Source of the DNA: Gammaproteobacteria bacterium
GTDB taxonomy: Bacteria; Pseudomonadota; Gammaproteobacteria; Steroidobacterales; GCA-2729495
Direction of reading: 5' to 3'
Length of the DNA stretch: 64,000 nucleotides
NCBI GenBank assembly: GCA_014337915.1
Contig: QUBU01000003.1
Span: 1 to 64,000 of the forward strand
Part shown: positions 1 through 64,000 of the stretch, piece after piece
How the letters are laid out: each line of letters begins with the position of its first letter
Position numbering within the stretch: the first letter of the stretch is position 1
The notes under the pieces: generated by a model
Databases searched by the model: none
Seen by the model: only the letters and a program-made list of their open reading frames with translations
Told to the model about the DNA's origin: nothing
Translations under genes and position numbers: made by a program

Positions 1-99
1 ATAGGAATCGACCTTGGCGCGTGCCGGGGGCTTGGTGCCGTAGCCGATGGAGGGGATGTTCTTGCACTCGCCATCGCCGCCGAACTCCCAGCCGTGGTA
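1..99. repeat. Direct repeat copy A, inside Rieske gene 1
   Basis: Bases 1-45 equal 2316-2360 exactly and bases 62-99 equal 2361-2398 exactly. The 16 bases 46-61 are missing from copy B. Identity drops to roughly three quarters right after base 99. The left end of the repeat is cut by the window edge. Confidence 0.85.
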
Positions 100-321
100 G
101 GGGCAGACGACGCAGCCATTGACGATGCGCGGCTGCGTCGGCAGTTCCCAGGGGCCGCTGAGGGAGCCGCCGCGATGGGTACAGGTGTCGCTCAGCGTGC
201 GGGCAACGCCCTCGCTGTCACGGAACACCGCGAAGTTCAGGCCGAGAACCTTGACCTTCTCGGGCTTGTCGGGACTCAGGTCCTCGCTGCGGACCATCGG
301 ATACCAGAAATTGATGTACAT
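1..321 (-). CDS. Rieske aromatic ring-hydroxylating oxygenase alpha subunit (N-terminal part, runs off the left edge)
   Basis: The visible 107 residues form the Rieske [2Fe-2S] domain of a Rieske non-heme iron oxygenase. The first cluster ligands are in CTHRG and the second in CPYHGW, the normal Cys-x-His and Cys-x2-His pair. The ATG at 321 has a GGAGA ribosome site about 6 bases upstream. The catalytic iron domain lies outside the window. The enzyme family uses O2 and reductase-supplied electrons to hydroxylate or demethylate aromatic or alicyclic substrates; the substrate cannot be told. It is a close paralog of the broken gene at 1425-2620, and its last 99 bases in the window are almost identical to that gene. 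A third family member lies at 2897. Confidence 0.85.
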   Translation of the reverse strand, partial: MYINFWYPMVRSEDLSPDKPEKVKVLGLNFAVFRDSEGVARTLSDTCTHRGGSLSGPWELPTQPRIVNGCVVCPYHGWEFGGDGECKNIPSIGYGTKPPARAKVDSY

Positions 322-472
322 AGCCGTCTCCTGCCAGAGGGTTTCTTGTTGGACGGGATTTTTATAGCAGACGACCCGATGCCTCGATCCCGTGGAATGT
401 ACCTACGAAAACCCCTGAAATTGCAGTACAAAACGCTGTTTTCATGTCCGATGCAGGATTACCATCTGCGCC

Positions 473-703
473 ATGGAAACACCCCTGAAGCAGCCCCGTG
501 GCCCGTTCCGCCGCTCGCGGAACAAGGTGATCGCCGGAGTGTGCGCGGGCTGCGCCGACTGGCTGCGCTGGGACCCGCTCGTCGGCCGCTTTTTCTTCTC
601 GCTGATCACCGTGATGAGTGTCGTGGTGCCCGGGATCATCGTCTACCTCATCCTGTGGACGATCATGCCGAAGCCGCCGGCCGGGGAGGCCACCGGCGAC
701 TGA
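473..703 (+). CDS. PspC-domain small membrane protein
   Basis: A 76-residue protein with the PspC layout: a short basic N-terminus, the motif NKVIAGVCAGCADWL at residues 17-31, and a hydrophobic segment at about 39-65 that ends in LWTIMP. PspC proteins are inner-membrane proteins linked to the phage-shock envelope stress response, but many stand-alone copies such as this have no psp operon nearby. None of pspA, pspB or pspF is seen around it. It sits alone between the Rieske gene and a methyltransferase on the other strand. Family assignment is fairly safe; the function of this copy is open. Confidence 0.75.
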   Translation: METPLKQPRGPFRRSRNKVIAGVCAGCADWLRWDPLVGRFFFSLITVMSVVVPGIIVYLILWTIMPKPPAGEATGD

Positions 704-724
704 AATCGCCGCGATGTCGCCGAC

Positions 725-1348
725 TCAGCGCTCGCGACGCAGCCAGTAGCGGCCGACCAGCGCGCTGCGTCCCATGAACAGCGGCATGCCCGTGAGCAGT
801 TCGGGCCGGTAGGCACGCAGGACCAGCTCGGGCCCGAACAGGCGCTCGATGCGGTCGTGGGCAATACGGTTCGGGCCAACCGGCCAGCGGTCCCACCAGC
901 CGCGGCTGGCACAGTGCACGAGGATGAAGTCGCCGCCCGGTGCCAGCCACTGCAGCAGGCGCGCCTTGTACGCCGCATGCTGTGCGCCTGCCAGGCTGTG
1001 CAGGCAGCCGACGTCGAGAACCACGTCGAAGGGGTTTGGTGCCGCCCATGTGGTGACGTCTGCCTGGACGGCGGTGATGTCCAGCGCCTCCTTGCTGGCC
1101 TGCTCCGTGAGCAGGCTGACGGCCTGCGGCATGAAGTCCACGCCGGTGACGCGATAGCCGCGCTTTGCCATGTAAACCGAGTAGGTGCCGGCGCCGCAGC
1201 CGACATCGAGGGCCAGTCCGGGCGCAGCACGCGCGTCGAGCGCCTCGACCAGCAGGGCGGGCGGCTGCGCACGATGCCAGGGAAGATCCTCCGGCCGCTT
1301 TGCCCGGCCGTAGAGGCGATCGAAGACCTTGCGGCTCTGCTCACCCAT
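725..1348 (-). CDS. Class I SAM-dependent methyltransferase
   Basis: A 207-residue methyltransferase. The glycine-rich SAM loop is LDVGCGAGTYS, followed by the acidic residue at the end of strand 2 in TGVDFMPQAV, and VVLDVGCLHSL matches motif II. The overall shape is like the TehB/thiopurine methyltransferase group, but the substrate is not predictable. An ATG at 1354 also exists, but the GGAGGG ribosome site touches it directly; the ATG at 1348 has 6 bases of spacing and is preferred. It lies downstream of the broken Rieske gene on the same strand, with a 76-base gap that contains a GC-rich repeat. Confidence 0.75.
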   Translation of the reverse strand: MGEQSRKVFDRLYGRAKRPEDLPWHRAQPPALLVEALDARAAPGLALDVGCGAGTYSVYMAKRGYRVTGVDFMPQAVSLLTEQASKEALDITAVQADVTTWAAPNPFDVVLDVGCLHSLAGAQHAAYKARLLQWLAPGGDFILVHCASRGWWDRWPVGPNRIAHDRIERLFGPELVLRAYRPELLTGMPLFMGRSALVGRYWLRRER

Positions 1349-1424
1349 CGTCATCCCTCCGCAGATGAAACGGGGCCGGCACCGGTCTGCCCGCCGGCAC
1401 CGGCCCTTGCCGCATCTTAGCGCG

Positions 1425-2620
1425 TCAGGCGGCTTCGTCGCGGTCCTTGAGGTCGCGCTCCGCCCGGTTCTTCAGTAGTGGCACCGGGTCCAGTACCCAG
1501 TTGCCTGAAGTGCGGCGGCCCGGTGAGGGAATCGCATAGGCCTTGTCGAGGCCGTGGCGCCTGGTGAACTCCTTCCAGTCGATGCGCCAGCCGCGGTCAT
1601 CGAAGCTGCGCAGCCACTCGCGGTAGGTGGCGATGGCCTTGTCGGCGGGCATCAGCACCTCCTTCGACTTGCTGAGCGGCGTCATGGCCGGGTTGACCTC
1701 GAGCAGCAGTGCGATGTCCTGCCCGGCGATGACCTTGTTGCGCGCGTGGATCGGCGCATCGTTGTCCGGGTCGAGCAGGAAGTTGCGCATGTTGAGGAAG
1801 AATATCTTCGTCCTGTGCGCATCCACCGGCTGCTCGAAGAAGTACTGGCGAAACATCTTGTCCTCGGACAGGTTGATGTAGGTCGGCATGATGTTCGGGC
1901 CGTAGGTGCCGCCGCCGGCGAATATCCTGGTGCGCTGGGTCTTGGCATCGCCCCAGGGCGTATCGCTGTCCTTCGCGGTGACATGACCCCGCTGCGGCAG
2001 CGGCGGCGAGTCGAACTTGTGCATGAACCAGAAGCCCCAGCCCTGGCGGTGGTCCTCCACCTCGTACTCGTTCACCCGGTAGGTCTCGCGGTTGACGCCC
2101 TGGTGGCCGTGGGTCGGGTGTACGAATTCGTTGTGCGCCGGGTCGAGGCCGTTCTCGATGGAGCGCTCGTAGTAGTAGTTGACCTCGAGCACCAGCACCT
2201 GGTTGGCACGCCAGCCCGGCTGGCCGTACTCCTCGATCTGCAGCAGGGGCGGGCGCTCGCTCTCCGGCAGGTCGCCGAGGAACGCGAACACGATGCCGTA
2301 CTTCTCCACGGTCGGATAGGAATCGACCTTGGCGCGTGCCGGGGGCTTGGTGCCGTAGCCTTGCACTCGCCATCGCCGCCGAACTCCCAGCCGTGGTACG
2401 GGCAGACGATGCAACCGTTGATGATGCGTGGCTGGCCGGCGTTGGACCAGGCGCCGCCGAGGGAAGCACCGCGGTGAGTGCAGGTATCACTGAGGACGCG
2501 CGCCTGGCCCTGCTGGTCGCGGAATGCCACCAGGTCGCAGCCAAGGACCCGCACCTTCTGCGGGATGTCCGGTGCCAGATCCTCGCTCCTGACGATGGGA
2601 TACCAGAAGTTGATGTACAC
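1425..2620 (-). pseudogene. Rieske aromatic ring-hydroxylating oxygenase alpha subunit, frameshifted by a 16-base deletion
   Basis: The 5' part reads from a GTG at 2620 (ribosome site GAGGAGAAGG) through CTHRG and CPYHGW to GGDGECK, then leaves frame. The 3' part continues in another frame with YGTKPPARAKVDSY, through the catalytic iron motif D-x2-H-x4-H in NGLDPAHNEFVHPTHG, to the stop at 1425. Comparison with the paralog at 1-321 shows that exactly 16 bases are missing between 2360 and 2361. Adding 16 bases would restore a 404-codon frame, so everything else is intact. As it stands the Rieske domain and catalytic domain are not joined. This is either a recent natural lesion or an assembly error. 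The two pieces could be annotated as separate proteins by automatic tools. Confidence 0.8.
2316..2398. repeat. Direct repeat copy B, inside the broken Rieske gene
   Basis: This copy matches 1-45 and 62-99 without mismatch and lacks bases 46-61 of copy A. The junction 2360/2361 is the frameshift point. Only one base of microhomology flanks the missing segment. Confidence 0.85.
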
Positions 2621-2683
2621 GTGCCTTCTCCTCGTGATGTTGCAGCAGGCGATTGCAGCCTGCCGGATTGCGGGCGCATGCAG

Positions 2684-2697
2684 ATGATCTGGATCAT
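2684..2697. promoter_or_regulatory. FNR/CRP-type box between divergent Rieske genes (candidate)
   Basis: ATGAT-CTGG-ATCAT is a perfect dyad with the FNR geometry (consensus TTGAT-N4-ATCAA). It lies 64 bases upstream of the GTG at 2620 and 200 bases upstream of the ATG at 2897. It shares the TGAT-N4-ATCA core with 2795-2808 and 9032-9045. An FNR gene is 1.4 kb away. Confidence 0.5.
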
Positions 2698-2794
2698 CGG
2701 CAAGGCCCGGCGCATAGTGGCTTGTACGTAGCGAGCATCCCGTACGCCGCTGGCGGAATGCAGCAGGAGGCTGCAACCACGTTTTCGGTATCGG

Positions 2795-2808
2795 CTGATG
2801 TACATCAG
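2795..2808. promoter_or_regulatory. FNR/CRP-type palindrome upstream of Rieske gene 3 (candidate)
   Basis: CTGATGTACATCAG is a perfect 14-base palindrome that fits CTGAT-N4-ATCAG, one base off the FNR consensus in each half. Its centre is about 95 bases before the start at 2897, so a transcription start about 41 bases downstream (class II activation) would leave a leader of roughly 50 bases. The rest of 2621-2896 holds no gene. Confidence 0.5.
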
Positions 2809-2896
2809 GGATTCCTGCGCCCGGCGCGGCGTAACTTCCGTCCCTGGGGCAGTCGCCCAGGCGGCTGTCGGGACCAACTGAACCAGGAGATGACCA

Positions 2897-4033
2897 ATGC
2901 TTATCAACAACTGGTACGTGGCAGCCGCCGCCTCCGAAGTGCGCAGGGACAAGCCGCTGAAGGTACGCATGCTGGCCTGCGATTTCGTGCTGTTCCGTGA
3001 CGACAAGGACAAGGCTGTCTGCCTGAGCGACGTCTGCTGCCATCGTGGCGCCTCGCTCGGCAGGGGCGAGATGAATGGCTGCAACGTCGTCTGTCCGTAC
3101 CACGGCTGGGAGTTCGCCGGCGACGGCCGCTGCACCCTGATCCCCGCCATGGGCTCGGAAGTCACGATTCCCAAGCGCGTGCGGGTCGATGCCTATCCGA
3201 CGCAGGAAAAGTACGGCTGGGTATGGGTGTTCCTCGGCGACCTGCCCGAGAGCCAGCGCCCGCGCATCCCCGACCTGTTCCCCGAGTACGACGATCCGGT
3301 CGGCTGGCACCGCATTCCCTACGGCTTCGAAGCCAAGACCAACTGGATGCGGTTCGAGGAGAACTCGCTGGACACGGCCCACACGCAGTTCGTGCACCGC
3401 CAGTTCGGTGCCAAGCGCACCCCCAAGCTGGAGAACTTCCCGCTGGAGGAATCCGAGTGGGGTGCACGGGTGACCCGCCGCAAGCCGGCACCGAAGCCGG
3501 ACCAGAAGAGCGGCGAAATGGCCAAGATGCTCAGTGAGGAGCGGCTGAATACCAGCGTGGCGCTGGAGTTCAGCCTGGTGGGCCTCTGCCATCGCATCCA
3601 GCCGACGTTCAAGGAAGGCATGACGCAGATCAACTTCACCGCGCGCACGCCGGTGGACCGCAAGCTGAGCCGCGCCATCGGCTGGCAGGCCCGCAACTAC
3701 CTGAAGGAGCCGCAGTTCGACGCCGAGCGTATGGCGGGTATCCAGCTGGCCGTGGTTGAGGATCTCTCGGTGGTCGAGGACCTCAAGCCGCCGATCACGC
3801 CGGCGAAGCTCTCCGACGAGTTCCTCACCGAGACCGACAGCATGGAGATGGCTTTCCGCAAGCGCTGCTTCAAGTGGGCCGCCCAGGGCTACGAGATCGA
3901 CCTCGACGAATACGAGCGCCGCAGCCAGACGGAAATGCTGGTGATCCCGTCGCCGGCCCGCCGTGAGGATCCGAAGAACTGGGTGCACAAGACGGTGCCG
4001 CTGAAGCCGGCCTCGAAGGAGTCGCGCGACTGA
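2897..4033 (+). CDS. Rieske aromatic ring-hydroxylating oxygenase alpha subunit (intact)
   Basis: A complete 378-residue Rieske oxygenase. Cluster ligands are Cys47/His49 (CCHRG) and Cys66/His69 (CPYHGW). The mononuclear iron triad is Asp159, His162 and His167 in ENSLDTAHTQFVH, with the usual D-x2-H-x4-H spacing. The size fits single-component-type alpha subunits of the vanillate demethylase/phenoxybenzoate dioxygenase group, which work with a separate reductase; no reductase gene is next to it. It is divergent from the broken paralog, and the 276-base gap contains two FNR-like palindromes. If these are real, an O2-using enzyme would be controlled by an anaerobic regulator, which is odd unless oxygen is made inside the cell. 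Substrate unknown. Confidence 0.88.
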   Translation: MLINNWYVAAAASEVRRDKPLKVRMLACDFVLFRDDKDKAVCLSDVCCHRGASLGRGEMNGCNVVCPYHGWEFAGDGRCTLIPAMGSEVTIPKRVRVDAYPTQEKYGWVWVFLGDLPESQRPRIPDLFPEYDDPVGWHRIPYGFEAKTNWMRFEENSLDTAHTQFVHRQFGAKRTPKLENFPLEESEWGARVTRRKPAPKPDQKSGEMAKMLSEERLNTSVALEFSLVGLCHRIQPTFKEGMTQINFTARTPVDRKLSRAIGWQARNYLKEPQFDAERMAGIQLAVVEDLSVVEDLKPPITPAKLSDEFLTETDSMEMAFRKRCFKWAAQGYEIDLDEYERRSQTEMLVIPSPARREDPKNWVHKTVPLKPASKESRD

Positions 4034-4060
4034 GGCGACGAGTCGCAGTACGTGCCGGGG

Positions 4061-4097
4061 GGAGGGCGGCGGCGAACCTGCCACGCCGCCGCCCTCC
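4061..4097 (+). terminator. GC-rich hairpin after Rieske gene 3
   Basis: A 14-base perfect stem (GGAGGGCGGCGGCG paired with its complement) and a 9-base loop lie 25 bases after the stop. There is no T-run behind it, so it may be an mRNA-end hairpin rather than a classic intrinsic terminator. Confidence 0.45.
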
Positions 4098-4152
4098 ATG
4101 CCCGGTGGTAGGCTCCCGGTGCGTCCGGTAGCATCGCACCAGGAGGTTTCAC

Positions 4153-4932
4153 ATGGCAGGGCGCAAGTCCGCAGCGGCGGGCGGCGGCCGGACTGGTCCG
4201 CTGGCAGCACGACGGCGTAGCGCCGAGCCTGATGGCATCCTGCCCTGCAGCCGCTGCCAGGTTGCCGCCAGGTGCCTGCCCGGGAGTGTCCCGGAAGGCC
4301 AGATCGTGCAGGTGGAGTCCATGGTCACGCAGCAGCGCGTGCTGCGTGCCGGCGCGGTGCTGTTCCGCGCCGGCGAGGAGTTTTCCTCGCTGTTCGCGGT
4401 TCGGTCTGGCTGCCTGAAGTCCACGGTGATCGACGTGGACGGGCGCGAGCACATCCTCAACTTCCACCTGCCGGGTGAAGTCCTCGGCTTCGCCTCGATC
4501 TACCAGCGGCGGCATGCGGGCAACGCCATCGCGTTGACCACCTCCACGGTGTGCTACCTCTCCTTCAGTGAAGTGCTGCGGCTCTCGCAGCAGTTTCCCG
4601 AACTGATCCTCGGCCTGCTGCGCATTGCCAGCCGTTCGGCGCTCTACACCGGCCGCCTCACCGGTGACCACAACGCCGTGGTGCGCGTCGCCGCTTTCCT
4701 CAAGAGCCTGTCGGGCCGGCTCAGGGCGCAGGGCCGGCAGTCCTCGGAATTTTCCCTGGTCATGTCGCGCGAGGACATCGCCAACCACCTGCGGCTTGCA
4801 CCCGAGACCGTCAGCCGGGTGCTGACCCAGCTGCGCCAGCAGGGCGTGATCAGCGCCCGGGGCAAGGCCGTGCGGCTGCTCGACGAGGAGCGCCTGCAGG
4901 GCCTCGCTGGCCCGATGCTCCCTTACGGCTAG
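4153..4932 (+). CDS. fnr: FNR-type oxygen-sensing transcription regulator
   Basis: A 259-residue Crp/Fnr-family regulator. Four cysteines sit at 32, 35, 41 and 134. The C-x2-C-x5-C spacing, and the 93 residues to the fourth Cys (TSTVCYLSF), match E. coli FNR (20, 23, 29, 122), so it should carry an O2- and NO-labile [4Fe-4S] cluster. The DNA-recognition helix reads E218-T-V-S221-R222, the E-x2-S-R pattern that reads TTGAT-N4-ATCAA. The start has an AGGAGG site at 4141. It is followed by nnrS after 10 bases. Boxes of the expected sequence occur at 9032 and, less perfectly, at 2684 and 2795, so it probably controls the Nod-like gene and perhaps the Rieske genes. Other names for such proteins are ANR and FixK, but the cysteines argue for FNR/ANR. 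Confidence 0.9.
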   Translation: MAGRKSAAAGGGRTGPLAARRRSAEPDGILPCSRCQVAARCLPGSVPEGQIVQVESMVTQQRVLRAGAVLFRAGEEFSSLFAVRSGCLKSTVIDVDGREHILNFHLPGEVLGFASIYQRRHAGNAIALTTSTVCYLSFSEVLRLSQQFPELILGLLRIASRSALYTGRLTGDHNAVVRVAAFLKSLSGRLRAQGRQSSEFSLVMSREDIANHLRLAPETVSRVLTQLRQQGVISARGKAVRLLDEERLQGLAGPMLPYG

Positions 4933-4942
4933 GAATCCGGCA

Positions 4943-6064
4943 TTGGCACGGCTGTTCGAACCCTGGCGGCTGTTCTTTCCATCCGCGCTGCTGCTGGCAC
5001 CGCTCAATGTGCTGGCCTGGCTGGCGGTGCGCCAGGGCATCGTCGACTGGCCCGCGGCTTCCGCGTCCTGGCATGGACGGGAGATGGTGTTTGGCTACAG
5101 CTTCGCGGTGATTGCCGGCTACCTGATCCCGGCACTGCCCTGGCGGCAGGTGGTGACGCTCTGGCTGCTGTGGCTGCTGGGGCGACTGGCGTGGATCGCC
5201 CCGCCCGGGAGCCTGCTGCCCTGGCTGCAGCTGCTGGCGGGCGCGGCCTTCCCGGCGACCGTGGCGATACTCGGCTTCCAGCGCTTCCATGCGGTGAAGC
5301 GTGCCCGCAACCTGGCCTTTCCGGTGATCATGCTGGTGCTCGGCGTCGCCGGGGTGGCGACCTACGCGGCCGAGGTGGGCTGGTTGCCGGTGCCGGCGCA
5401 GAATCCGGCGGCACTGTCGGTGTACGTGGTGTCGCTGCTGGTGATGGTGATGGGTGGCCGCGCGGTGCCGACCGCGACCGTGGGCTCGCTGCGTGCACAG
5501 GGGCAGGTGCTGCGTGTCGTGCCGCGGCCACGGCTGGAGGCGGCCGGCATCGCCGGCATGCTGTCGCTGCTGGTGCTGGACATGCTGGGCCTGGGGCGCG
5601 CCGCGGGTCTGGTGGCGCTCGCCGTGGCGGGCGTGCTGGCGGCGCAGATGCTGCGCTGGCATAGCCTGCGCGTGCTCAACGATCCCGAGACCTGGCCGCT
5701 GCACCTCGGCTTTTTCTGGCTGGGCCTCGGGCTGGTGCTGATTGGCCTGCAGCGCCTGGGCTTCATCCTGCCGCCGGATGCTGGGGCGCTGCATGCGCTG
5801 GCGGCGGGCGGCATCGGCACCGTTACGCTGGTCATGCTGCTGCGGGTTGCGCGGCAGCGCGCGGGCGAGCTCCCCGCCTCGCCGGCGCTGCTGCAGGCGC
5901 TGCAGATCGCCCTGGCGGTGGCGGTGACCCTGCGCGTTGCCGGCGGCTGGATCCTGCCTGGCCAGCGCGAATCCATGCTCTGGCTGGCCGCGCTGGCGTG
6001 GCTGGTCGCATTTGGCCTCGGCACCGCCGTGCTGCTGCCGGCGGCGTGGCGTCCACCGCGCTGA
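4943..6064 (+). CDS. nnrS: NnrS family heme/copper membrane protein
   Basis: A 373-residue, very hydrophobic protein with about twelve membrane segments. The N-terminal LFEPWRLFFPSALLLAP and the WHGREMVFGYSFAVIAGYLIPALP stretch are typical of NnrS, including its conserved WHxxEM(L/V)FG. NnrS proteins bind heme and copper and relieve nitric oxide stress; they are usually under NO- or FNR/NNR-type control in denitrifiers. The start is a TTG at 4943 just after the fnr stop, with AGGA 8 bases upstream; no better in-frame start was seen. Likely co-transcribed with fnr. Placement fits the NO theme of the region. Confidence 0.82.
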   Translation: MARLFEPWRLFFPSALLLAPLNVLAWLAVRQGIVDWPAASASWHGREMVFGYSFAVIAGYLIPALPWRQVVTLWLLWLLGRLAWIAPPGSLLPWLQLLAGAAFPATVAILGFQRFHAVKRARNLAFPVIMLVLGVAGVATYAAEVGWLPVPAQNPAALSVYVVSLLVMVMGGRAVPTATVGSLRAQGQVLRVVPRPRLEAAGIAGMLSLLVLDMLGLGRAAGLVALAVAGVLAAQMLRWHSLRVLNDPETWPLHLGFFWLGLGLVLIGLQRLGFILPPDAGALHALAAGGIGTVTLVMLLRVARQRAGELPASPALLQALQIALAVAVTLRVAGGWILPGQRESMLWLAALAWLVAFGLGTAVLLPAAWRPPR

Positions 6065-6178
6065 AATGCCAGTCTGGCTGCCTACGGACATTCCTTATTC
6101 CAATCAGGGCGGCTGCCCTGCAACATCGCCACAGATCCGCCACCGGCAGGTCCCGGTCCGGGCGGGGAGGAACCCGCG

Positions 6179-6595
6179 ATGATCCAGCGACTTGGTCCGT
6201 GGCTGCGCTTCTGGGGCATGTTCGCCCTGTCATTCCTGGTGGCGACCATCGTGCTCATCATCGCCATCTGGCCATCGCGCGATCCTGGCGTCGTCGCCGA
6301 CCTGCAGGCGCCCGAGTGCCAGGAGTGGCGCCAGCTCGCGGATGACGGCGGTCCGTATTACTACCCGGAACCCGGCGAGACTTGCAGGGGCATCCGTCTG
6401 TTCCGCTACGAGCAGCACCAGACACTGCGCACCGAGGCTGACTACGACGCCTTCCTGCTGAAGGAGGGTGCGCGCAGGGCACTGGTCAGCCTGGGCGCCT
6501 GGGCAGCATTCTCGGCGCTGATGTATGCGCTGGGCCTGTTCGCCAGGAAGGTCGTGGTCGCCATGCTCAACCGGAGCAGCCGCAGGACCGGGTGA
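6179..6595 (+). CDS. Membrane protein of unknown function
   Basis: A 138-residue protein that I do not recognise. It has a membrane helix at about residues 12-31, a soluble loop of roughly 65 residues with two cysteines (PECQEW and GETCRG) that could form a disulfide if periplasmic, and a second helix at about 101-122, then a basic tail. The ribosome site GGGAGGA is clear. It overlaps the next gene by one base (TGATG), so the two are translationally coupled and likely work together. No conserved motif visible. Confidence 0.7.
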   Translation: MIQRLGPWLRFWGMFALSFLVATIVLIIAIWPSRDPGVVADLQAPECQEWRQLADDGGPYYYPEPGETCRGIRLFRYEQHQTLRTEADYDAFLLKEGARRALVSLGAWAAFSALMYALGLFARKVVVAMLNRSSRRTG

Positions 6596-7008
6596 TGCTG
6601 TTCGCGATCATCTTCGGCACGTTCGGTGGCGCCGTACTCGCCTTCCTTTCGGCACGCTGGCTGCTTACCCGGGCAGCCGACCGCTTCGCCACCCGGCCCG
6701 AGGGACGCAGCGCGATTTTCGTCTGCGGGCTGATATTCGGCGCGATATCGCTGGCGCCGGCAATCTTCCTCTCGGTCATGGCCGGTGGCACCCTGGGCAC
6801 GCGCATCGCCGAGGGTATTGCCGGTAGCCTGGGCATGGGCGGGTTCGTCGTCACGCTGGTGCTGGCGGTGGAGGTCGTGCTGGCCACTGTGGTCACCGTG
6901 ATCGGCAACGTCATCATCGGCGCCGCTCTCGGCGTGCTGGTGGCCCGCACCGTGTTTGGCACCCCGCCAGCCCGCGGCCCCGGGCCGCAAGCCACTGGCT
7001 CCGGATAA
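6595..7008 (+). CDS. Small integral membrane protein of unknown function
   Basis: A 137-residue protein with four probable membrane segments (about 2-24, 41-61, 73-95 and 97-118) rich in Gly, Ala and Val. I do not recognise a family. The ATG at 6595 overlaps the TGA of the upstream gene; a GTG three bases earlier is possible but less likely. The short C-terminal tail is Pro- and Gly-rich. It is followed 98 bases later by the ferredoxin gene. Confidence 0.65.
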   Translation: MLFAIIFGTFGGAVLAFLSARWLLTRAADRFATRPEGRSAIFVCGLIFGAISLAPAIFLSVMAGGTLGTRIAEGIAGSLGMGGFVVTLVLAVEVVLATVVTVIGNVIIGAALGVLVARTVFGTPPARGPGPQATGSG

Positions 7009-7106
7009 GGGATTTCCACCATCGCGCTGCCAGTGCCGGCGGCAGTAGCCTGTCCCCAGCAGGCAGGCCACGGCTGGCCCGGCCTGCCAGGACGAGGTGA
7101 AGCGCG

Positions 7107-7430
7107 ATGGCTCTGGTCGTCACCGAGAACTGCATCAACTGCAAGCACACTTACTGTGCGGACGTCTGCCCCGTGGATGCCTTCCGCGAAGGCCCGAACT
7201 TCCTGGTGATCAACCCGGACGAATGCATCGACTGCGGGCTCTGCGAGCCGGCCTGCATCGTCGGCGCCATCATGGACGAGCACGCAGTGCCCGGCCAGCT
7301 GCGCCCGTTCATCCAGCTCAATGCGCAGCTCGGCAATGTCTGGCCGAAGATCCGCGCCGGGAAGCCCCCGCCGCCGGATGCCGAGGAGTGGGACGGCGTG
7401 CCGGGCAAGCTCGCACTGCTCGAGCGTTGA
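7107..7430 (+). CDS. fdxA: Seven-iron ferredoxin (3Fe-4S/4Fe-4S), FdxA type
   Basis: A 107-residue cytoplasmic electron carrier. The first cluster motif is C-x2-C-x4-C-x3-CP ([14 protein letters not shown]) and the second C-x2-C-x2-C-x3-C ([11 protein letters not shown]), where the usual proline after the last Cys is replaced by Ile. [16 protein letters not shown] is the family signature. The C-terminal region with [12 protein letters not shown] is normal for FdxA. It stands alone before two converging repeat-protein genes. Electron partners are unknown; the Rieske oxygenases and the cytochrome b/ferredoxin fusion in this region both need low-potential electron carriers. Confidence 0.9.
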
Positions 7431-7440
7431 GCGGCAGGCC

Positions 7441-8013
7441 TCAGTAGAACGCGCCGGCGTCGTCGGTCTTGAAGTTGTGTTGCCGGACCAGCCGTCCGGC
7501 CTCGTCGAAGTATTCCCAGACGCCCGACCGCCTGCGGTTCATGAACCGGCCGCGCTTCCTGAGCTGGCCACTGGGATAGTAGAAATGCCACAGCCCTTCG
7601 GGCCGGCCCTCGTGGTAGCGGCCGGTTTCGGCGAGGCGGCCGTTCTCGTGGAACTTCTCGTACAGGCCCTCGAGGTCACCGGCCCTGTAGTTGAGCCGCT
7701 CGTATAGCTGGCCGGTGGCATCGAAGCGTTCGAAGAGGCCGTCCGGCTTGCCCTCCCGCGAGCTGCCGCTCACCTTGAGCCGGCCGTTGTCATAGTAGAT
7801 GCGCCAGGGCCCATCGCGTTCACCATTGCGGTACGTGCACTCGATCTCCAGCTGGCCGTTTGGATGATAGAACTCCCAGGGACCTTCCTCCTTGCCGTCC
7901 CTGAAGTTGCCTCTGAAGCCGATTTCGCCGTTGTCGTGGAGCCCTTCGGCCGGTCCGTCAGGCTGCCTGAAGCGTGACAGCCAGCGCTCGAGGTAATAGC
8001 GGAAGTTCAGCAT
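7441..8013 (-). CDS. MORN/YwqK-type repeat protein (1)
   Basis: A 190-residue protein built from about seven repeats of 20-24 residues with the core G-x-W-x2-(Y/F)-(Y/H)-x-N-G-(Q/R)-L, for example GPWEFYHPNGQLE and GLWHFYYPSGQLR. These are MORN_2 repeats, found in proteins labelled YwqK antitoxin-like, but most members have no proven role. No signal peptide is seen. It lies 18 bases downstream of a second such gene, so the pair forms an operon divergent from the Nod-like gene. Role unknown; a beta-strand scaffold is the safe description. Confidence 0.75.
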   Translation of the reverse strand: MLNFRYYLERWLSRFRQPDGPAEGLHDNGEIGFRGNFRDGKEEGPWEFYHPNGQLEIECTYRNGERDGPWRIYYDNGRLKVSGSSREGKPDGLFERFDATGQLYERLNYRAGDLEGLYEKFHENGRLAETGRYHEGRPEGLWHFYYPSGQLRKRGRFMNRRRSGVWEYFDEAGRLVRQHNFKTDDAGAFY

Positions 8014-8031
8014 GGCAGTGGTACCGTGGCG

Positions 8032-8817
8032 CTACTGCCGCGCGCCATTGCGGAATTCACCCATCTCCAGCAGCTGCCCGTCGCCCGCGTAGGTTTCGAA
8101 GCGGCCGTCGAGGACTCCGAACCGGTAGTGCCCGCGGCTTTTCAGCTGGCCGTTCGGGTGATAGGACTCGCAGCTGCCGTCACGCTTGCCGTCACGGTAG
8201 TTTTCCCGCAGCTGCAGCTGGCCATCGTCGTAGAACAGTTCGAGCATTCCGTCCACGGCATCGTTGCGGTAGCTGGCTTTCAGCCGCAGCTCGCCATTGC
8301 GATGGAATTCCTCCCAGGGGCCGCTGCGCTTGCCCTCGCGAAACTCGCCCCGGGCCTGCAACTGGCCGTTCTCGTGGTATGCCTCGTACGGCCCTTCGCG
8401 CAGATCGTTCCGGTGGCTGCCACGCGAGCGCAGCTGGCCGTTGCTGTAGTGGACCTCGAACGGCCCGTTGCGCAGGTCCGAGACGAAGCTGCCGCGCGAG
8501 CGCAGCTGGCCGTTCGGGTGGAAAAGCTCCCAGGGCCCGTCTTTCTTGTCGTGCTTGTACTCCTGCCGTTCACGCAGCTGCCCGCTGGAATGAAACCACT
8601 CCTGCACCCCGTGCAGCTGGCCCTTCAGATAGTTTCCACGGAAACCGACCTGGCCGTTGGCAAAGCGGGTCTCCACCACACCCTCGGGAGGGCCAGCGCC
8701 GTTGCTGTTCGCCGGCAGGACCTGGGCTTCGTCGGGATCCACGGCTCCGCTGGCAGCGGGCGGCGCAGTCGCTCCGGGTGCCGTCCAGGCACGGATCAGC
8801 GACTTGAAAAAAGCCAT
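8032..8817 (-). CDS. MORN/YwqK-type repeat protein (2)
   Basis: A 261-residue protein with a short N-terminal helix (AFFKSLIRAW), a low-complexity linker to about residue 45, and about nine MORN_2 repeats such as GPWELFHPNGQLRSRG. The ATG at 8817 follows GGAGGGAAA and is preferred over a frame that could be extended upstream to 8949. Repeats are more regular than in the downstream neighbour, which suggests duplication within the pair. No catalytic motif. It is transcribed away from the Nod-like gene; the 308-base gap holds the FNR box at 9032 and no other gene. Confidence 0.75.
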   Translation of the reverse strand: MAFFKSLIRAWTAPGATAPPAASGAVDPDEAQVLPANSNGAGPPEGVVETRFANGQVGFRGNYLKGQLHGVQEWFHSSGQLRERQEYKHDKKDGPWELFHPNGQLRSRGSFVSDLRNGPFEVHYSNGQLRSRGSHRNDLREGPYEAYHENGQLQARGEFREGKRSGPWEEFHRNGELRLKASYRNDAVDGMLELFYDDGQLQLRENYRDGKRDGSCESYHPNGQLKSRGHYRFGVLDGRFETYAGDGQLLEMGEFRNGARQ

Positions 8818-9031
8818 TTTCCCTCCGTCCTGCTGGAGTGGCCTGTGGCGTCCGCGCGACCAGCCGGTTCGCGCGGGACGGAACATCCCGATTTTTGTAA
8901 GACCTCCATCTGCGGTCAATAAGTAGAGTACCCAAGGCGGGCGTTTCACCGGCGATGCTTCCGCTGGCTGTCGCTCTGTTTCGTGCTAGGTAATTTCCCG
9001 TACAGGAGTACTCGTTATTCCGTTCACGAAC

Positions 9032-9045
9032 TTGATCTAGATCAT
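9032..9045 (+). promoter_or_regulatory. FNR box upstream of the Nod-like gene
   Basis: TTGAT-CTAG-ATCAT differs from the FNR consensus TTGAT-N4-ATCAA only at the last base. Its centre is 87 bases before the ATG at 9126; class II activation would place the transcription start near 9080. It is the best FNR-type site noticed in the window and argues that the gene is switched on when oxygen is low. Confidence 0.75.
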
Positions 9046-9125
9046 GACCGGAAAAGCAGGGGCGATGCACCCTGCAATCACCATTTCGGTCGGGAGTGGC
9101 GACTCTAAACGCAGGAGCCATAGTC

Positions 9126-11537
9126 ATGAGTACAAATGCAGCAAACGTGAGTACCGGCGACTCCAATCTGGCAATGTGGTTGCTGAACAAGAAAAACTGG
9201 TTCACGCATTTCCTGATTGTCGCCATTATCAGTATCGCGGGCCTGGTCTACCTTGGCAGGGAGACCTACGTCGGTTCACCCCCACTCGCGAATTTCGTCA
9301 CCTCCAGCGGCCAGGTGGTGATGACAACGGAGCAGCTGGCACGCGGCAAGGAGATCTTCCACCTCCGTGGCCTGATGCTCTATGGCTCATTCTGGGGTGA
9401 CGGTGCCGAGCGTGGCCCGGATTTCACCGCTGATTCGATGCACCGGATCGGTGCCTCGATGCGCTCGTACTACGAGGAGGAGACCAAGCGCCGCACCGGC
9501 GCCCAGTCCCTCACCGAATACGAGAAAGACGCCATCGCACAGCGGGTTCTCCGGGAGATGCACGGCAACACGTACAGCGCCGAGGCCGGGACGATCACCC
9601 TGAATGACGCCCAGGTGTTTGCGTACGACGAGTTGCTGACGCACTACACGCGGATGTTCACCGACGCGACCTATCCGGACCACATGGATCCGATCAACCA
9701 GGTGTCCGGCGAGCAGAACCTGCGTGACCTGACGGCCTTCTTCTACTGGGGTGGCTGGGTCTCCGCGGCCAACCGCCCGGGTGAAGAGTACAGCTACACG
9801 CACAACTGGCCGTATGAGCCCGAGGTTGGCAACGTGCCGACCACGGCCACGTTCATCTGGACCTTCATCTCCATCTTCGCGCTGTGGGTCGGCATCAGCG
9901 TCGTGCTGTACGTCTACGGCCAGATGAAGGAACAGCCGGTCGACGTGTTCTCGCAGGAAGGCGCCAACGGCCACTCACTGACGACTTCCGACCTCGAGAA
10001 CGGCTACGTCCGCGAAACCCAGCGCAGCACCTACAAGTTCTTCGCCCTGGCGATGATCGTGTTTGGGCTGCAGGTGCTGGGCGGCGTGGTCAGCGCCTGG
10101 GACTTCATCCGGCCGTTCGGCATCAACCTCAATGAACTGCTGCCGTTCACCGTATCGCGCAGCTACCACGCGATCCTGCAGATCTACTGGTTCTTCATGT
10201 GCTGGGTGGGATACACGATCTTCTTCCTGCCGCGCCTGACGAAGGTGCCGAAGGGCCAGAATTTCCTGATCAACCTGCTGTTCGTCATGTCGGTCATCGT
10301 CGCCCTCGGCTGCGTCTTCGGCATCTATGCCGGCCAGCGCGGCTGGATCGATGACAAGATGGCCTACCTGTTCGGCAGCCAGGGCTGGGAGTTCATCGAG
10401 CTGGGTCGTGTCTTCCAGTGGATCCTGCTGGCGGCCTTCTCGCTGTGGATCTACATCATCTACCGTGGCGTGAAGCCCTGGATCAGCGTGAAGAACGTCT
10501 GGTCGGTGCCGGCCTGGCTGCTCTGGGGCAGCGGCGTGATGGTGCTGTTCCTGTTCTTCAGCGTCCTCATGACGCCGGATTCCAACTTCGCCATCTCCGA
10601 CTACTGGCGCTGGATGACGGTGCACATGTGGGTGGAGGTCACCTTCGAGGTTTTCACGACCGTGATTGTGGCCTACCTGCTGGTACAGATGGGCCTGGTG
10701 ACCCGGATGATGGCCGAGCGCGTCATCTTCCTGGCCGTCATGCTGTTCTTCGTGACCGCCATCAACGGCATCTCCCACAACTTCTACTGGATTGCGAAGC
10801 CGACGGGCATCATCGCGGTGGGCAGCGTGTTCTCCACGCTGCAGGTGCTGCCGCTGCTGCTGCTCACCCTTGATGCCTGGCAGATGCGCCAGGAGGGTGG
10901 CCGTGCCCACGAGTTCCGCGTCCAGGGCAAGCAGGTCGTGGTGATGGAAGGCGTGTGGCTGTTCATCCTTGGCGTCAACTTCTGGAACATCTTCGGCGCC
11001 GGGGTGTTCGGTTCGCTGATCACGCTGCCGATCGTCAACTACTACGAGCACGCCACCTACATGACCGGCAACCACGCACATGCCGCCATGTTCGGTGTGA
11101 AGGGCAACGTCGCCCTGGCTGGCATGCTGTTCTGCCTCCAGCACCTGTTCCAGAAGTCTGCCTGGAACGAGAAGCTGGTGCGGACGGTGTTCTGGTCCTT
11201 CCAGATCGGCCTGGCGCTGATGATGTTCCTCGACCTGTTCCCGGTGGGCCTGTACCAGATCTACGTGGTGCTGACCGAGGGCCTCTGGTACGCACGGTCG
11301 ACCGACGTGATCATGGGCCCGGTGTTCGCGACGCTGACCTACCTGCGTTCGATCGGCGGTGCCGTGTTCATCTTCGGTGGCCTGATCCCGATCATCTACT
11401 TCGTGCTCTCCGGCGCTGGCCGGCTGCGCAAGGAAGTGGACGTGACCACCGACGAGTGGGCGCAGTACCACAAGGAATACGGCAACGAAGGCGGCAAGGA
11501 GTGGGCGGCACAGGAGGAGCCGAAGGTTTCCCGCTAG
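9126..11537 (+). CDS. nod: Putative nitric oxide dismutase (Nod), qNOR-like with His-to-Asn active-site change
   Basis: An 803-residue heme-copper-superfamily membrane protein of the quinol NO reductase (NorZ) architecture: first helix at about 26-44, a periplasmic cytochrome c-like domain without a CxxCH heme motif to about 240, then twelve or so helices. Low-spin heme His348 (VSRSYH) and the pair His650/His652 (NHAHAAMFG) are kept. The metal-site motif HMWVE (His500, Glu504) is kept, but the normal His-His pair is His551-Asn552 (ISHNFYW). As I recall, Asn here is the mark of Nod from Methylomirabilis and strain HdN1, proposed to make N2 and O2 from two NO. Glycine after WVE is also replaced, by Val. 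The start follows AGGAG; an in-frame GTG at 9096 lacks support. Single-gene unit: FNR box before, terminator after. A diverged NO reductase remains possible. Confidence 0.82.
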   Translation: MSTNAANVSTGDSNLAMWLLNKKNWFTHFLIVAIISIAGLVYLGRETYVGSPPLANFVTSSGQVVMTTEQLARGKEIFHLRGLMLYGSFWGDGAERGPDFTADSMHRIGASMRSYYEEETKRRTGAQSLTEYEKDAIAQRVLREMHGNTYSAEAGTITLNDAQVFAYDELLTHYTRMFTDATYPDHMDPINQVSGEQNLRDLTAFFYWGGWVSAANRPGEEYSYTHNWPYEPEVGNVPTTATFIWTFISIFALWVGISVVLYVYGQMKEQPVDVFSQEGANGHSLTTSDLENGYVRETQRSTYKFFALAMIVFGLQVLGGVVSAWDFIRPFGINLNELLPFTVSRSYHAILQIYWFFMCWVGYTIFFLPRLTKVPKGQNFLINLLFVMSVIVALGCVFGIYAGQRGWIDDKMAYLFGSQGWEFIELGRVFQWILLAAFSLWIYIIYRGVKPWISVKNVWSVPAWLLWGSGVMVLFLFFSVLMTPDSNFAISDYWRWMTVHMWVEVTFEVFTTVIVAYLLVQMGLVTRMMAERVIFLAVMLFFVTAINGISHNFYWIAKPTGIIAVGSVFSTLQVLPLLLLTLDAWQMRQEGGRAHEFRVQGKQVVVMEGVWLFILGVNFWNIFGAGVFGSLITLPIVNYYEHATYMTGNHAHAAMFGVKGNVALAGMLFCLQHLFQKSAWNEKLVRTVFWSFQIGLALMMFLDLFPVGLYQIYVVLTEGLWYARSTDVIMGPVFATLTYLRSIGGAVFIFGGLIPIIYFVLSGAGRLRKEVDVTTDEWAQYHKEYGNEGGKEWAAQEEPKVSR

Positions 11538-11562
11538 TCCGCTGACAACCTGAGTCCTCCGG

Positions 11563-11608
11563 CCGGGCCCTGTTGGGGTGGTGAACCCCTCCAGGGCCCG
11601 GTCTTTTT
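11563..11608 (+). terminator. Intrinsic terminator after the Nod-like gene
   Basis: Perfect 10-base stem CCGGGCCCTG (11563-11572) with CAGGGCCCGG (11592-11601), a 19-base loop that can pair further (GGGG with CCCC), then TCTTTTT. It lies 25 bases after the stop codon and separates the gene from the downstream CuA oxidoreductase cluster. Confidence 0.9.
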
Positions 11609-11730
11609 CCGGTCCCGGAGGCGGCGGCAGCTGTTCCGTTCGCGGCCGCTTCGTGCGATGTTATCGGCCGGTTGTCGCCAGCGGCGGCCGCCAGCCTGGG
11701 GCGGCCGGCCCCGGAAACACGAAGGTGCAG

Positions 11731-11910
11731 ATGGAAGTCATCTATTTCACGCTGACCGCGATAGTGCTTTATCTGGCGGCAGACTATATAGTTCGGCGTC
11801 TGGAGGCCGCCTCGGCCCTGGTCACCGAGTACCGGGCACTGGTCTTCTTCGCCGTGCTACTGGGGCTGGCGCTGGCGAGTTTCGCGCTTATCCGCAGGGT
11901 GGTGTCCTGA
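11731..11910 (+). CDS. Small two-helix membrane protein
   Basis: A 59-residue protein: helix at about residues 3-18, a charged turn (RRLEAASALVTEYR), helix at about 34-53, and a short basic end. The ATG at 11731 follows GAAGGTG. No family recognised. It sits between the terminator of the Nod-like gene and the subunit II gene and could be an accessory subunit, as short helical subunits are common in heme-copper complexes. That is inference from position only. Confidence 0.5.
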   Translation: MEVIYFTLTAIVLYLAADYIVRRLEAASALVTEYRALVFFAVLLGLALASFALIRRVVS

Positions 11911-12015
11911 AACAACGCAGGTTACGTACAACTGCTGATGTTGTTTGCCTGCGATCTGGACCAAGCTAGCCCGAATTTTTTCGGTTGGCGTTGCGCAACT
12001 CAGGGGGATGACGTC

Positions 12016-12201
12016 ATGAATGAAGACGGCGCCAAGGGCGGTATGGCCCGGCCGGGGCAGGATCCTGCAGAAAAGGTCCCGGTCTGGCAGCGGGTCTGCG
12101 ACAACCACTTCCTGCTGCTGTTCATCGGTGTCGTGGTTCCCACGGTCCTCTATATCATCTGGGGGATCATGGAGATCGCACAGATTCCCGTCGCGCCATA
12201 A
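12016..12201 (+). CDS. Single-pass small membrane protein next to subunit II
   Basis: A 61-residue protein with a hydrophilic N-terminus (to about residue 28) and one membrane helix at about 32-53. The ATG follows a GGGGG site 8 bases upstream. It ends 21 bases before the CuA subunit II gene and is probably the first gene of that operon. Small proteins at this place are usual in bacterial oxidase and NO reductase operons; the exact function is unknown. Confidence 0.6.
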   Translation: MNEDGAKGGMARPGQDPAEKVPVWQRVCDNHFLLLFIGVVVPTVLYIIWGIMEIAQIPVAP

Positions 12202-12222
12202 CCGATCCCCGGGAGCACATTC

Positions 12223-12783
12223 ATGGCAATCACGTCTCCGGCCAACCGCCTGTGGTGGAAGGAACCGATCCATCGGGTCGAACTCATCTGGATCGTCATC
12301 GCCTTCCTCTGGGGCCTGGCCATGTTCTTCACCATGGTCTACTGGCATGCGATCGGCGAACAGAACCTCGCCAACACGACCTACAAGATCGCGCCGGCGG
12401 CCTTTTCCGCCAAGGCCGAGCGCATGGCCGAGCAGTACAAGGTGCGCGACGAGCTCGGCATCCCGGTGGTGCGGCCGCCGCCGGGTGGCGATGTCTACCT
12501 GCTGGGCCGCATCTGGATGTGGTGGCCGATCCTGGAGCTGGAAAAAGGCCAGAGCTATCGCATCCACCTCTCGGCGATGGAGTATTCGCACGGCTTCTCG
12601 CTGCAGCCGGTGAACATCAACATCCAGGTGCAGCCGGGATACGAGCATGTCTTCACCATGACCCCGACTGATACCGGGCAGTTCTCCATCCTCTGCAACG
12701 AGTACTGCGGTTTTGGCCATCACACCATGGCCAGCCCCCTGTACGTGGTTGAATCGGGTGCGGCCAGGAGTCCACAGGAATGA
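12223..12783 (+). CDS. CuA-containing subunit II of a heme-copper NO reductase/oxidase (NorS-like)
   Basis: A 186-residue membrane-anchored cupredoxin. One N-terminal helix (about 21-42) anchors a periplasmic domain carrying a complete binuclear CuA site: His123 (EYSHGF) and Cys158-x-Glu160-x-Cys162-x3-His166-x2-Met169. Only one anchor helix and the short length resemble B-type or NorS-type subunits rather than the two-helix subunit II of mitochondrial-type oxidases. It should accept electrons from a cytochrome c or cupredoxin and pass them to the subunit I encoded next. Its stop overlaps the next start (ATGA). The downstream order cyoE-like, senC fits a norS-norY-senC arrangement known from ammonia oxidisers; canonical oxidase is the alternative. 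Confidence 0.78.
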   Translation: MAITSPANRLWWKEPIHRVELIWIVIAFLWGLAMFFTMVYWHAIGEQNLANTTYKIAPAAFSAKAERMAEQYKVRDELGIPVVRPPPGGDVYLLGRIWMWWPILELEKGQSYRIHLSAMEYSHGFSLQPVNINIQVQPGYEHVFTMTPTDTGQFSILCNEYCGFGHHTMASPLYVVESGAARSPQE

Positions 12784-14477
12784 GCACCTCCCAGCAGTTT
12801 CGCGTTTGCCCGACCACCGGCCTCAAGGTCTACAGCGACGCGCAGTCGCTTATCAAGGCTAATGCCGTTGCGGCGGTGATCTTCCTGGCCATTGGGGGTC
12901 TGTTCGGCCTGTCCGTCGCCCTGACGCGCTGGCCCGATGTACACCTGCTGCCCATGGACTGGTTCTACCTGGCACTGACGGCGCATGGCCTGGACGTGCT
13001 GCTGTGCTGGATCATCTTCTTCGAGGTGGCGGTACTGTACTTCGCTTCCGCGGTGCTGCTGAACTGCCGGCTGGCATCGCCGCGAACGGCATGGGTCGCG
13101 TTCTGGCTGATGATCATCGGCGCCGTGCTCACCAACATCACCATCCTGCAGGGCGATTCCACGGTGATGTTCACCTCGTATACGCCACTCAAGGCGGCAC
13201 CGAATTTCTACCTGGGGCTGATCATCTTCGCTGTCGGCGCGTTGGTCGCCTGCGGCGTGTTCTTCGGTACCCTGGTCATCGCCAAGGATGAGCGCACCTA
13301 CGAGGGCTCGGTGCCGCTGGTCACCTTCGGCGCGCTGACCGCCGCGATCATCGCCGTGTTCACGCTCGCATCCGGGGCAATCATCCTGGTGCCGACCTGG
13401 CTGTGGTCGCTCGGCTACATCAGCAACATAGACCCGCTGATGTACAAGCTGGTCTGGTGGGCCATGGGCCACTCGTCGCAGCAGATCAACGTCTCGGCGC
13501 ATGTGTCGATCTGGTATGCCGTTGCCGCCATCCTCCTGGGGGCGAAGCCGCTGTCGGAGAAGGCGAGCCGCCTGGCGTTTCTGCTCTACATCTTCTTCCT
13601 GCAGCTGGCGAGCGCCCACCACCTGCTGGTGGAGCCCGGCGTCGGCTCGGAATGGAAGATCTTCAACACCAGCTATGCCATGTACCTGGCCGTGCTCGGC
13701 AGCATGATCCATGCCATGACCGTGCCCGGGACCATTGAGGCCGCACAGCGGCGCCGGGGTTTCAACAAGGGCATGTTCGAGTGGCTGCGCAAGGCGCCCT
13801 GGGGCAACCCGGCCTTCTCCGGCGTGTTCATGTCGCTGGTGATGTTCGGCTTCCTCGGCGGCATTTCCGGCGTGGTGCTCGGCACCGAGCAGATCAACCT
13901 GATCATGCACAACACGCTGTACGTTCCCGGGCACTTCCACGCCACGGTGGTGACGGGCACGACGCTGACCTTCATGGCAGTGACCTACCTGCTGATACCG
14001 CTGCTGTTCCAGCGTGAAATCATGTTCCCGCGCCTGGCCAGGTGGCAGCCCTATGTGTTCGCCATTGGCGCCGCCGGTATCTCGCTGTTCATGATGGGTG
14101 CCGGTACGCTTGGTGTCCCGCGCCGGCACTGGGACATCACCTTCGCCGATGCCATTTTCCCGTACCAGATTCCCTCGGCCGGGTTCCTGATGATGGCCCT
14201 GAACGGCATCAGTGCGGTATTTGCCGCGACCGGCGGCATCATGTACATCGTCAACGTCGTGGCTTCGGTGTTCTTCGGCAAGCGCACTGCGGATGCACCG
14301 GCGAAGGCGAGCGCGCCGGAGCCTGTCATGGCGCGGCCGGTGGTGGCCGAGTACGGCAGTGCCGGCACCATGTACATTCCGGGCACGATTTTCCTGGTGG
14401 GCGTGTTCTTCGTCTCCTTCGTCCTGTATTACTTCGTCAACTGGAAGTACCTGGCCGAAGTCTGGCCCCTGAGGTAA
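12780..14477 (+). CDS. Heme-copper subunit I with H-x3-Q in place of H-x3-Y (NorY/eNOR-like NO reductase)
   Basis: A 565-residue protein with about 13-14 membrane helices. Low-spin heme His69 (TAHGLD), the helix VI metal ligand His231, the pair His280-His281 (SAHHLL) and the heme pair His385/His387 (GHFHAT) are all present. The residue four after His231, where O2-reducing enzymes have the cross-linked tyrosine (HPEVY), is Gln235 (HSSQQ). Loss of this tyrosine is typical of NO-reducing branches of the superfamily, so I favour a CuA-type NO reductase (sNOR/eNOR group) over a cytochrome oxidase. It is translationally coupled to the subunit II gene and followed after 7 bases by heme O synthase, which suggests an O- or A-type heme. 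Which of the two reactions it performs needs phylogeny. Confidence 0.75.
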   Translation: MSTSQQFRVCPTTGLKVYSDAQSLIKANAVAAVIFLAIGGLFGLSVALTRWPDVHLLPMDWFYLALTAHGLDVLLCWIIFFEVAVLYFASAVLLNCRLASPRTAWVAFWLMIIGAVLTNITILQGDSTVMFTSYTPLKAAPNFYLGLIIFAVGALVACGVFFGTLVIAKDERTYEGSVPLVTFGALTAAIIAVFTLASGAIILVPTWLWSLGYISNIDPLMYKLVWWAMGHSSQQINVSAHVSIWYAVAAILLGAKPLSEKASRLAFLLYIFFLQLASAHHLLVEPGVGSEWKIFNTSYAMYLAVLGSMIHAMTVPGTIEAAQRRRGFNKGMFEWLRKAPWGNPAFSGVFMSLVMFGFLGGISGVVLGTEQINLIMHNTLYVPGHFHATVVTGTTLTFMAVTYLLIPLLFQREIMFPRLARWQPYVFAIGAAGISLFMMGAGTLGVPRRHWDITFADAIFPYQIPSAGFLMMALNGISAVFAATGGIMYIVNVVASVFFGKRTADAPAKASAPEPVMARPVVAEYGSAGTMYIPGTIFLVGVFFVSFVLYYFVNWKYLAEVWPLR

Positions 14478-14484
14478 GCAGGGC

Positions 14485-15417
14485 ATGCCGGCCGAGCCTG
14501 CCGCCACGGTACTGGGCGCTGCTGCCGAATCGGCCAGCCGCGTTGCCAGGGCGCGGCAGGCGTTCTCGGTCTTCAAGCCGCGCATCGCGCTGGAGATCAC
14601 CCTGACGGCGGTGGCCGGTGCCGCGGTCACGCCGGGGCCGCCCCTGAGCCTCGCCGAGGTGCTGGCGCTGGCCCTGGCGGTGTTCCTCTCGGCAGCGGCC
14701 GCCGGCGCCTACAATCAGGTGTCGGAGCCGGATCTCGACAGCCGCATGCTGCGTACCCGACAGCGCCCGTTCGTGACCGGGCAACTGGCACCGGGTCCGC
14801 TGTGGCTGGTCGTCATCGCCGGGCTCACGGCGTTCTCGGTGGTGCTTGCCGCTGCCGTACTCAACACCATGGCCGCGGCGCAGGTGCTGCTGGGTGGGCT
14901 GACCTACGGTTACATCTACACCGCCTGGCTGAAGCGGCGCACCTGGCTGAACATCGTCATTGGCGGGCTGGCAGGCAGCTTTGCGGCGCTGGCCGGGTCG
15001 GCTGCAGTAGATCCGCAATTGCCGGCGGCTGCCTGGGTGTTCGCGGCCGCGCTGTTCTTCTGGACACCGCCGCATTTCTGGAGCCTGGCGTTCTACAACA
15101 AGCGGGACTACGCCAGGGCCGGCGTCCCCATGTTGCCGAACTTCATGGCCGACCGGCCGCTGGCTATCGTGGTCCTCGCCCATACGGTGGTGCTGGTAGC
15201 GCTGACACTGATGCCGGCGCTGCTGGTGACAGGCTGGTTCTACACGCTGTGTGCTGCCATCGGCGGCGCCTATTTCATCTGGACCAGCGCGGTTTTCGTC
15301 CACAACCCGTCCCGCAGCAATGCCATGGCCACCTTCCACGGTTCGCTGTGGCAGCTCGGGCTGCTGCTCCTCGGTGCCATTGCCAGTGCGGTGCTCTCCG
15401 GCCACCTGGCGGCCTGA
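14485..15417 (+). CDS. ctaB: Protoheme IX farnesyltransferase (heme O synthase)
   Basis: A 310-residue UbiA-family membrane enzyme that adds a farnesyl group to heme b to make heme O. The polyprenyl diphosphate-binding motif is in AYNQVSEPDLDSRMLRTRQRP, a variant of the usual NDYxDxxID with Glu in one place, and the second signature is LKRRTWLNIVIGG. About nine helices, normal length. It lies inside the subunit II/subunit I/senC operon, only 7 bases after subunit I, so it most likely supplies the heme for that enzyme. No ctaA for heme A is seen in the window. Confidence 0.88.
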   Translation: MPAEPAATVLGAAAESASRVARARQAFSVFKPRIALEITLTAVAGAAVTPGPPLSLAEVLALALAVFLSAAAAGAYNQVSEPDLDSRMLRTRQRPFVTGQLAPGPLWLVVIAGLTAFSVVLAAAVLNTMAAAQVLLGGLTYGYIYTAWLKRRTWLNIVIGGLAGSFAALAGSAAVDPQLPAAAWVFAAALFFWTPPHFWSLAFYNKRDYARAGVPMLPNFMADRPLAIVVLAHTVVLVALTLMPALLVTGWFYTLCAAIGGAYFIWTSAVFVHNPSRSNAMATFHGSLWQLGLLLLGAIASAVLSGHLAA

Positions 15418-15420
15418 GTG

Positions 15421-16251
15421 ATGGCTGGCATGTCCGTGGGCGGCCGGTTCCGCCCCGCGCTGCTGGCAGCGGCGTCTGCCCTGGTCCTGCTGTCGGCCAG
15501 CAACGGCCGTGCAGCGGCGCTCGATGAAGAGCAGGCCCTGGGCATCAGCCAGGCGGCCATCGGTCGCGAGACGGGCAATCACCGGTTCACGGACCAGCAC
15601 GGCCAGCCTCTGGAACTGGCCGCACTGCGGGGCCGGCCGGTGGTAGTGAGCTACATCTACACCAGCTGCGCATTCATCTGCCCAACCCTGACCTCGAGCC
15701 TCGCCCAGGTCGTTCGCGTGGCGCGCCAGACGCTGGGCGAAGAAGCCTTCTCGGTGGTCACCGTAGGCTTCGACACCAGGGTGGACGGCCCGGAGCAGAT
15801 GCGTCGCCATGCGGCCGAGCGCGGCATCCGGGATCCGCGCTGGTACTTCGTCAGCGGTGACGAAGCCAGCGTGGCGGCCTTCGCCGGCGAGATCGGTTTT
15901 TCCTATGCGCCGGTCGCAGGTGGGTTCGACCATCTGACACAGGTTACAATCCTCGACAGCGCAGGGCGGGTATACCAGCAGGTCTACGGGCCTGAGTTCC
16001 AGCCGCCGATGCTCGTTGATCCCCTGAAGCGGCTGGCGCTCGGCATGCCGGTGACCGAGCGGCCGTTGGCTGATTTCCTGTCCCGGGTACGCCTGTTATG
16101 CACGTCCTACGATCCCAAGAGCGGCCGCTACCGCTTCGATTACTCGCTGATCCTCGAGATTGCCATCGGGCTGAGCTGCGCCCTGCTGGTGCTGGTTTTC
16201 GTGCTGCGTTCCTGGCGGCAGGAGCAGCCCGGCACCGGTCCACGTCCCTGA
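15421..16251 (+). CDS. senC: SCO1/SenC family copper chaperone
   Basis: A 276-residue thioredoxin-fold protein with an N-terminal signal segment (about 10-32), the copper-binding C-x3-C motif at Cys83/Cys87 (CAFICP) and the third ligand His171 (FDHLTQ). A second membrane helix near the C-terminus (about 243-262) anchors it. SCO proteins deliver copper to the CuA site of subunit II, which matches the CuA gene three genes upstream. The ATG at 15421 follows the ctaB stop by 3 bases; a GTG at 15418 is an alternative. In ammonia oxidisers senC is joined to norS and norY. Confidence 0.87.
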   Translation: MAGMSVGGRFRPALLAAASALVLLSASNGRAAALDEEQALGISQAAIGRETGNHRFTDQHGQPLELAALRGRPVVVSYIYTSCAFICPTLTSSLAQVVRVARQTLGEEAFSVVTVGFDTRVDGPEQMRRHAAERGIRDPRWYFVSGDEASVAAFAGEIGFSYAPVAGGFDHLTQVTILDSAGRVYQQVYGPEFQPPMLVDPLKRLALGMPVTERPLADFLSRVRLLCTSYDPKSGRYRFDYSLILEIAIGLSCALLVLVFVLRSWRQEQPGTGPRP

Positions 16252-16282
16252 CCCGTCGCGGGTCGCTGGTGAGGGCGGTGGC

Positions 16283-18370
16283 ATGAATTTCCTGAAGCGG
16301 CTGATCCGTGGCGGATTCGAGCGCCTGGAAAGCGGCCTGGACGCCGTCTGCGGCCCACGACTCAACCCGCTGGTGCAGCTGGGCGCCCTGGGCTGGCTGC
16401 TGTTCTGGCTGATCACCATCAGTGGCATCTACCTCTACATCTTCTTCGACACGGGCGTCACCCAGGCCTATGCGTCCGTGGAGGACCTGACCCACAAGCA
16501 GTGGTGGGCCGGCGGCATCCTGCGCAGCATCCATCGCTACGCCTCCGACGGGCTGGTGGTGGTGACATTCGTCCACATGCTGCGTGAGTTCGGCATGGAC
16601 CGCCTGCGCGGCGTGCGCTGGTTCGCCTGGGTGACCGGCCTGCTGCTGATCGGCTTCATCTACGTCTGCGGCATCACCGGCTACTGGATGGTCTGGGACC
16701 AGCTGGCACAGTACGTCGCGCTGACCACCTCGCGCTGGCTGGATGCGCTGCCGATCTTCGCCGAGCCGATCTCGAGGAACTTCGTCAACAACGCCGGGCT
16801 GAGCGGCCGGTTCTTTTCCCTCATGGCCTTCGTGCACATCGCCGCGCCGCTGCTGATGCTGCTGTTCATGTGGGTGCATATCCAGCGCTACAGCCATGCC
16901 AGGGTATACCCGGCGCGCAACCTGACCATCGCCACCGTGGTTGCGTTGCTGGCCCTGTCGCTGGTCGAGCCGGCCCTGAGCCAGGGTGCCGCCAATCTCG
17001 ACGAGCTCGCCGCCTCGGTCGGGCTCGACTGGTTCTACCTGGCGTTCTATCCGCTGATGGATGCGGTCGGCCCCGGCGGCCTGTGGGCGCTGTCGCTGGG
17101 ATTCCTGCTGGTGATGGCGATCCTGCCCTGGGCGCCACCGCTGCGGCGGCCGGCGCCGGCCGTGGTGCACCTCGACAACTGCAATGGCTGTGCGCGTTGC
17201 TTCGACGACTGCCCGTACAGCGCGATCACCATGCAGCCGCGCAGCGACGGCGCGGCCTTCTCCCAGGAGGCGGTGGTCGATCCCGACCTCTGCGTGAGTT
17301 GCGGCATCTGCGCCGGTGCCTGCCCGACGGCAACACCTTTTCGCAGGGCCACCGCACTGGTGCCCGGGATCGAGTTGCCGGAGCACGGCATCGCCGCGCT
17401 GCGGGACCGGGTGACCAGCGCCTGCCAGGGCCTGGCTGGCAAGCCCGGTGTGCTGGTGTTCCGCTGCGAGCACGGGGCCGACGTCGCCCAGCCCTCGACC
17501 GGGGCTGCTGCCGTCATCGACGTGCCCTGCGCGGGCATGGTCCCGCCATCGTTCATCGACCTGGTGATCACGCGGCACATGGCGTCCGGAGTGATGCTGG
17601 CCGGCTGCCACGAGACCGGCTGCTACCAGCGGCTCGGAACCGAGTGGACCAGCCGCCGCGTTGCTGCAACGCGAGACCCCTATCTGCGACAGCGCATACC
17701 ACGCGAGCGCGTGGCCCTGTCCTGGGCGAGTTCCGTCCAACAGGACGCGAGGTCTGCGGCCGTCGAGCAGTTTGTCGCCTCGCTGGGCGGGCTCGCCGAA
17801 GTGGCACCGCACCGGCCGGTGCCCGCCGAAGGGCAGCTGCAGGCGGCCTGGCAGGCGCCGGCGCGGCGGTGGCCGGGCTGGCTGCGCTGGCCGCTGCAGG
17901 CGTTGCTGCTGGCCGGCGCCATGTGGCCGCTCGGGTTCCTGTCGGCGCGGCCGGAAGTCGTGCTGCGGGGCGAGAACGAGGCGGTGGTGACCCTGACTTT
18001 CAGCCATGCGGGCCGCCCACTGCAGGAGTGCCGCAAGCAGACCCCGGAGGAGCTGGCCAAGCTGCCGCCCAACATGCGCCGGCCCGTGGATTGCGCACGC
18101 GGGCGCTGGCCGGTGTACATTGAACTGGAGCTGGATGGGCGCCAGGTATTCGCCGGCACCGAGGAACCCGCTGGCCTGTGGAACGACGGTCCCTCCAGCC
18201 TGTTCGAGCGATTCCCGGTACCCGCCGGTCCGCGGCAGGCCGTGGTCAGGCTGCGCGACAGTGGACGCGAATCCGGGTTCGACTACAGCGCCACGGCCAG
18301 CCTCGACCTGCGCCCGGGCCAGAACCTGGTCGTCGAGTTCCGGCAGCCTGGCGGCTTTACCTTCAGATGA
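16283..18370 (+). CDS. Cytochrome b / 2[4Fe-4S] ferredoxin / MvhD-like fusion protein
   Basis: A 695-residue multidomain redox protein. Residues 1-285 resemble the N-terminal half of cytochrome b/b6, with His84/His98 and His185/His199 spaced 14 apart for two b hemes. Residues 295-350 hold two [4Fe-4S] motifs (Cys300, 303, 306, 310 and Cys337, 340, 343, 347). Residues about 388-485 look like the MvhD/FlpD domain, with Cys395, 416, 442 and 447 for a [2Fe-2S]-type site. A further helix (about 523-541) leads to a C-terminal, probably periplasmic, beta domain with two cysteines. The order suggests transfer between quinone and a soluble low-potential carrier across the membrane. It follows senC by 31 bases, so it may feed or drain the neighbouring NO/O2 enzymes. 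Precise reaction unknown. Confidence 0.8.
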   Translation: MNFLKRLIRGGFERLESGLDAVCGPRLNPLVQLGALGWLLFWLITISGIYLYIFFDTGVTQAYASVEDLTHKQWWAGGILRSIHRYASDGLVVVTFVHMLREFGMDRLRGVRWFAWVTGLLLIGFIYVCGITGYWMVWDQLAQYVALTTSRWLDALPIFAEPISRNFVNNAGLSGRFFSLMAFVHIAAPLLMLLFMWVHIQRYSHARVYPARNLTIATVVALLALSLVEPALSQGAANLDELAASVGLDWFYLAFYPLMDAVGPGGLWALSLGFLLVMAILPWAPPLRRPAPAVVHLDNCNGCARCFDDCPYSAITMQPRSDGAAFSQEAVVDPDLCVSCGICAGACPTATPFRRATALVPGIELPEHGIAALRDRVTSACQGLAGKPGVLVFRCEHGADVAQPSTGAAAVIDVPCAGMVPPSFIDLVITRHMASGVMLAGCHETGCYQRLGTEWTSRRVAATRDPYLRQRIPRERVALSWASSVQQDARSAAVEQFVASLGGLAEVAPHRPVPAEGQLQAAWQAPARRWPGWLRWPLQALLLAGAMWPLGFLSARPEVVLRGENEAVVTLTFSHAGRPLQECRKQTPEELAKLPPNMRRPVDCARGRWPVYIELELDGRQVFAGTEEPAGLWNDGPSSLFERFPVPAGPRQAVVRLRDSGRESGFDYSATASLDLRPGQNLVVEFRQPGGFTFR

Positions 18371-18386
18371 ACGCGAGACCCGTCAA

Positions 18387-18788
18387 ATGACCCAGATCGA
18401 GTGGCGACCGGAGTTCTCGATCGGCATCGCCGATGTCGACTACGAGCATCAGGAGCTGATTGCCTGGATCAACCGCACGCTGGTTGCCAGCCTCGATGCG
18501 GCCGGCGACCGGTCAGCGGTGACGGACCTGCTGGGCGAGGTTTTCGCCAAGGTGTCCGCGCACTTCGCCCTGGAAGAGCGCGTCATGCGCGACCAGGGCT
18601 ACGACCAGCTCACCGAGCACAAGCGCGACCATGAGCTGCTGCTCGACGACATCCGCGACATCATGGACGACTTCGAGTCCGGCGGTGACCTCGTGGAGGA
18701 ACGCTTCGCGACGCGCCTCAGCGAATGGTTCGGCCTGCATTTCCGGACATACGACGCGCGCTTCCACCATCGTATGTCGGGCGCCTGA
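18387..18788 (+). CDS. Bacteriohemerythrin
   Basis: A 133-residue four-helix-bundle protein with a full set of diiron ligands: His21, His59, Glu63, His78, His82, His118 and Asp123. Bacterial hemerythrins bind O2 reversibly and some bind or detoxify NO; they are used to carry or store oxygen in low-oxygen cells. It starts 16 bases after the cytochrome b fusion and probably belongs to that operon. An oxygen-binding protein next to a Nod-like enzyme and oxygenases fits internal oxygen handling, but this is inference. Confidence 0.88.
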   Translation: MTQIEWRPEFSIGIADVDYEHQELIAWINRTLVASLDAAGDRSAVTDLLGEVFAKVSAHFALEERVMRDQGYDQLTEHKRDHELLLDDIRDIMDDFESGGDLVEERFATRLSEWFGLHFRTYDARFHHRMSGA

Positions 18789-19149
18789 AATCGCGCGATG
18801 CAATCCCGCAGGCCGGGCACTGCCAGTCACGCAGGCCCACGGTGTGCTGGTGGCTGCTGCGCGGCCGCCGCGCCTGCGCCACGAGGCTGCGATCGGCCTG
18901 GTGATAGCGCGCCGCCGGCCGGGGCGTCGCTGACGGAACGGCAGGTGGTGCAGGGCTGAGCGCGACCCGGAGTGCAGCCAGGGCGGCACGGCTGACGAGG
19001 CCTGCGGCGAGGACCGCAGCCACGAGGATGGCTGGAACCAGCAGCAGCGTCGTCACCAGCCCGGCCAGTGACCCACCGAGGCCGCGCCTGGCCAGTGCCC
19101 GGCGGCGGGCGCTGCTGCGGGAAACCAGAGATCCTGTGCGCTTCGGCAT
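18718..19149 (-). CDS. Doubtful small membrane-anchored protein
   Basis: A possible 143-residue frame with a convincing hydrophobic helix at about residues 27-52 after a basic N-terminus, then a Pro/Ala-rich and basic tail with a single CPAC motif. No ribosome site is seen before the ATG at 19149 and its end overlaps the hemerythrin gene by 71 bases on the other strand. I do not recognise it. If it is not real, the stretch 18789-19276 holds no gene; no promoter or repeat stood out there. Confidence 0.25.
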   Translation of the reverse strand: MPKRTGSLVSRSSARRRALARRGLGGSLAGLVTTLLLVPAILVAAVLAAGLVSRAALAALRVALSPAPPAVPSATPRPAARYHQADRSLVAQARRPRSSHQHTVGLRDWQCPACGIASRDFRRPTYDGGSARRMSGNAGRTIR

Positions 19150-19276
19150 GCTGGCAGTGCCCCGGCTGCGTTCCGTTCCAGATTGAAAACCCCTGGAGTT
19201 CCAGGCTCTGGTGCAACGCTATGCCGGCGGATGCCGAAGGCGCTGTAGCGGATTGTGCGTAGCGCGGTGAGGGTAG

Positions 19277-20053
19277 TCAGACGCGATAGCTGCCCGTGGC
19301 GCGCGCCTGGCCAGGCCGGTTGGGCGGATAGCTGGCCCACTTGTCCCGGTAGTAGCGCTGGCGCAGGTCGCCGGCGGATTCGCGGTTGAACGTCAGGTAG
19401 ATGTTGCGCCGCTGGCGGTCGCTGCTGTTGGGCGGCGAGCCGTGGGGCACGTAGCAGTCGAAGAACACCACGTCGCCCGGGTCGGCCTCCAGCAGCTGGT
19501 AGTCGTCGAGCGGCTCGTAGGGTGGATCGGCGTCGGTGAGCGGCTGCCATTCCGGGCCCATGAGCGCACGCTCGTAGTTGCCGGTGGCGAGGAAGCTCAG
19601 CGCGGCATTGTCCCGGCGATTGGCATCCACGACGATCGCCATGGTGACGAAGAAGTCGGCGTAGGCATTCCAGCCGGCGGCCTGGTCCTGGTGGAGCTTG
19701 TCTGCCCGGCAGCCCGGCAGTTTGAAGTTCACCTTCTCCTTGAACAGCAGCGCGCGCTCGCCGAGCAGCGCACCGACCGCGTTCATGACCTGCGGCGACA
19801 GCATCAGCCGGGTCATCTGCGGGTTGTGGTCGCCGAGGATGTGCTCGGCCCGCACCAGCAGGCTCTCGCCGGTGAGGGGGCTCTGCTCGTAGTAGCAGGC
19901 TTCGGCACCTTCGCGCGGCGGGTTGCTGCGCAGCTGGTCGAGGTAGTCGGACATGCTGCGCACGGCCGCGGCATCGAAGAAGCCGCGGCGCACGCAATAG
20001 CCGCGTTGCTGGAAGTCGCGGATGTCCTGGGCCGTCAGTTCCATGCCCTCCAT
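19277..20053 (-). CDS. Phytanoyl-CoA dioxygenase (PhyH) family non-heme iron oxygenase
   Basis: A 258-residue Fe(II)/2-oxoglutarate oxygenase. The iron ligands are the H-x-D of KLHQDQAAGW and the distal His in YVPHGSPPN; the Arg in RRNIYLTFN is placed to bind 2-oxoglutarate. Such enzymes hydroxylate alkyl-CoA or small natural products and need O2. The ATG at 20053 has GGAGG five bases upstream and is preferred to a GTG at 20065. It is divergent from the MIP18/NnrS-like pair. Substrate unknown. Confidence 0.8.
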   Translation of the reverse strand: MEGMELTAQDIRDFQQRGYCVRRGFFDAAAVRSMSDYLDQLRSNPPREGAEACYYEQSPLTGESLLVRAEHILGDHNPQMTRLMLSPQVMNAVGALLGERALLFKEKVNFKLPGCRADKLHQDQAAGWNAYADFFVTMAIVVDANRRDNAALSFLATGNYERALMGPEWQPLTDADPPYEPLDDYQLLEADPGDVVFFDCYVPHGSPPNSSDRQRRNIYLTFNRESAGDLRQRYYRDKWASYPPNRPGQARATGSYRV

Positions 20054-20203
20054 TGTCGCCTCCACGGGCGGGCAGGGGCCTAGCTGTAGATGTACCTATT
20101 GTCGCGCTGCCCCGGCGCGGATCCTGGCGGTGGCCGGCCGGTCCCCCCGGGCGGGCGTGATATCCTCGATCCCGGTCCAGCTGAACTGCATTCCGGTGCC
20201 AGG

Positions 20204-20524
20204 ATGCCTGAACAACCGGGCGCTGCCCCAACCGCCGAATCGCTGCGCTCCGTGCTCAGGCAGGTGATCGATCCGGAAGTCGGCCTGGACATCGTCGAAC
20301 TCGGCCTGGTCTACGACATCCGCGTCAGCGGCAACCGCGTCGAGGTCGATTTCACCATGACGACCCCGTCCTGTCCCATGAGCGCGATGATCCTCGACGA
20401 CATCCGCGACCGGCTCGGCGCGGCGACGCCGCCCGGCACGGAGGTGGTGGCGCAGCTGGTCTGGGAGCCGCCCTGGGAGCCTGCGATGATGGGCGAGCAG
20501 GCGCGCCGGCACTTCGGCTGGTGA
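20204..20524 (+). CDS. MIP18/DUF59 family iron-sulfur assembly protein
   Basis: A 106-residue protein of the SufT/PaaD-like MIP18 family. The signature is DPEVGLDIVELGLVYDI, followed by FTMTTPSCPMS with the conserved Cys used in Fe-S handling. The ending VWEPPWEPAMM is usual for the group. It overlaps the following membrane gene (TGATG), so the two are coupled. It may help mature the Fe-S clusters of nearby redox proteins. The upstream in-frame extension to 20090 has no homology-like features, so the ATG at 20204 is chosen. Confidence 0.8.
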   Translation: MPEQPGAAPTAESLRSVLRQVIDPEVGLDIVELGLVYDIRVSGNRVEVDFTMTTPSCPMSAMILDDIRDRLGAATPPGTEVVAQLVWEPPWEPAMMGEQARRHFGW

Positions 20525-21606
20525 TGGCACGGGACCTGGGACGGGGCTGGCGGGTTCCGCTGCTGGTCCTCGGCATGCTCTCGCTCGCCGCTGGCGTCGA
20601 CGCGGGCCTCCTGCGCCTGGGCTGGCTGCTGCCGGCACCCGGGGCAGCCACCGTCCTCGACCATGGACCGCTGATGATCTGCGGCTTCTTCGGTACGGTC
20701 ATCAGCCTCGAGCGGGCCGTGGCGCTTGGGGCCCGCTGGGCGTACCTGGCACCGCTCTGTGCGGGGCTGGGCGGGCTGGCATTGCTGGCCGGCTTCAGCC
20801 CGCTTCCGGCATCGGCCCTGATGCTGGCAGGAGCCGGGCTGCTGTCCGCGGCGACCTGGCAGCTGTATCGACGCCAGCCGGCGCTGCACACACTCGTTCT
20901 GCTGGTGGCTGCCGCAGCCTGGGCGGCGGGCAGCGCGCTGGAAATCGCCGGGTGGGGGGTGCCTGCCGTCGTGCCGCTCTGGACTGCGTTCCTGGTGCTG
21001 ACCATCGCCGGTGAGCGGCTCGAGCTGTCGCGTTTCCTGCCGCCTTCGGCTGTCGCGCGCCGGGCCTTTGCGATCATCGTGGCACTGCTGCTGGCTGGCG
21101 CGGTCGCCAGCGTGGCGGACCTGGCCGCTGGCGGATCATTGTTCGCGGCCGCACTGCTGGCGCTGGCAGCCTGGCTGCTGCGCCAGGACATCGCGCGCCG
21201 CACCATCCGTGAGCGCGGCCTGACCCGCTTCGTCGCCGCCTGCCTGCTGCCGGGCTATGCCTGGCTGGGGATCGGCGCACTGGTCCTGCTGGCGGATGGT
21301 GGCCTGCTGCCAGGCAGCCCGGGCTACGACGCGGGCCTGCATGCCCTGCTGATCGGCTTTGTCCTGTCCATGGTCTTTGGCCACGCGCTGATCATATTTC
21401 CGGCGGTGCTCGGCCTGCGGCTGGCCTATGGCGCGATCTTCTACGCGCCGCTGCTGCTGCTGCATCTTTCGGTATTGCTGCGTGTCGGCGGCGATCTTGC
21501 CGGCGCCGGCACGTTGCGTGGCATGGGCGGCCTGCTGACGGCGGCCGCCCTGCTGCTCTTCATCCTGACGCTGCTCGCGGCCGGCCTGCGCGCCAGGCGG
21601 AACTGA
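20524..21606 (+). CDS. NnrS-like polytopic membrane protein
   Basis: A 360-residue protein with about eleven to twelve membrane segments. DHGPLMICGFFGTVISLERAVALG near the N-terminus and GFVLSMVFGHALIIFPAVLG near the C-terminus resemble conserved stretches of NnrS (WHaHEM, GF and H in a late helix), but the protein is shorter and diverged. It lies in a pair with the MIP18 gene. A role in NO or heme/copper biology is likely from similarity and context, not proven. Confidence 0.65.
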   Translation: MARDLGRGWRVPLLVLGMLSLAAGVDAGLLRLGWLLPAPGAATVLDHGPLMICGFFGTVISLERAVALGARWAYLAPLCAGLGGLALLAGFSPLPASALMLAGAGLLSAATWQLYRRQPALHTLVLLVAAAAWAAGSALEIAGWGVPAVVPLWTAFLVLTIAGERLELSRFLPPSAVARRAFAIIVALLLAGAVASVADLAAGGSLFAAALLALAAWLLRQDIARRTIRERGLTRFVAACLLPGYAWLGIGALVLLADGGLLPGSPGYDAGLHALLIGFVLSMVFGHALIIFPAVLGLRLAYGAIFYAPLLLLHLSVLLRVGGDLAGAGTLRGMGGLLTAAALLLFILTLLAAGLRARRN

Positions 21607-21642
21607 TCACGCGTTCGACCCGGCCTGCATCGGCCCGGAGTT

Positions 21643-23997
21643 TCAGAAGCGCCAGGAAACGGTGGCGCCGACCTGCCGGCCGCGTGGCAGCGGGATCGCG
21701 AAGCCGCGCGGGGTGCTGCTCGGGCGGGCACCCTGCTGGGGAAACGAGGGCAGCGTCTTGTAGCGGCCATCGAAGAAGCGCAGGACATCCACCGGTCGGT
21801 CGTCGTCGAACAGGTTCTTTGCCCAGAAGGACATGTCCCAGCGGCCGATCAGCAGGCCGGTGCGCAGCCCAACCAGGCTGCGGTCGCCGGTCTCGATGAG
21901 GTTGTCCTCGGCAGCGTACCTCGAGGACTCGTAGCTCCAGTCGGCGCTGCCGTACCACTCCATTGAAGCCGTCAGCGGTTGCTGGTAGCGCAGCACCAGC
22001 GAGGCCATGTGCCGGGGAACCCGCGGTGAATCCTGCCCGGCTACACTGCCCAGCGCTTCGTTGTCGGCCGCGCTGCCATCGCTGCCGCGCAGGTCGGCCT
22101 CTTCCTGGCTGATCCACTCCCTGATTTCCGAGTCGGTCCAGCTGTAGGTCGCGCGCGCCGTGAGGTTTTCCGCCAGCTCGGCGCTGGCTTCGGCCTCCAG
22201 GCCCCAGACGCGGGTGCGGCCGGCGTTGGTGATGATCGAGGCCGTGCCGAAGCCGGGAATCTCGAGCAGTTCGGTGACCTGCTGGTTCTTCACATCGAGC
22301 CGGTAGGCCGCCAGCGCCAGGCCGAGGCCCCGCTCGGGCAGCCAGGCCTTCACGCCGATTTCGTAGTTCCAGGCGCTTTCCTCGTCCACCGCCCGGTAGC
22401 GTTCATCGGGGACGCGCGGGTTGAAGTCCGGTGGCTTGGTGCCCTTCGAGACGTTGATGTAGTAGCTCGTGGAGTCCAGCGGCCGCCAGTCGATGGTAAA
22501 CCGCGGCGTGATGTTTTCCGGAGTCGTCCTGTAGCTGGCAGCTGCCGCATTCACCGGCAGGCTGGTGACGGTCACCTCGTCTTCCGCCCAGCGCAGCTCC
22601 AGCCCGGCCGTCCAGCGCTCCGCGAAATCCCAGGCCAGCGCCCCGAACAGCGCACGGTTCTCGACTTCGTCGCGCTCGCGGTCCACGGCATGGGCCAGTC
22701 CGGTGCAGGGGTCGATGCGGTTGCGCGAATCGACTTCCGCCTCGCCCCGGTAGTAGTAGGCGCCAAGCGTGAAGCGCAGCGGGCGGTTGGCAGGCGAGGA
22801 CAGCCGCAGTTCCTGCGAGAAATCCCCGTAGTCCATGCGCTCGCGGAGCAGGAAGCTGCCCCGCGGCGGCAGGATCGGCGGCACCGGCGTGCTGCAGGTG
22901 AAGGTGCGCGGCACGCTCGGGTCGTAGCCGGCCTGGGAAGTGTCGTAGCCCTGGCTGTAGTCGTCGCGGATGAAGCCGGTAAGGCTGGTCAAGTTGTACT
23001 CGCCGAGCTCCCAGTCCAGCGTCAGGCTGCCGAGGCGCCGGTCGAGCTCGGTACCCGCGCCGCCATGCTGTTCCAGGAGGTCGGTGTACAGATTGACCTG
23101 GTCCCGGAGCACGGCATCGCCGACGTAGTACTCGCGGCTGCGTGGCGCATCGGCGGTCCGGAAGCAGCAGTTGTTCAGCGTCGAGGGCTGCAGGTACATG
23201 GCGTAGTGATCGTCGTCGGTGCCCTGCCAGCCGAGCTTCAGCGTGATGTCCAGACTTTCGGTTGCCTGGAACAGCAGCTTCGCCGACACCTCGTCGGACT
23301 CCTCACCGCCGATGTCGCTGCCGTCGCGCAGGTTGGTCCACTCGCCGCCGTACTCGTGGTGCCCGGCACCGACCAGGAAGCGCAGGCGCGGCGTGGCCAG
23401 CGGCCCGCTGACCCAGCCGGAGACGTCGAAGCTGTCATGCTGTGCGACGCTGCTGCGCAACTGTCCCTCGAGCTGGGCGGAGGGCTGCCGGGTCACGTAG
23501 TTCACGGCGCCGACATAGGTGTTGCGGCCGAACTGGGCGGATTGCGGTCCGCGCATGATCTCCACGCGCTCGACCTGGTCGAGGTCGGTGCTGAGCAGTG
23601 CCGCGCCGACGTAGACGCCATCGACGAAAGTGTTGCCGGCATTGGAGTTGGCAACCCCATTGCGCATCGTGGTGACGCCACGGAACACCGGGCGGTAGGA
23701 GGCGGGCTGGCGACCGAGTGCGGAATTCAGCGCGAAGCCGGGGGTGAAGCGGGCGATATCGCCCAGGTCCGCCAGGCCCAGCGCTTCGATGCTCTCGGCC
23801 GGGAAAGCGGTGACGGCCACCGGCACGTCGAGGATGCTCTCCTCGCGTTTGCGCGCGGTGACGATTATCTCGGCCATTTCGGCGTGGACCGAGGCGGCAG
23901 CAGGCAGCGCGCCAGCTGCCTGGGCGCCGAGGACTGCAGCAACGGCTGCGCAGGCGGCCAGCAACACGGGATTCTCCCCCCGAATACCGGTTACCAT
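21643..23997 (-). CDS. TonB-dependent outer membrane receptor
   Basis: A 784-residue receptor with a signal peptide (about 1-36), the plug start EIIVTARKREESILDVPVAVTAF and VERVEIMRGPQSAQFGRNTYVGAVNYVTRQP, and a beta-barrel that ends in the aromatic VSWRF. No clear TonB-box test was possible beyond the EIIVTA stretch. This subfamily, common in oligotrophic proteobacteria, imports siderophores, sugars or hydrophobic nutrients. It is divergent from two alpha/beta hydrolase genes, which may process the imported compound. An in-frame ATG at 24066 exists, but the ATG at 23997 puts the signal peptide at the N-terminus. Confidence 0.88.
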   Translation of the reverse strand: MVTGIRGENPVLLAACAAVAAVLGAQAAGALPAAASVHAEMAEIIVTARKREESILDVPVAVTAFPAESIEALGLADLGDIARFTPGFALNSALGRQPASYRPVFRGVTTMRNGVANSNAGNTFVDGVYVGAALLSTDLDQVERVEIMRGPQSAQFGRNTYVGAVNYVTRQPSAQLEGQLRSSVAQHDSFDVSGWVSGPLATPRLRFLVGAGHHEYGGEWTNLRDGSDIGGEESDEVSAKLLFQATESLDITLKLGWQGTDDDHYAMYLQPSTLNNCCFRTADAPRSREYYVGDAVLRDQVNLYTDLLEQHGGAGTELDRRLGSLTLDWELGEYNLTSLTGFIRDDYSQGYDTSQAGYDPSVPRTFTCSTPVPPILPPRGSFLLRERMDYGDFSQELRLSSPANRPLRFTLGAYYYRGEAEVDSRNRIDPCTGLAHAVDRERDEVENRALFGALAWDFAERWTAGLELRWAEDEVTVTSLPVNAAAASYRTTPENITPRFTIDWRPLDSTSYYINVSKGTKPPDFNPRVPDERYRAVDEESAWNYEIGVKAWLPERGLGLALAAYRLDVKNQQVTELLEIPGFGTASIITNAGRTRVWGLEAEASAELAENLTARATYSWTDSEIREWISQEEADLRGSDGSAADNEALGSVAGQDSPRVPRHMASLVLRYQQPLTASMEWYGSADWSYESSRYAAEDNLIETGDRSLVGLRTGLLIGRWDMSFWAKNLFDDDRPVDVLRFFDGRYKTLPSFPQQGARPSSTPRGFAIPLPRGRQVGATVSWRF

Positions 23998-24139
23998 GAT
24001 CTGTCGCGCGACCGCTGTGCTGCAACTGTGGAAAATGCCGAGGTACTGCGACATCGGGTCGTTCAACCACCTGCCGGCTGGACAAGCCGGGCGCGGTGGG
24101 TAACCCTGCGGCGATCTTCCTGACTTGCGGAGACTGCGC

Positions 24140-25081
24140 GTGCCTGGGACCTCGATCTGGCGCCGCCTGATGCCTGGCCTGTTGTCGATGCTGCTCGCTG
24201 CAGCAGCAGCCTCCGCGGCACCTCAGGTCACGATGGTCGCCGCTGCCGATGGCCTGCCGCTCTGCGTGGCCGAGGCCGGCAATCCGCAGGGTCCCGTGCT
24301 GTTGCTGCTGCACGGGTTCGGGCAGTCCCATGCGGTATTCACGCGCCAGTTCAGCGGCGAACTGGCCCGGGAATTCAGGTTGATTGCGCCTGACATGCGC
24401 GGCCACGGCTGTTCGGGCAAGCCCTGGACCGAGGCCGCCTATGCCGGTCCCGGGCCCTGGGCCGGGGACATTGCCGCCAGCCTGCGGGCCTTCGGGGTGG
24501 AACGGCCGGTGGTCATCGTCGGCTGGTCGGCCGGTGGCTACTGGGCCCTGGATTACCTGCGCGTGCAGGGTGCGGCCACCGTGGCCGGGCTGGTGCTGGC
24601 CGGTTCGCACGGCGGACTGGTCAGCGCGGAACTCGACCCGGGCCTCGCGGCCAGGATTGCCGCCGCGCGGGCCGCTGCGGCCGCAGCCCCGCTGGACATC
24701 GACACTGCCATCGCACAGGCGGAGCAGGCCCCGGGCCGGATGGCAGCACAGCCTCTGCCGGCCGACATCGCGCGCATCATGTCGGCCAGCACACTCATGT
24801 TGCCGGCCTACGTGCGTCGCGCCATGGGCGGCTGGAACCTGGACAACAGCGATCTTGCGCCGCGGCTTGGCCTGCCGTTGCTGTTCATCGTCGGCAGCGC
24901 GGATGTGGTGGCGCCGCCGGCCCAGGTCAAGGCGGTGGCTGCGCGCCTGCCCGGTGCCGAGGTGCTGGTCTACGACGGTGCCGGCCATGCGACCTTTGCC
25001 GAGCAGCCCGCGCACTTCGACCGTGACGTGGCGATGTTCGCGCGCCGTGCCTACGCCGCTGCCGGGACGGCGCCGCAATGA
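24140..25081 (+). CDS. Secreted alpha/beta hydrolase (1)
   Basis: A 313-residue alpha/beta-hydrolase-fold enzyme with a signal peptide ending near ASA-AP. The oxyanion region is LLLHGFGQSH, the nucleophile elbow GWSAGG, the acid probably in VGSADVV, and the His in GAGHATF. GTG at 24140 has GGAG seven bases upstream; a TTG at 24125 is less likely. It overlaps the second hydrolase by four bases (ATGA). Likely a periplasmic esterase or lactonase acting on a compound taken up by the divergent TonB receptor. Confidence 0.82.
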   Translation: MPGTSIWRRLMPGLLSMLLAAAAASAAPQVTMVAAADGLPLCVAEAGNPQGPVLLLLHGFGQSHAVFTRQFSGELAREFRLIAPDMRGHGCSGKPWTEAAYAGPGPWAGDIAASLRAFGVERPVVIVGWSAGGYWALDYLRVQGAATVAGLVLAGSHGGLVSAELDPGLAARIAAARAAAAAAPLDIDTAIAQAEQAPGRMAAQPLPADIARIMSASTLMLPAYVRRAMGGWNLDNSDLAPRLGLPLLFIVGSADVVAPPAQVKAVAARLPGAEVLVYDGAGHATFAEQPAHFDRDVAMFARRAYAAAGTAPQ

Positions 25082-26082
25082 CACCCGGGATCCGGCGCCG
25101 CCTGCTGCGCGCTGCCGCGGGCCTGCTGCTGGTCGCCGTGGCGGCGGTCGGCACCTTTGCCTGGGCCATCAGCCACGGCTGGTTCGAGCTGCCCATGAGC
25201 GAGATCGAGGCGCGTTACCGTCTGCCGCAGTCGCAGTTCCTCGATGTCGACGGCGTGCGGGTGCACTTCATCGCCAGCGGCAGTGGCCCGCCACTGGTGC
25301 TGCTGCATGCTTCCTGGCTGAGCCTGCGCAGTTGGGATGCGCTGGCCGAAATCCTCGATGACCGCTACCGGGTGATCCGCCTCGACCTTTCCGGGGCCGG
25401 GCTCACCGGCGACGATCCCAGCCGGCGCTACGGCATCGAGCGCAACATGGAGCTGATGGAGGGCGTGCTGGCGTACCTCGGCGTGAACCGCTTCTCGCTG
25501 GTCGGTACCTCGTCGGGTGGCATCGCGGCCTTTCGCTATGCAGCCGCGCATCCTGGGCGCATCGAGCACCTGGTCCTGATCAATTCCGCCGGGCTGCCGC
25601 GCACGCCCGCCAGCAATCCCAACAAGCCGCCGCCGACCGGCATCCTCGGCTGGTTCCAGTCGCGCTGGCGGCCCTGCTCATACTGGGAGCGCTCGCTGGG
25701 GGCAAATTTCGTGCTGCCGCACCGGCCGTCGCCGGAGCTGGTGCAGATGACCTGCGACATGAACCGGCGTAACGGCTGGCGTGAAATCGGCATGCTGTAC
25801 CTGAAGGCATTCAGCACCGGTGACCCGCAGGCGGTGCTGGCGCGGATCCGGGCGCCGACGCTGGTGCTCTGGGGGATGGACAACCGCACGCTGACCCACC
25901 TCGAGGCCGAGGTGTTTGCCTACTGGCTCAGTGGCACCACCGTGACGCTGCGCAAGTACCCGGGCCTCGGGCACTACGCCTACATCGAGGAGCCAGCGAT
26001 GGTGGCGCGCGACCTGCTGGCATTCCTGTCCGCTGCGGAAGGGGTTTCCGCAGCGGCGGCAGACCAGCAGCCGGGACGGTAG
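25078..26082 (+). CDS. Membrane-anchored alpha/beta hydrolase (2)
   Basis: A 334-residue alpha/beta hydrolase with an N-terminal membrane anchor (about 8-30). Motifs: LVLLHASWLS (oxyanion; lacks the second usual Gly), nucleophile GTSSGG, acid in LWGMDNR, His in GLGHYAY. It is translationally coupled to the preceding hydrolase. The family covers C-C hydrolases, esterases and haloalkane dehalogenases, so the reaction is open. It converges on the choice-of-anchor gene with a 9-base gap. Confidence 0.82.
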   Translation: MTPGIRRRLLRAAAGLLLVAVAAVGTFAWAISHGWFELPMSEIEARYRLPQSQFLDVDGVRVHFIASGSGPPLVLLHASWLSLRSWDALAEILDDRYRVIRLDLSGAGLTGDDPSRRYGIERNMELMEGVLAYLGVNRFSLVGTSSGGIAAFRYAAAHPGRIEHLVLINSAGLPRTPASNPNKPPPTGILGWFQSRWRPCSYWERSLGANFVLPHRPSPELVQMTCDMNRRNGWREIGMLYLKAFSTGDPQAVLARIRAPTLVLWGMDNRTLTHLEAEVFAYWLSGTTVTLRKYPGLGHYAYIEEPAMVARDLLAFLSAAEGVSAAAADQQPGR

Positions 26083-26091
26083 GACGGCAGC

Positions 26092-27072
26092 TCAGCGGGC
26101 CGCCGCGCGGCGCCGCAGGCGCGGCGCACAGGCCAGTACGGCTGCCGCTGCCAGCCAGCCGGCTGCCGGCAGCGGTATGGCTGGCACACCATCCAGGCTT
26201 GAGAAATACACCGTCGTATCGAGGGCCGGGTCGGAGGTGTCGGCGACGATGAAGCGCAGTGTGTTGCCGGAGGCATTCACCGCGCCGCTGAAGGTGAGCA
26301 GAGGATTGCCTCCCGGCGCCAGCACTGCATCGAGTTCGGTACCTCCGATGTCAGCCATGTCGGGGTGGCGGATGTTCACCGGCAGGCCACCGGTCATGGC
26401 GATGTTGCTGCCATTGAGGAACATGCCAAAGCCGTCGATGTAGGCCGACTCGACATATTCGATCCATTCCTCGGAACCGAACACCACGTTGAAGGCCACA
26501 CGGTCGAAGCCAGGCTGCATGTCGAACTGGATGATCAGTTCAGTGACGTCGAAGTGGTCGAAGGTGTTGTCCGGCGGGTCGAGGTCCGGCCGGTCGGTGA
26601 TGGGATCGAGCAGGTCCTCCTGCTCGCCGGTTGCGGGAACGCCCAACGCCGGATTGCTGAGGTCGGGCGGATATACCCCGCCGTAGACCCAGGTGTTGTT
26701 TTCTACATTACTCGGACCATCGCCATATCCCGTGGCCAGAGTGCCCTCCGGGTCCAGTCCCACGGTGGAGACGCTGCCGGTGCTGAGTACCACGCCGGCG
26801 CCGATGCCGTAGGTGCCACTCGCATTGCTGTAGGTGCCCGATGACAGAATTTCGAGGGATGGGCCGTCCGGAATGGCGAAGCTATCCCGGTTGCCGTTGA
26901 GGGTCACGCTGGTGACGACGATGCCCGAGTCGCCGCCGCCGAGCAGGGCATTGATGAGGTTCTGGGTGTTCTGCGTGGCGGTGACGACGATGGCATGGGC
27001 TGGCGTCGCGGCCAGGCTGCTTGCGCAGATGACGGCGGCGGCAATGCGAAGGACCGGAGCGAGGGTATTCAT
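26092..27072 (-). CDS. Exported choice-of-anchor L domain protein with VPLPA/PEP-CTERM-like tail
   Basis: A 326-residue secreted protein: signal peptide (about 1-27, ending THAHA-like PAHA-I), a choice-of-anchor L-like domain including FNVVFGSEEWIEYVES and NGSNIA, and a C-terminal sorting tail of PLPAAGWLAAA, a hydrophobic helix and a basic end. Such tails are processed by an exosortase-type enzyme and are linked to extracellular polysaccharide formation. No exosortase is in the window. Cell-surface or matrix role inferred. Confidence 0.75.
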   Translation of the reverse strand: MNTLAPVLRIAAAVICASSLAATPAHAIVVTATQNTQNLINALLGGGDSGIVVTSVTLNGNRDSFAIPDGPSLEILSSGTYSNASGTYGIGAGVVLSTGSVSTVGLDPEGTLATGYGDGPSNVENNTWVYGGVYPPDLSNPALGVPATGEQEDLLDPITDRPDLDPPDNTFDHFDVTELIIQFDMQPGFDRVAFNVVFGSEEWIEYVESAYIDGFGMFLNGSNIAMTGGLPVNIRHPDMADIGGTELDAVLAPGGNPLLTFSGAVNASGNTLRFIVADTSDPALDTTVYFSSLDGVPAIPLPAAGWLAAAAVLACAPRLRRRAAAR

Positions 27073-27251
27073 TGTTGTTCTCCCGCGCGAAGCCCGGACA
27101 TGCTGTCCGGGCGGTCAGTGGCATTGACTCTATTCCTGCACCGCAGCCCGGTAAAGCGGTTCGCTGTTCTGGGTGCGAACAGATCTATAAGTCGCGTATA
27201 AGCCATTGAGTGGCTGGCATTCATGCAGCCCCGTCGGATTCCAAGGATATG

Positions 27252-27310
27252 CCGGCCCCCGTGCCTTGGGACACGAGGGCGCGCTGCTGTCCCACGGGCC
27301 GGGGGGGGGG
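27252..27310. other. Imperfect hairpin followed by a run of ten G
   Basis: TGGGACA (27267-27273) pairs with TGTCCCA (27288-27294) and the flanking C-rich and G-rich arms extend the stem. Ten G follow at 27301-27310. It lies in the leader between the choice-of-anchor gene and the VIT-type transporter (27073-27360). It may be a terminator-like or leader structure; the G-run is a likely spot for length variation or sequencing error. Confidence 0.4.
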
Positions 27311-27360
27311 CTGCGGTGTAGAATCCCGGCATCCATCGGCTTTTCTGGCAGGGCGCCGCG

Positions 27361-28056
27361 ATGCGGTCCTTACACATCGAGAGGCACCGCGCGGACCGCA
27401 TTGGCTGGCTGCGCGCTGCGGTGCTCGGTGCCAATGACGGCCTGGTCTCGGTGGCAAGCCTGGTGGTTGGCGTCGCTGCCGGCGGGGCCGAGCCCGCGAC
27501 CGTCCTGCTGGCGGGCATGGCCGGCCTGGCCGCCGGTGCCATGTCCATGGCCGCGGGCGAGTACGTGTCCGTCAGGTCGCAGGCCGACACCGAGCATGCC
27601 GACCTCGAGCGCGAACGCCGCGAACTGATCGAGGACCCGGCGCATGAACTCGACGAACTCACCGAGATCTACGTGAGCAGGGGACTCGATGAGCCCCTGG
27701 CGCGGCAGGTGGCCGAGCGGTTCACCGCCGTCGATGCGCTGGGCGCGCATGCCCGTGACGAGCTGGGCATCACCGACACCCTGCGTGCCCGGCCGGCACA
27801 GGCCGCGCTCGCTTCCGCGCTGGCCTTTGCGCTGGGAGCGCTGCTGCCCGTGCTCGCGGCCGTGCTGGCGCCGACGGCCAGGGCCGGGATCGTCATCGTG
27901 GTGACCACACTGGCGGCGCTGTTGTTGCTGGGCGCCACCGCGGCCTGGGCAGGTGGCGCGGCACCGCTGCGCGGTGCGCTGCGCGTGACGTTCTGGGGTG
28001 CCATTGCCATGGCATTGACCGCGGGAGTCGGACGGCTGTTCGACATCGTCGCCTGA
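27361..28056 (+). CDS. VIT1/CCC1 family metal transporter
   Basis: A 231-residue membrane protein of the VIT1/CCC1 family (iron or manganese transport). The first helix region carries GWLRAAVLGANDGLVSVASLVVGV and the second GAMSMAAGEYVSV, both family signatures. A charged middle section rich in Glu and His (about 74-150) corresponds to the metal-binding domain. C-terminal helices complete the five-helix layout. It is followed 17 bases later by the gnd operon, perhaps by chance. Confidence 0.88.
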   Translation: MRSLHIERHRADRIGWLRAAVLGANDGLVSVASLVVGVAAGGAEPATVLLAGMAGLAAGAMSMAAGEYVSVRSQADTEHADLERERRELIEDPAHELDELTEIYVSRGLDEPLARQVAERFTAVDALGAHARDELGITDTLRARPAQAALASALAFALGALLPVLAAVLAPTARAGIVIVVTTLAALLLLGATAAWAGGAAPLRGALRVTFWGAIAMALTAGVGRLFDIVA

Positions 28057-28073
28057 CACTGGAAAGAGCCGGA

Positions 28074-29062
<989 letters not shown>

Positions 29063-29066
<4 letters not shown>

Positions 29067-30463
29067 CCGCGCCGCGCAGTGACGCGCTGGTTCTGCTCGG
29101 CGCCACCGGCGACCTGGCGCATCGCAAGATCTATCCGGCACTCAAGGGGCTGGTGCGGCGCGCTGCGCTCGATGTGCCGATCGTGGGCGTGTCACGCTCG
29201 GGCTGGAACCTTGAGCAGTTCCGCGAGCGGGTCCGCGACAGCCTGGTGCAGCGCACCGGAGAGGCCGATTCGCCCGAGGCCACGAAGCTGCTCTCGCTGC
29301 TGCGCTATGTGGATGGCGACTACAACGATGCCGCGACCTTCTCCCGGGTGCGCGACAGCCTGGCTGGTGCGCAGCGGCCGCTGTTCTACCTGGCGATCCC
29401 GCCCAGCCTGTTCGGCCCGGTGGTGAAGTTCCTCGGTTCGAGCGGTTGCGCGGCCGGTGCGCGCGTGGTGGTGGAAAAGCCTTTCGGGCGCGACCTGGCC
29501 AGCGCCCGTGACCTCAACCGCACGCTGCGCGAAGTGTTCCCGGAGAGTTCCATATTCCGCATCGACCACTTCCTCGGCAAGGAGCCGGTGCAGAACCTGC
29601 TGTATTTCCGCTTCGCGAACTCCTTCCTCGAGCCGATCTGGAACCGCAACTACGTCGAGAGCGTGCAGATCACCATGGCGGAGACGCTCGGCATGGAAGG
29701 CCGCGGCCGCTTCTATGACGAAGTCGGCGCGATCCGCGATGTGGTGCAGAACCACCTGCTGGAGGTCGTGGCGAGCCTGGCGATGGATCCGCCGGTGGGC
29801 TACTGGGGTGAGGCGCAGCGCGACGAGCGCATCAAGGTGCTGCGTGCCATTAGCCCGTTCACCGGGCAGAGCCTGGTGCGCGGGCAGTTCCGCGGCTACC
29901 GCGAGGAGCAGGGCGTGGCGCCGGACTCCGAGGTCGAGACCTTCGCGGCCATGCAGCTGCATCTGAATTCCTGGCGCTGGCAGGGCGTGCCATTCTTCAT
30001 CCGCGCCGGGAAGCGCCTGCCGGTGACGGCAACCGAGGTGATGGTGATCCTCAAGGCGCCGCCGCAGCAGGTGTTCGACGAGCCGGTGCCGCCGCAGTCG
30101 AACTACTTCCGCTTCCGGCTCGGCCCGGACAAGGTGGCCATAGCCGCCGGGGCCCGCGCCAAGGCGCCGGGTGAGCGCATGGCGGGCGAGGAGGTGGAAC
30201 TCTATGTCTGCAATTCCTCGCCGGAGGCCCGCGAGGCCTACGAGCGGCTGATTGGCGACGCCATGGCGGGGGATGCCACGCTGTTCGCGCGCGAGGATGG
30301 TGTCGAGGCCGCCTGGGCCATCGTCGATCCCATTGTCAACTATGAAGGTGCGGTCTATCGCTACGAGCCGGGAACCTGGGGACCGCGCGAAGCCGATCGC
30401 ATGGTGGCACCCTACGGCGGCTGGTACGACCCGCCGGCGGACGGCAGCGGGCCGCGCGGCTGA
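29063..30463 (+). CDS. zwf: Glucose-6-phosphate 1-dehydrogenase
   Basis: A 466-residue enzyme oxidising glucose 6-phosphate to 6-phosphogluconolactone. [15 protein letters not shown] is the nucleotide-binding start and [13 protein letters not shown] is the active-site signature with the catalytic His. Start GTG at 29063 overlaps the gnd stop. Length is slightly under the common 480-490 residues. It is the middle gene of the pentose phosphate operon. Confidence 0.94.
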
Positions 30464-30471
30464 GCGGGACC

Positions 30472-31173
30472 ATGCAGATCGTCGTCGAACCGTCGCCCGA
30501 TGCAGCGGCTGGTGCCGCCGCCGCGCATATGGCGCAGATCCTGGCGCGGTCGATCGCGGCGCGTGGCCGCGCCACGCTGGCGCTCAGCGGTGGCGCCACT
30601 GCGATGCCGTTGCTGGCCGCGTTGCTGCGCCAGGCCATCGACTGGACCCACGTGGCGGTGTTCCAGGTCGATGAGCGCATCGCGGCCGATGGTGATGCGG
30701 CGCGCAACCTCACCGCCCTGCAATGCATGCTGGTGGCCAGTGGGCCACTGCCCGCAGCAAACCTCCATCCCATGCCCGTTACGACTGGCGAGCCGCAAGC
30801 CGCGGCCGACAGCTACGCGGAACAGCTGCGGGCGCTTGTCGGCAGTCCGCCGGTATTCGACCTGGTCCACCTCGGTCTCGGGACCGATGGGCATACGGCT
30901 TCGTTGTTCCCGGGAGATGCGGCCCTGCAGGTGACGGATCGCGATGTCACGCTGGCTGGCAATCATGCCGGCTACCCGCGCATGACCCTGACCCTGCCGG
31001 TGATCAATGCGGCCCGCGCAAGGGCCTGGCTGGTCGTGGGTTCCACCAAGGCGGCCATGCTGGCGAACCTCGAGCGCGGTGCCACCGGATTGCCGTGCAC
31101 GCTGGTCGCGCGCGATGCCACGATCATCTTCGCCGATGCGGCAGCGCGGCCGCTCAGGCCAGCAGGTCGATGA
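30472..31173 (+). CDS. pgl: 6-phosphogluconolactonase
   Basis: A 233-residue DevB-type lactonase. ALSGGATAMPLL binds the phosphate, FQVDERIAAD and GLGTDGHTASLFPG are the family signatures with the catalytic His. It starts 8 bases after zwf. It hydrolyses the lactone made by Zwf. Its end overlaps by 20 bases a small gene on the other strand. Confidence 0.93.
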   Translation: MQIVVEPSPDAAAGAAAAHMAQILARSIAARGRATLALSGGATAMPLLAALLRQAIDWTHVAVFQVDERIAADGDAARNLTALQCMLVASGPLPAANLHPMPVTTGEPQAAADSYAEQLRALVGSPPVFDLVHLGLGTDGHTASLFPGDAALQVTDRDVTLAGNHAGYPRMTLTLPVINAARARAWLVVGSTKAAMLANLERGATGLPCTLVARDATIIFADAAARPLRPAGR

Positions 31174-31390
31174 CGCTACCGCGCGCCTGGTCGGCGCGCT
31201 TCACGGCATTGGCATTGGCTTCGGCAGCCAGCTCGGCCTGGCGGCTGCGCACCATGGCGCCATTGAGATCGGCGGCGGCGCCATCGACGGTGGCATGGGC
31301 AACGGTCCTGGCCTGCTGGCGCAGCTCGGCGAGGGAACGGCGCATCCCGGCCATGCCGATGGAATAAGTGGCGAAGATTGCATCCGCCAT
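31154..31390 (-). CDS. Small helical protein of unknown function
   Basis: A 78-residue, Ala-rich, mostly helical protein (ADAIFATYSIGMAGMRRSL at the start, AVKRADQARGSVIDLLA at the end). The end resembles the helical tail of flagellar rod/hook-type small proteins, but without their signature this is weak. The ATG at 31390 has a strong GGAGGG site five bases upstream, which supports a real gene. It converges on pgl with a 20-base overlap. Confidence 0.6.
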   Translation of the reverse strand: MADAIFATYSIGMAGMRRSLAELRQQARTVAHATVDGAAADLNGAMVRSRQAELAAEANANAVKRADQARGSVIDLLA

Positions 31391-31552
31391 CGCAGCCCTC
31401 CACACAACGACACCAGCAATGATAGGGATCACCATCGTGCGGCGCCGCTGCGACCGGACATAAACGCGGACCCGCGCGGCATTATCGGCAGAGATTTTCC
31501 GGGCCGGCTGCAGTGCCCCGGGCGGGGGACATAATGCGCCCGGCGGCGGCGC

Positions 31553-32467
31553 TCAGACCTGACGGCGTTGTGGCAGGAAAATGGTGATGACGAACAGCGC
31601 GGCGAAAATGCCGAGGACGGCCAGCATCGCCCGCGGGTAGTCGAAGGGGTGCAGCCAGACTTCTTCGTAGAGGCCGTACTTCGGCAAGGACTCGCCGAAG
31701 GTCATCCACAGGATCGCCTTGGTGGGAATCGCGTAGCGGATGGCCGCCATGACGCGGGTGAACTTCAGCAGCCGCCACAGCAGGTAGAGGCCCCAGACAC
31801 CGAGCCCACCCACGATGACATAGCTGGCGGGATTGTCATAGCCGATGAAGCGCGGATCGGCGAGGAACAGCGCGGCGCCGTAGCAGAACCAGGTGACATA
31901 CACCGTCTCGATGAAGGTGATGCGGCAGAAATTGCGGCCCTGCGCCGAGTCGGGCCGGCCCAGCTCGATGCGCAGCAGGCGCTGCAGCCACAGGAAGGCG
32001 TTGCAACGGGTATCGCGGTTCAGCGCGAAGAACAGCAGGGTGACGATGCAGATGCCGATCGAGCCCTGGATGAACAGCAGGTTGCTCGGCCAGCGGGTTT
32101 CATCCGCCAGCACCGGCATCGGCAGGCCGAGCGAGACCTCGTTGAAGCGAAAGGCATAGGACGCCCAGCCGGTCCAGGCCAGCATGCCGGTGGCGAAGCC
32201 GATCAGCGTCCCGGCGACTTCCGAGCGCTGGCGGATGCCATAAACCAGCAGCGCCAGTGCCAGCAGGCCCATGGGCAGGTATACCAGGGCGGGATCGACG
32301 AATTCGGTGAGGCGCCGGGCCACCATCGACAGGCTGTGCGTCAGCGGCAGCGCCAGCATCACCACCACCAGCGCCACCAGGCCCACCAGTGGTGGCCGGT
32401 AGAGGCGGGCCATTGTGCCGCGTTGCGCCAGCATGTCCGATGATCGTCCTGATGTCGCTGCGTTCAT
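31553..32467 (-). CDS. Polytopic membrane protein of unknown function
   Basis: A 304-residue protein with about six to seven membrane segments (around residues 27-47, 63-80, 88-106, 131-151, 182-200, 211-231 and 282-298). WPSNLLFIQGSIGICIVTLLFF and AAIRYAIPTKAILWMTFGESLPKYGLYEEVW are conserved-looking but I do not recognise the family; loop motifs hint at a carotenoid- or lipid-related membrane protein at most. The ATG at 32467 follows GGGAGGAA. It stands alone and is divergent from the SUI1 gene. Confidence 0.65.
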   Translation of the reverse strand: MNAATSGRSSDMLAQRGTMARLYRPPLVGLVALVVVMLALPLTHSLSMVARRLTEFVDPALVYLPMGLLALALLVYGIRQRSEVAGTLIGFATGMLAWTGWASYAFRFNEVSLGLPMPVLADETRWPSNLLFIQGSIGICIVTLLFFALNRDTRCNAFLWLQRLLRIELGRPDSAQGRNFCRITFIETVYVTWFCYGAALFLADPRFIGYDNPASYVIVGGLGVWGLYLLWRLLKFTRVMAAIRYAIPTKAILWMTFGESLPKYGLYEEVWLHPFDYPRAMLAVLGIFAALFVITIFLPQRRQV

Positions 32468-32573
32468 TCCCGTTCCTCCCTGGACTGGTTGATACACTGG
32501 ACCTCGCGCTGGCGTCAATCTCCCATAGCCATTGCTGCCGGCGGTGGTCCGCAAGTACGCTGGCGGCCAGCGC

Positions 32574-32939
32574 ATGAAGCCGAAGCCAGCAACCTTCCGC
32601 GGTGTGGTCTACTCGACCGGCCAGGGGCGCATCTGCCCGGCCTGCGGCCACCCGCTGGCGCAATGCGCCTGCCGGTCGGGCGCACCACGATCGGTCGGCG
32701 ACGGCGTGGTGCGCGTTTCGCGCCAGACACAGGGCCGCAAGGGCAAGGGTGTCACGGTCATCACCGGCGTACCGCTCGATGCGGCCGGACTCCAGGCCCT
32801 CGCCACGGAACTGAAGAAGCGCTGCGGCTCGGGCGGCACGCTGAAGGAGGGCGTCATCGAGATCCAGGGCGACCACCGCGACCTGCTGGTGCCACTGCTG
32901 GCGCAACGTGGTTGGACGGTGAAGCGTGCGGGAGGTTAG
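32574..32939 (+). CDS. yciH: SUI1/YciH family translation factor-like protein
   Basis: A 121-residue protein. The N-terminal part has a zinc-finger-like CPACGHPLAQCAC, and the C-terminal SUI1 fold carries GRKGKGVTVITGV, CGSGGTLKEGVIEIQGDHRD and a final WTVKRAGG. YciH is the bacterial relative of eIF1 and may check start-codon choice. The ATG at 32574 is preferred over an upstream in-frame codon because it starts the conserved part. Followed by a small membrane gene after 9 bases. Confidence 0.87.
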   Translation: MKPKPATFRGVVYSTGQGRICPACGHPLAQCACRSGAPRSVGDGVVRVSRQTQGRKGKGVTVITGVPLDAAGLQALATELKKRCGSGGTLKEGVIEIQGDHRDLLVPLLAQRGWTVKRAGG

Positions 32940-32948
32940 CATCCGTCC

Positions 32949-33323
32949 ATGACGTATTTCTTCCTGCGCGCCGCCATTGCCTCGCTGGGCCTGTGGCTGG
33001 CCAGCAGCCTGCTGTCCGGGCTGCACTTCGACAGCGGCGGCTGGCTGATCCTCGCCGCCATCCTGCTCGGCATCGTCAATGGCCTGGTCCGGCCGCTGGT
33101 GCTGATCCTCACGCTGCCGATCACCATCGTCACGCTCGGACTGTTCCTGCTGGTGGTCAACGGCATCATGCTGGCGCTGGTTGCCGCCATGCTGCCCGGC
33201 TTCGGCATCACCGGCTTCTGGGATGCGGTCTGGGGCGCGCTCATCGTCAGCATCGTCAGCGGCATCGGCTCGGCCGTCTTCGGGCCGCGCGGTGGTATCC
33301 AGGTCACGATAAACCGCCGATGA
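32949..33323 (+). CDS. Phage holin-like superfamily IV membrane protein
   Basis: A 124-residue protein with four membrane segments. LLGIVNGLVRPLVLILTLPITIVTLGLFLLVVNGIM, quoted here only as its position at residues 39-74, is the signature of the four-helix family often annotated as phage holin family protein. These are chromosomal membrane proteins with no proven lysis role; no phage genes are nearby. Confidence 0.78.
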   Translation: MTYFFLRAAIASLGLWLASSLLSGLHFDSGGWLILAAILLGIVNGLVRPLVLILTLPITIVTLGLFLLVVNGIMLALVAAMLPGFGITGFWDAVWGALIVSIVSGIGSAVFGPRGGIQVTINRR

Positions 33324-33404
33324 AGGGACCGCGCAAGCTTGCTTTCGGTGCAGCTTGCTGGGATCGTTGGCGGCCATGCTGCCGGTGAAACCCAGGGAGA
33401 TTCC

Positions 33405-33698
33405 GTGGCTGCGCCCTCCGTCCTCAGCCTGACCAGCCAGTACTGGAAGCTCGTCGTCGGCGTCGCCGGGCTGCTCGTCGGCAGCATCACGCCATTGTTC
33501 GAGGCCAGCGGCATGTCCTGGACCGTTGGCACCATCGTCGCCTGCGTCGGCTATGCCTTCACGCTGCTCGCCGTGCGTTGCCCGAATTGTGGCAGTCGCT
33601 GGTTCTGGCAGGCGGCACTCGATGCCAGCGTCTACGCGCCGTTGTTCAAGGGCACGGCCTGTCCGGCCTGCAAGCGCGATTTCGCCGGCCCCCGCTGA
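33405..33698 (+). CDS. Small membrane protein with zinc ribbon
   Basis: A 97-residue protein with two hydrophobic segments (about 14-32 and 41-59) followed by a CxxC...CxxC zinc ribbon (CPNCGSRW and CPACKRDF). GTG at 33405 has GGGAGA nine bases upstream. No known function. It lies between the holin-like gene and the parvulin gene on the same strand. Confidence 0.65.
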   Translation: MAAPSVLSLTSQYWKLVVGVAGLLVGSITPLFEASGMSWTVGTIVACVGYAFTLLAVRCPNCGSRWFWQAALDASVYAPLFKGTACPACKRDFAGPR

Positions 33699-33730
33699 TT
33701 GCCGCCCGCAGCCCACCAGAGGGTTTCCAC

Positions 33731-34012
33731 ATGAAGACCGCCAGCGCCCGCCACATCCTCGTCGCCGACGAGGCCACCTGCCAGCAGCTCCGCCGGGACA
33801 TCGAGGCGGGACAGGATTTCGCCGCCGTGGCCCGCGCCCGGTCGCTCTGTCCCTCGGGCAGCGAGGGTGGCGACCTCGGCAGCTTCCGGCCGGGCGAGAT
33901 GGTGCCGGAATTCGACAAAGTGGTATTCAGCGCCGAAGTCGGCAAGGTCCACGGGCCGGTGAAGACGCAGTTCGGCTATCACCTCATCGAGATCACCCGC
34001 CGCAGCGACTGA
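33731..34012 (+). CDS. ppiC: Parvulin-type peptidyl-prolyl cis-trans isomerase
   Basis: A 93-residue single-domain parvulin like E. coli PpiC. SARHILV at the start, FAAVARARSLCPSGSEGGDLGSF in the middle and FGYHLIEI at the end are the active-site signatures, including the conserved His pair. No signal peptide, so cytoplasmic. ATG at 33731. Confidence 0.92.
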   Translation: MKTASARHILVADEATCQQLRRDIEAGQDFAAVARARSLCPSGSEGGDLGSFRPGEMVPEFDKVVFSAEVGKVHGPVKTQFGYHLIEITRRSD

Positions 34013-34049
34013 GAGGCGTGGTGGTGGCGCGAAAACTGGCCATCGCGCC

Positions 34050-35399
34050 ATGGCGCTGGAGGATCGCCTGGTAAACCGCGAGCCCAAGCCTTCGGTTGCC
34101 TGGTTCGCGCTGGCGATCCTCATGGTCGCGTATGCGCTGTCCTTCGTCGACCGGCTGATCCTTAGCCTGCTCGTCGAGCCGATCAAGCAGGACCTGCAGC
34201 TGAGCGACCTGCAGCTGAGCCTGCTGCAGGGCCTGTCCTTCGCGGTGTTCTACACGCTGGCCGGCATTCCCATCGGCCGGCTGGTCGATGTCGGCCGGCG
34301 CACGGTGATCATCGCGGTCGGCATCGTCTCCTGGAGCCTGATGACGGCCACCTGCGGCATCGCGCACCACTACTGGCAGCTATTCCTTGCCCGTACCGGC
34401 GTCGGCCTCGGCGAGGCGGCGCTGGGCCCGGCCGCCTACTCGCTGCTCGGTGACCTGTTTGCGCCAGAACGGCGCGGCATGGCGCTCGGCATATTCTCGG
34501 CGGGGAGTTCGATCGGTGCGGGTGTGGCGCTGATCGTCGGCGGCCTCGCCATCGATGCCATTGCCGCCGCCGGTGCGCAGTCGCTGCCCTGGATCGGAGT
34601 CCTGCAGCCCTGGCAGCTGACCTTCGTCTATGTGGGCCTGCCTGGTCTGCTGGTGGCTGCGCTGGTGCTGCTGATTCCCGAGCCGCCACGGCGCGATGAC
34701 CTGAAAGCGGCGACGCGTGCTACGGCTTCCATCCCGCTCCCCGAGGTCATCGACCATTTCCGGCGGCATGCGGCGACGATCGGCCTGCATCACCTCGCCA
34801 TGGGCCTGTCGGCGATGGCGGCCTACGGCATCCTGTCCTGGGCGCCGGCGATGCTGATGCGTGTGCATGACTGGGGACCGGCCGCTGCCGGCGCGATGAT
34901 CGGCAGCTGCGTCCTCGTTGCCGGCACGCTGGGCGTCATTGCCGGTGGCGTCTTCGGCGACTGGCTGTTGCGGCGCGGACGCGCGACTGGCCGGCTCGAT
35001 GCCGCGATGCTGGCGATGCTGTTCGGTGCCGCGGGCGCGGCCTGGTATCCGTTGCAGTCATCGGCCCCGGCGATCGCTGCTGGCTTCATGCTGGCCATGT
35101 TCGGCGCTTTCATGGTGATCGGCTGTGCCGGTGCGGCATTGCTCGACATCACGCCCAACCGCCTGCGCGGCCAGGCAACGGCTGTCCTGTTTTTCGTCAC
35201 CAGCGTACTCGGCATCGGCCTCGGGCCGACCGCCGTCGCCCTGGTCACGGACCAGGTGTTTGGCTACCCGGAAGCGGTTGGCCAGGCCCTGGCCATCGTC
35301 CCGGGCATGGCGTTCCTGCTCGCTGGCCTGTGCTTCCTGGCGGCACGGGCCCCGTACTGCCGCAGCTGCCTGGCGACCCAGGCGTTACAGGCGCGGTGA
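34050..35399 (+). CDS. MFS transporter, spinster-like
   Basis: A 449-residue twelve-helix major facilitator. YALSFVDRLILSLLVEPIK is typical for the spinster/hexuronate-type subgroup, with GRLVDVGRRTVIIAVGIVSWS after helix 2-3. Many such proteins in catabolic regions carry aromatic or steroid-like acids. It overlaps the next gene's end by 15 bases on the other strand. Substrate unknown. Confidence 0.85.
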   Translation: MALEDRLVNREPKPSVAWFALAILMVAYALSFVDRLILSLLVEPIKQDLQLSDLQLSLLQGLSFAVFYTLAGIPIGRLVDVGRRTVIIAVGIVSWSLMTATCGIAHHYWQLFLARTGVGLGEAALGPAAYSLLGDLFAPERRGMALGIFSAGSSIGAGVALIVGGLAIDAIAAAGAQSLPWIGVLQPWQLTFVYVGLPGLLVAALVLLIPEPPRRDDLKAATRATASIPLPEVIDHFRRHAATIGLHHLAMGLSAMAAYGILSWAPAMLMRVHDWGPAAAGAMIGSCVLVAGTLGVIAGGVFGDWLLRRGRATGRLDAAMLAMLFGAAGAAWYPLQSSAPAIAAGFMLAMFGAFMVIGCAGAALLDITPNRLRGQATAVLFFVTSVLGIGLGPTAVALVTDQVFGYPEAVGQALAIVPGMAFLLAGLCFLAARAPYCRSCLATQALQAR

Positions 35400-36431
35400 C
35401 CAGGCGGCGAAGGCCGGTGGCAGCAGGATGCCGGGTGCGGCGCGGACCACTTCCGGTATCGCGCGGATCACCGGGCCTGCCACTGCGTACTGCATCGCCT
35501 TCGAGCGGTCCGGCATGCCCTCTGGCTCCACCAGGTCGATGCGCACGTCGATGCCTGGTGCGCCGCGGATGCGGATGTTCCAGCCGTCGCCGTGGTCCCA
35601 GCCGGGTAGCGAACGGTCGGCGATCCACAGCATCTCGGTGGTGAAGAACGGCAGGCCCTTCCGGCGCCCATGCCAGCGCCAGCGGAAGTTGACCACGCCG
35701 CCGGCAGGCGCGACGCCGGCCGGCAGGGCGACATCATGGCTGGCGATGCCGAACTCGTGGTCCGGCACGATGTCGTCGAACTCCACCTTGAGCGTGTGCC
35801 CGACATAGCCAACGACTTCGGTGAATATGTGGCGGAAAACCTGCTGGATGCCGGTCTCGGCCTGGAAGGCACCGGGCGGGCGGCCGATGCCCATCAGTTC
35901 GAACAGGAAGCCGGGCGAACGTACCGCGGAGACATCGTAGATCTCCGTGAAGGTCATGCGGTCGACCTGCGTGCAGATCGTCGTCAGCGCCACCGACAGC
36001 CGCTCGGCCATGAATCCCGGGTTGATGCCGGTGCCGAACAGGGTCGACCGGCCCTGCCGGCAGGCTTCCTCGAAGCGGCCGGCGTAGGCTGCGCCATGGG
36101 CCTGCGGGTAGGTGTGGGCCGTGGTGGTGATGACGTTCTTGCCGGAACGCAGGAGGCGGAGGATATTCTCGTCGTGGATGGCGAGGGAGTCCGCTGCATT
36201 CAGTGGCGTGTAGAGCACGACGTCCGCCGGAGTCGCGACGATCTCGTCGACCGAGCGCGTGGCGCGGATGCCAGTGGGCGGCCGGCGGGCGATCTCGCCG
36301 GCGTCCTTGCCGGCCTTCACCTCCGAGTAGACCAGCAGGCCCGCCAGTTCCAGGTCCGGGTGGTCGATGACCTGGCGCAGGCAGGTCTTGCCGATAGCGC
36401 CGCTGGCCCACTGGATGACCCGGTACGTCAT
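35385..36431 (-). CDS. NAD(P)-binding dihydrodipicolinate reductase-like protein
   Basis: A 348-residue Rossmann oxidoreductase. The start VIQWASGAIGKTCLRQVIDHPDLELAG and GTGINPGFMAERL place it in the DapB-like group that includes 2,4-diaminopentanoate dehydrogenase, far from true DapB. Members are frequent in clusters for terpenoid, steroid and other CoA-dependent degradation with unknown reactions. It is divergent from an SDR gene, and the gap has the best copy of the shared TTGTCAA-N5-TTGACAA operator. Confidence 0.78.
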   Translation of the reverse strand: MTYRVIQWASGAIGKTCLRQVIDHPDLELAGLLVYSEVKAGKDAGEIARRPPTGIRATRSVDEIVATPADVVLYTPLNAADSLAIHDENILRLLRSGKNVITTTAHTYPQAHGAAYAGRFEEACRQGRSTLFGTGINPGFMAERLSVALTTICTQVDRMTFTEIYDVSAVRSPGFLFELMGIGRPPGAFQAETGIQQVFRHIFTEVVGYVGHTLKVEFDDIVPDHEFGIASHDVALPAGVAPAGGVVNFRWRWHGRRKGLPFFTTEMLWIADRSLPGWDHGDGWNIRIRGAPGIDVRIDLVEPEGMPDRSKAMQYAVAGPVIRAIPEVVRAAPGILLPPAFAAWSPRL

Positions 36432-36495
36432 GGTTGCTGCTCCAGCCAGCCTGCATGCCGGCGCCCCCGGGGGAACATGCCGGGCGCCATGCCCG

Positions 36496-36514
36496 TTGTC
36501 AAATCGATTGACAA
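36496..36514. promoter_or_regulatory. Shared operator site 1
   Basis: TTGTCAA-ATCGA-TTGACAA, perfect 7-base arms. It lies between the divergent DapB-like and SDR genes. The right arm can double as a -35 hexamer (TTGACA) with TATCGT 18 bases downstream for the SDR gene. Confidence 0.75.
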
Positions 36515-36571
36515 TCGGCCAGACTGCTTCCTATCGTCCGCGGACGCGGTTGCGGCTGCTGGAGACTGCAC

Positions 36572-37366
36572 ATGAGCGACCTGGGCGGGCGCACGGCACT
36601 GATCGTCGGTGGCTCCGCGGGGATCGGCCTGGCGATCGCCCGCGAATTCCTTGCGGCGGGCGCCAGGGTGGCGATCGTCGCGCGCCGCGAGCAACCGCTC
36701 GCTGCGGCCCGGCAGGAACTCGGTACGGCAGTCCTGGCCTATGCGGCGGATGCCAGCGACGACGCCGCGGTAGCCCGCGTCGTGGACGACCTGGTGCGGC
36801 GTTGCGGCCGCCTCGACATACTGGTCAACAACGCTGCAGTCGACCTGCAGGCCGGGCCGCTGATCGACATGCCGGTCGCGGACTTCGACGCGGTCATGCG
36901 GCTGAACCTGCGGGCACCGCTGCTGTGGAGCCAGTGCGCCTGGCGGGCCTCCATGAAGCAGCATGGTGGCGTGATCCTCAACATGGCCTCGCTGGGCGGC
37001 ATGATGCTCTACCCGGACATGGGTGCCTACTGCGCCAGCAAGGCGGCACTGCTGCACCTCACGCGGGCGCTTGCCGCGGAGCTTGGGCCAGGAGTGCGGG
37101 TGAATGCCATCGCGCCGGGCCTCATCCGGACCGACATGTCGGTCGCCGCCTGGCGGGGTGAGCACGGTGCGCGCTTCGCGTCACGCCTGCCGCTGCAGCG
37201 CCTCGGCGAACCCGAGGATGTCGCGCGCAGCGCCCGGTTCCTGGCCAGCGACGCCGCTGCCTGGATCACCGGTGAAACGCTGACCATCGATGGTGGGACG
37301 GCTGTCCAGCCCGGCCGTGGCCGCTCGCGTCAGGCGGACGGCGGTGGATCCGCCGGCAGCACGTAG
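36572..37366 (+). CDS. SDR family NAD(P)-dependent oxidoreductase (1)
   Basis: A 264-residue short-chain dehydrogenase/reductase. Cofactor motif GGSAGIGLAIA, NNAAVD, catalytic Ser in LNMASLGG, and YCASK for Tyr-x3-Lys. RRE after strand 2 could favour NADP. Ribosome site GGAGA. Its last 37 bases overlap the GNAT gene on the other strand. Controlled probably from operator site 1; role in oxidising a hydroxyl group of the unknown catabolic substrate is inferred. Confidence 0.88.
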   Translation: MSDLGGRTALIVGGSAGIGLAIAREFLAAGARVAIVARREQPLAAARQELGTAVLAYAADASDDAAVARVVDDLVRRCGRLDILVNNAAVDLQAGPLIDMPVADFDAVMRLNLRAPLLWSQCAWRASMKQHGGVILNMASLGGMMLYPDMGAYCASKAALLHLTRALAAELGPGVRVNAIAPGLIRTDMSVAAWRGEHGARFASRLPLQRLGEPEDVARSARFLASDAAAWITGETLTIDGGTAVQPGRGRSRQADGGGSAGST

Positions 37367-38103
37367 GCATCGCGCAGCAGGGCGCAGCGCACGGCAGCAT
37401 GGCGCTCGCCGGCGATGCACAGCTCGCCGGGCAGGACGGCCTCGACGGCAAAGCCGAGGCGCTCGAACAACTGCATGGTGCGCACGTCACCCTGCAGGGT
37501 CTGCGCGAAAACCTTGCCGAGGCCGAGGCTGCCAAACCCGTAGGCCAGCCAGGCACGGGCGGCCTCTTCGGCGTAGCCCTGGCGGCGTAGCCCCGGGTCG
37601 CCGACCAGCACGCGCATCTCGGCGCGCTGGTGCAGTTCATCGTGGTCGAGGTAGGCAAGAAGGACGGCTGGCCGTCCGTCGTCCAGGCAGGCGAGGCCGA
37701 AGACGTTGCGATCACAGCGCAGCAGTTCTTCGAGGTTGCGGGATTGCGGGCTGGCGGCGGACAGCAGGAAATGGGCGGCGAACAATTCCTGCAGCCAGCC
37801 GGCAACCGTGCTGAAGTGTGGATGGCTGGCATCCAGGGCGTGGATTACCAGCCGGGCGCCATGTGCGAGGCCGGCGCCAGATGGCGGTGTTGGAACGCTG
37901 CGGGTCGCCGCGGCTGTGGCTGTTGCCTTCTGACCGGGTCCGGTTGCTGCAGGCCCCGCAGCATTGCACAGCGAGAGCAGGGCGCTCGCCAGTCGCACCT
38001 GGTCGATACGGGTGAAGCCGTAGCGTGCCGCCTGCTCGAACACTGACCGGGCCAGCGTCTCGACCGTCGCGGCGGGCATCCTTGGCCGCGTTTCGTCCGA
38101 CAT
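37330..38103 (-). CDS. GNAT family N-acetyltransferase
   Basis: A 257-residue protein with an N-terminal extension of about 80 residues and a C-terminal acetyltransferase domain: EMRVLVGDPGLRRQGYAEEAARAWLAYGF holds the acetyl-CoA loop (R-x2-G-x-A) and LGKVFAQTLQGDVRTMQLFERLGF the typical last part. Substrate unknown. It is 16 bases downstream of azoR, likely the same transcript. Confidence 0.75.
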   Translation of the reverse strand: MSDETRPRMPAATVETLARSVFEQAARYGFTRIDQVRLASALLSLCNAAGPAATGPGQKATATAAATRSVPTPPSGAGLAHGARLVIHALDASHPHFSTVAGWLQELFAAHFLLSAASPQSRNLEELLRCDRNVFGLACLDDGRPAVLLAYLDHDELHQRAEMRVLVGDPGLRRQGYAEEAARAWLAYGFGSLGLGKVFAQTLQGDVRTMQLFERLGFAVEAVLPGELCIAGERHAAVRCALLRDAYVLPADPPPSA

Positions 38104-38119
38104 GGGGTCGCGCCGGCGC

Positions 38120-38773
38120 CTAGAACGAGCGCGCCGCCGCGCGTGCCTCCTCGATCCTGCCCTGGAGCAGTGCCGTCACTTCGCCGGGTACCGGGTGTGC
38201 CGTCGGCTGGACGCGGATCACGCGGATGTCCCCGAAGTCCATCCAGCGCGCGACATGCTCCAGGTAGGCCTGCAGGAAGTCGGTCTTGGTGCCGCCGTCG
38301 GCACGGGGAAATCCCGGTGCGTAGGCGCTGCCGCTGGCAATGATCAGCTGCAGCGGCTTGCCGCCCATCTTGCCGACGTACTCCCCGCGCCGGTTGACGT
38401 AGAAGGTCAGGCCCGGCTGCAGGATGACATCCAGGTAGTGCTTGAGCCGGTAGGGCAGGGAGAAGTTCCACATCGGCGTGGAGATCAGCACCTTGTCGGC
38501 CGCCTTCAGGCGCTCGATCTCAGTGATGACGCCGGCCCACTTGCCAACCGGCGCCACGCCCGGCTCGCCGCGCATCAGCAGCGAAATGTGCTGCATCTTC
38601 TGCGCGGCAGCCTCGGCATCGAATTCCGGCAGCGCATGCTCGAACAGGCGCAGCTGCTCGACCTCGTCCTGCGGGTGGCTGTGGCGGTACTCGTCGACGA
38701 AAGCGGCCGCGATGCGCGCCGAGAACGACTCGGAACCCCGCGGACTCGCCTCGATGTGCAGCAGCCTGGCCAC
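38120..38773 (-). CDS. azoR: FMN-dependent NADH azoreductase
   Basis: A 217-residue flavodoxin-like quinone reductase. LLHIEASPRGSESFSARIAAAF binds the FMN phosphate, and TPMWNFSLPYRLKHYLDVILQPGLTF is the AzoR signature. It reduces quinones and azo dyes by two electrons. It follows the FadB-type gene by 17 bases and is probably part of that long minus-strand operon, where it may act against quinone stress. Confidence 0.9.
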   Translation of the reverse strand: MARLLHIEASPRGSESFSARIAAAFVDEYRHSHPQDEVEQLRLFEHALPEFDAEAAAQKMQHISLLMRGEPGVAPVGKWAGVITEIERLKAADKVLISTPMWNFSLPYRLKHYLDVILQPGLTFYVNRRGEYVGKMGGKPLQLIIASGSAYAPGFPRADGGTKTDFLQAYLEHVARWMDFGDIRVIRVQPTAHPVPGEVTALLQGRIEEARAAARSF

Positions 38774-38790
38774 GCCTGGTGCAGCCGCCC

Positions 38791-40968
38791 TCAGTCTGCG
38801 TCGGCGGGGAAGTAGCGCTCGCCGCGGCTAGCCATGCGCCGCAGGCCTTCGGTCGGCGTGAAGCGGGGTCCGTAGGCCTTTGCCATGCGATCGCACTCCG
38901 CGACGAAGGCTGCGGCGCCGACGGTGTCGATCAGCGACAGCGTGCCGCCGGTCCAGGACGGGAAGCCCCAGCCGAGGATGGAGCCGATATCGGCATCCGC
39001 CGGTGCGGTGATCACGCCCTCTTCATGGCAGCGCGCGGTCTCCAGCGCCTGGATGTACAGGATGCGGCGCTTGACCTCGGCAACATCCGGCTGCACGGCC
39101 GCGCGCGGGTAGAGTTTCGCGAGCCCGGGCCACAGCTGCTTCTTCTGTCCCTTGGGGTAGTCGTAAAAGCCGCTGCCCTGGCGACGGCCCGGGCGTTTCT
39201 GGCGGTCCACCATCTCGTGCACGACGTCGATGGCCGATGGTGCCTTGTAGGCTGGACCGAGGTCGATCTGCGTCTGGCGGTCCACCTTGTGGATCAGCTC
39301 GATGGTCACTTCGTCGCTGACCGCGAGCGGTCCCACCGCCATGCCGGCCTGCACGGCGGCGTTCTCGATCAGTGCCGGGTTGACGCCATCCTTCAGCAGC
39401 GCCATGCCCTCGTTGGTGTAGGTGGCGAAGACACGGCTGGTGTAGAAGCTGCGGCTGTCGTGCACCACGATCGGTGTCTTGCGGATCTGGCGCACGAAGT
39501 CCAGCGCCCGGGCCAGCGCCTCCTCGGAGGTCTGCTTGCCGAGGATGACCTCCACCAGCGGCATGCGGTCCACCGGCGAGAAGAAATGCAGGCCGATGAA
39601 TGACGCCGGCCGCTTCGACATCTCCGCCAGGCCGGTGATCGGCAGCGTCGAGGTGTTCGAGGCGAAGATCGCCGTTGCCGGCAGCACCTGCTCGGCCTGG
39701 CCGATGACCTGGCGCTTGATCTCCCGGTCCTCGAAGACCGCTTCGATCACCAGGTCGCAGCCTTCCAGGTCGCGATACGAGGTGGTCGGCTGGATGCAGC
39801 CGAGCAGGGCCTCGGCCGCCGCGGCGGTGGTGCGGGACTTCTCCAGCGCCTTCTGGGTCAGCTTGCGGGAATAGTCCTTGCCACGCTCGGCCTCCTCGCT
39901 GCTGCGGTCGAGGAGCACGGTGCGGATGCCGGCGGCGGCGCTGCAGTAGGCAATGCCGGCGCCCATCATGCCGGCGCCGAGGATGCCGAGTTTGCTCACC
40001 TTGCTGGCCGGCACCCCGGCCGGCCGGCGCACCAGCTTGTCGGCGGCCTGCTTGTTGACGAACAGGGTGCGCGTCATGTTGCGCGCCACCGGTCCGGCCA
40101 CCAGCTGCGTGAAGTAGCGCGATTCGATGCGCAGGCCGGCGTCGATCGGCACCGTCGTGCCCTCGTAGACCGCAGCGAGGATCGCCATGGGGGCGGGATA
40201 GTTGTCGCCACCGGCGGCCTTGCCGGTGAGCGCCGTGGCCACGGTGAACAGCTGCGCCGAAGCGGGATTCTCGAAGCCGGTGCCGCCCGGAATGCGGAAC
40301 CCGCGCTTGTCCCAAGGCTGAACCGGCTCGGGGCCGGACTGCAGCCAGCGCAGCGCCGCGGCCCTGAGCTCGCTCGCGTCGACGACTTCGTCGATGACAC
40401 CGAGGGCCAGCGCCTCGTCCACGGAGAGGTGATTGCCCCTGGTCAGCAGTTCCAGTGCCTTCTGCACGCCGATCAGCCGCGGCAGCCGCTGGGTGCCACC
40501 GCCGCCGGGCAGCAGCCCGAGGGTGACTTCCGGCAGGCCGAGCCTGGTTTTCGGCAGGCGCGCGGCAATGCGGTGGTGGCAGGCGAGGCAGACCTCGAGC
40601 CCGCCGCCGAGCGCCGTACCGTTGATGGCGGCGACCACCGGCTTGCCGCTGGTCTCCAGGCGGCGCAGCACGCGGTTGACCGTCGAGTGGGTGGCGTGGA
40701 TCTCCGCGACCGGGCGGCCGCGGGTCATCTCCTGCAGCATCCACTTGAGGTCCGCACCGGCCACGAAGTCGGACTTGCCCGAGGTGATGATCGCGCCCTT
40801 GATGCGGGCGTCCGTCGCCACGGTCTCGACCAGCGCCTGCAGGCAGGCGGTGAAGGCGGGATCCATGACGTTCATCGGCTTGCCGGGGACGTCGATGGTC
40901 AGCGTCGCGATGCCGGCGGCATCGACTTCGAGGCGGATCGGCTCGTTCATGTTGGTCTTCTGCCCCAT
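38791..40968 (-). CDS. fadB: FadB/FadJ-type enoyl-CoA hydratase / 3-hydroxyacyl-CoA dehydrogenase
   Basis: A 725-residue two-domain beta-oxidation enzyme. The N-terminal crotonase part has GTALGGGLEVCLACHHRIA and LPEVTLGLLPGGGGTQRLPR; the dehydrogenase part begins KLGILGAGMMGAGIAY and includes LHFFSPVDRMPLVE with the catalytic His. It hydrates enoyl-CoA and oxidises the product with NAD. It starts right after the thiolase stop (a second ATG at 40950 is possible), so the two form the classical fadA-fadB type unit under operator site 2. Confidence 0.92.
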   Translation of the reverse strand: MGQKTNMNEPIRLEVDAAGIATLTIDVPGKPMNVMDPAFTACLQALVETVATDARIKGAIITSGKSDFVAGADLKWMLQEMTRGRPVAEIHATHSTVNRVLRRLETSGKPVVAAINGTALGGGLEVCLACHHRIAARLPKTRLGLPEVTLGLLPGGGGTQRLPRLIGVQKALELLTRGNHLSVDEALALGVIDEVVDASELRAAALRWLQSGPEPVQPWDKRGFRIPGGTGFENPASAQLFTVATALTGKAAGGDNYPAPMAILAAVYEGTTVPIDAGLRIESRYFTQLVAGPVARNMTRTLFVNKQAADKLVRRPAGVPASKVSKLGILGAGMMGAGIAYCSAAAGIRTVLLDRSSEEAERGKDYSRKLTQKALEKSRTTAAAAEALLGCIQPTTSYRDLEGCDLVIEAVFEDREIKRQVIGQAEQVLPATAIFASNTSTLPITGLAEMSKRPASFIGLHFFSPVDRMPLVEVILGKQTSEEALARALDFVRQIRKTPIVVHDSRSFYTSRVFATYTNEGMALLKDGVNPALIENAAVQAGMAVGPLAVSDEVTIELIHKVDRQTQIDLGPAYKAPSAIDVVHEMVDRQKRPGRRQGSGFYDYPKGQKKQLWPGLAKLYPRAAVQPDVAEVKRRILYIQALETARCHEEGVITAPADADIGSILGWGFPSWTGGTLSLIDTVGAAAFVAECDRMAKAYGPRFTPTEGLRRMASRGERYFPADAD

Positions 40969-40970
40969 GT

Positions 40971-42179
40971 TCAGACACGCTCGATGATGGTGGCGGTGCC
41001 CATGCCGGCACCGACGCACAGCGTGATCAGTGCGGTGCGCAGGTTGCGGCGCTCGAGTTCGTCGATCGCGGTACCGAGGATCATGGCACCGGTCGCGCCG
41101 AGCGGGTGGCCCAGGGCGATGGCGCCGCCATTGACGTTGACTTTGTCGGGCGCCACGTCCAGTGCCTGCATGAAGCGGATCACCACCGCCGCGAATGCCT
41201 CGTTGACCTCGAACAGGTCGATGTCGCCGATCTTCATACCGCAGCGCTTCAGGACCTTCTCGGTCGCCGGAGCCGGGCCGGTCAGCATGATGGTCGGCTC
41301 GGTGCCGGTCGAGGCGAAGCCGACGATCCGCGCCCGCGGCTTCAGCCCCAGTGCCTTGCCGATCTCACGGTTGCCGATCAGCGTGGCGGCCGCGCCATCG
41401 ACGATGCCGCTGGAATTGCCGGCATGGTGGATGTGGTCGATGCGCTCCACCTCCGGGTAGCGTTGCAGGGCGATGGCGTCGAAGGCGAAGTCCTCACCCA
41501 TGCGTTCGAAGGAGGGCTTGAGGCCGGCGAGTTCTTCCGCGGTCGTGGCGGGACGCATGTACTCGTCACGATCGAGCACCGTCATGCCGAGCTGGTCCAC
41601 CACCGGCACGATGGAACGGGAGAACAGGCCCTGCTCCCAGGCCCGCGCCGCGCGGCGCTGGCTTTCCACGGCGAAGGCATCCGCCGCCTGCCGGGAAATA
41701 CCATAGAGCGTTGCCAGCAGGTCGGCGCTGATGCCCTGGGGGATGTAGCGGGTGCGGTGTGCCACCTGCGGGTCGGCGGCCCAGGCGCCGCCATCGGAAC
41801 CCATGGACACCCGCGACAGCGATTCGACGCCGCCGCCGATGCACAGGTCCGACTGCCCGGCCATGATCTGCGCGGCAGCGGTGTTCACCGCCTCCAGACC
41901 CGAGGCGCAGAAGCGGTTGAGCTGCTTGCCCGGCACATTGATGGCGTAATCGGCATTGAGCGTGGCGACGCGGGCGATGTTCGCGCCCTGCTCGCCGATG
42001 GGTGTCACGCAACCCAGCACGACGTCGTCCACGCGACTGGTGTCGAGCCCGTTGCGATCGCGGATGGCGCGCAGCACCTGCGTCGCCAGCTCGATGGACG
42101 TGATCTCGTGCAGGCTGCCATTGGGCTTGCCACGGCCGCGCGGTGTGCGCACGTGGTCGTAGATGAAGGCGTCGGTCAT
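40971..42179 (-). CDS. fadA: Acetyl-CoA C-acyltransferase (thiolase)
   Basis: A 402-residue thiolase. The acyl-enzyme Cys lies in NRFCASGLEAVN, His in NVNGGAIALGHPLGATGA and the C-terminal Cys in TLCVGAGMGTA. It cleaves 3-ketoacyl-CoA to acetyl-CoA and a shortened acyl-CoA. It heads a minus-strand operon with fadB, azoR and the GNAT gene. Operator site 2 lies 56-74 bases upstream of its start. Confidence 0.93.
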   Translation of the reverse strand: MTDAFIYDHVRTPRGRGKPNGSLHEITSIELATQVLRAIRDRNGLDTSRVDDVVLGCVTPIGEQGANIARVATLNADYAINVPGKQLNRFCASGLEAVNTAAAQIMAGQSDLCIGGGVESLSRVSMGSDGGAWAADPQVAHRTRYIPQGISADLLATLYGISRQAADAFAVESQRRAARAWEQGLFSRSIVPVVDQLGMTVLDRDEYMRPATTAEELAGLKPSFERMGEDFAFDAIALQRYPEVERIDHIHHAGNSSGIVDGAAATLIGNREIGKALGLKPRARIVGFASTGTEPTIMLTGPAPATEKVLKRCGMKIGDIDLFEVNEAFAAVVIRFMQALDVAPDKVNVNGGAIALGHPLGATGAMILGTAIDELERRNLRTALITLCVGAGMGTATIIERV

Positions 42180-42234
42180 CCCCGTGATCTCCGGTCTGCG
42201 GAAGGGCGGCGGCCAGGCGGTTGCGCCGCTGCGG

Positions 42235-42253
42235 TAGTCAACCGTCTTGACAT
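42235..42253. promoter_or_regulatory. Shared operator site 2
   Basis: TAGTCAA-CCGTC-TTGACAT upstream of fadA. The following bases GCTAG are also found after site 7, so these two copies are especially alike. Confidence 0.7.
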
Positions 42254-42326
42254 GCTAGCCGAGGCCGGCGCACTGCGTCCAGTGGCGCCCGGCGGCCAGG
42301 GCAGGCAGCCGCCAGGCTCGTTGAGG

Positions 42327-42345
42327 CTGTCAATGTAATTGCCTA
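42327..42345. promoter_or_regulatory. Shared operator site 3 (weaker)
   Basis: CTGTCAA-TGTAA-TTGCCTA keeps the left arm and the 5-base spacer but has changes in the right arm. It lies just before the metallo-beta-lactamase-fold gene. Confidence 0.5.
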
Positions 42346-42368
42346 GAATGCCGGTCCAGGGCGCGACC

Positions 42369-43463
42369 ATGCGCCGCCGGATCCTTCCCCTCCCGCCCAT
42401 GGCCGACAGTCGTATGCATACAACCAGCAGCACGACGCAGCCCGCCGCCATTGCCTTCCCGCACGAAGCCTGGCCGGGACCCGGCGAGGCGGTGGCAGTG
42501 GCCTCCGGGGTCTACTGGTTGCGGATGCCGCTGCCGTTCGTCCTCAACCACATCAACCTGTGGCTGCTGGCGGACGGGGACGGCTGGACCATCGTCGATT
42601 CCGGCGTGGATACGGCGCAGATTCGCGACCTCTGGCAACAGCTGCACGCTGCTGCGATGGGTGGCAGGCCCGTGCGGCGCCTGATCGTCACCCATTTCCA
42701 TCCCGACCATTTCGGCCTGGCCGCCTGGCTGGTGGAGCACTTCGGCTGTGAGCTGTGGATGACGGCGCCCGAGTTCCACATGGCCGAACATGCCATTGCC
42801 GACGACAGCTTCGACACCGACGGCAGCCGGCTGGCGTTCTTTCGCCACCACGGCCTGCGCGGCGAGCGGCTCAAGGCACTGCAGTCCTGGGGAGGGACCT
42901 ACCGGCGCGCCATCTCCGGACTGCCTGTGGGATTCAGCCCGCTGCAGGATGGCGCCGTGCTCGCGATCGGTGGCCGCGACTGGCGCGTGATCACCGGCCA
43001 GGGGCATTCGCCAGACCATGCCACACTGCATTGCCCGGAACTCGACCTGCTCATTTCCGGCGACCACATCCTGCCGGCCATCACCCCGCATATCGGCGTG
43101 TGGCACTTCGAGCCCGATGCCGACCCGATCCGCCTCTACCTGGCGTCCCTCGAGCGCTTCGCCGGCCTGCCGGCCACCACGCTGGTACTGCCCGCGCACG
43201 GCCTGCCGTTCACCGGCCTGCAGCCGCGCCTGGAGGCACTCGCCCGCCACCATGCGGAGCGCTTCGAGCTGTTGCTGAGCAGCTGCGCCGAGCCGCGCAC
43301 CGCAGCCGATGTCCTGGCGTCGATGTTCCGCCGCCGCCTGAACCCGCACCAGCTGTACTTCGCGATGAGCGAGGCGATCGCACACCTCAACTACCTGCTC
43401 TGCGGCGGCCAGCTGGTGCGCGAGCGCGACCAGGGCGGAACCCTGCGCTTCCACCGGCCCTGA
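42369..43463 (+). CDS. MBL-fold metallohydrolase (1)
   Basis: A 364-residue metallo-beta-lactamase-fold hydrolase. The metal motif is THFHPDHFG, with further ligands in GQGHSPDH and LLISGDHILP. This is the glyoxalase II-like layout with a C-terminal helical extension; such enzymes act on thioesters or lactones and are common beside acyl-CoA genes. Start uncertain: ATG at 42369 has AGGG upstream; 42399 and 42414 are alternatives, while 42339 would overlap operator site 3. Confidence 0.83.
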   Translation: MRRRILPLPPMADSRMHTTSSTTQPAAIAFPHEAWPGPGEAVAVASGVYWLRMPLPFVLNHINLWLLADGDGWTIVDSGVDTAQIRDLWQQLHAAAMGGRPVRRLIVTHFHPDHFGLAAWLVEHFGCELWMTAPEFHMAEHAIADDSFDTDGSRLAFFRHHGLRGERLKALQSWGGTYRRAISGLPVGFSPLQDGAVLAIGGRDWRVITGQGHSPDHATLHCPELDLLISGDHILPAITPHIGVWHFEPDADPIRLYLASLERFAGLPATTLVLPAHGLPFTGLQPRLEALARHHAERFELLLSSCAEPRTAADVLASMFRRRLNPHQLYFAMSEAIAHLNYLLCGGQLVRERDQGGTLRFHRP

Positions 43464-43591
43464 GGGTCCGCGGTACGGCCAGCCGTGGCGACGGGGTGGC
43501 TGTACATGGCAACCGACATGACTTTCAATAACCTGAAGTGAATTTCGGCTGCCTGCCTCTGGCTGCAGCCGGCAGGACGGAATCGCAGGAC

Positions 43592-45154
43592 ATGTACTCG
43601 TTTGCCAACATGCTGCGGCGTGCGGTGCTGGTCAATCGCCACGGCATCGCCACCCGCTTCGAGGGCCGCCAGACCAGCTGGGCGGAGACTCTGGAGCGCG
43701 TGCAGCGGCTGGCCTCGGCGTTGCAGCGGCTGGGGATCGGTCCCGGCGACCGCGTGGCGATCCTGGCGGGCAACAGCGACCTCTACGTCGAGCTGCTGTT
43801 TGCCATTCCCTGGGCGGGCGGTGTCGTCGTGCCCATCAACACCCGCCTCGCCAGCGAGGAAATCGCCCACTGCCTGGCTGACTCCGGCAGCCGCCTGCTG
43901 ATCGTCGACGACGGCTTCCTGCGTGCTGCCAGGCAGTTGCACGCCCTGGCGCCGGAGCTGGCCCAGCTCGTCTACGCCGGCCACGCCGCCGGTGCCGCCG
44001 CGGACTGCGTGAACCTGGATGCGCTGCTTGCCAGCTGCGGGCCCGTGGCGGATGCCGGGCGCGGCGGCACCGACCTCTTCGCGCTGTACTACACCGGCGG
44101 CACGACCGGGCGCTCCAGGGGCGCGATGCTGACCCACCAGGGGATGATCACCAACACCCTGCAGTGGATCTTCGAGATTGGTGTCGGGCGCGATGACCTG
44201 CTGCTGGTGGTCGCGCCCATGTTCCACCTGGTTGGTGGACTGAACGCGATCGCGGCAGCGGCGCTCGGCGCCGGCCTGTACCTGATGCCGCGCTTCGAGC
44301 CACGCGCGGTGCTGCAGGCGATCGAGAGGGAGCGGGTGACCAAGGCCGCGCTGGTGCCGACCATGATCAATGCGATCGTCGCGCATCCCGACATCGCGAA
44401 GTTCGACCTCTCCAGCCTGCGCCGCATTTCCTACGGCGGCTCGCCGATTTCGGAAACGCTGTTGCGCCGTACCCTCGAGGTGCTGCCGCAGGCGCTGCTG
44501 TACCAGGTCTATGGCCAGACCGAGGGCGGGCCGAATATTTCCGTGCTGAAGCCGGAGGACCATCGTATTGCTGCGGATGGCGGCAGCCGCCTGGGATCGG
44601 CCGGGCAACCGATCATTGGTACCGAGGTGGTGATCCTGGACAAGGATGAAGCCGTGCTCGCCGCCGGGGAAGTCGGCGAGATCTGCGTGCGTGGCCTCAC
44701 GGTGTCGCCCGGCTACTGGAACCTGCCGGAGGAAACGGCCCATGCCCAGCGCGGCGGCTGGCTGCACACCGGGGATGCGGGATACCTCGATGCCGACGGC
44801 TATCTCTACATCGTCGACCGCATCAAGGACATGATCATCACGGGTGGAGAGAACGTGTACTGCCAGGAGGTCGAGAATATCCTGTATGCCCATCCGGCAG
44901 TGGCCGAATGCGCCGTGTTCGGCATCCCCGACGAGCGCTGGGGCGAGCGCGTGCATGCCGTGGTGCGCCTGCGCGAGGGCTGCAGCGCCAGTGAAGACGA
45001 ACTCATCGCGCACTGCCGCCGGCACCTGGCACCCTACAAGTGCATCCGCAGCGTCGATTTCCGCAGCGAGCCGTTGCCGCTCAGCGGTGCCAACAAGATC
45101 CTGAAGCGCGACCTGCGGGCGGCCTACTGGCAGTCGCGATCCCGGGCGGTCTGA
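43592..45154 (+). CDS. Acyl-CoA synthetase (AMP-forming) (1)
   Basis: A 520-residue AMP-dependent ligase. The P-loop-like motif YYTGGTTGRSRGAMLTH, QVYGQTEGGP (A5), GWLHTGDAGYLDADGYLYIVDRIKDMII (A7-A8) and the C-terminal Lys in GANKILKRDL (A10) are all present. It should activate a carboxylic acid to its CoA thioester. ATG at 43592 is chosen; an in-frame GTG at 43538 lacks a ribosome site. It follows the MBL hydrolase gene on the same strand by 128 bases without its own operator-type site. Confidence 0.88.
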   Translation: MYSFANMLRRAVLVNRHGIATRFEGRQTSWAETLERVQRLASALQRLGIGPGDRVAILAGNSDLYVELLFAIPWAGGVVVPINTRLASEEIAHCLADSGSRLLIVDDGFLRAARQLHALAPELAQLVYAGHAAGAAADCVNLDALLASCGPVADAGRGGTDLFALYYTGGTTGRSRGAMLTHQGMITNTLQWIFEIGVGRDDLLLVVAPMFHLVGGLNAIAAAALGAGLYLMPRFEPRAVLQAIERERVTKAALVPTMINAIVAHPDIAKFDLSSLRRISYGGSPISETLLRRTLEVLPQALLYQVYGQTEGGPNISVLKPEDHRIAADGGSRLGSAGQPIIGTEVVILDKDEAVLAAGEVGEICVRGLTVSPGYWNLPEETAHAQRGGWLHTGDAGYLDADGYLYIVDRIKDMIITGGENVYCQEVENILYAHPAVAECAVFGIPDERWGERVHAVVRLREGCSASEDELIAHCRRHLAPYKCIRSVDFRSEPLPLSGANKILKRDLRAAYWQSRSRAV

Positions 45155-45166
45155 GGCCGGCGGGCC

Positions 45167-46204
45167 TCAGCCGGTGAGTGGTGCGATCCTGCCACCATCA
45201 CCGAGCGCCGCTGGCTGGCGCAGGCTGACGACGACCTTGCCCATGACGCTGCGATCCTGCAGGCAGGCGAGGGCGCTGGCTGCATTCTCGAGCGCGAACA
45301 CCCGGTGGATCGGTGGCGCGAGGCGCCCGGCCTCGAGCAGCGCCAGCAGGGCACGCATGTTGGCAGCGGCCTCGGCGGGCTGCTCGTCGCGGAAGCGGCC
45401 GTAGTACACGCCGACGACCGCGTAGCCTTTCAGCAGCGCGAGGTTGACCGGGAAGCGCGGGATGGTGCCACTGGCGAATCCGACCACGAGCAGCCGCCCG
45501 TTCCAGGCGACACAACGGCTCGCCTGGTCGAAGGCTGCGCCGCCCACGGGATCGAAAACCACGTCCGCGCCGCGGCCACCAGTGAGCCCTTTCACGGCGT
45601 CGCGCAGGCCGCCGTCGCGATAGTCGATGACGGCGTCGGCGCCCTGGGCGCGCAGGAAGGCGAGTTTTTCCGCGCTGCCGGCGGCCGCGAGGACGCGCGC
45701 GCCCAGCGCCCGGCCGATCTGCACGGCGGCGCTGCCGGTACCGCCGGCGGCACCGAGCACCAGCAGGGTCTCGCCGGGCTGCAGGCGGCCGCGCTGCACC
45801 AGGGCATGCCAGGCGGTGCCGTAGACGCCCGGGAAGGCGGCGGCTGTTTCGGCGGCAAGGCCGGCAGGACGCAGGTCGGTGTCGCGTGCCCGGGCCACGG
45901 CGTACTCGGCGAGCCCACCCAGCATGGTCGCTGCCATCACCGGCTGCCCAACTGCGAAGCCATCGACACCAGCGCCCAGCTGGTCGACGACACCGGCGAC
46001 CTCGCCACCGGGAATGAACGGCAGGGGCGGCCGGTCCTGGTACTTGCCGGCGACCAGCAGCAGGTCGGGGAAATTGATGCCGCAGGCCTCGACCCGGATG
46101 CGCAGCTGGCCGGCCGCGGGTTGTGGCAGCGGAACCTCGGCGGGCTCCAGGACCTGTGGCGGACCCAGGCGCCGGCAGAGCATGGCCCTCATGCCGGAAG
46201 TCAC
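45167..46204 (-). CDS. NADPH:quinone oxidoreductase-like MDR protein
   Basis: A 345-residue zinc-free medium-chain reductase. ACGINFPDLLLVAGKYQ, the GGEVAGVV stretch and LVLGAAGGTGSAAVQIGRALGARVLA are typical of the quinone oxidoreductase/2-enoyl reductase branch. It probably reduces an enone or enoyl-CoA with NADPH. It is 4 bases downstream of the MaoC gene, and both likely answer to operator site 4. Confidence 0.87.
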   Translation of the reverse strand: MTSGMRAMLCRRLGPPQVLEPAEVPLPQPAAGQLRIRVEACGINFPDLLLVAGKYQDRPPLPFIPGGEVAGVVDQLGAGVDGFAVGQPVMAATMLGGLAEYAVARARDTDLRPAGLAAETAAAFPGVYGTAWHALVQRGRLQPGETLLVLGAAGGTGSAAVQIGRALGARVLAAAGSAEKLAFLRAQGADAVIDYRDGGLRDAVKGLTGGRGADVVFDPVGGAAFDQASRCVAWNGRLLVVGFASGTIPRFPVNLALLKGYAVVGVYYGRFRDEQPAEAAANMRALLALLEAGRLAPPIHRVFALENAASALACLQDRSVMGKVVVSLRQPAALGDGGRIAPLTG

Positions 46205-46208
46205 GGCA

Positions 46209-46688
46209 CTAGCTGCGCGCAGGCGGCGTGCCGAGCACCCACATCGCCAGCGTGGTCGCTGCCAGCGCCGGCCGGTCCGCGCCGCGGATCTCCACGACCA
46301 CGTCCGAGCGCATCAGCAGCCGCCCGCTGCCCTTGTCCTCCACCGCCAGCAGGGTCGACAGTGCCCGCACGGCGGCGCCGGCGGGCACCGGTGCGAGGAA
46401 GCGCAGCCGGTCGAGGCCATAGTTCAGGCCCCAGCCGGCGCCTTCGGGCTGCAGCTGGATGGGGTCGAGCAGCAATGGCAGCAGCGACAGCGTCAGGTAG
46501 CCGTGGGCGATGGTCGAACCGAATGGCGTGGCGCGCGCGGCAACGGGATCGACGTGGATGAACTGGTGGTCGCCGGTGACGTCGGCGAAGCGGTCGATCC
46601 GCTCCTGGTCGATTTGCAGCCACTGCTCGCCAGCCAGTTGGCGGCCGACGTAGGCAGCGAGCCCGGCGGTGCTGACGATGATCGGCAT
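46209..46688 (-). CDS. MaoC-like (R)-specific enoyl-CoA hydratase
   Basis: A 159-residue hot-dog fold hydratase. The catalytic Asp/His motif is in FADVTGDHQFIHVDPVAARATPFGSTIAHGYL, positions about 33-64. The enzyme adds water to enoyl-CoA giving the (R)-hydroxyacyl-CoA. ATG at 46688 with GGGGAGG five bases before it. Upstream gap has operator site 4 and the divergent KAS-like gene. Confidence 0.9.
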   Translation of the reverse strand: MPIIVSTAGLAAYVGRQLAGEQWLQIDQERIDRFADVTGDHQFIHVDPVAARATPFGSTIAHGYLTLSLLPLLLDPIQLQPEGAGWGLNYGLDRLRFLAPVPAGAAVRALSTLLAVEDKGSGRLLMRSDVVVEIRGADRPALAATTLAMWVLGTPPARS

Positions 46689-46755
46689 GCGGACCTCCCC
46701 TGGCGAACGGCCGCTGCTGCGGCGGCTGGATGCAGTTCGCCCGCAGCCTAGCAGC

Positions 46756-46774
46756 TTGTAAACGAAATTGACAA
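46756..46774. promoter_or_regulatory. Shared operator site 4
   Basis: TTGTAAA-CGAAA-TTGACAA, one mismatch in the left arm. It lies between the divergent maoC-like and KAS-like genes and could control both. Confidence 0.7.
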
Positions 46775-46846
46775 GCAAGGAAGTGCAGGATAGCGTCCGG
46801 GCGCTGGGCGGTACATTTTTTTCGCCCATCGACCGGGGTACAGCCG

Positions 46847-48160
46847 ATGGCGCAATCCGACGCAGGCGATTCACGACCGGCAGTCGCCATAACCGGCATG
46901 GGCGTGGTCTCGGCCTATGGCTGCGACGCCGGCCGGTTCTACCGGGGACTGCTCGACAACAGGCAGGTGATCGAGGCCGTGGCGCTGCCGCGCGACCCGG
47001 AAGGGCGCAGCGCCTGGTGGTCCATGGTGCGGGACTTCGACCCCGGCGCCTGGATGGAGCCCCGGGTGATCGACGGCACCGATGTGCTGGCGCAGTGGAC
47101 CATCGCCGCCGCTGCCCAGGCCCTGCGCCAGTCCGGCCTGCAGCCCGACCCGCTGCGTACCGCGGTGGTGCAGGGGACCAGCATGTCCGGCGTGCAGTCG
47201 CTGATGCGCGCCCAGCACGAGATCGACCGGCACGGACCGGCAGCCTTCCCGCGCAAGACCATGATGAAGGCGCTCAGCAACATGGGTGCGGCGCAGATCA
47301 CCATGCTGCACGGCCTGCATGGGCCCAGCCTCACCATCTCCACCGCCTGTGCCTCGAGCATCGATGCCATCGGCATCGCCACCGGCCTCATCGCCAGCGG
47401 CCGTGCCGATACCGCCATCGTCGGCGGCACCGAGGCCGGCCACAGCCTCATTTCCGGTGCGGCCGATGCCGAGTTCATCCCGGCCATGGTCTATGCCCCG
47501 GCCATGTTCGGCATGCAGTCGCCATCCGCGGATCCGCGCCGCGCCTGCATGCCCTTCGATGCCGGGCGTTCCGGCATCGTCACCAGCGAAGGCTCCGCGG
47601 CCTTCGTGCTCGAGCGGGCCGACCTTGCGGCGCAGCGGGGTGCCGCGGTTTTCGGCTACGTGCGCGGCTACGGGTCGATCGCCGATGCCTTTCACCCTTC
47701 GGCACCGGAGCCGTCGGGCCGCTGGGAAGCACAGGCGATGCGCCTCGCGCTGGAGGATGCCGGCCTCGCGGCGGACGAGGTCGATGCCCTGTATGCGCAC
47801 GCCACCGGTACGCCGGTCGGGGACACGCCGGAGATCCGCGCCATCAATAGCGTCTACGGCGGGCGCAGCACGCCGCTCGCCGTCACTTCGATCAAGGGCC
47901 ACTTCGGCCATGCCGCGGCCGCATCGGGCGGGTTGTCGCTGGTCGCCGCGCTGCTGGCCATGGCCGAGGACCGCGTGGTCCACACCGCCAACACCAGCCG
48001 GCCGGATCCCGAGATCGCTTTCGATGTCGTGCTCGGGAAGCCACGCGACATGCCGGTCGGGGTGGTCGGCATCAACGCCTTCGGCTTCGGCGGCCAGAAC
48101 TCGGCGCTGCTGGTCAGCCGCGCGCCGCCTGGCAGGCATGCCACCACGCGACTGGCCTGA
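46847..48160 (+). CDS. Beta-ketoacyl-ACP synthase family protein
   Basis: A 437-residue condensing enzyme of the KAS I/II type with the triad Cys168 (STACASS), His in YAHATGTPVGD and His in KGHFGHAAAASG. Sitting in a degradation region, it may make a lipid or act in a non-housekeeping pathway; no acyl carrier protein gene is next to it. It precedes an acyl-CoA synthetase by 2 bases, so the two may act on the same acyl chain. Confidence 0.85.
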   Translation: MAQSDAGDSRPAVAITGMGVVSAYGCDAGRFYRGLLDNRQVIEAVALPRDPEGRSAWWSMVRDFDPGAWMEPRVIDGTDVLAQWTIAAAAQALRQSGLQPDPLRTAVVQGTSMSGVQSLMRAQHEIDRHGPAAFPRKTMMKALSNMGAAQITMLHGLHGPSLTISTACASSIDAIGIATGLIASGRADTAIVGGTEAGHSLISGAADAEFIPAMVYAPAMFGMQSPSADPRRACMPFDAGRSGIVTSEGSAAFVLERADLAAQRGAAVFGYVRGYGSIADAFHPSAPEPSGRWEAQAMRLALEDAGLAADEVDALYAHATGTPVGDTPEIRAINSVYGGRSTPLAVTSIKGHFGHAAAASGGLSLVAALLAMAEDRVVHTANTSRPDPEIAFDVVLGKPRDMPVGVVGINAFGFGGQNSALLVSRAPPGRHATTRLA

Positions 48161-48162
48161 GC

Positions 48163-49671
48163 ATGCTGCTGAGCATTGCCGACAGCATCGTCCTGCGCTG
48201 CTTCGCCAACCCGGACCGCGTCGCCATCGAGGTGGTCGGCAGCGACCGCTCGCTGACCTACGGCGAGCTGTGGCGGCGCATCCGCGGCCTGGCCGATGCG
48301 CTGGCGGGCTGCGCGGCCGGTCGCCACGGCCGCATGGTGGCCCTGCTGTTGCCCAATGGCCCGGACGCCGCACTGGCGATCGCTGCCTGCCAGATTGCCG
48401 GGGTCGTCGCCGTGCCCGTCAACGGCCGGCTGACTGCGCCCGAGATGCGCCACATCCTCGCCGATGCCGACTGCCGGCTACTGCTCACCGCCGGGAGTTT
48501 CCTCGGCATCGCCACCGAAGCGAGCCGTGGCCTGCCGCTGGAGGTCATCGACGCGGCCACCGTGCCGACCCCCGCATGCGCCGCGCGTCCCGCGACCGGC
48601 GGCCGCGACCTGGGCAGCGAACCCTGTGTCGTCGGCTATACCTCGGGCACCACCGGTTTTCCCAAGGGCGCGGTCTACACGCATGACTACTACACGATGA
48701 ACAACTATCGCTGGGGCTGGGCCTTCGGCCTGTCCGGCGATCATGTGGTGCTCATCGCCGGGCCGATGTTCCACCTGTCCTACGCCGGCTTTGCCCTTGC
48801 CGGGCTGACGATCGGCGCCCGGGTGCGGATCCTGCCGGAGTTCTCCGCGGCCGCGGCACTCGATGAACTCGACCGCCACTGCAGCTTTGCCTTCCTGGTG
48901 CCGACCATGCTGCGCATGCTGGCTGACGAGTGGCAGCAACGCGGTTGCCCGCCGCTGGCGGCCGCCCGGCACCTGATCAGTGCCGGGGCGCCGGTGACAT
49001 CCGAACTGCTGCGCACCGCCATGCGCATGTTCCCGGCGGCGAAGATCGCCGAGATGTATGGCTGGACCGAAGGCGCCCTCGCCAGCTATGAAATCAAGGA
49101 CCCCGACAAGCTGCTGGCGAACAGCGTCGGCTGGCCGGCGCTGGGCGCCGACGTCGCCCTGTTCGGCGAGGACGGCGAACCCTGTGCCCCGGGCGTGGCC
49201 GGCGAGATCGGGGTGCGCGGGCCGGTACCCTTCGCCGGCTACCTGGGCAATCCGGAGGCGACCGCGGCCGCCTTCCACCGGGGCTATCTGATGTCGGGCG
49301 ATATCGGCGTATTCCAGCCGGACGGGCGCCTGTGCCTTGTCGATCGCAAGAAGGACGTCATCATCACCGGCGGCGAGAACGTCTACACCATGGAGGTGGA
49401 GCGGGTGCTGCTCGAGCATCCCGCGGTGCGCGAATGCGCGGTGGTGGGCCTGCCCGACGAACGCTGGGGCGAGCGCATCGGCGCCCTGCTGGTGGTGGAG
49501 GGGCCAGCGCCGGATCCCGCGGCGCTGCTCGCCTTCTGCCGCTCGCGGCTGGCGGGCTACAAGCTGCCACGACAACTCGCCTTCGCCAGCGAGCTGCCGC
49601 GCAACTCGATGGGGAAGGTAGTGAAGGCGCGGGTGGCGGAGCTGCTGCTGGCTGCCGCGGGTGGCGGCTGA
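48163..49671 (+). CDS. Acyl-CoA synthetase (AMP-forming) (2)
   Basis: A 502-residue AMP-dependent ligase with GYTSGTTGFPKGAVYTH (A3), EMYGWTEGA (A5), SGDIGVFQPDGRLCLVDRKKDVI (A7-A8) and NSMGKVVKA (A10, Lys). It is only distantly like the ligase at 43592, so the two likely take different acids. Coupled to the KAS-like gene. A GC-poor 154-base gap with operator site 5 follows. Confidence 0.88.
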   Translation: MLLSIADSIVLRCFANPDRVAIEVVGSDRSLTYGELWRRIRGLADALAGCAAGRHGRMVALLLPNGPDAALAIAACQIAGVVAVPVNGRLTAPEMRHILADADCRLLLTAGSFLGIATEASRGLPLEVIDAATVPTPACAARPATGGRDLGSEPCVVGYTSGTTGFPKGAVYTHDYYTMNNYRWGWAFGLSGDHVVLIAGPMFHLSYAGFALAGLTIGARVRILPEFSAAAALDELDRHCSFAFLVPTMLRMLADEWQQRGCPPLAAARHLISAGAPVTSELLRTAMRMFPAAKIAEMYGWTEGALASYEIKDPDKLLANSVGWPALGADVALFGEDGEPCAPGVAGEIGVRGPVPFAGYLGNPEATAAAFHRGYLMSGDIGVFQPDGRLCLVDRKKDVIITGGENVYTMEVERVLLEHPAVRECAVVGLPDERWGERIGALLVVEGPAPDPAALLAFCRSRLAGYKLPRQLAFASELPRNSMGKVVKARVAELLLAAAGGG

Positions 49672-49704
49672 ACCTGATGATGGACACGGTTGACAGTCTT
49701 CAGG

Positions 49705-49723
49705 TCATCAAGTAGGTTGACAA
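49705..49723. promoter_or_regulatory. Shared operator site 5
   Basis: TCATCAA-GTAGG-TTGACAA: perfect right arm, 5 of 7 in the left arm. It lies about 100 bases before the TonB receptor start. An extra TTGACA occurs at 49690. Confidence 0.55.
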
Positions 49724-49825
49724 AGAGGGGCTGATTTAAGTCATTGCATCGTGCGCGGGCATGCTCCGTCGGGCCTGTGCGGGCCGATGCCGTTTTGCAG
49801 GGGCTCAGGACATCGGGGAGGTGTC

Positions 49826-52030
49826 ATGTCTCAGCTTGGACACGGAAGAGTAGTCATCGGTGCTGCAGTCGCATTGGCCAGCCTGGCCAGCCCTGCGGTA
49901 AGCGCCCAGCAGCAGGGCAGCAGTCTCGCGCTCCCGGAGATCATCGTCACCGCGCAGAAGCGCGAGGAACGGCTGGTCGACGTTCCGGTGTCGGTGGCCG
50001 TCGTCAGCGGTGATGTCCTCGAGGACTTCAAGATCACGGCGCTGGACGACATGGACCGCCTGGTGCCGTCCCTCTACATCAATTCCACCCCGGGCAACAA
50101 CGCGGTGTTCGTGCGCGGCATCGGCTCGACCGCCGGCAACCTCTCGGTCGAGCAGTCGGTGGCGCTGTTCGTCGACGGGGTCTACAGCGGCCGCGCCCGG
50201 CAGTTCATGGCGCCCTTCCTCGACGTGGAGCGGGTGGAAGTCCTGCGCGGGCCGCAGGGCGCGATCTTCGGCATCAACACCAGTGCTGGCGCCGTCAGCG
50301 TCACCACGGCGAAGCCCACCAAGGACTTCGTCGCGCACGTCAAGGCAGGCTATGAGTTCGAGGACGACTCCTACGAACTCGATGGCGTGGTGTCCGGCCC
50401 GCTCGTGGACAAGCTGCAGGGCCGCCTCGCGGTCAACTACAAGGACATCGGCGGTTACCTCAAGAACACAATCACCGGCGACGACGAGCCGGAATCGGAG
50501 AACTTCCTGATCCGCGGTTCCCTGGCCTGGCAGCCGACCGACGCCATCTCGGCGCTGACCAAGCTCGAGTACGCGAAGTTCAACACCTACGGCAGCAACT
50601 ACCAGCGCTACCTGATGCCGGAGTTCTATTCCATCGACGACCGCAAGGAAGAAGGTGGCATGTGGCACAAGGATGTGGACCACAGCGAAGCATGGAATTT
50701 CGAGCTGACCTTCAATTTCGACGTCGGCGAGGGCATGCTGACGTCGATTTCGGCCTTCTCGGCCTTCAACTACGACAAGTGGATCAACGCCGACCAGGTA
50801 CCGCAGGATGCCTGGCTGACCAACTTCCGCGAGGACTTCCAGCAGTTCTCGCAGGAGCTGCGCTACACCTCGCCGACTGGCGGGCTGTTCGAGTATTTCT
50901 TCGGCGGCTACTTCCACTTCAATGAAATCGACCCGCTGGTGGCGATGAGCCAGGTGCGGATCCCGAACACCACGTCGGGGACCGCCAAGCACCAGGTCAC
51001 CTATACCCAGGACGACAACGTCTATTCGTTGTTCGGCAGCCTGACCTGGAATATCAACGACCAGTGGAGCCTCACGGGCGACCTGCGCTATACCAGCGAC
51101 AGCAAGAACGCCATGCAGGAGCGGCACACCATCTCGGGCACTACGCCGCCGAGCTGGGGTGCCCAGACGCTCAATGGCAGCCGCACCGACAGTACGCTGG
51201 ACCCCGCCATCAAACTGAAGTGGGAGCCTGATACCGGCCTGATGGCGTATGTTTCATATACCGAGGGTTCAAAGAGCGGTGGCTGGCAGGGCAATGCGCG
51301 TGACCTCACGGCAGCTACCTGGGAAATCAAGGGCGAGTCCTCGGAGAACTACGAGGCGGGCGTCAAGGCGCAGTTGCTGGAGGGCCGGGCCTTCGTTGCC
51401 CTGACCATCTTCGATACCGAATTCGAGAACCTGCAGGTATCGCAGTGGACCGGCACGGCGTTCTCGCTGAAGAACGCAGCCAAGGCGACGTCCAAGGGCG
51501 TGGAACTCGATGGCTCCTGGCGCATTGCCGAAGCCTGGACACTGCAGGGCGGCCTCGCCTACCTCGACGCCGAGTATGATGATTTCCCCGGCGCACCCTG
51601 CCCATTCGACAACCCGACCTGCAATCCCGCCACCAACAACCTTGCCGGGGCGCAACTGGGCTGGGCGCCGGAATGGAGCGGCAACCTGTCACTGACCTAC
51701 CAGCAGGCGCTGGCTGACCGCATGAACCTGACGGCAACCCTGTCCGCCCAGTACCGGGACGACGTCTGGCTCGATACCGCGGGCGACAGGGGTCCGCCGT
51801 ACAACATGCAGGACTCGACGACCTGGCTCGACGCCCGGCTGGCGCTGGGCATCGACGACGACCGCTGGCTGCTCGCCCTGTATGGCAGGAACCTGACCGA
51901 CGAGGAGACCAAGTCCCACAACTATCCGTTCCCGTTCCCGGCCGACATCATCGCCGGGCGCACGCCCACCTATGTGGACGGCACGGACCGGTTCCGTGAG
52001 ATCGGGGTCGAGGTGACCTACAACTTCTGA
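49826..52030 (+). CDS. TonB-dependent outer membrane receptor (catabolic region)
   Basis: A 734-residue receptor: signal peptide (about 1-27), EIIVTAQKREERLVDVPVSVAVV at the plug start, VERVEVLRGPQGAIFGINTSAGAVSVTT, and a C-terminal aromatic VTYNF. Start ATG has GGGGAGG upstream. It belongs to the same broad class as the receptor at 21643 but with modest likeness. Its place in the regulon suggests it imports the hydrophobic catabolic substrate. A terminator-like hairpin follows. Confidence 0.9.
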   Translation: MSQLGHGRVVIGAAVALASLASPAVSAQQQGSSLALPEIIVTAQKREERLVDVPVSVAVVSGDVLEDFKITALDDMDRLVPSLYINSTPGNNAVFVRGIGSTAGNLSVEQSVALFVDGVYSGRARQFMAPFLDVERVEVLRGPQGAIFGINTSAGAVSVTTAKPTKDFVAHVKAGYEFEDDSYELDGVVSGPLVDKLQGRLAVNYKDIGGYLKNTITGDDEPESENFLIRGSLAWQPTDAISALTKLEYAKFNTYGSNYQRYLMPEFYSIDDRKEEGGMWHKDVDHSEAWNFELTFNFDVGEGMLTSISAFSAFNYDKWINADQVPQDAWLTNFREDFQQFSQELRYTSPTGGLFEYFFGGYFHFNEIDPLVAMSQVRIPNTTSGTAKHQVTYTQDDNVYSLFGSLTWNINDQWSLTGDLRYTSDSKNAMQERHTISGTTPPSWGAQTLNGSRTDSTLDPAIKLKWEPDTGLMAYVSYTEGSKSGGWQGNARDLTAATWEIKGESSENYEAGVKAQLLEGRAFVALTIFDTEFENLQVSQWTGTAFSLKNAAKATSKGVELDGSWRIAEAWTLQGGLAYLDAEYDDFPGAPCPFDNPTCNPATNNLAGAQLGWAPEWSGNLSLTYQQALADRMNLTATLSAQYRDDVWLDTAGDRGPPYNMQDSTTWLDARLALGIDDDRWLLALYGRNLTDEETKSHNYPFPFPADIIAGRTPTYVDGTDRFREIGVEVTYNF

Positions 52031-52043
52031 TTCAGCGCTGACG

Positions 52044-52074
52044 GACGCCGGCGGGAAGCCTTCCCGCCGGCGTC
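52044..52074 (+). terminator. Strong hairpin after the TonB receptor gene
   Basis: A 14-base perfect stem (GACGCCGGCGGGAA with its complement) around a 3-base loop lies 14 bases after the stop codon. Only a short T-rich stretch follows (CTGCATTT), so termination strength is uncertain. Confidence 0.65.
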
Positions 52075-52130
52075 TGCATTTCCGGGGTTTGGTGGTACGC
52101 TGCCGCAACAGCGGCGGACAGGAGGCAGCG

Positions 52131-53159
52131 ATGCGCAGACATATTCTCCGGCTGGCCGGCCTGGCGATGGCCGTGCCATTCATGGTCGCCATCGAAGCCG
52201 CTGCGGCCCAGTCCGCGGCCCAACCCACGGCAGCCGCACCGGCCAGGGCGGCGCCCGCTGCAGACCGGATCGTGCTGCTCGGTACCGGTGGTGGCCCCAT
52301 CGCCCGTGTCGGGCGCTCGCAGCCAGCCACGCTGCTGCAGGTCGGTGACCGCAGCTATCTCATCGATGTCGGCGAGGGCACGCCACGCCAGCTGGTGCGG
52401 GCCGGCGTGCGGCCGAGCGCGGTGGATGCCGTGTTCTTCACGCACCTGCACCTCGACCATACCGCCGGCATCATGGGCTTCCTCGCCCTGGACTGGACCG
52501 ACCGTCGCCAGAAGCCGGTGAAGTTCTACGGCCCGCCGGGAACGCAGAGCCTGGTCCATGACACGCTGGAGGCGCTGAAGACCGGCGAGCTGATCTACCG
52601 GCTGCAGATCCCGGGCCTGCCGGAGATGTCCACGATTTTTTCCGGGCACGACCTGGACGTGACGGCAGCGCGCGAGGTCTATCGCGACCAGAACGTCACC
52701 GTGCGTGCGGTGGAGAACTCCCATTACAGCACCATGCACATGCCGCAGACGGACCATGGCATCGACCGGGCCTATTCCTTCCGTTTCGACCTGCCCGGCC
52801 GGTCGATCGTGGTGACCGGCGATACCGGCCCGAGCCGGGCTGTAGAGGAACTGGCCCGCGGCGCCGACGTGCTGGTCAGCGAACTGATCGATCTGGATTC
52901 GGTCCTCGCCAGCGCGCGTGCGCAGCAGGCGGCCAGCGGGATCGACCAGAAACCACTGATCGACCACATGGAGAAGGAGCACCTGACGCCGGAGAACATC
53001 GGTCGCATGGCGGCGGCTGCCGGTGTCAAGAAGGTGGTGCTCACGCATATCGGCACCGCCCGCGATGTCGAGGCGATCGACCCGGAGGCCATCCGGGCCG
53101 GCATCCGCAAGCACTATTCAGGGCCGGTCGAAATCGGCGAGGACCTGGCAGTCTACTGA
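52131..53159 (+). CDS. Exported MBL-fold metallohydrolase (2)
   Basis: A 342-residue periplasmic metallo-beta-lactamase-fold enzyme with a signal peptide (about 1-30). The motif THLHLDHTAG, VENSHYSTMH, VTGDTGPS and LTHIG near the end fit the arylsulfatase/RNase Z-like branch. AGGAGG five bases before the ATG at 52131. It may open an ester or sulfate of the imported substrate. The MarR gene converges on it. Confidence 0.85.
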   Translation: MRRHILRLAGLAMAVPFMVAIEAAAAQSAAQPTAAAPARAAPAADRIVLLGTGGGPIARVGRSQPATLLQVGDRSYLIDVGEGTPRQLVRAGVRPSAVDAVFFTHLHLDHTAGIMGFLALDWTDRRQKPVKFYGPPGTQSLVHDTLEALKTGELIYRLQIPGLPEMSTIFSGHDLDVTAAREVYRDQNVTVRAVENSHYSTMHMPQTDHGIDRAYSFRFDLPGRSIVVTGDTGPSRAVEELARGADVLVSELIDLDSVLASARAQQAASGIDQKPLIDHMEKEHLTPENIGRMAAAAGVKKVVLTHIGTARDVEAIDPEAIRAGIRKHYSGPVEIGEDLAVY

Positions 53160-53179
53160 GCCGGTCCCGCCCCCCGGGA

Positions 53180-53686
53180 TCAGAGGTTGCTCTTGCGCCA
53201 GCGCGAGGTCCCGCTCCGCGGGGTCGAAGGCCGCTGCGCGCGCCTGCCGCGGGTCGCGATGATGACCGGGCCCCAGTCGGCGTAGAGCATCCGGTGCAGT
53301 TCACTGATCGCCTTCTTGCCCAGCCGCCGCTCGAGTTCCGCCTCCATGGCGGCGATACTGCGCAATGCGGCGGTGTAGATGCCCTTGCCGTCCTTGCTGG
53401 GCTCGACGATCTTGGCGCGTCCGTCGGCGGGATCCGGTACCAGCCTCACCAGGCCGTCGCGCTCCATCTCCACCAGGGTGCGCTGCACCGCCTGCCGGCT
53501 GACGCCGATGGCGCGGGCGAGGTCGGAGGGCCGCGTGATGCCGTCCGACAGGTTGACCATGACCATGGACTGGGTGCGTGACAGGGAAGGCCAGCCATCG
53601 GCGGCCAGGCTCTTCTGCAGGCATTCGTCGCACCAGTAGAACGCGTGGAGCAATCCCCTCATCAATGACTTGTCAGGTACCGGCAT
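53180..53686 (-). CDS. MarR family transcription regulator
   Basis: A 168-residue winged-helix protein. RTQSMVMVNLSDGITRPSDLARAIGVSRQAVQRTLVEMERDGLVRLVPDPADGRAKIV, at about residues 38-95, is the MarR DNA-binding part. ATG at 53686 has GAGG four bases before it; a GTG at 53698 is an alternative. It is the only regulator found inside the catabolic region and so a candidate for the shared operator, though the operator could also belong to a TetR-type protein outside the window. Confidence 0.85.
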   Translation of the reverse strand: MPVPDKSLMRGLLHAFYWCDECLQKSLAADGWPSLSRTQSMVMVNLSDGITRPSDLARAIGVSRQAVQRTLVEMERDGLVRLVPDPADGRAKIVEPSKDGKGIYTAALRSIAAMEAELERRLGKKAISELHRMLYADWGPVIIATRGRRAQRPSTPRSGTSRWRKSNL

Positions 53687-53859
53687 TTGGCCTCGCACAG
53701 CTCATGCGACCCAGGTGGTCGGGTGGAGCCGTGGCACCGGCGCTGGCGACCATTCCACTGGAAGGCTTGCCCGGGGTTGCCACGGCTGGCCGCTATACTA
53801 ATGCGTCGCCGGGCCGATTGCCGCCTGTTCTTCACGGCCTGGCGCCACTAATCCGCAGG

Positions 53860-53897
53860 AAAAACAGCGGAACCGGCGGTGGCAGGATTCCGCCGGT
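53860..53897 (-). terminator. Intrinsic terminator downstream of the VOC gene
   Basis: Read on the minus strand: stem ACCGGCGG / CCGCCGGT (53897-53890 with 53879-53872) around 10 bases, then TCCGCTGTTTTT. It ends the VOC transcript, 85 bases after its stop. The rest of 53699-53981 shows no gene. Confidence 0.7.
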
Positions 53898-53981
53898 CCC
53901 GCTGCCGTCCGGCCGGGGTCATCCCGCCCCATTTCTGACCAGTCGGAAGTAGCAGACTGGCGGGACTTGCCCGGAGCCGGA

Positions 53982-54587
53982 CTATTTCTTTCTCGTGGAC
54001 GGCTGTGAGCTGCGCCGGTCGAGGGCGGCAGCACCGAACCTGGCTTCCTTGGTCGCCCTGGTGCGCATATCCCATTTGCGGATGTTGTCCCTGGCGACCT
54101 TCTTCTGTTCAGCCATCGCTGCGTCGTAACCCGGTGCCCGCAGGCAGATCTCGGTCTGCAGGCCGTTGGGATCGTACATGTAGATCGACCTGACGATCCC
54201 GTGGTCCACCGGCCCATGGCAATTAACGCCAGCCGCGTTGATGCGCTTCTGCCAGTCCAGCAGCTCCTGCTCGGTGTTCACCAGGAAGGCCACATGGCGG
54301 TCGAAGCCGGCCATGCGCTGGAACTGTTCCGCCGTGGCGCCTTCGGGCGCGTCGAAGAAGGCGATGGTATTGCCGTCGGCAAGGCCGAAGAACAGGTGCA
54401 GGTAGGGAATGTCCTTGTCCAGCCCTGCGACTTTCTCGTTGATGATCGCCGCCACCAGCGGCAGGCCGAGGACATCCTCGTAGAACCACCGGGTCTGCTC
54501 GGCATCCCGGCAGCGGTAGGCGGCGTGATGGATACTGCTGATTGGCGCCAGGGTGTCTGGCGTCGCTGTCTGGGCTGCGTTGCTCAT
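53982..54587 (-). CDS. VOC family protein, extradiol dioxygenase-like
   Basis: A 201-residue vicinal-oxygen-chelate protein. Metal ligands are plausible in SIHHAAYRC, FDRHVAFLV and the Glu of MYDPNGLQTEICLR, the His-His-Glu pattern of extradiol ring-cleavage dioxygenases, though glyoxalase-like functions are also possible. The C-terminal basic tail is extra. ATG at 54587. It has its own operator (site 6) upstream and a terminator behind. Confidence 0.75.
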   Translation of the reverse strand: MSNAAQTATPDTLAPISSIHHAAYRCRDAEQTRWFYEDVLGLPLVAAIINEKVAGLDKDIPYLHLFFGLADGNTIAFFDAPEGATAEQFQRMAGFDRHVAFLVNTEQELLDWQKRINAAGVNCHGPVDHGIVRSIYMYDPNGLQTEICLRAPGYDAAMAEQKKVARDNIRKWDMRTRATKEARFGAAALDRRSSQPSTRKK

Positions 54588-54678
54588 CGGAATCTGCTCC
54601 CTCTGGTTGTTGCGTGGGACGACGCCCGGAGGAGGCCGGGCAGCCACCGCCAGCAAAGCGTCCCACGGTCGGGGATAA

Positions 54679-54697
54679 TTGTCAATATTGTTGACGG
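54679..54697. promoter_or_regulatory. Shared operator site 6
   Basis: TTGTCAA-TATTG-TTGACGG, perfect left arm and 5 of 7 in the right. It is 92 bases before the VOC gene start. Confidence 0.65.
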
Positions 54698-54716
54698 ATT
54701 CCGGAGGCGGTGCGGC

Positions 54717-55919
54717 TCAGCCGGAGCCGGGGTCGCCGAAGTCGACCCCCGGCCCACCGGTCCGGTACTGCCTCAGGTAGCGCCGCGCCACGGACTGGAT
54801 GTGGACCTCGTCCGGGCCGTCGTAGATGCGTGCCTCGCGGGCGTGGCGGTACATGCGGCTGAGCGGCGTGTCGTCGGTGAGGCCGAGCGCGCCATGCACC
54901 TGGATCGCGCGGTCGATGACGTTGTGGAGCATGCGTGCACCGACGACCTTGATGGTGCCGATCATCTCGCGTGCCTCCAGGCCGGCGTCGAGCTGTCGGG
55001 CGGCATCGAGCGTCAGCATGCGGCAGGCCTGGATCTCGGCGGCGCTCTCGAAGACGTGGCTCTGCATCAGCTGCTTGTGGGCGAGCGGTTCACCGAAGGC
55101 GACGCGCTCGTTGAGCCGCCGGCACATCAGGTCAAAGGCCCGCTGGGCCTGCCCCAGCCAGCGCATGCAGTGGAAGATGCGCCCCGGGCCCAGGCGCTGC
55201 TGGGCGATGGTGAAGCCCTTGCCGCGCGGGCCGAGCAGGTTCTCCGCCGGGACGCGTACGTCGTCGTAGTGGACTTCCCAGTGGCCGCCGGCGATGCCGA
55301 GCAGCGGTGTTTCGCGCACGATCCGGTAGCCCCGGGTATTGGTCGGCACGATGATCATGCTGAAGCACTCGTGGCGCGGACCTTCCGTTTCCGTCCGGCA
55401 CATGACCGTGGTGTATTCCGCATCGCCGGCACCGGTGGTGAACCACTTGCGCCCGTTGATCACCCACTGCCCATCCTCGAGCCTGGCGGTGGTCTGCAGC
55501 TGGGTCGGATCGGAACTGGCGACGTCCGGCTCGGTCATGGCAAAGCTCGGGATGATCTCGCCGGCAACCAGGGGGGCCAGGTAGCGTTCGCGCCATTGCG
55601 GTGCCGCGTAGCGATGCAGCATGAGCGAATCCTGCAGCGACAGCGTGCCCAGGGCCTGCATGGCATGGAACGAGCGGCCGATCACCTCGTTCACGTGCAC
55701 GTAGTCGAGGAAGGGCATGCCCTGGCCACCGATCTCGCGCGGATGGCCGAGCGCCCAGAGGCCGGCGGCCTTGGCCTCCTCGATGAGGCGCGCCATGGCG
55801 AGGTTGCGCTGCGTGCGTGAGCCCTCGTCGAGTTCCCGTTCCGCCGGATAGACACGATCCTCGACGAAGCGCAGCACACGGCGGCGCACATCCTGCCAGT
55901 CGGGTTTGTTCACGGTCAT
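54717..55919 (-). CDS. Acyl-CoA dehydrogenase (1)
   Basis: A 400-residue flavoprotein. IPSFAMTEPDVASSDPTQLQT binds FAD/substrate, WVINGRKWFTTGAG follows, and IQVHGALGLTDDTPLSRMYR and EVHIQSVARRYL complete the fold. It is like the acyl-CoA dehydrogenases that are close to phosphotransferase genes (ACAD10/11 branch). The usual Glu base position was not assigned. Downstream of the racemase gene by 30 bases. Confidence 0.88.
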   Translation of the reverse strand: MTVNKPDWQDVRRRVLRFVEDRVYPAERELDEGSRTQRNLAMARLIEEAKAAGLWALGHPREIGGQGMPFLDYVHVNEVIGRSFHAMQALGTLSLQDSLMLHRYAAPQWRERYLAPLVAGEIIPSFAMTEPDVASSDPTQLQTTARLEDGQWVINGRKWFTTGAGDAEYTTVMCRTETEGPRHECFSMIIVPTNTRGYRIVRETPLLGIAGGHWEVHYDDVRVPAENLLGPRGKGFTIAQQRLGPGRIFHCMRWLGQAQRAFDLMCRRLNERVAFGEPLAHKQLMQSHVFESAAEIQACRMLTLDAARQLDAGLEAREMIGTIKVVGARMLHNVIDRAIQVHGALGLTDDTPLSRMYRHAREARIYDGPDEVHIQSVARRYLRQYRTGGPGVDFGDPGSG

Positions 55920-55949
55920 CTCTTTGCTGCTCTGTGTACCGGGAGCGTT

Positions 55950-57110
55950 TCAGCTGCCGATCACGCCGGCTGCGGCGAGATCGGCGATCTCAGCGGCATC
56001 GAAGCCCGCCGCGCGCAGCACGTCCTGCGAGTCCCGGCCCGGCAGTGGCGGCGCCTGGGGAGTCCCCGGCGGCGTGCGGCTGAAGCGCGGTGCCGGCGCA
56101 TGCTGCAGGACGCCGCCAACCTCGATGAAGGAGCGGCGCGCAACATGGTGGGGATGGCGCGCCGCCTCCGGCCCGGTCAGCACCGGTGCGAAGCAGGCAT
56201 CGCTGCCTTCGAGCAGCGCGCACCACTCGTCGCGCGTGCGGCTGCGGAACACCCGGGTCAGCTCGGCCCGCAGCGCCGCCCAGTCCTCGCGTGCGGCCTG
56301 GCCCGGCTCCATGCGGAAGCCGTGCGCGGCAAAGCGTGCGGGATCGAGCCCGGCCTTTTCGATCAGCAGCGCGTAGAACTGCGGTTCCAGCGGGCCAATG
56401 GCTACGTACTTGCCATCCCTGGTCTCGTAAGTGCCGTAGTAGTGTGCGGCGCCGGAGAGGAAACCGGTGCCGGGGCGGTCGTCGTACAGGCCCATGGCCC
56501 GCATGCCATGGAAGGTGGCCATCAGGGCATTGCTGCCATCGATCATCGCCGCGTCCACCACCTGGCCCTTGCCGGTCTGGCGGGCTTCGAGCAGCGCGCA
56601 GACCAGGCCGAAGGCGAGCAGCATGCCGCCACCGCCGAAGTCGCCGACCAGGTTCAGGGGCGGTACCGGCGCTCCGCCGGGTTCGCCGATGCCGGCCAGC
56701 GCGCCGGCCAGCGCGATGTAGTTGATGTCATGGCCAGCGGCGCCGGCCAGCGGCCCGTCCTGACCCCAACCGGTGACACGGCCGTAGACCAGCTGCGGAT
56801 TGCGTGCGAAGCAGTCCTCGGGCCCGAAGCCGAGCCGTTCGGCAACGCCGGGGCGGAAGCCCTCGAACAGCGCATCGGCACCGCCCACCAGCCGCAACAG
56901 CACGCCGACGCCGCGCGGTGACTTGAGGTCCAGCAGCAGCGAGCGGCGGTTGCGGCACAGCGGGTCGAGTTGCTGCTGTGCGCTGGTGCCCGGGCGGTCG
57001 ATGCGCAGCACCTCGGCGCCCATGTCGCCGAGCATCATGCCGCAGAACGGGCCGGGGCCGAGGCCGGCGACTTCGATGACGCGCAGGCCGGCGAGCGGAC
57101 CCCGGCTCAT
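55950..57110 (-). CDS. CaiB/BaiF CoA transferase family protein, alpha-methylacyl-CoA racemase-like
   Basis: A 386-residue family III CoA enzyme. GAEVLRIDRPG near the start, the His of GHDINYIALAG and the Asp of NLVGDFGGGGM match the catalytic His/Asp of alpha-methylacyl-CoA racemase. It would swap the configuration of a 2-methyl branch so that acyl-CoA dehydrogenase can act, which is needed for isoprenoid and sterol side chains. Overlaps the upstream acyl-CoA dehydrogenase gene by four bases. Confidence 0.86.
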   Translation of the reverse strand: MSRGPLAGLRVIEVAGLGPGPFCGMMLGDMGAEVLRIDRPGTSAQQQLDPLCRNRRSLLLDLKSPRGVGVLLRLVGGADALFEGFRPGVAERLGFGPEDCFARNPQLVYGRVTGWGQDGPLAGAAGHDINYIALAGALAGIGEPGGAPVPPLNLVGDFGGGGMLLAFGLVCALLEARQTGKGQVVDAAMIDGSNALMATFHGMRAMGLYDDRPGTGFLSGAAHYYGTYETRDGKYVAIGPLEPQFYALLIEKAGLDPARFAAHGFRMEPGQAAREDWAALRAELTRVFRSRTRDEWCALLEGSDACFAPVLTGPEAARHPHHVARRSFIEVGGVLQHAPAPRFSRTPPGTPQAPPLPGRDSQDVLRAAGFDAAEIADLAAAGVIGS

Positions 57111-58291
57111 GAGGCCTTGCCGGCGCCCGGGCCGGTGTCCTTCTTGCGTGGATCGAGGCCGATGGACCGGGCGATGATTTCGCGCATCACCTCGGAGGAG
57201 CCGGCGAAGATGCGCGAGACGCGGGCGTTGCGATACATGCGGGAGATCGCGTACTCCTCCATGTAGCCGGCCCCGCCGTGCAGCTGCAGGCACTCGTCGA
57301 CCACGCGGCCCTCGACCTCGCTGGCGAACAGCTTGGCGCGGGCAGCCATGTCGGCGGTGAGCTGGCCGGCGTTGTGGCGGCGCACGCAGCTGTCGACGAA
57401 CACCTGCGCGACATCGATTTCGGTGCGCATGTCGGCCATCTTGAAGCGATTGACCTGGAAATCGGCCACGGTCTGGCCGAACATCTTCCGCTCGCGGATG
57501 AAGTCGTAGGTGACGTCGAAGGCGACCTGCGCATTGGCAACATAGGTGCAGGCGCCCAGCAGGCGCTCCTCGGCGAGGAACTGCATCAGGTAATAGAAGC
57601 CGCGCTTCGGGTCGCCAAGGACGTTGGCCTTCGGCACCCGCACGTTGTCGAAGAACAGCTCGGCAGTGTCCTGGGCATCGAGTCCCATCTTCTTCAGGCG
57701 CCGCCCGCGGGAGAAGCCTTCCATGCCGCGCTCGACCAGGAACAGGCCCATCTGCCGCGGCACGGTCGGGTCGGTGCGCGCCGCCACCACGAACAGGTCG
57801 CCGATGATGCCGTTGGAAATGTAGGTCTTCTGGCCGTTGAGCAGGTAATGGTCCCCACGGTCCTCGGCGCGGCAACGCATGCCGGCGAGGTCGCTGCCGG
57901 CGCCGGTCTCCGTCATGGCGATGCCGAGGATGGTTTCACCGCGCACGCAGGCCGGCAGGTAGCGCTGCTTCTGTTCCTCGGTGCCGAGCACGGCAATGTA
58001 GGGCGCCACCAGGCGGCTGTGCAGGTGCAGGAACAGCCCGGCATCGCCATAGCGAAAGTTCTCCTCGATGACGATCTGCTCGTAGCGGAAATCCTCCACA
58101 CCCGCACCGCCGTAGGCGGGATCAAGGAACATGCAGAGCAGGCCCTGTTCGCCGGCCTTGCGGTAGACCTCGCGGTCGACCTGGCCCTGCGCGCGCCAGG
58201 CTTCGGCATGCGGTTCGATCTCGTTACGGAAGAAGCGGCGGGTGGCTTCACGGAAGATCTCGTGGTCGTCGTCGAAGTGTCCCTGTCTCAT
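57107..58291 (-). CDS. Acyl-CoA dehydrogenase (2)
   Basis: A 394-residue acyl-CoA dehydrogenase. IAMTETGAGSDLAGM, YLLNGQKTYISNG, QLHGGAGYMEEYAISRMYR and RIFAGSSEVMREIIARSIGL are the family signatures; the Glu/Gly pair near the end fits the normal base Glu in GSSEV. Translationally coupled with the racemase and hydratase genes (ATGA overlaps). Confidence 0.92.
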   Translation of the reverse strand: MRQGHFDDDHEIFREATRRFFRNEIEPHAEAWRAQGQVDREVYRKAGEQGLLCMFLDPAYGGAGVEDFRYEQIVIEENFRYGDAGLFLHLHSRLVAPYIAVLGTEEQKQRYLPACVRGETILGIAMTETGAGSDLAGMRCRAEDRGDHYLLNGQKTYISNGIIGDLFVVAARTDPTVPRQMGLFLVERGMEGFSRGRRLKKMGLDAQDTAELFFDNVRVPKANVLGDPKRGFYYLMQFLAEERLLGACTYVANAQVAFDVTYDFIRERKMFGQTVADFQVNRFKMADMRTEIDVAQVFVDSCVRRHNAGQLTADMAARAKLFASEVEGRVVDECLQLHGGAGYMEEYAISRMYRNARVSRIFAGSSEVMREIIARSIGLDPRKKDTGPGAGKAS

Positions 58292-59085
58292 CGCTGGCTC
58301 CCATCCTTGCCCGCTGCCGTCGATGCGGCGGGGCGCTTGTTGCGGAATTCTTCCAGGCGTGCACGGAAGTATGCGCTCGCGGCGCAGGCTTCCTGAAGCC
58401 GCGCTTCGCTGCGGAAGACCTCGTCGAAGCCGGCCTCGGCCGCCACACGCATGAGGCGCTTGGTGCCGGCGGTTGCTGCGGCCGACAGCGTCGCGAGGCG
58501 GGCTGCCCAGCCGCGGGCCTCCGCCATCAGCTCCGTGGCCGGCACCACCCGGTTGGCGAGCCCGAGTTCCAGCGCGCGCCCGGCCGGGATGCGCTCGGAT
58601 TCCAGCACCAGCTGCAGGGCGCGCCGGTAGCCGAGCTGGCGGACCAGCAGCCAGCTCGCGCCGCCGTCGGGCACCAGGCCAATGCGGGCGAAAGCCGAGC
58701 TGAGAAAAGCGTCCTCGGCCATCAGCAGCAGGTCGCAGTGCAGGGCGAGGGACATGCCGACGCCCGAGGCCGAGCCGGCCACGGCAGCGATCACCGGCTT
58801 GTCCATGGTGGCGATCGCCGTGAAGCAGGGCAGGTACTCCGTGAGCAGTTCGTGCTCGACGGCGCCGGAGCCGGACTCCTTGAGGTCCGCGCCGGCGCAG
58901 AACGCCCGGCCGCGGCCGCCGAGCACCACCGCGCGCACCGCATCGTCGCCAGCGAGCTCGCCGAGCGCATCGGCGAGTTCCACACGCAACTGGCGCGTGA
59001 AGGCGTTCAGTGACTCGGGGCGATCCAGCAGCAGCACCGCGACGGCACCGTCGCGCTCGAGCGCGAGTTGTTGCCAGCGGCTCAT
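58288..59085 (-). CDS. Enoyl-CoA hydratase/isomerase
   Basis: A 265-residue crotonase-fold enzyme. GRAFCAGADLKES and VAGSASGVGMSLALHCDLLLMAEDAFLSSAFARIGLVPDGG hold the oxyanion glycines and the acidic position (Asp in LVPDGG). It may hydrate or isomerise enoyl-CoA made by the dehydrogenases. Overlaps both neighbours by four bases. Confidence 0.9.
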   Translation of the reverse strand: MSRWQQLALERDGAVAVLLLDRPESLNAFTRQLRVELADALGELAGDDAVRAVVLGGRGRAFCAGADLKESGSGAVEHELLTEYLPCFTAIATMDKPVIAAVAGSASGVGMSLALHCDLLLMAEDAFLSSAFARIGLVPDGGASWLLVRQLGYRRALQLVLESERIPAGRALELGLANRVVPATELMAEARGWAARLATLSAAATAGTKRLMRVAAEAGFDEVFRSEARLQEACAASAYFRARLEEFRNKRPAASTAAGKDGSQR

Positions 59086-59993
59086 GACCGGGCCCCGAGC
59101 GCCTGCTGCAGCGAATCCTCGACGGCCTGCGGATAGTCGACGCCGGCATCGAAGCCGGTCACGTCAGCCCAGCGGGCCAGGATGGCTTCGGCCGTGGCCT
59201 CCTGCGCACCGCCGAGCCGCAGGCCCTGGCTCCGCTGCCAGCGCAGCCGGGCGAACCAGCCACCGCCCGCCTCGAACAGCGAACCGTTCTCGCGGCTGCT
59301 TTCATGCGCGAGGGCGATGACCAGCGGCACCACCTGGGCGGGCTGCAGCTTCGCGGCGATGTCCGCAGGCATGACACCGCTGGTGAAAGGCGTGGCGGCC
59401 AGCGGCGCCACGGCGTTGCTCAGCACGTTCTTCGCGGCGCCTTCACGCGCCAACGCGTGCATCATGCCGACCAGGCCGAGCTTGGCCGCGCTGTAATTGG
59501 CCTGGCCGAAGTTGCCGTAGAGGCCGGCCGCCGAGCTGATGAACAGGATGCGCCCGAACTGCCGGTCGAGCATGCGGGGCCAGGCTGCGTGGGTGATGCG
59601 CCAGGCGCCGGTCAGGTGCACGTCCTGGACGGCGCGCCAGTCGTCCTCGGTCATCTTCGCGAAGCTGCGGTCGCGGATGATGCCGGCGTTGTTGACCAGC
59701 ACGTCGACGCTGCCGAAGGCATCGAGTGCCGCGGCGACGACCTGTCCGCCCTCGAGCACCGAGTCGGTGCTGGCCAGGGCCTGGCCACCCAGGGCGGTGA
59801 TCTCGGCAGCCACGACGCTGGCGCTGCGGCGGCCGTCGGGCGCCAGCCCGGGATCGTTGACGACGACCTGCGCGCCGCGTCGCGCGAACTCCAGGGCATA
59901 GGCGCGGCCGAGGCCGGAGCCGGCGCCGGTCACGATCACGGTGCGCCTGTCGAAGCGCAGTGCGCCGGCTGCCTGGGTCACGCTGCCGCCCAT
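59082..59993 (-). CDS. SDR family oxidoreductase (2), 17-beta-HSD type 4-like
   Basis: A 303-residue SDR. VTGAGSGLGRAYALEFARRGAQVVVND is the cofactor site with an Asp that favours NAD, then NNAGIIRDRSFAKM, FISSAAGLYGNFGQANYSAAK with Ser/Tyr/Lys. It resembles the dehydrogenase part of peroxisomal multifunctional enzyme 2. It heads the five-gene minus-strand operon (SDR, hydratase, dehydrogenase, racemase, dehydrogenase), with operator site 7 upstream. Confidence 0.9.
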   Translation of the reverse strand: MGGSVTQAAGALRFDRRTVIVTGAGSGLGRAYALEFARRGAQVVVNDPGLAPDGRRSASVVAAEITALGGQALASTDSVLEGGQVVAAALDAFGSVDVLVNNAGIIRDRSFAKMTEDDWRAVQDVHLTGAWRITHAAWPRMLDRQFGRILFISSAAGLYGNFGQANYSAAKLGLVGMMHALAREGAAKNVLSNAVAPLAATPFTSGVMPADIAAKLQPAQVVPLVIALAHESSRENGSLFEAGGGWFARLRWQRSQGLRLGGAQEATAEAILARWADVTGFDAGVDYPQAVEDSLQQALGARS

Positions 59994-60046
59994 CCTGTCC
60001 CCTTGCCACCATTCAGGCGCTGCCGGAAGCGCCGCTGGCGGTCAGA

Positions 60047-60065
60047 TAGTCAAATACATTGACAT
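60047..60065. promoter_or_regulatory. Shared operator site 7
   Basis: TAGTCAA-ATACA-TTGACAT between the two divergent SDR genes. For the rightward gene, TTGACA followed after 17 bases by TCTACT could be the promoter, overlapped by the operator. Confidence 0.75.
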
Positions 60066-60115
60066 GCTAGACCGGCTTTCGTCTACTAGTCCAGTCTCAG
60101 CCTGCAGGCGGAATC

Positions 60116-60913
60116 ATGACCGTGACTACAACTGGATCCAGCCCGCTTCCGGGCCAGTTCGACCTCCACGGCCAGGTGGCGCTGGTCACCGGCGGCGGCA
60201 CCGGCCTCGGCCGTGCGTTCGCCACGACGCTGGCGCAGGCCGGCGCCGACATCGCGCTCTGTGCACGCCGCCGCGACAAGCTGGCCGAGACTGCGGCGCT
60301 GCTGGCCGGGACCGGCCGGCGCATCATCTGCGTCGCCATGGATGTCACCGACGAGGCGAGCATCGACGCAGCGCTGGGCGAGGTCAACGCGCAGCTCGGG
60401 CTGCCCGACATCCTGGTGAACAACGCGGGCATCAACCGGCCGATGTTCGCCACCCAGCTCTCGGCTGCGGACTGGGATGCCGTGCTCGACACCAACCTCA
60501 AGGGGGCGTTCATGACCGCAAGGGCCTTTGCCTTGCAGCCGGGCCGCGCGCAACGCGGCGGTGCCATCGTCAATGTTGCCTCGATCCTCGGTATTCGTGC
60601 GCAGAAGTCGGTGGCGGCCTACATGGCCTCCAAGGCCGGGCTGATCCACCTGACGCATGCGCTGGCGCTGGAGTGGGCACGCATGAACATCCGCGTCAAC
60701 GCGCTGCTGCCCGGGTATTTCCGCACCGACATCACCGCGGACTTCATGGATACCGCCGAAGGCCAGCGGATCGTCGGCAACATTCCGCTGCGTCGTCCCG
60801 GCAATCTCGATGAGCTATCCGGGCCGCTGCTGCTGCTGGCGAGCCGGGCCGGCAGCTTCATGACCGGCACGGTCATCGTGGCCGACGGTGGGCACCTGCT
60901 GAGCAGCCTCTGA
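60116..60913 (+). CDS. SDR family oxidoreductase (3)
   Basis: A 265-residue SDR with TGGGTGLGRAFA, NNAGINRPMF, Ser in NVASILG, AYMASKAG (Tyr-x3-Lys) and ADGGHLL at the end. RRR after strand 2 suggests NADP. It starts an operon with the phosphotransferase and DUF6285 genes and is divergent from SDR (2). Confidence 0.9.
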   Translation: MTVTTTGSSPLPGQFDLHGQVALVTGGGTGLGRAFATTLAQAGADIALCARRRDKLAETAALLAGTGRRIICVAMDVTDEASIDAALGEVNAQLGLPDILVNNAGINRPMFATQLSAADWDAVLDTNLKGAFMTARAFALQPGRAQRGGAIVNVASILGIRAQKSVAAYMASKAGLIHLTHALALEWARMNIRVNALLPGYFRTDITADFMDTAEGQRIVGNIPLRRPGNLDELSGPLLLLASRAGSFMTGTVIVADGGHLLSSL

Positions 60914-60916
60914 ACC

Positions 60917-61906
60917 GTGGACGGGGCCGAGCTCGCAGAGCGTCTGGCTGGCGCCTACCGGCGCCAGGCCGGGGCCGCAGTGCGCATCGACGGGCTGCAA
61001 CGCCTGTCGGCAGGCGCTTCGGCCGAGACCTGGCGCTTCGAGCGCATCGTGGGCGCGGGCCGGGAGCCGATGATCCTGCAGCGCTTCACCGGCGAGAAGC
61101 AATTCACCGCCGCGCTCGACAAGCGCAGCCAGGGCCTGGTGCAGCGCGCAGCCCACGCCGCGGGAATCGCCACGCCCCGGGTGGACCTCATCCTCGAGGC
61201 GGCGGATGGCCTGGGCGAAGGCTTCGTGTCGGCGTTCGTCGGCGGCGAGACACTCGGCCAGCGCATCACGCGCGCCGCGGAGCTGGCGCGGGCCCGCGAG
61301 CGGCTGACGGGGCAGTGCGCGCGGATCCTCGCTGATATCCATCGCATGGATCTCGACGGGCTGCCGCCGCTGCCGGCCGAGGCTCCGGCCGACATGCTCG
61401 AGCGGCTGCGCCGCGCGCACGATGGCTTCGGTGTGCGGCTGCCAGTGTTCGAGCTGGCCTTTGCCTGGCTGCGGGAGCGGTTGCCCGCGGTGCCGGAGCC
61501 GCGCCTGGTGCACGGGGATTTCCGCAACGGCAATTTCATCGTCGATGCGGATGGCCTGGTCGCCGTGCTCGACTGGGAGGCGGCACATCTCGGCGATCCG
61601 CTCGAGGACCTCGGCTGGATGTGCCTCAACGCCTGGCGCTTTGGTCGGATCGACCAGCCCGTGGGTGGCTTCGGCAGGCGCGAGGAACTGTTCCAGGCCT
61701 ACGAGGCGGCGACGGGCAAGGCGGTGGACCGCCGGCGGGTGCGCTTCTGGGAAGTCTTCGGCACCCTGCGCTGGGGCATCATCTGCCAGTGGTTCGGCAA
61801 CCAGTTCATCAGCGGTGAGGTGCCGCTGATCGAGCGCGCGGCCATCGGGCGCCGTGTGGCGGAAACCGAACTCGACCTGCTCGACCTGATCGAGGGAGTG
61901 GACTGA
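60917..61906 (+). CDS. Phosphotransferase family protein (APH fold, ACAD10-like)
   Basis: A 329-residue kinase-fold protein. LVHGDFRNGNFIV is the catalytic loop and VAVLDWEAAHLGDPLEDLGWM the metal-binding Asp region. In many bacteria such proteins sit by acyl-CoA dehydrogenases; the mammalian ACAD10/11 homologs phosphorylate 4-hydroxyacyl-CoA as a step in its breakdown, so it may act likewise. GTG start. Overlaps the DUF6285 gene by one base (TGATG). Confidence 0.88.
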   Translation: MDGAELAERLAGAYRRQAGAAVRIDGLQRLSAGASAETWRFERIVGAGREPMILQRFTGEKQFTAALDKRSQGLVQRAAHAAGIATPRVDLILEAADGLGEGFVSAFVGGETLGQRITRAAELARARERLTGQCARILADIHRMDLDGLPPLPAEAPADMLERLRRAHDGFGVRLPVFELAFAWLRERLPAVPEPRLVHGDFRNGNFIVDADGLVAVLDWEAAHLGDPLEDLGWMCLNAWRFGRIDQPVGGFGRREELFQAYEAATGKAVDRRRVRFWEVFGTLRWGIICQWFGNQFISGEVPLIERAAIGRRVAETELDLLDLIEGVD

Positions 61907-62286
61907 TGCCGCTGAATCCGCCGGACCGGCTGCAGCTGCTCGACGCCATCCTCGAGGTGCTGGAGGGCAGGGAGGATGCGGCGACCTCGGCCTACGAGAC
62001 GCGCATTGCGCTGAGCCTGCTGCGGCTGCTGCGCCGCGAGCTGCAAGCCGGTGAAGCGCTCCTGGCCGATGAACAGGCGCGGCTGCGTGCCCTGCTCGGC
62101 GCGCAAGGCGATGGGGCCGGGCTCAACCACCAGCTCTGCGAGCGCATCCGCAGCGGCGTGATCCCGGCGAGCGATCCGGCCCTGCTGCGGCACCTGCGGC
62201 AGACGGCGCTCGCCAAGCTCGCGATCGACAACCCGCGCTACTCGGCCTACCTGCGCGCCACGCAGCTGCCGCCCGGGGGCGGCTAG
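61906..62286 (+). CDS. DUF6285-like small protein
   Basis: A 126-residue, mostly helical and charged protein (LQLLDAILEVLE, TRIALSLLRLLRRELQAGEALLADEQARL at about 32-60). It matches my memory of DUF6285, which is regularly joined to the phosphotransferase and acyl-CoA dehydrogenase genes. Function unknown, possibly an accessory of the kinase. Coupled start. Confidence 0.7.
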   Translation: MPLNPPDRLQLLDAILEVLEGREDAATSAYETRIALSLLRLLRRELQAGEALLADEQARLRALLGAQGDGAGLNHQLCERIRSGVIPASDPALLRHLRQTALAKLAIDNPRYSAYLRATQLPPGGG

Positions 62287-62891
62287 CCGGTCCGGCGCTG
62301 CTGCGTCCATCCGGGGCGCAGGCGCCGGATCAGTCCCCGCAGCTGGCGCCAGATCCGCGACAGCAGCCAGACCGCGAAAACCAGGAAGAGCAGCAGCAGC
62401 CCGAGGAACAGCAGTGGATACTGGATCGCCAGCCAGAAGCCGGCCGGCACCGCCAGGTCCTCGGCGATCGAGGCGGTCCAGTTCGACAGCGGCTCCGGGG
62501 ACGAATTGATGACCGCGCGGCTGCCGGCCTTGGTGGCATGGGATACCGAGGCGATGCTGCCACCCAGGATCGCCGCCACCGCGATCCACACCGGGTCCAT
62601 ATCGCCCAGCGCCGCAGCGGCCAGCACCACCGCGGCCGGGATGCGGATGAAGCCGTGCACCGCGTCCCAGGCGCTGTCGACCACCGGCATTTTGTCGGCG
62701 ATGAACTCCACCACCAGCAGCACGCCAGCCACCGCCATCACCACCGGGTGCTGAAGGATGGCGAGATGCGTCGGCAGGGCGAGGTAGCCCAGGCGGGCGA
62801 GGAGTCCGGCCAGGAACAGCACCGCATAGAGCCGGATGCCGCTCGCCCAGGCGAGGCCGGCGGCGAGCGCGATCTGTGCGACCAGGTCCAT
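62283..62891 (-). CDS. DUF4126 family membrane protein
   Basis: A 202-residue protein with five or so membrane segments. AGLAWASGIRLYAVLFLAGLLARLG and ADKMPVVDSAWDAVHGFIRIPA are typical of DUF4126. Function unknown. It overlaps the DUF6285 stop by four bases on the opposite strand. Confidence 0.82.
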   Translation of the reverse strand: MDLVAQIALAAGLAWASGIRLYAVLFLAGLLARLGYLALPTHLAILQHPVVMAVAGVLLVVEFIADKMPVVDSAWDAVHGFIRIPAAVVLAAAALGDMDPVWIAVAAILGGSIASVSHATKAGSRAVINSSPEPLSNWTASIAEDLAVPAGFWLAIQYPLLFLGLLLLFLVFAVWLLSRIWRQLRGLIRRLRPGWTQQRRTG

Positions 62892-62954
62892 GGGCCAGGC
62901 CCGGCATGCCCCGGAACTGCCCGCCGCGGCGGAGCAGCGCGGGGCCGGGCGTGC

Positions 62955-63155
62955 CTATTCGAGGACGAAGGTGACGCGCATGCGCACGCGGTACTCGGTG
63001 ATGCGGCCTGAGCTGACAACCACGTCCTGGTCCTGGATCCAGGCGCCGGAGACGTTCTTCAGCGTCTTGCCCGCGGTCTTCAGGCCATTGCGCATGGCAT
63101 CGTCGAAGCTCTTCTTTGAACTGGCGATGATCTCGATGGTCTTGGCAACGCTCAC
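62955..63155 (-). CDS. Dodecin
   Basis: A 66-residue dodecin, a dodecameric flavin-binding protein. KTIEIIASSKKSFDDAM, the GAWIQDQDVVV strand with the flavin-stacking Trp, and YRVRMRVTFVLE are family signatures. GTG start at 63155 with GAGAGGAG upstream. It buffers FMN/FAD or riboflavin, useful in a cell with many flavoprotein dehydrogenases. Confidence 0.93.
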   Translation of the reverse strand: MSVAKTIEIIASSKKSFDDAMRNGLKTAGKTLKNVSGAWIQDQDVVVSSGRITEYRVRMRVTFVLE

Positions 63156-63299
63156 GGTTGTACTCCTCTCGCGGTTGGCTGCGGATGCCGCATCGATTGT
63201 GGGGCCCGGTGCACGGCCGCACAACCGGGGCGCCGGGCCGCATGAGCAGCCTGGTGGCCGGCGGCGACTGATCCAGCGGGTTCGGGGCGTCCCACCGGC

Positions 63300-64000
63300 A
63301 TGGATCCAATGCCAGGGAACAGTGCCGCCCGGCACCCTCGGCCGGACGGTGAACCGGTCGCTGCCGCGCTCGATCGCTGGGGCTGGGTGCTGGTGCTGGC
63401 CCTGCCGGTCGCGCTGGCGCTATTCCTGCGGCCGCTGATTCCGCCGGTCGAGACTCGCTATATCAATGTGGCCTGGGAGATGTGGTCCCAGGGGCACTTC
63501 CTGGTCCCGGTGCTCAACACCGCGACCTACGCCGACAAGCCGCCGCTGTTCTTCTGGATGATCCACGCCGGCTGGGCCCTGTTTGGCGTCAACGAATGGT
63601 GGCCGCGGCTGATCCCGGCGCTGCTGGCGGTGCTGAACACGGCGCTCGTGGGCGTGCTGGCGGCACGCCTCTGGCCCGGGGCGCCGCAGCTGCGCCAGCT
63701 CGCCACCTGGATGATGGCCGGCACCCTGGCCTGGATGATGTTCGGCGTGGCGCTGATGTTCGACATGCTGCTCACGAGCTGCGTGCTGCTGGGACTGGTC
63801 GGGCTGGTGCAGGCGGTAACCACCGGCAGCTGGCGCGGGCACGCACTCTATGCGCTGGCCATCGCACTCGGCATCCTCGCCAAGGGTCCGGTGATCCTGC
63901 TTCACCTGCTGCCGCCCGCCGTAGCCGCGCCGCTGCTGGCGCCCGGCGGCAATCGCTGGCGCTGGTACCGGCGCCTGGTGGCGGCAACGCTGGCGGGCCT
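63300..64000 (+). CDS. GT39/ArnT-like glycosyltransferase (start only, runs off the right edge)
   Basis: The visible 233 residues begin with a short hydrophilic stretch and a first helix (about 29-45), then PPVETRYINVAWEMWSQGHFLVP and YADKPPLFFWMIHAGWALFGVNEWWPRL, the polyprenol-phosphate sugar transferase signature with the catalytic acidic residue (Glu in VETRY). Further helices follow. ArnT-type enzymes add a sugar such as aminoarabinose from undecaprenyl phosphate to lipid A. ATG at 63309 is an alternative start. Confidence 0.82.
   Translation, partial: MDPMPGNSAARHPRPDGEPVAAALDRWGWVLVLALPVALALFLRPLIPPVETRYINVAWEMWSQGHFLVPVLNTATYADKPPLFFWMIHAGWALFGVNEWWPRLIPALLAVLNTALVGVLAARLWPGAPQLRQLATWMMAGTLAWMMFGVALMFDMLLTSCVLLGLVGLVQAVTTGSWRGHALYALAIALGILAKGPVILLHLLPPAVAAPLLAPGGNRWRWYRRLVAATLAG

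Follow-up and report, generated by a model that had tools for sequence, protein, structure and literature searches.

The window analysed here, a stretch of 64,000 nucleotides from the genome of an uncultured gammaproteobacterium, carries a gene for a putative nitric oxide dismutase (nod). Nod is thought to split NO into N2 and O2, giving the cell its own oxygen under anoxia. To our knowledge, very few enzymes produce O2 inside the cell independently of light, and among them the proof is thinnest for Nod. The features of the locus are listed below by position in the window and strand.

2897–4033 (+): Rieske non-heme iron oxygenase, O2-using
4306–4932 (+): Crp/Fnr-type regulator, candidate NO/redox regulator, assigned by sequence reading
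4943–6064 (+): NnrS, NO stress response membrane protein
7107–7430 (+): ferredoxin (Fer4 and DUF3470), part of the conserved nod neighbourhood
7441–8742 (−): two MORN_2-repeat proteins, encoded divergently to nod
9032–9045 (+): TTGATCTAGATCAT, a palindrome resembling an FNR/DNR site, about 80 nt before the nod start codon
9126–11537 (+): nod, putative nitric oxide dismutase, 803 aa, assigned from frame, residues, trees and fold
10776–10781 (+): CAC AAC codons of His551-Asn552, the diagnostic HN pair
10842–10844 (+): codon of Gln573 (Glu581 of Geobacillus qNOR), the second diagnostic substitution; coordinates counted from the start at 9126, residue identified by alignment
12223–12783 (+): CuA-type, COX2-like subunit II of a Gln-type heme-copper enzyme
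12780–14477 (+): B-family (ba3-like) heme-copper subunit I with Gln for the cross-linked Tyr (GHSSQQIN)
14485–16251 (+): UbiA/CtaB-type prenyltransferase and SCO1/SenC assembly genes
16283–18370 (+): cytochrome b–ferredoxin–FlpD-like fusion redox protein
18387–18788 (+): bacteriohemerythrin
19277–20065 (−): PhyH-type dioxygenase, methylphosphonate-hydroxylase-like, scoring below the model cut-off

Organization of the nod neighbourhood

The nod reading frame is open from the ATG at 9126 to the stop codon ending at 11537, and an AGGAG-like site lies about 10 nt before the ATG. Upstream, the arrangement of the ferredoxin gene and the MORN_2 pair is common to the Nod loci of many gammaproteobacteria, including strain HdN1. 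The palindrome TTGATCTAGATCAT is the sole site in the window with one mismatch to TTGATNNNNATCAA; its conservation is confined to the closest relatives: it is shared with a 95% identical relative, and a few congeners have similar sites. An FNR box common to all Nod loci was considered and rejected. Since the best upstream matches over all Nod loci were hardly better than those in intragenic windows, the FNR-like palindrome is at most a genus-level feature. The first-pass annotation had described the gene as sitting with O2-using oxygenases and a hemerythrin, and both were found, the former as the Rieske (2897–4033) and PhyH-type (19277–20065) genes and the latter as the bacteriohemerythrin at 18387–18788. 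On the minus strand at 1425–2610, a Rieske oxygenase gene has its Rieske domain and its catalytic domain in separate frames and is either a pseudogene or the product of an assembly error. Further along the window, a run of acyl-CoA genes (38791–61906) encodes thiolase, enoyl-CoA hydratase/3-hydroxyacyl-CoA dehydrogenase, acyl-CoA dehydrogenase and an AMP-binding ligase, which suggests that lipids, sterols or compounds like them serve as growth substrates.

Directly downstream of nod lies the Gln-type heme-copper cluster. Its subunit I (12780–14477) resembles ba3 oxidases through B-family similarity, and the Gln within GHSSQQIN is kept by those aligned homologues that extend over this site. Published signatures for the Tyr position are Gln in eNOR, Asn in sNOR and Asp in gNOR (PMC8756737, Table A4). 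An sNOR identity for these genes was therefore dropped, because sNOR is listed with Asn and the residue here is Gln. The gene at 12780–14477 instead combines two features of an eNOR, Gln in place of the active-site Tyr and an adjoining CuA-type cupredoxin subunit II. Judged by these features, the 12223–14477 pair would be the third NO reductase of the genome, besides a qNOR and a cNOR. The cluster adjoins nod in the closest relatives and at one further locus (L015), and lies within about 10 kb of it at two others (L022 and L023); in most Nod loci it is unlinked or absent. This distribution bears on the idea that the protein has the Nod fold and a different role, either in NO sensing or buffering or as a non-catalytic partner of the Gln-type NOR-like complex. 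The position of nod directly upstream of the cluster in the window and in close relatives would fit such a role, but the cluster is not adjacent in most Nod loci. Moreover, no variation is seen in any of the heme ligands or in most of the metal ligands, and we regard this explanation as highly improbable.

Catalytic and quinol-site residues

The alignment set about 70 Nod loci against the PDB-derived sequences of Geobacillus qNOR (3AYF) and of another qNOR of solved structure, from a proteobacterium (chain 28pn_A, labelled Nme_qNOR), together with the qNOR and cNOR of HdN1 and those of the window's own genome. As the first-pass annotation had claimed, the HH pair of NO reductases is replaced by HN (CAC AAC at 10776–10781, His551-Asn552), and H348, H500, E504, H650 and H652 are all present at the positions it gave. 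The reported change of the qNOR tetrad WVEG to WVEV was also confirmed, at residues 502–505, and all 18 members of a Nod alignment have V505. The ligands H348, H500, H551, H650 and H652 correspond to H355, H508, H559, H651 and H653 of the Geobacillus enzyme, and both E504 (E512) and E508 (E516) are retained. Relative to Geobacillus qNOR, the catalytic-site changes are H560 to N552, with every other His ligand kept, and E581 to Q573, the latter a further change that the first reading had missed. All 65 Nod-clade sequences that could be compared, from several phyla, have N552 and Q573; one of the peptide patterns used to fetch the loci, HNFYWIAK, could have biased this count towards HN. In contrast, the corresponding positions hold His and Glu in all 7 qNORs and 6 cNORs compared, so that HN occurs in none of these 13. 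A CxxCH motif is absent from the window protein, which has only three Cys residues and thus no heme c. In NCBIfam, no Nod or NOR model matching the window protein was found.

Mapping of the quinol site on the Geobacillus enzyme had been set beforehand as a possible refutation of the Nod assignment. The residues proved not to be intact: H328 is replaced by W325, E332 by R329 and D746 by G745, and F336 is deleted. Hence neither the intact quinol site nor the HH/Glu catalytic residues that mark a qNOR are found in the window protein. Putative Nod was originally defined by an Asn that replaces a His ligand, a Gln where the catalytic-site Glu would be and loss of the quinol site (Ettwig 2012, PMC3413370), and all three are present here (N552, Q573 and the lost quinol site). 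Later surveys mark nod by changes at His328, Glu332 and Phe336 together with His560 to Asn, and report Arg at the Glu332 position as a common pattern (PMC10286720).

Comparison with the founding members of the family points in the same direction. The Nod of HdN1 (FP929140, locus L029/L077) is 65% identical to the window protein over 786 residues and likewise has HN, Q, a lost quinol site and Trp at the His328 position. Its pattern W, K, gap, N, Q, I nearly matches the W, R, gap, N, Q, G of the window protein, the Asp746 position being Ile in HdN1 and Gly here. The HdN1 locus belongs to a different genus and has the same MORN and ferredoxin neighbours; unlike the window, it showed no Gln-type NOR-like cluster within the 8-kb flanks searched. 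The Nod of Candidatus Methylomirabilis (DAMO_2434/2437 type, locus L038/L080) is 60% identical to the window protein and shares the combination of HN, Q and Gly745, whereas its quinol-site columns read E/G/G rather than W/R/gap. Geobacillus qNOR, at about 31% identity, has the same fold and heme ligands but differs in its intact quinol site and HH/E catalytic residues.

Phylogeny, distribution and fold

Two maximum-likelihood trees were built, a quick tree of 60 rows and a careful tree of 34 rows with bootstraps, and they agree. The Nod clade, including the NC10 Nod, received support of 100 in the quick tree and 100/100 in the careful tree. Within it, the window protein joins first the other sequences of its genus and next HdN1 Nod (97 and 97/97, respectively); Methylomirabilis Nod falls in a different subclade. 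A maximum-likelihood tree had been proposed as a check on whether the protein branches inside normal qNORs; it lies beside HdN1 Nod, and the sampled qNORs are all outside the Nod clade in both trees. Depending on where Geobacillus qNOR falls relative to the other qNORs and to Nod, Nod may be sister to qNOR or may have arisen within it. A single change suffices to account for the HH/HN distribution on the tree. Two more distant sequences, from a Flavobacteriales assembly (L083) and a Planctomycetota assembly (L084), are 43% identical and carry HN and Gln; they branch just outside the main Nod clade and are joined to it with 98/100 support. L083 lies in tandem with a Nod, and L084 belongs to the genome of a Planctomycetota Nod carrier.

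Peptide patterns derived from the protein matched 70 loci in data holding one genome per species, with full-length matches from 84% identity downwards and one fragment at 92%. According to the record titles, these come from Gamma-, Alpha- and Betaproteobacteria, Myxococcota, Acidobacteriota, Planctomycetota, Bdellovibrionota, Bacteroidota and Methylomirabilota. A search of related genomes, which is free of the HNFYWIAK bias, found nod in 8 of the 10 genomes of the window's genus, two of the carriers being one-contig genomes (G015 and G016). The dN/dS of nod was 0.11 against the 95% identical relative and 0.13–0.24 against three others; judging from these ratios, the gene is under purifying selection.

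The AlphaFold2 model, run on an 18-sequence alignment, had a mean pLDDT of 76 and a pTM of 0.81. Its top ten PDB matches are all qNORs, with 3AYF first (TM 0.83/0.88, 31% identity). Since residues 556–561 and 633–643 near the metal site are of low confidence, no geometry is claimed from the model. The protein thus combines a qNOR-like fold with the remaining His ligands and no heme c. Beyond this fold, nothing favours an ordinary qNOR in which His became Asn by chance or through sequencing. At least four concerted diagnostic changes, the same residues in independent assemblies and a separate true qNOR in the same genome make this scarcely conceivable, and an ordinary qNOR or sequencing artefact was ruled out by the residue mapping, the tree, the dN/dS values and the HN pair in 65/65 homologues.

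Since the protein does not fall inside the sampled qNORs and its quinol-site residues are not intact, the family assignment is firm. On the basis of sequence, the window gene is established as a bona fide Nod, probably orthologous to that of HdN1. It is a new member of a known family and not a Nod of another kind, and by itself does not change what is known of the enzyme. Nevertheless, the set sharpens the diagnostic signature to HN, Q at 573, V at 505 and loss of D746. It also shows that, in one gammaproteobacterial genus, most species have retained Nod, with a defined NO-metabolism neighbourhood. With its one-contig genomes, this genus provides further sequences for the Nod hypothesis beyond Methylomirabilis and HdN1.

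NO metabolism in the genome and the proposed reaction

The window's own genome was searched family by family. It encodes a true qNOR (34% identical to Nod) with all quinol and catalytic residues intact, a cNOR preceded by a c-type cytochrome gene, and NirS, whose gene is present in 10 of 10 genomes of the genus. Two further heme-copper oxidases were found at C13 and C20. For NosZ, no full-length match was obtained in the own genome, only matches to the CuA domain; NarG was not above the cut-off in this genome and is present in 4 of the 10 in the genus; copper nitrite reductase gave nothing above the cut-off in the genus. The search for pMMO, considered as a consumer of the O2 from Nod, gave no match and is weak, as control genomes gave none either. 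With NirS and Nod in one genome, a route from nitrite through NO to N2 and O2 is open. The intact qNOR, the cNOR and the Gln-type NOR-like enzyme make conversion of NO to N2O possible as well, so that Nod would not be the sole NO sink.

Overall, the observations are probably best explained by an HdN1-type Nod that disproportionates NO to N2 and O2 instead of reducing it to N2O. The reaction 2 NO to N2 + O2 is inferred from the residues seen here and from the physiology of other organisms that carry Nod. NO supplied by NirS would bind, two molecules at a time, at a heme b3/FeB-like site whose metal is predicted to be held by two His and an Asn in place of three His, with Gln for the catalytic Glu. 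Both the quinol site and heme c are missing, which would leave outside electrons without a recognisable entry. This, together with the loss of the catalytic-site Glu, suggests that NO is disproportionated to N2 and O2 rather than reduced to N2O. The resulting O2 could then pass to the terminal oxidases and oxygenases of the cell; that it feeds the nearby Rieske and PhyH oxygenases is speculation.

As far as we know, no assay on purified Nod exists, and the family is biochemically unproven. The most serious rival is a divergent NO reductase or NO-detoxifying enzyme with an altered donor, which would make N2O with electrons reaching it through the remodelled site. It would account for the qNOR fold and heme ligands and for the NO metabolism genes around nod. 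What keeps it alive is a report (PMC6636425, citing Woehle 2018) of foraminiferal NORs that have Nod-like features and make N2O. Against such an enzyme stand the lost quinol site, the absence of heme c and the Gln for catalytic Glu in 65/65 homologues; furthermore, an intact qNOR and a cNOR are already present, yet nod has been retained in seven further species of the genus. We therefore judge an N2O-making reductase unlikely.

An extension of the disproportionation reading is a genus-wide module, in which Nod would make O2 from NirS-derived NO for Rieske and other oxygenases and the adjacent Gln-type complex would remove excess NO. We consider this quite doubtful; if true, oxygenase pathways would run in anoxic water alongside DMSO-reductase type II enzymes. 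Alpha and beta genes of the latter type, resembling ethylbenzene dehydrogenase/perchlorate reductase, occur on contigs 11 and 19 of the own genome (L143:13286–17111 and L146:2865–7313). The L143 set lies about 6 kb from nirS, and a Rieske oxygenase, UbiM and NnrS are also encoded near nirS.
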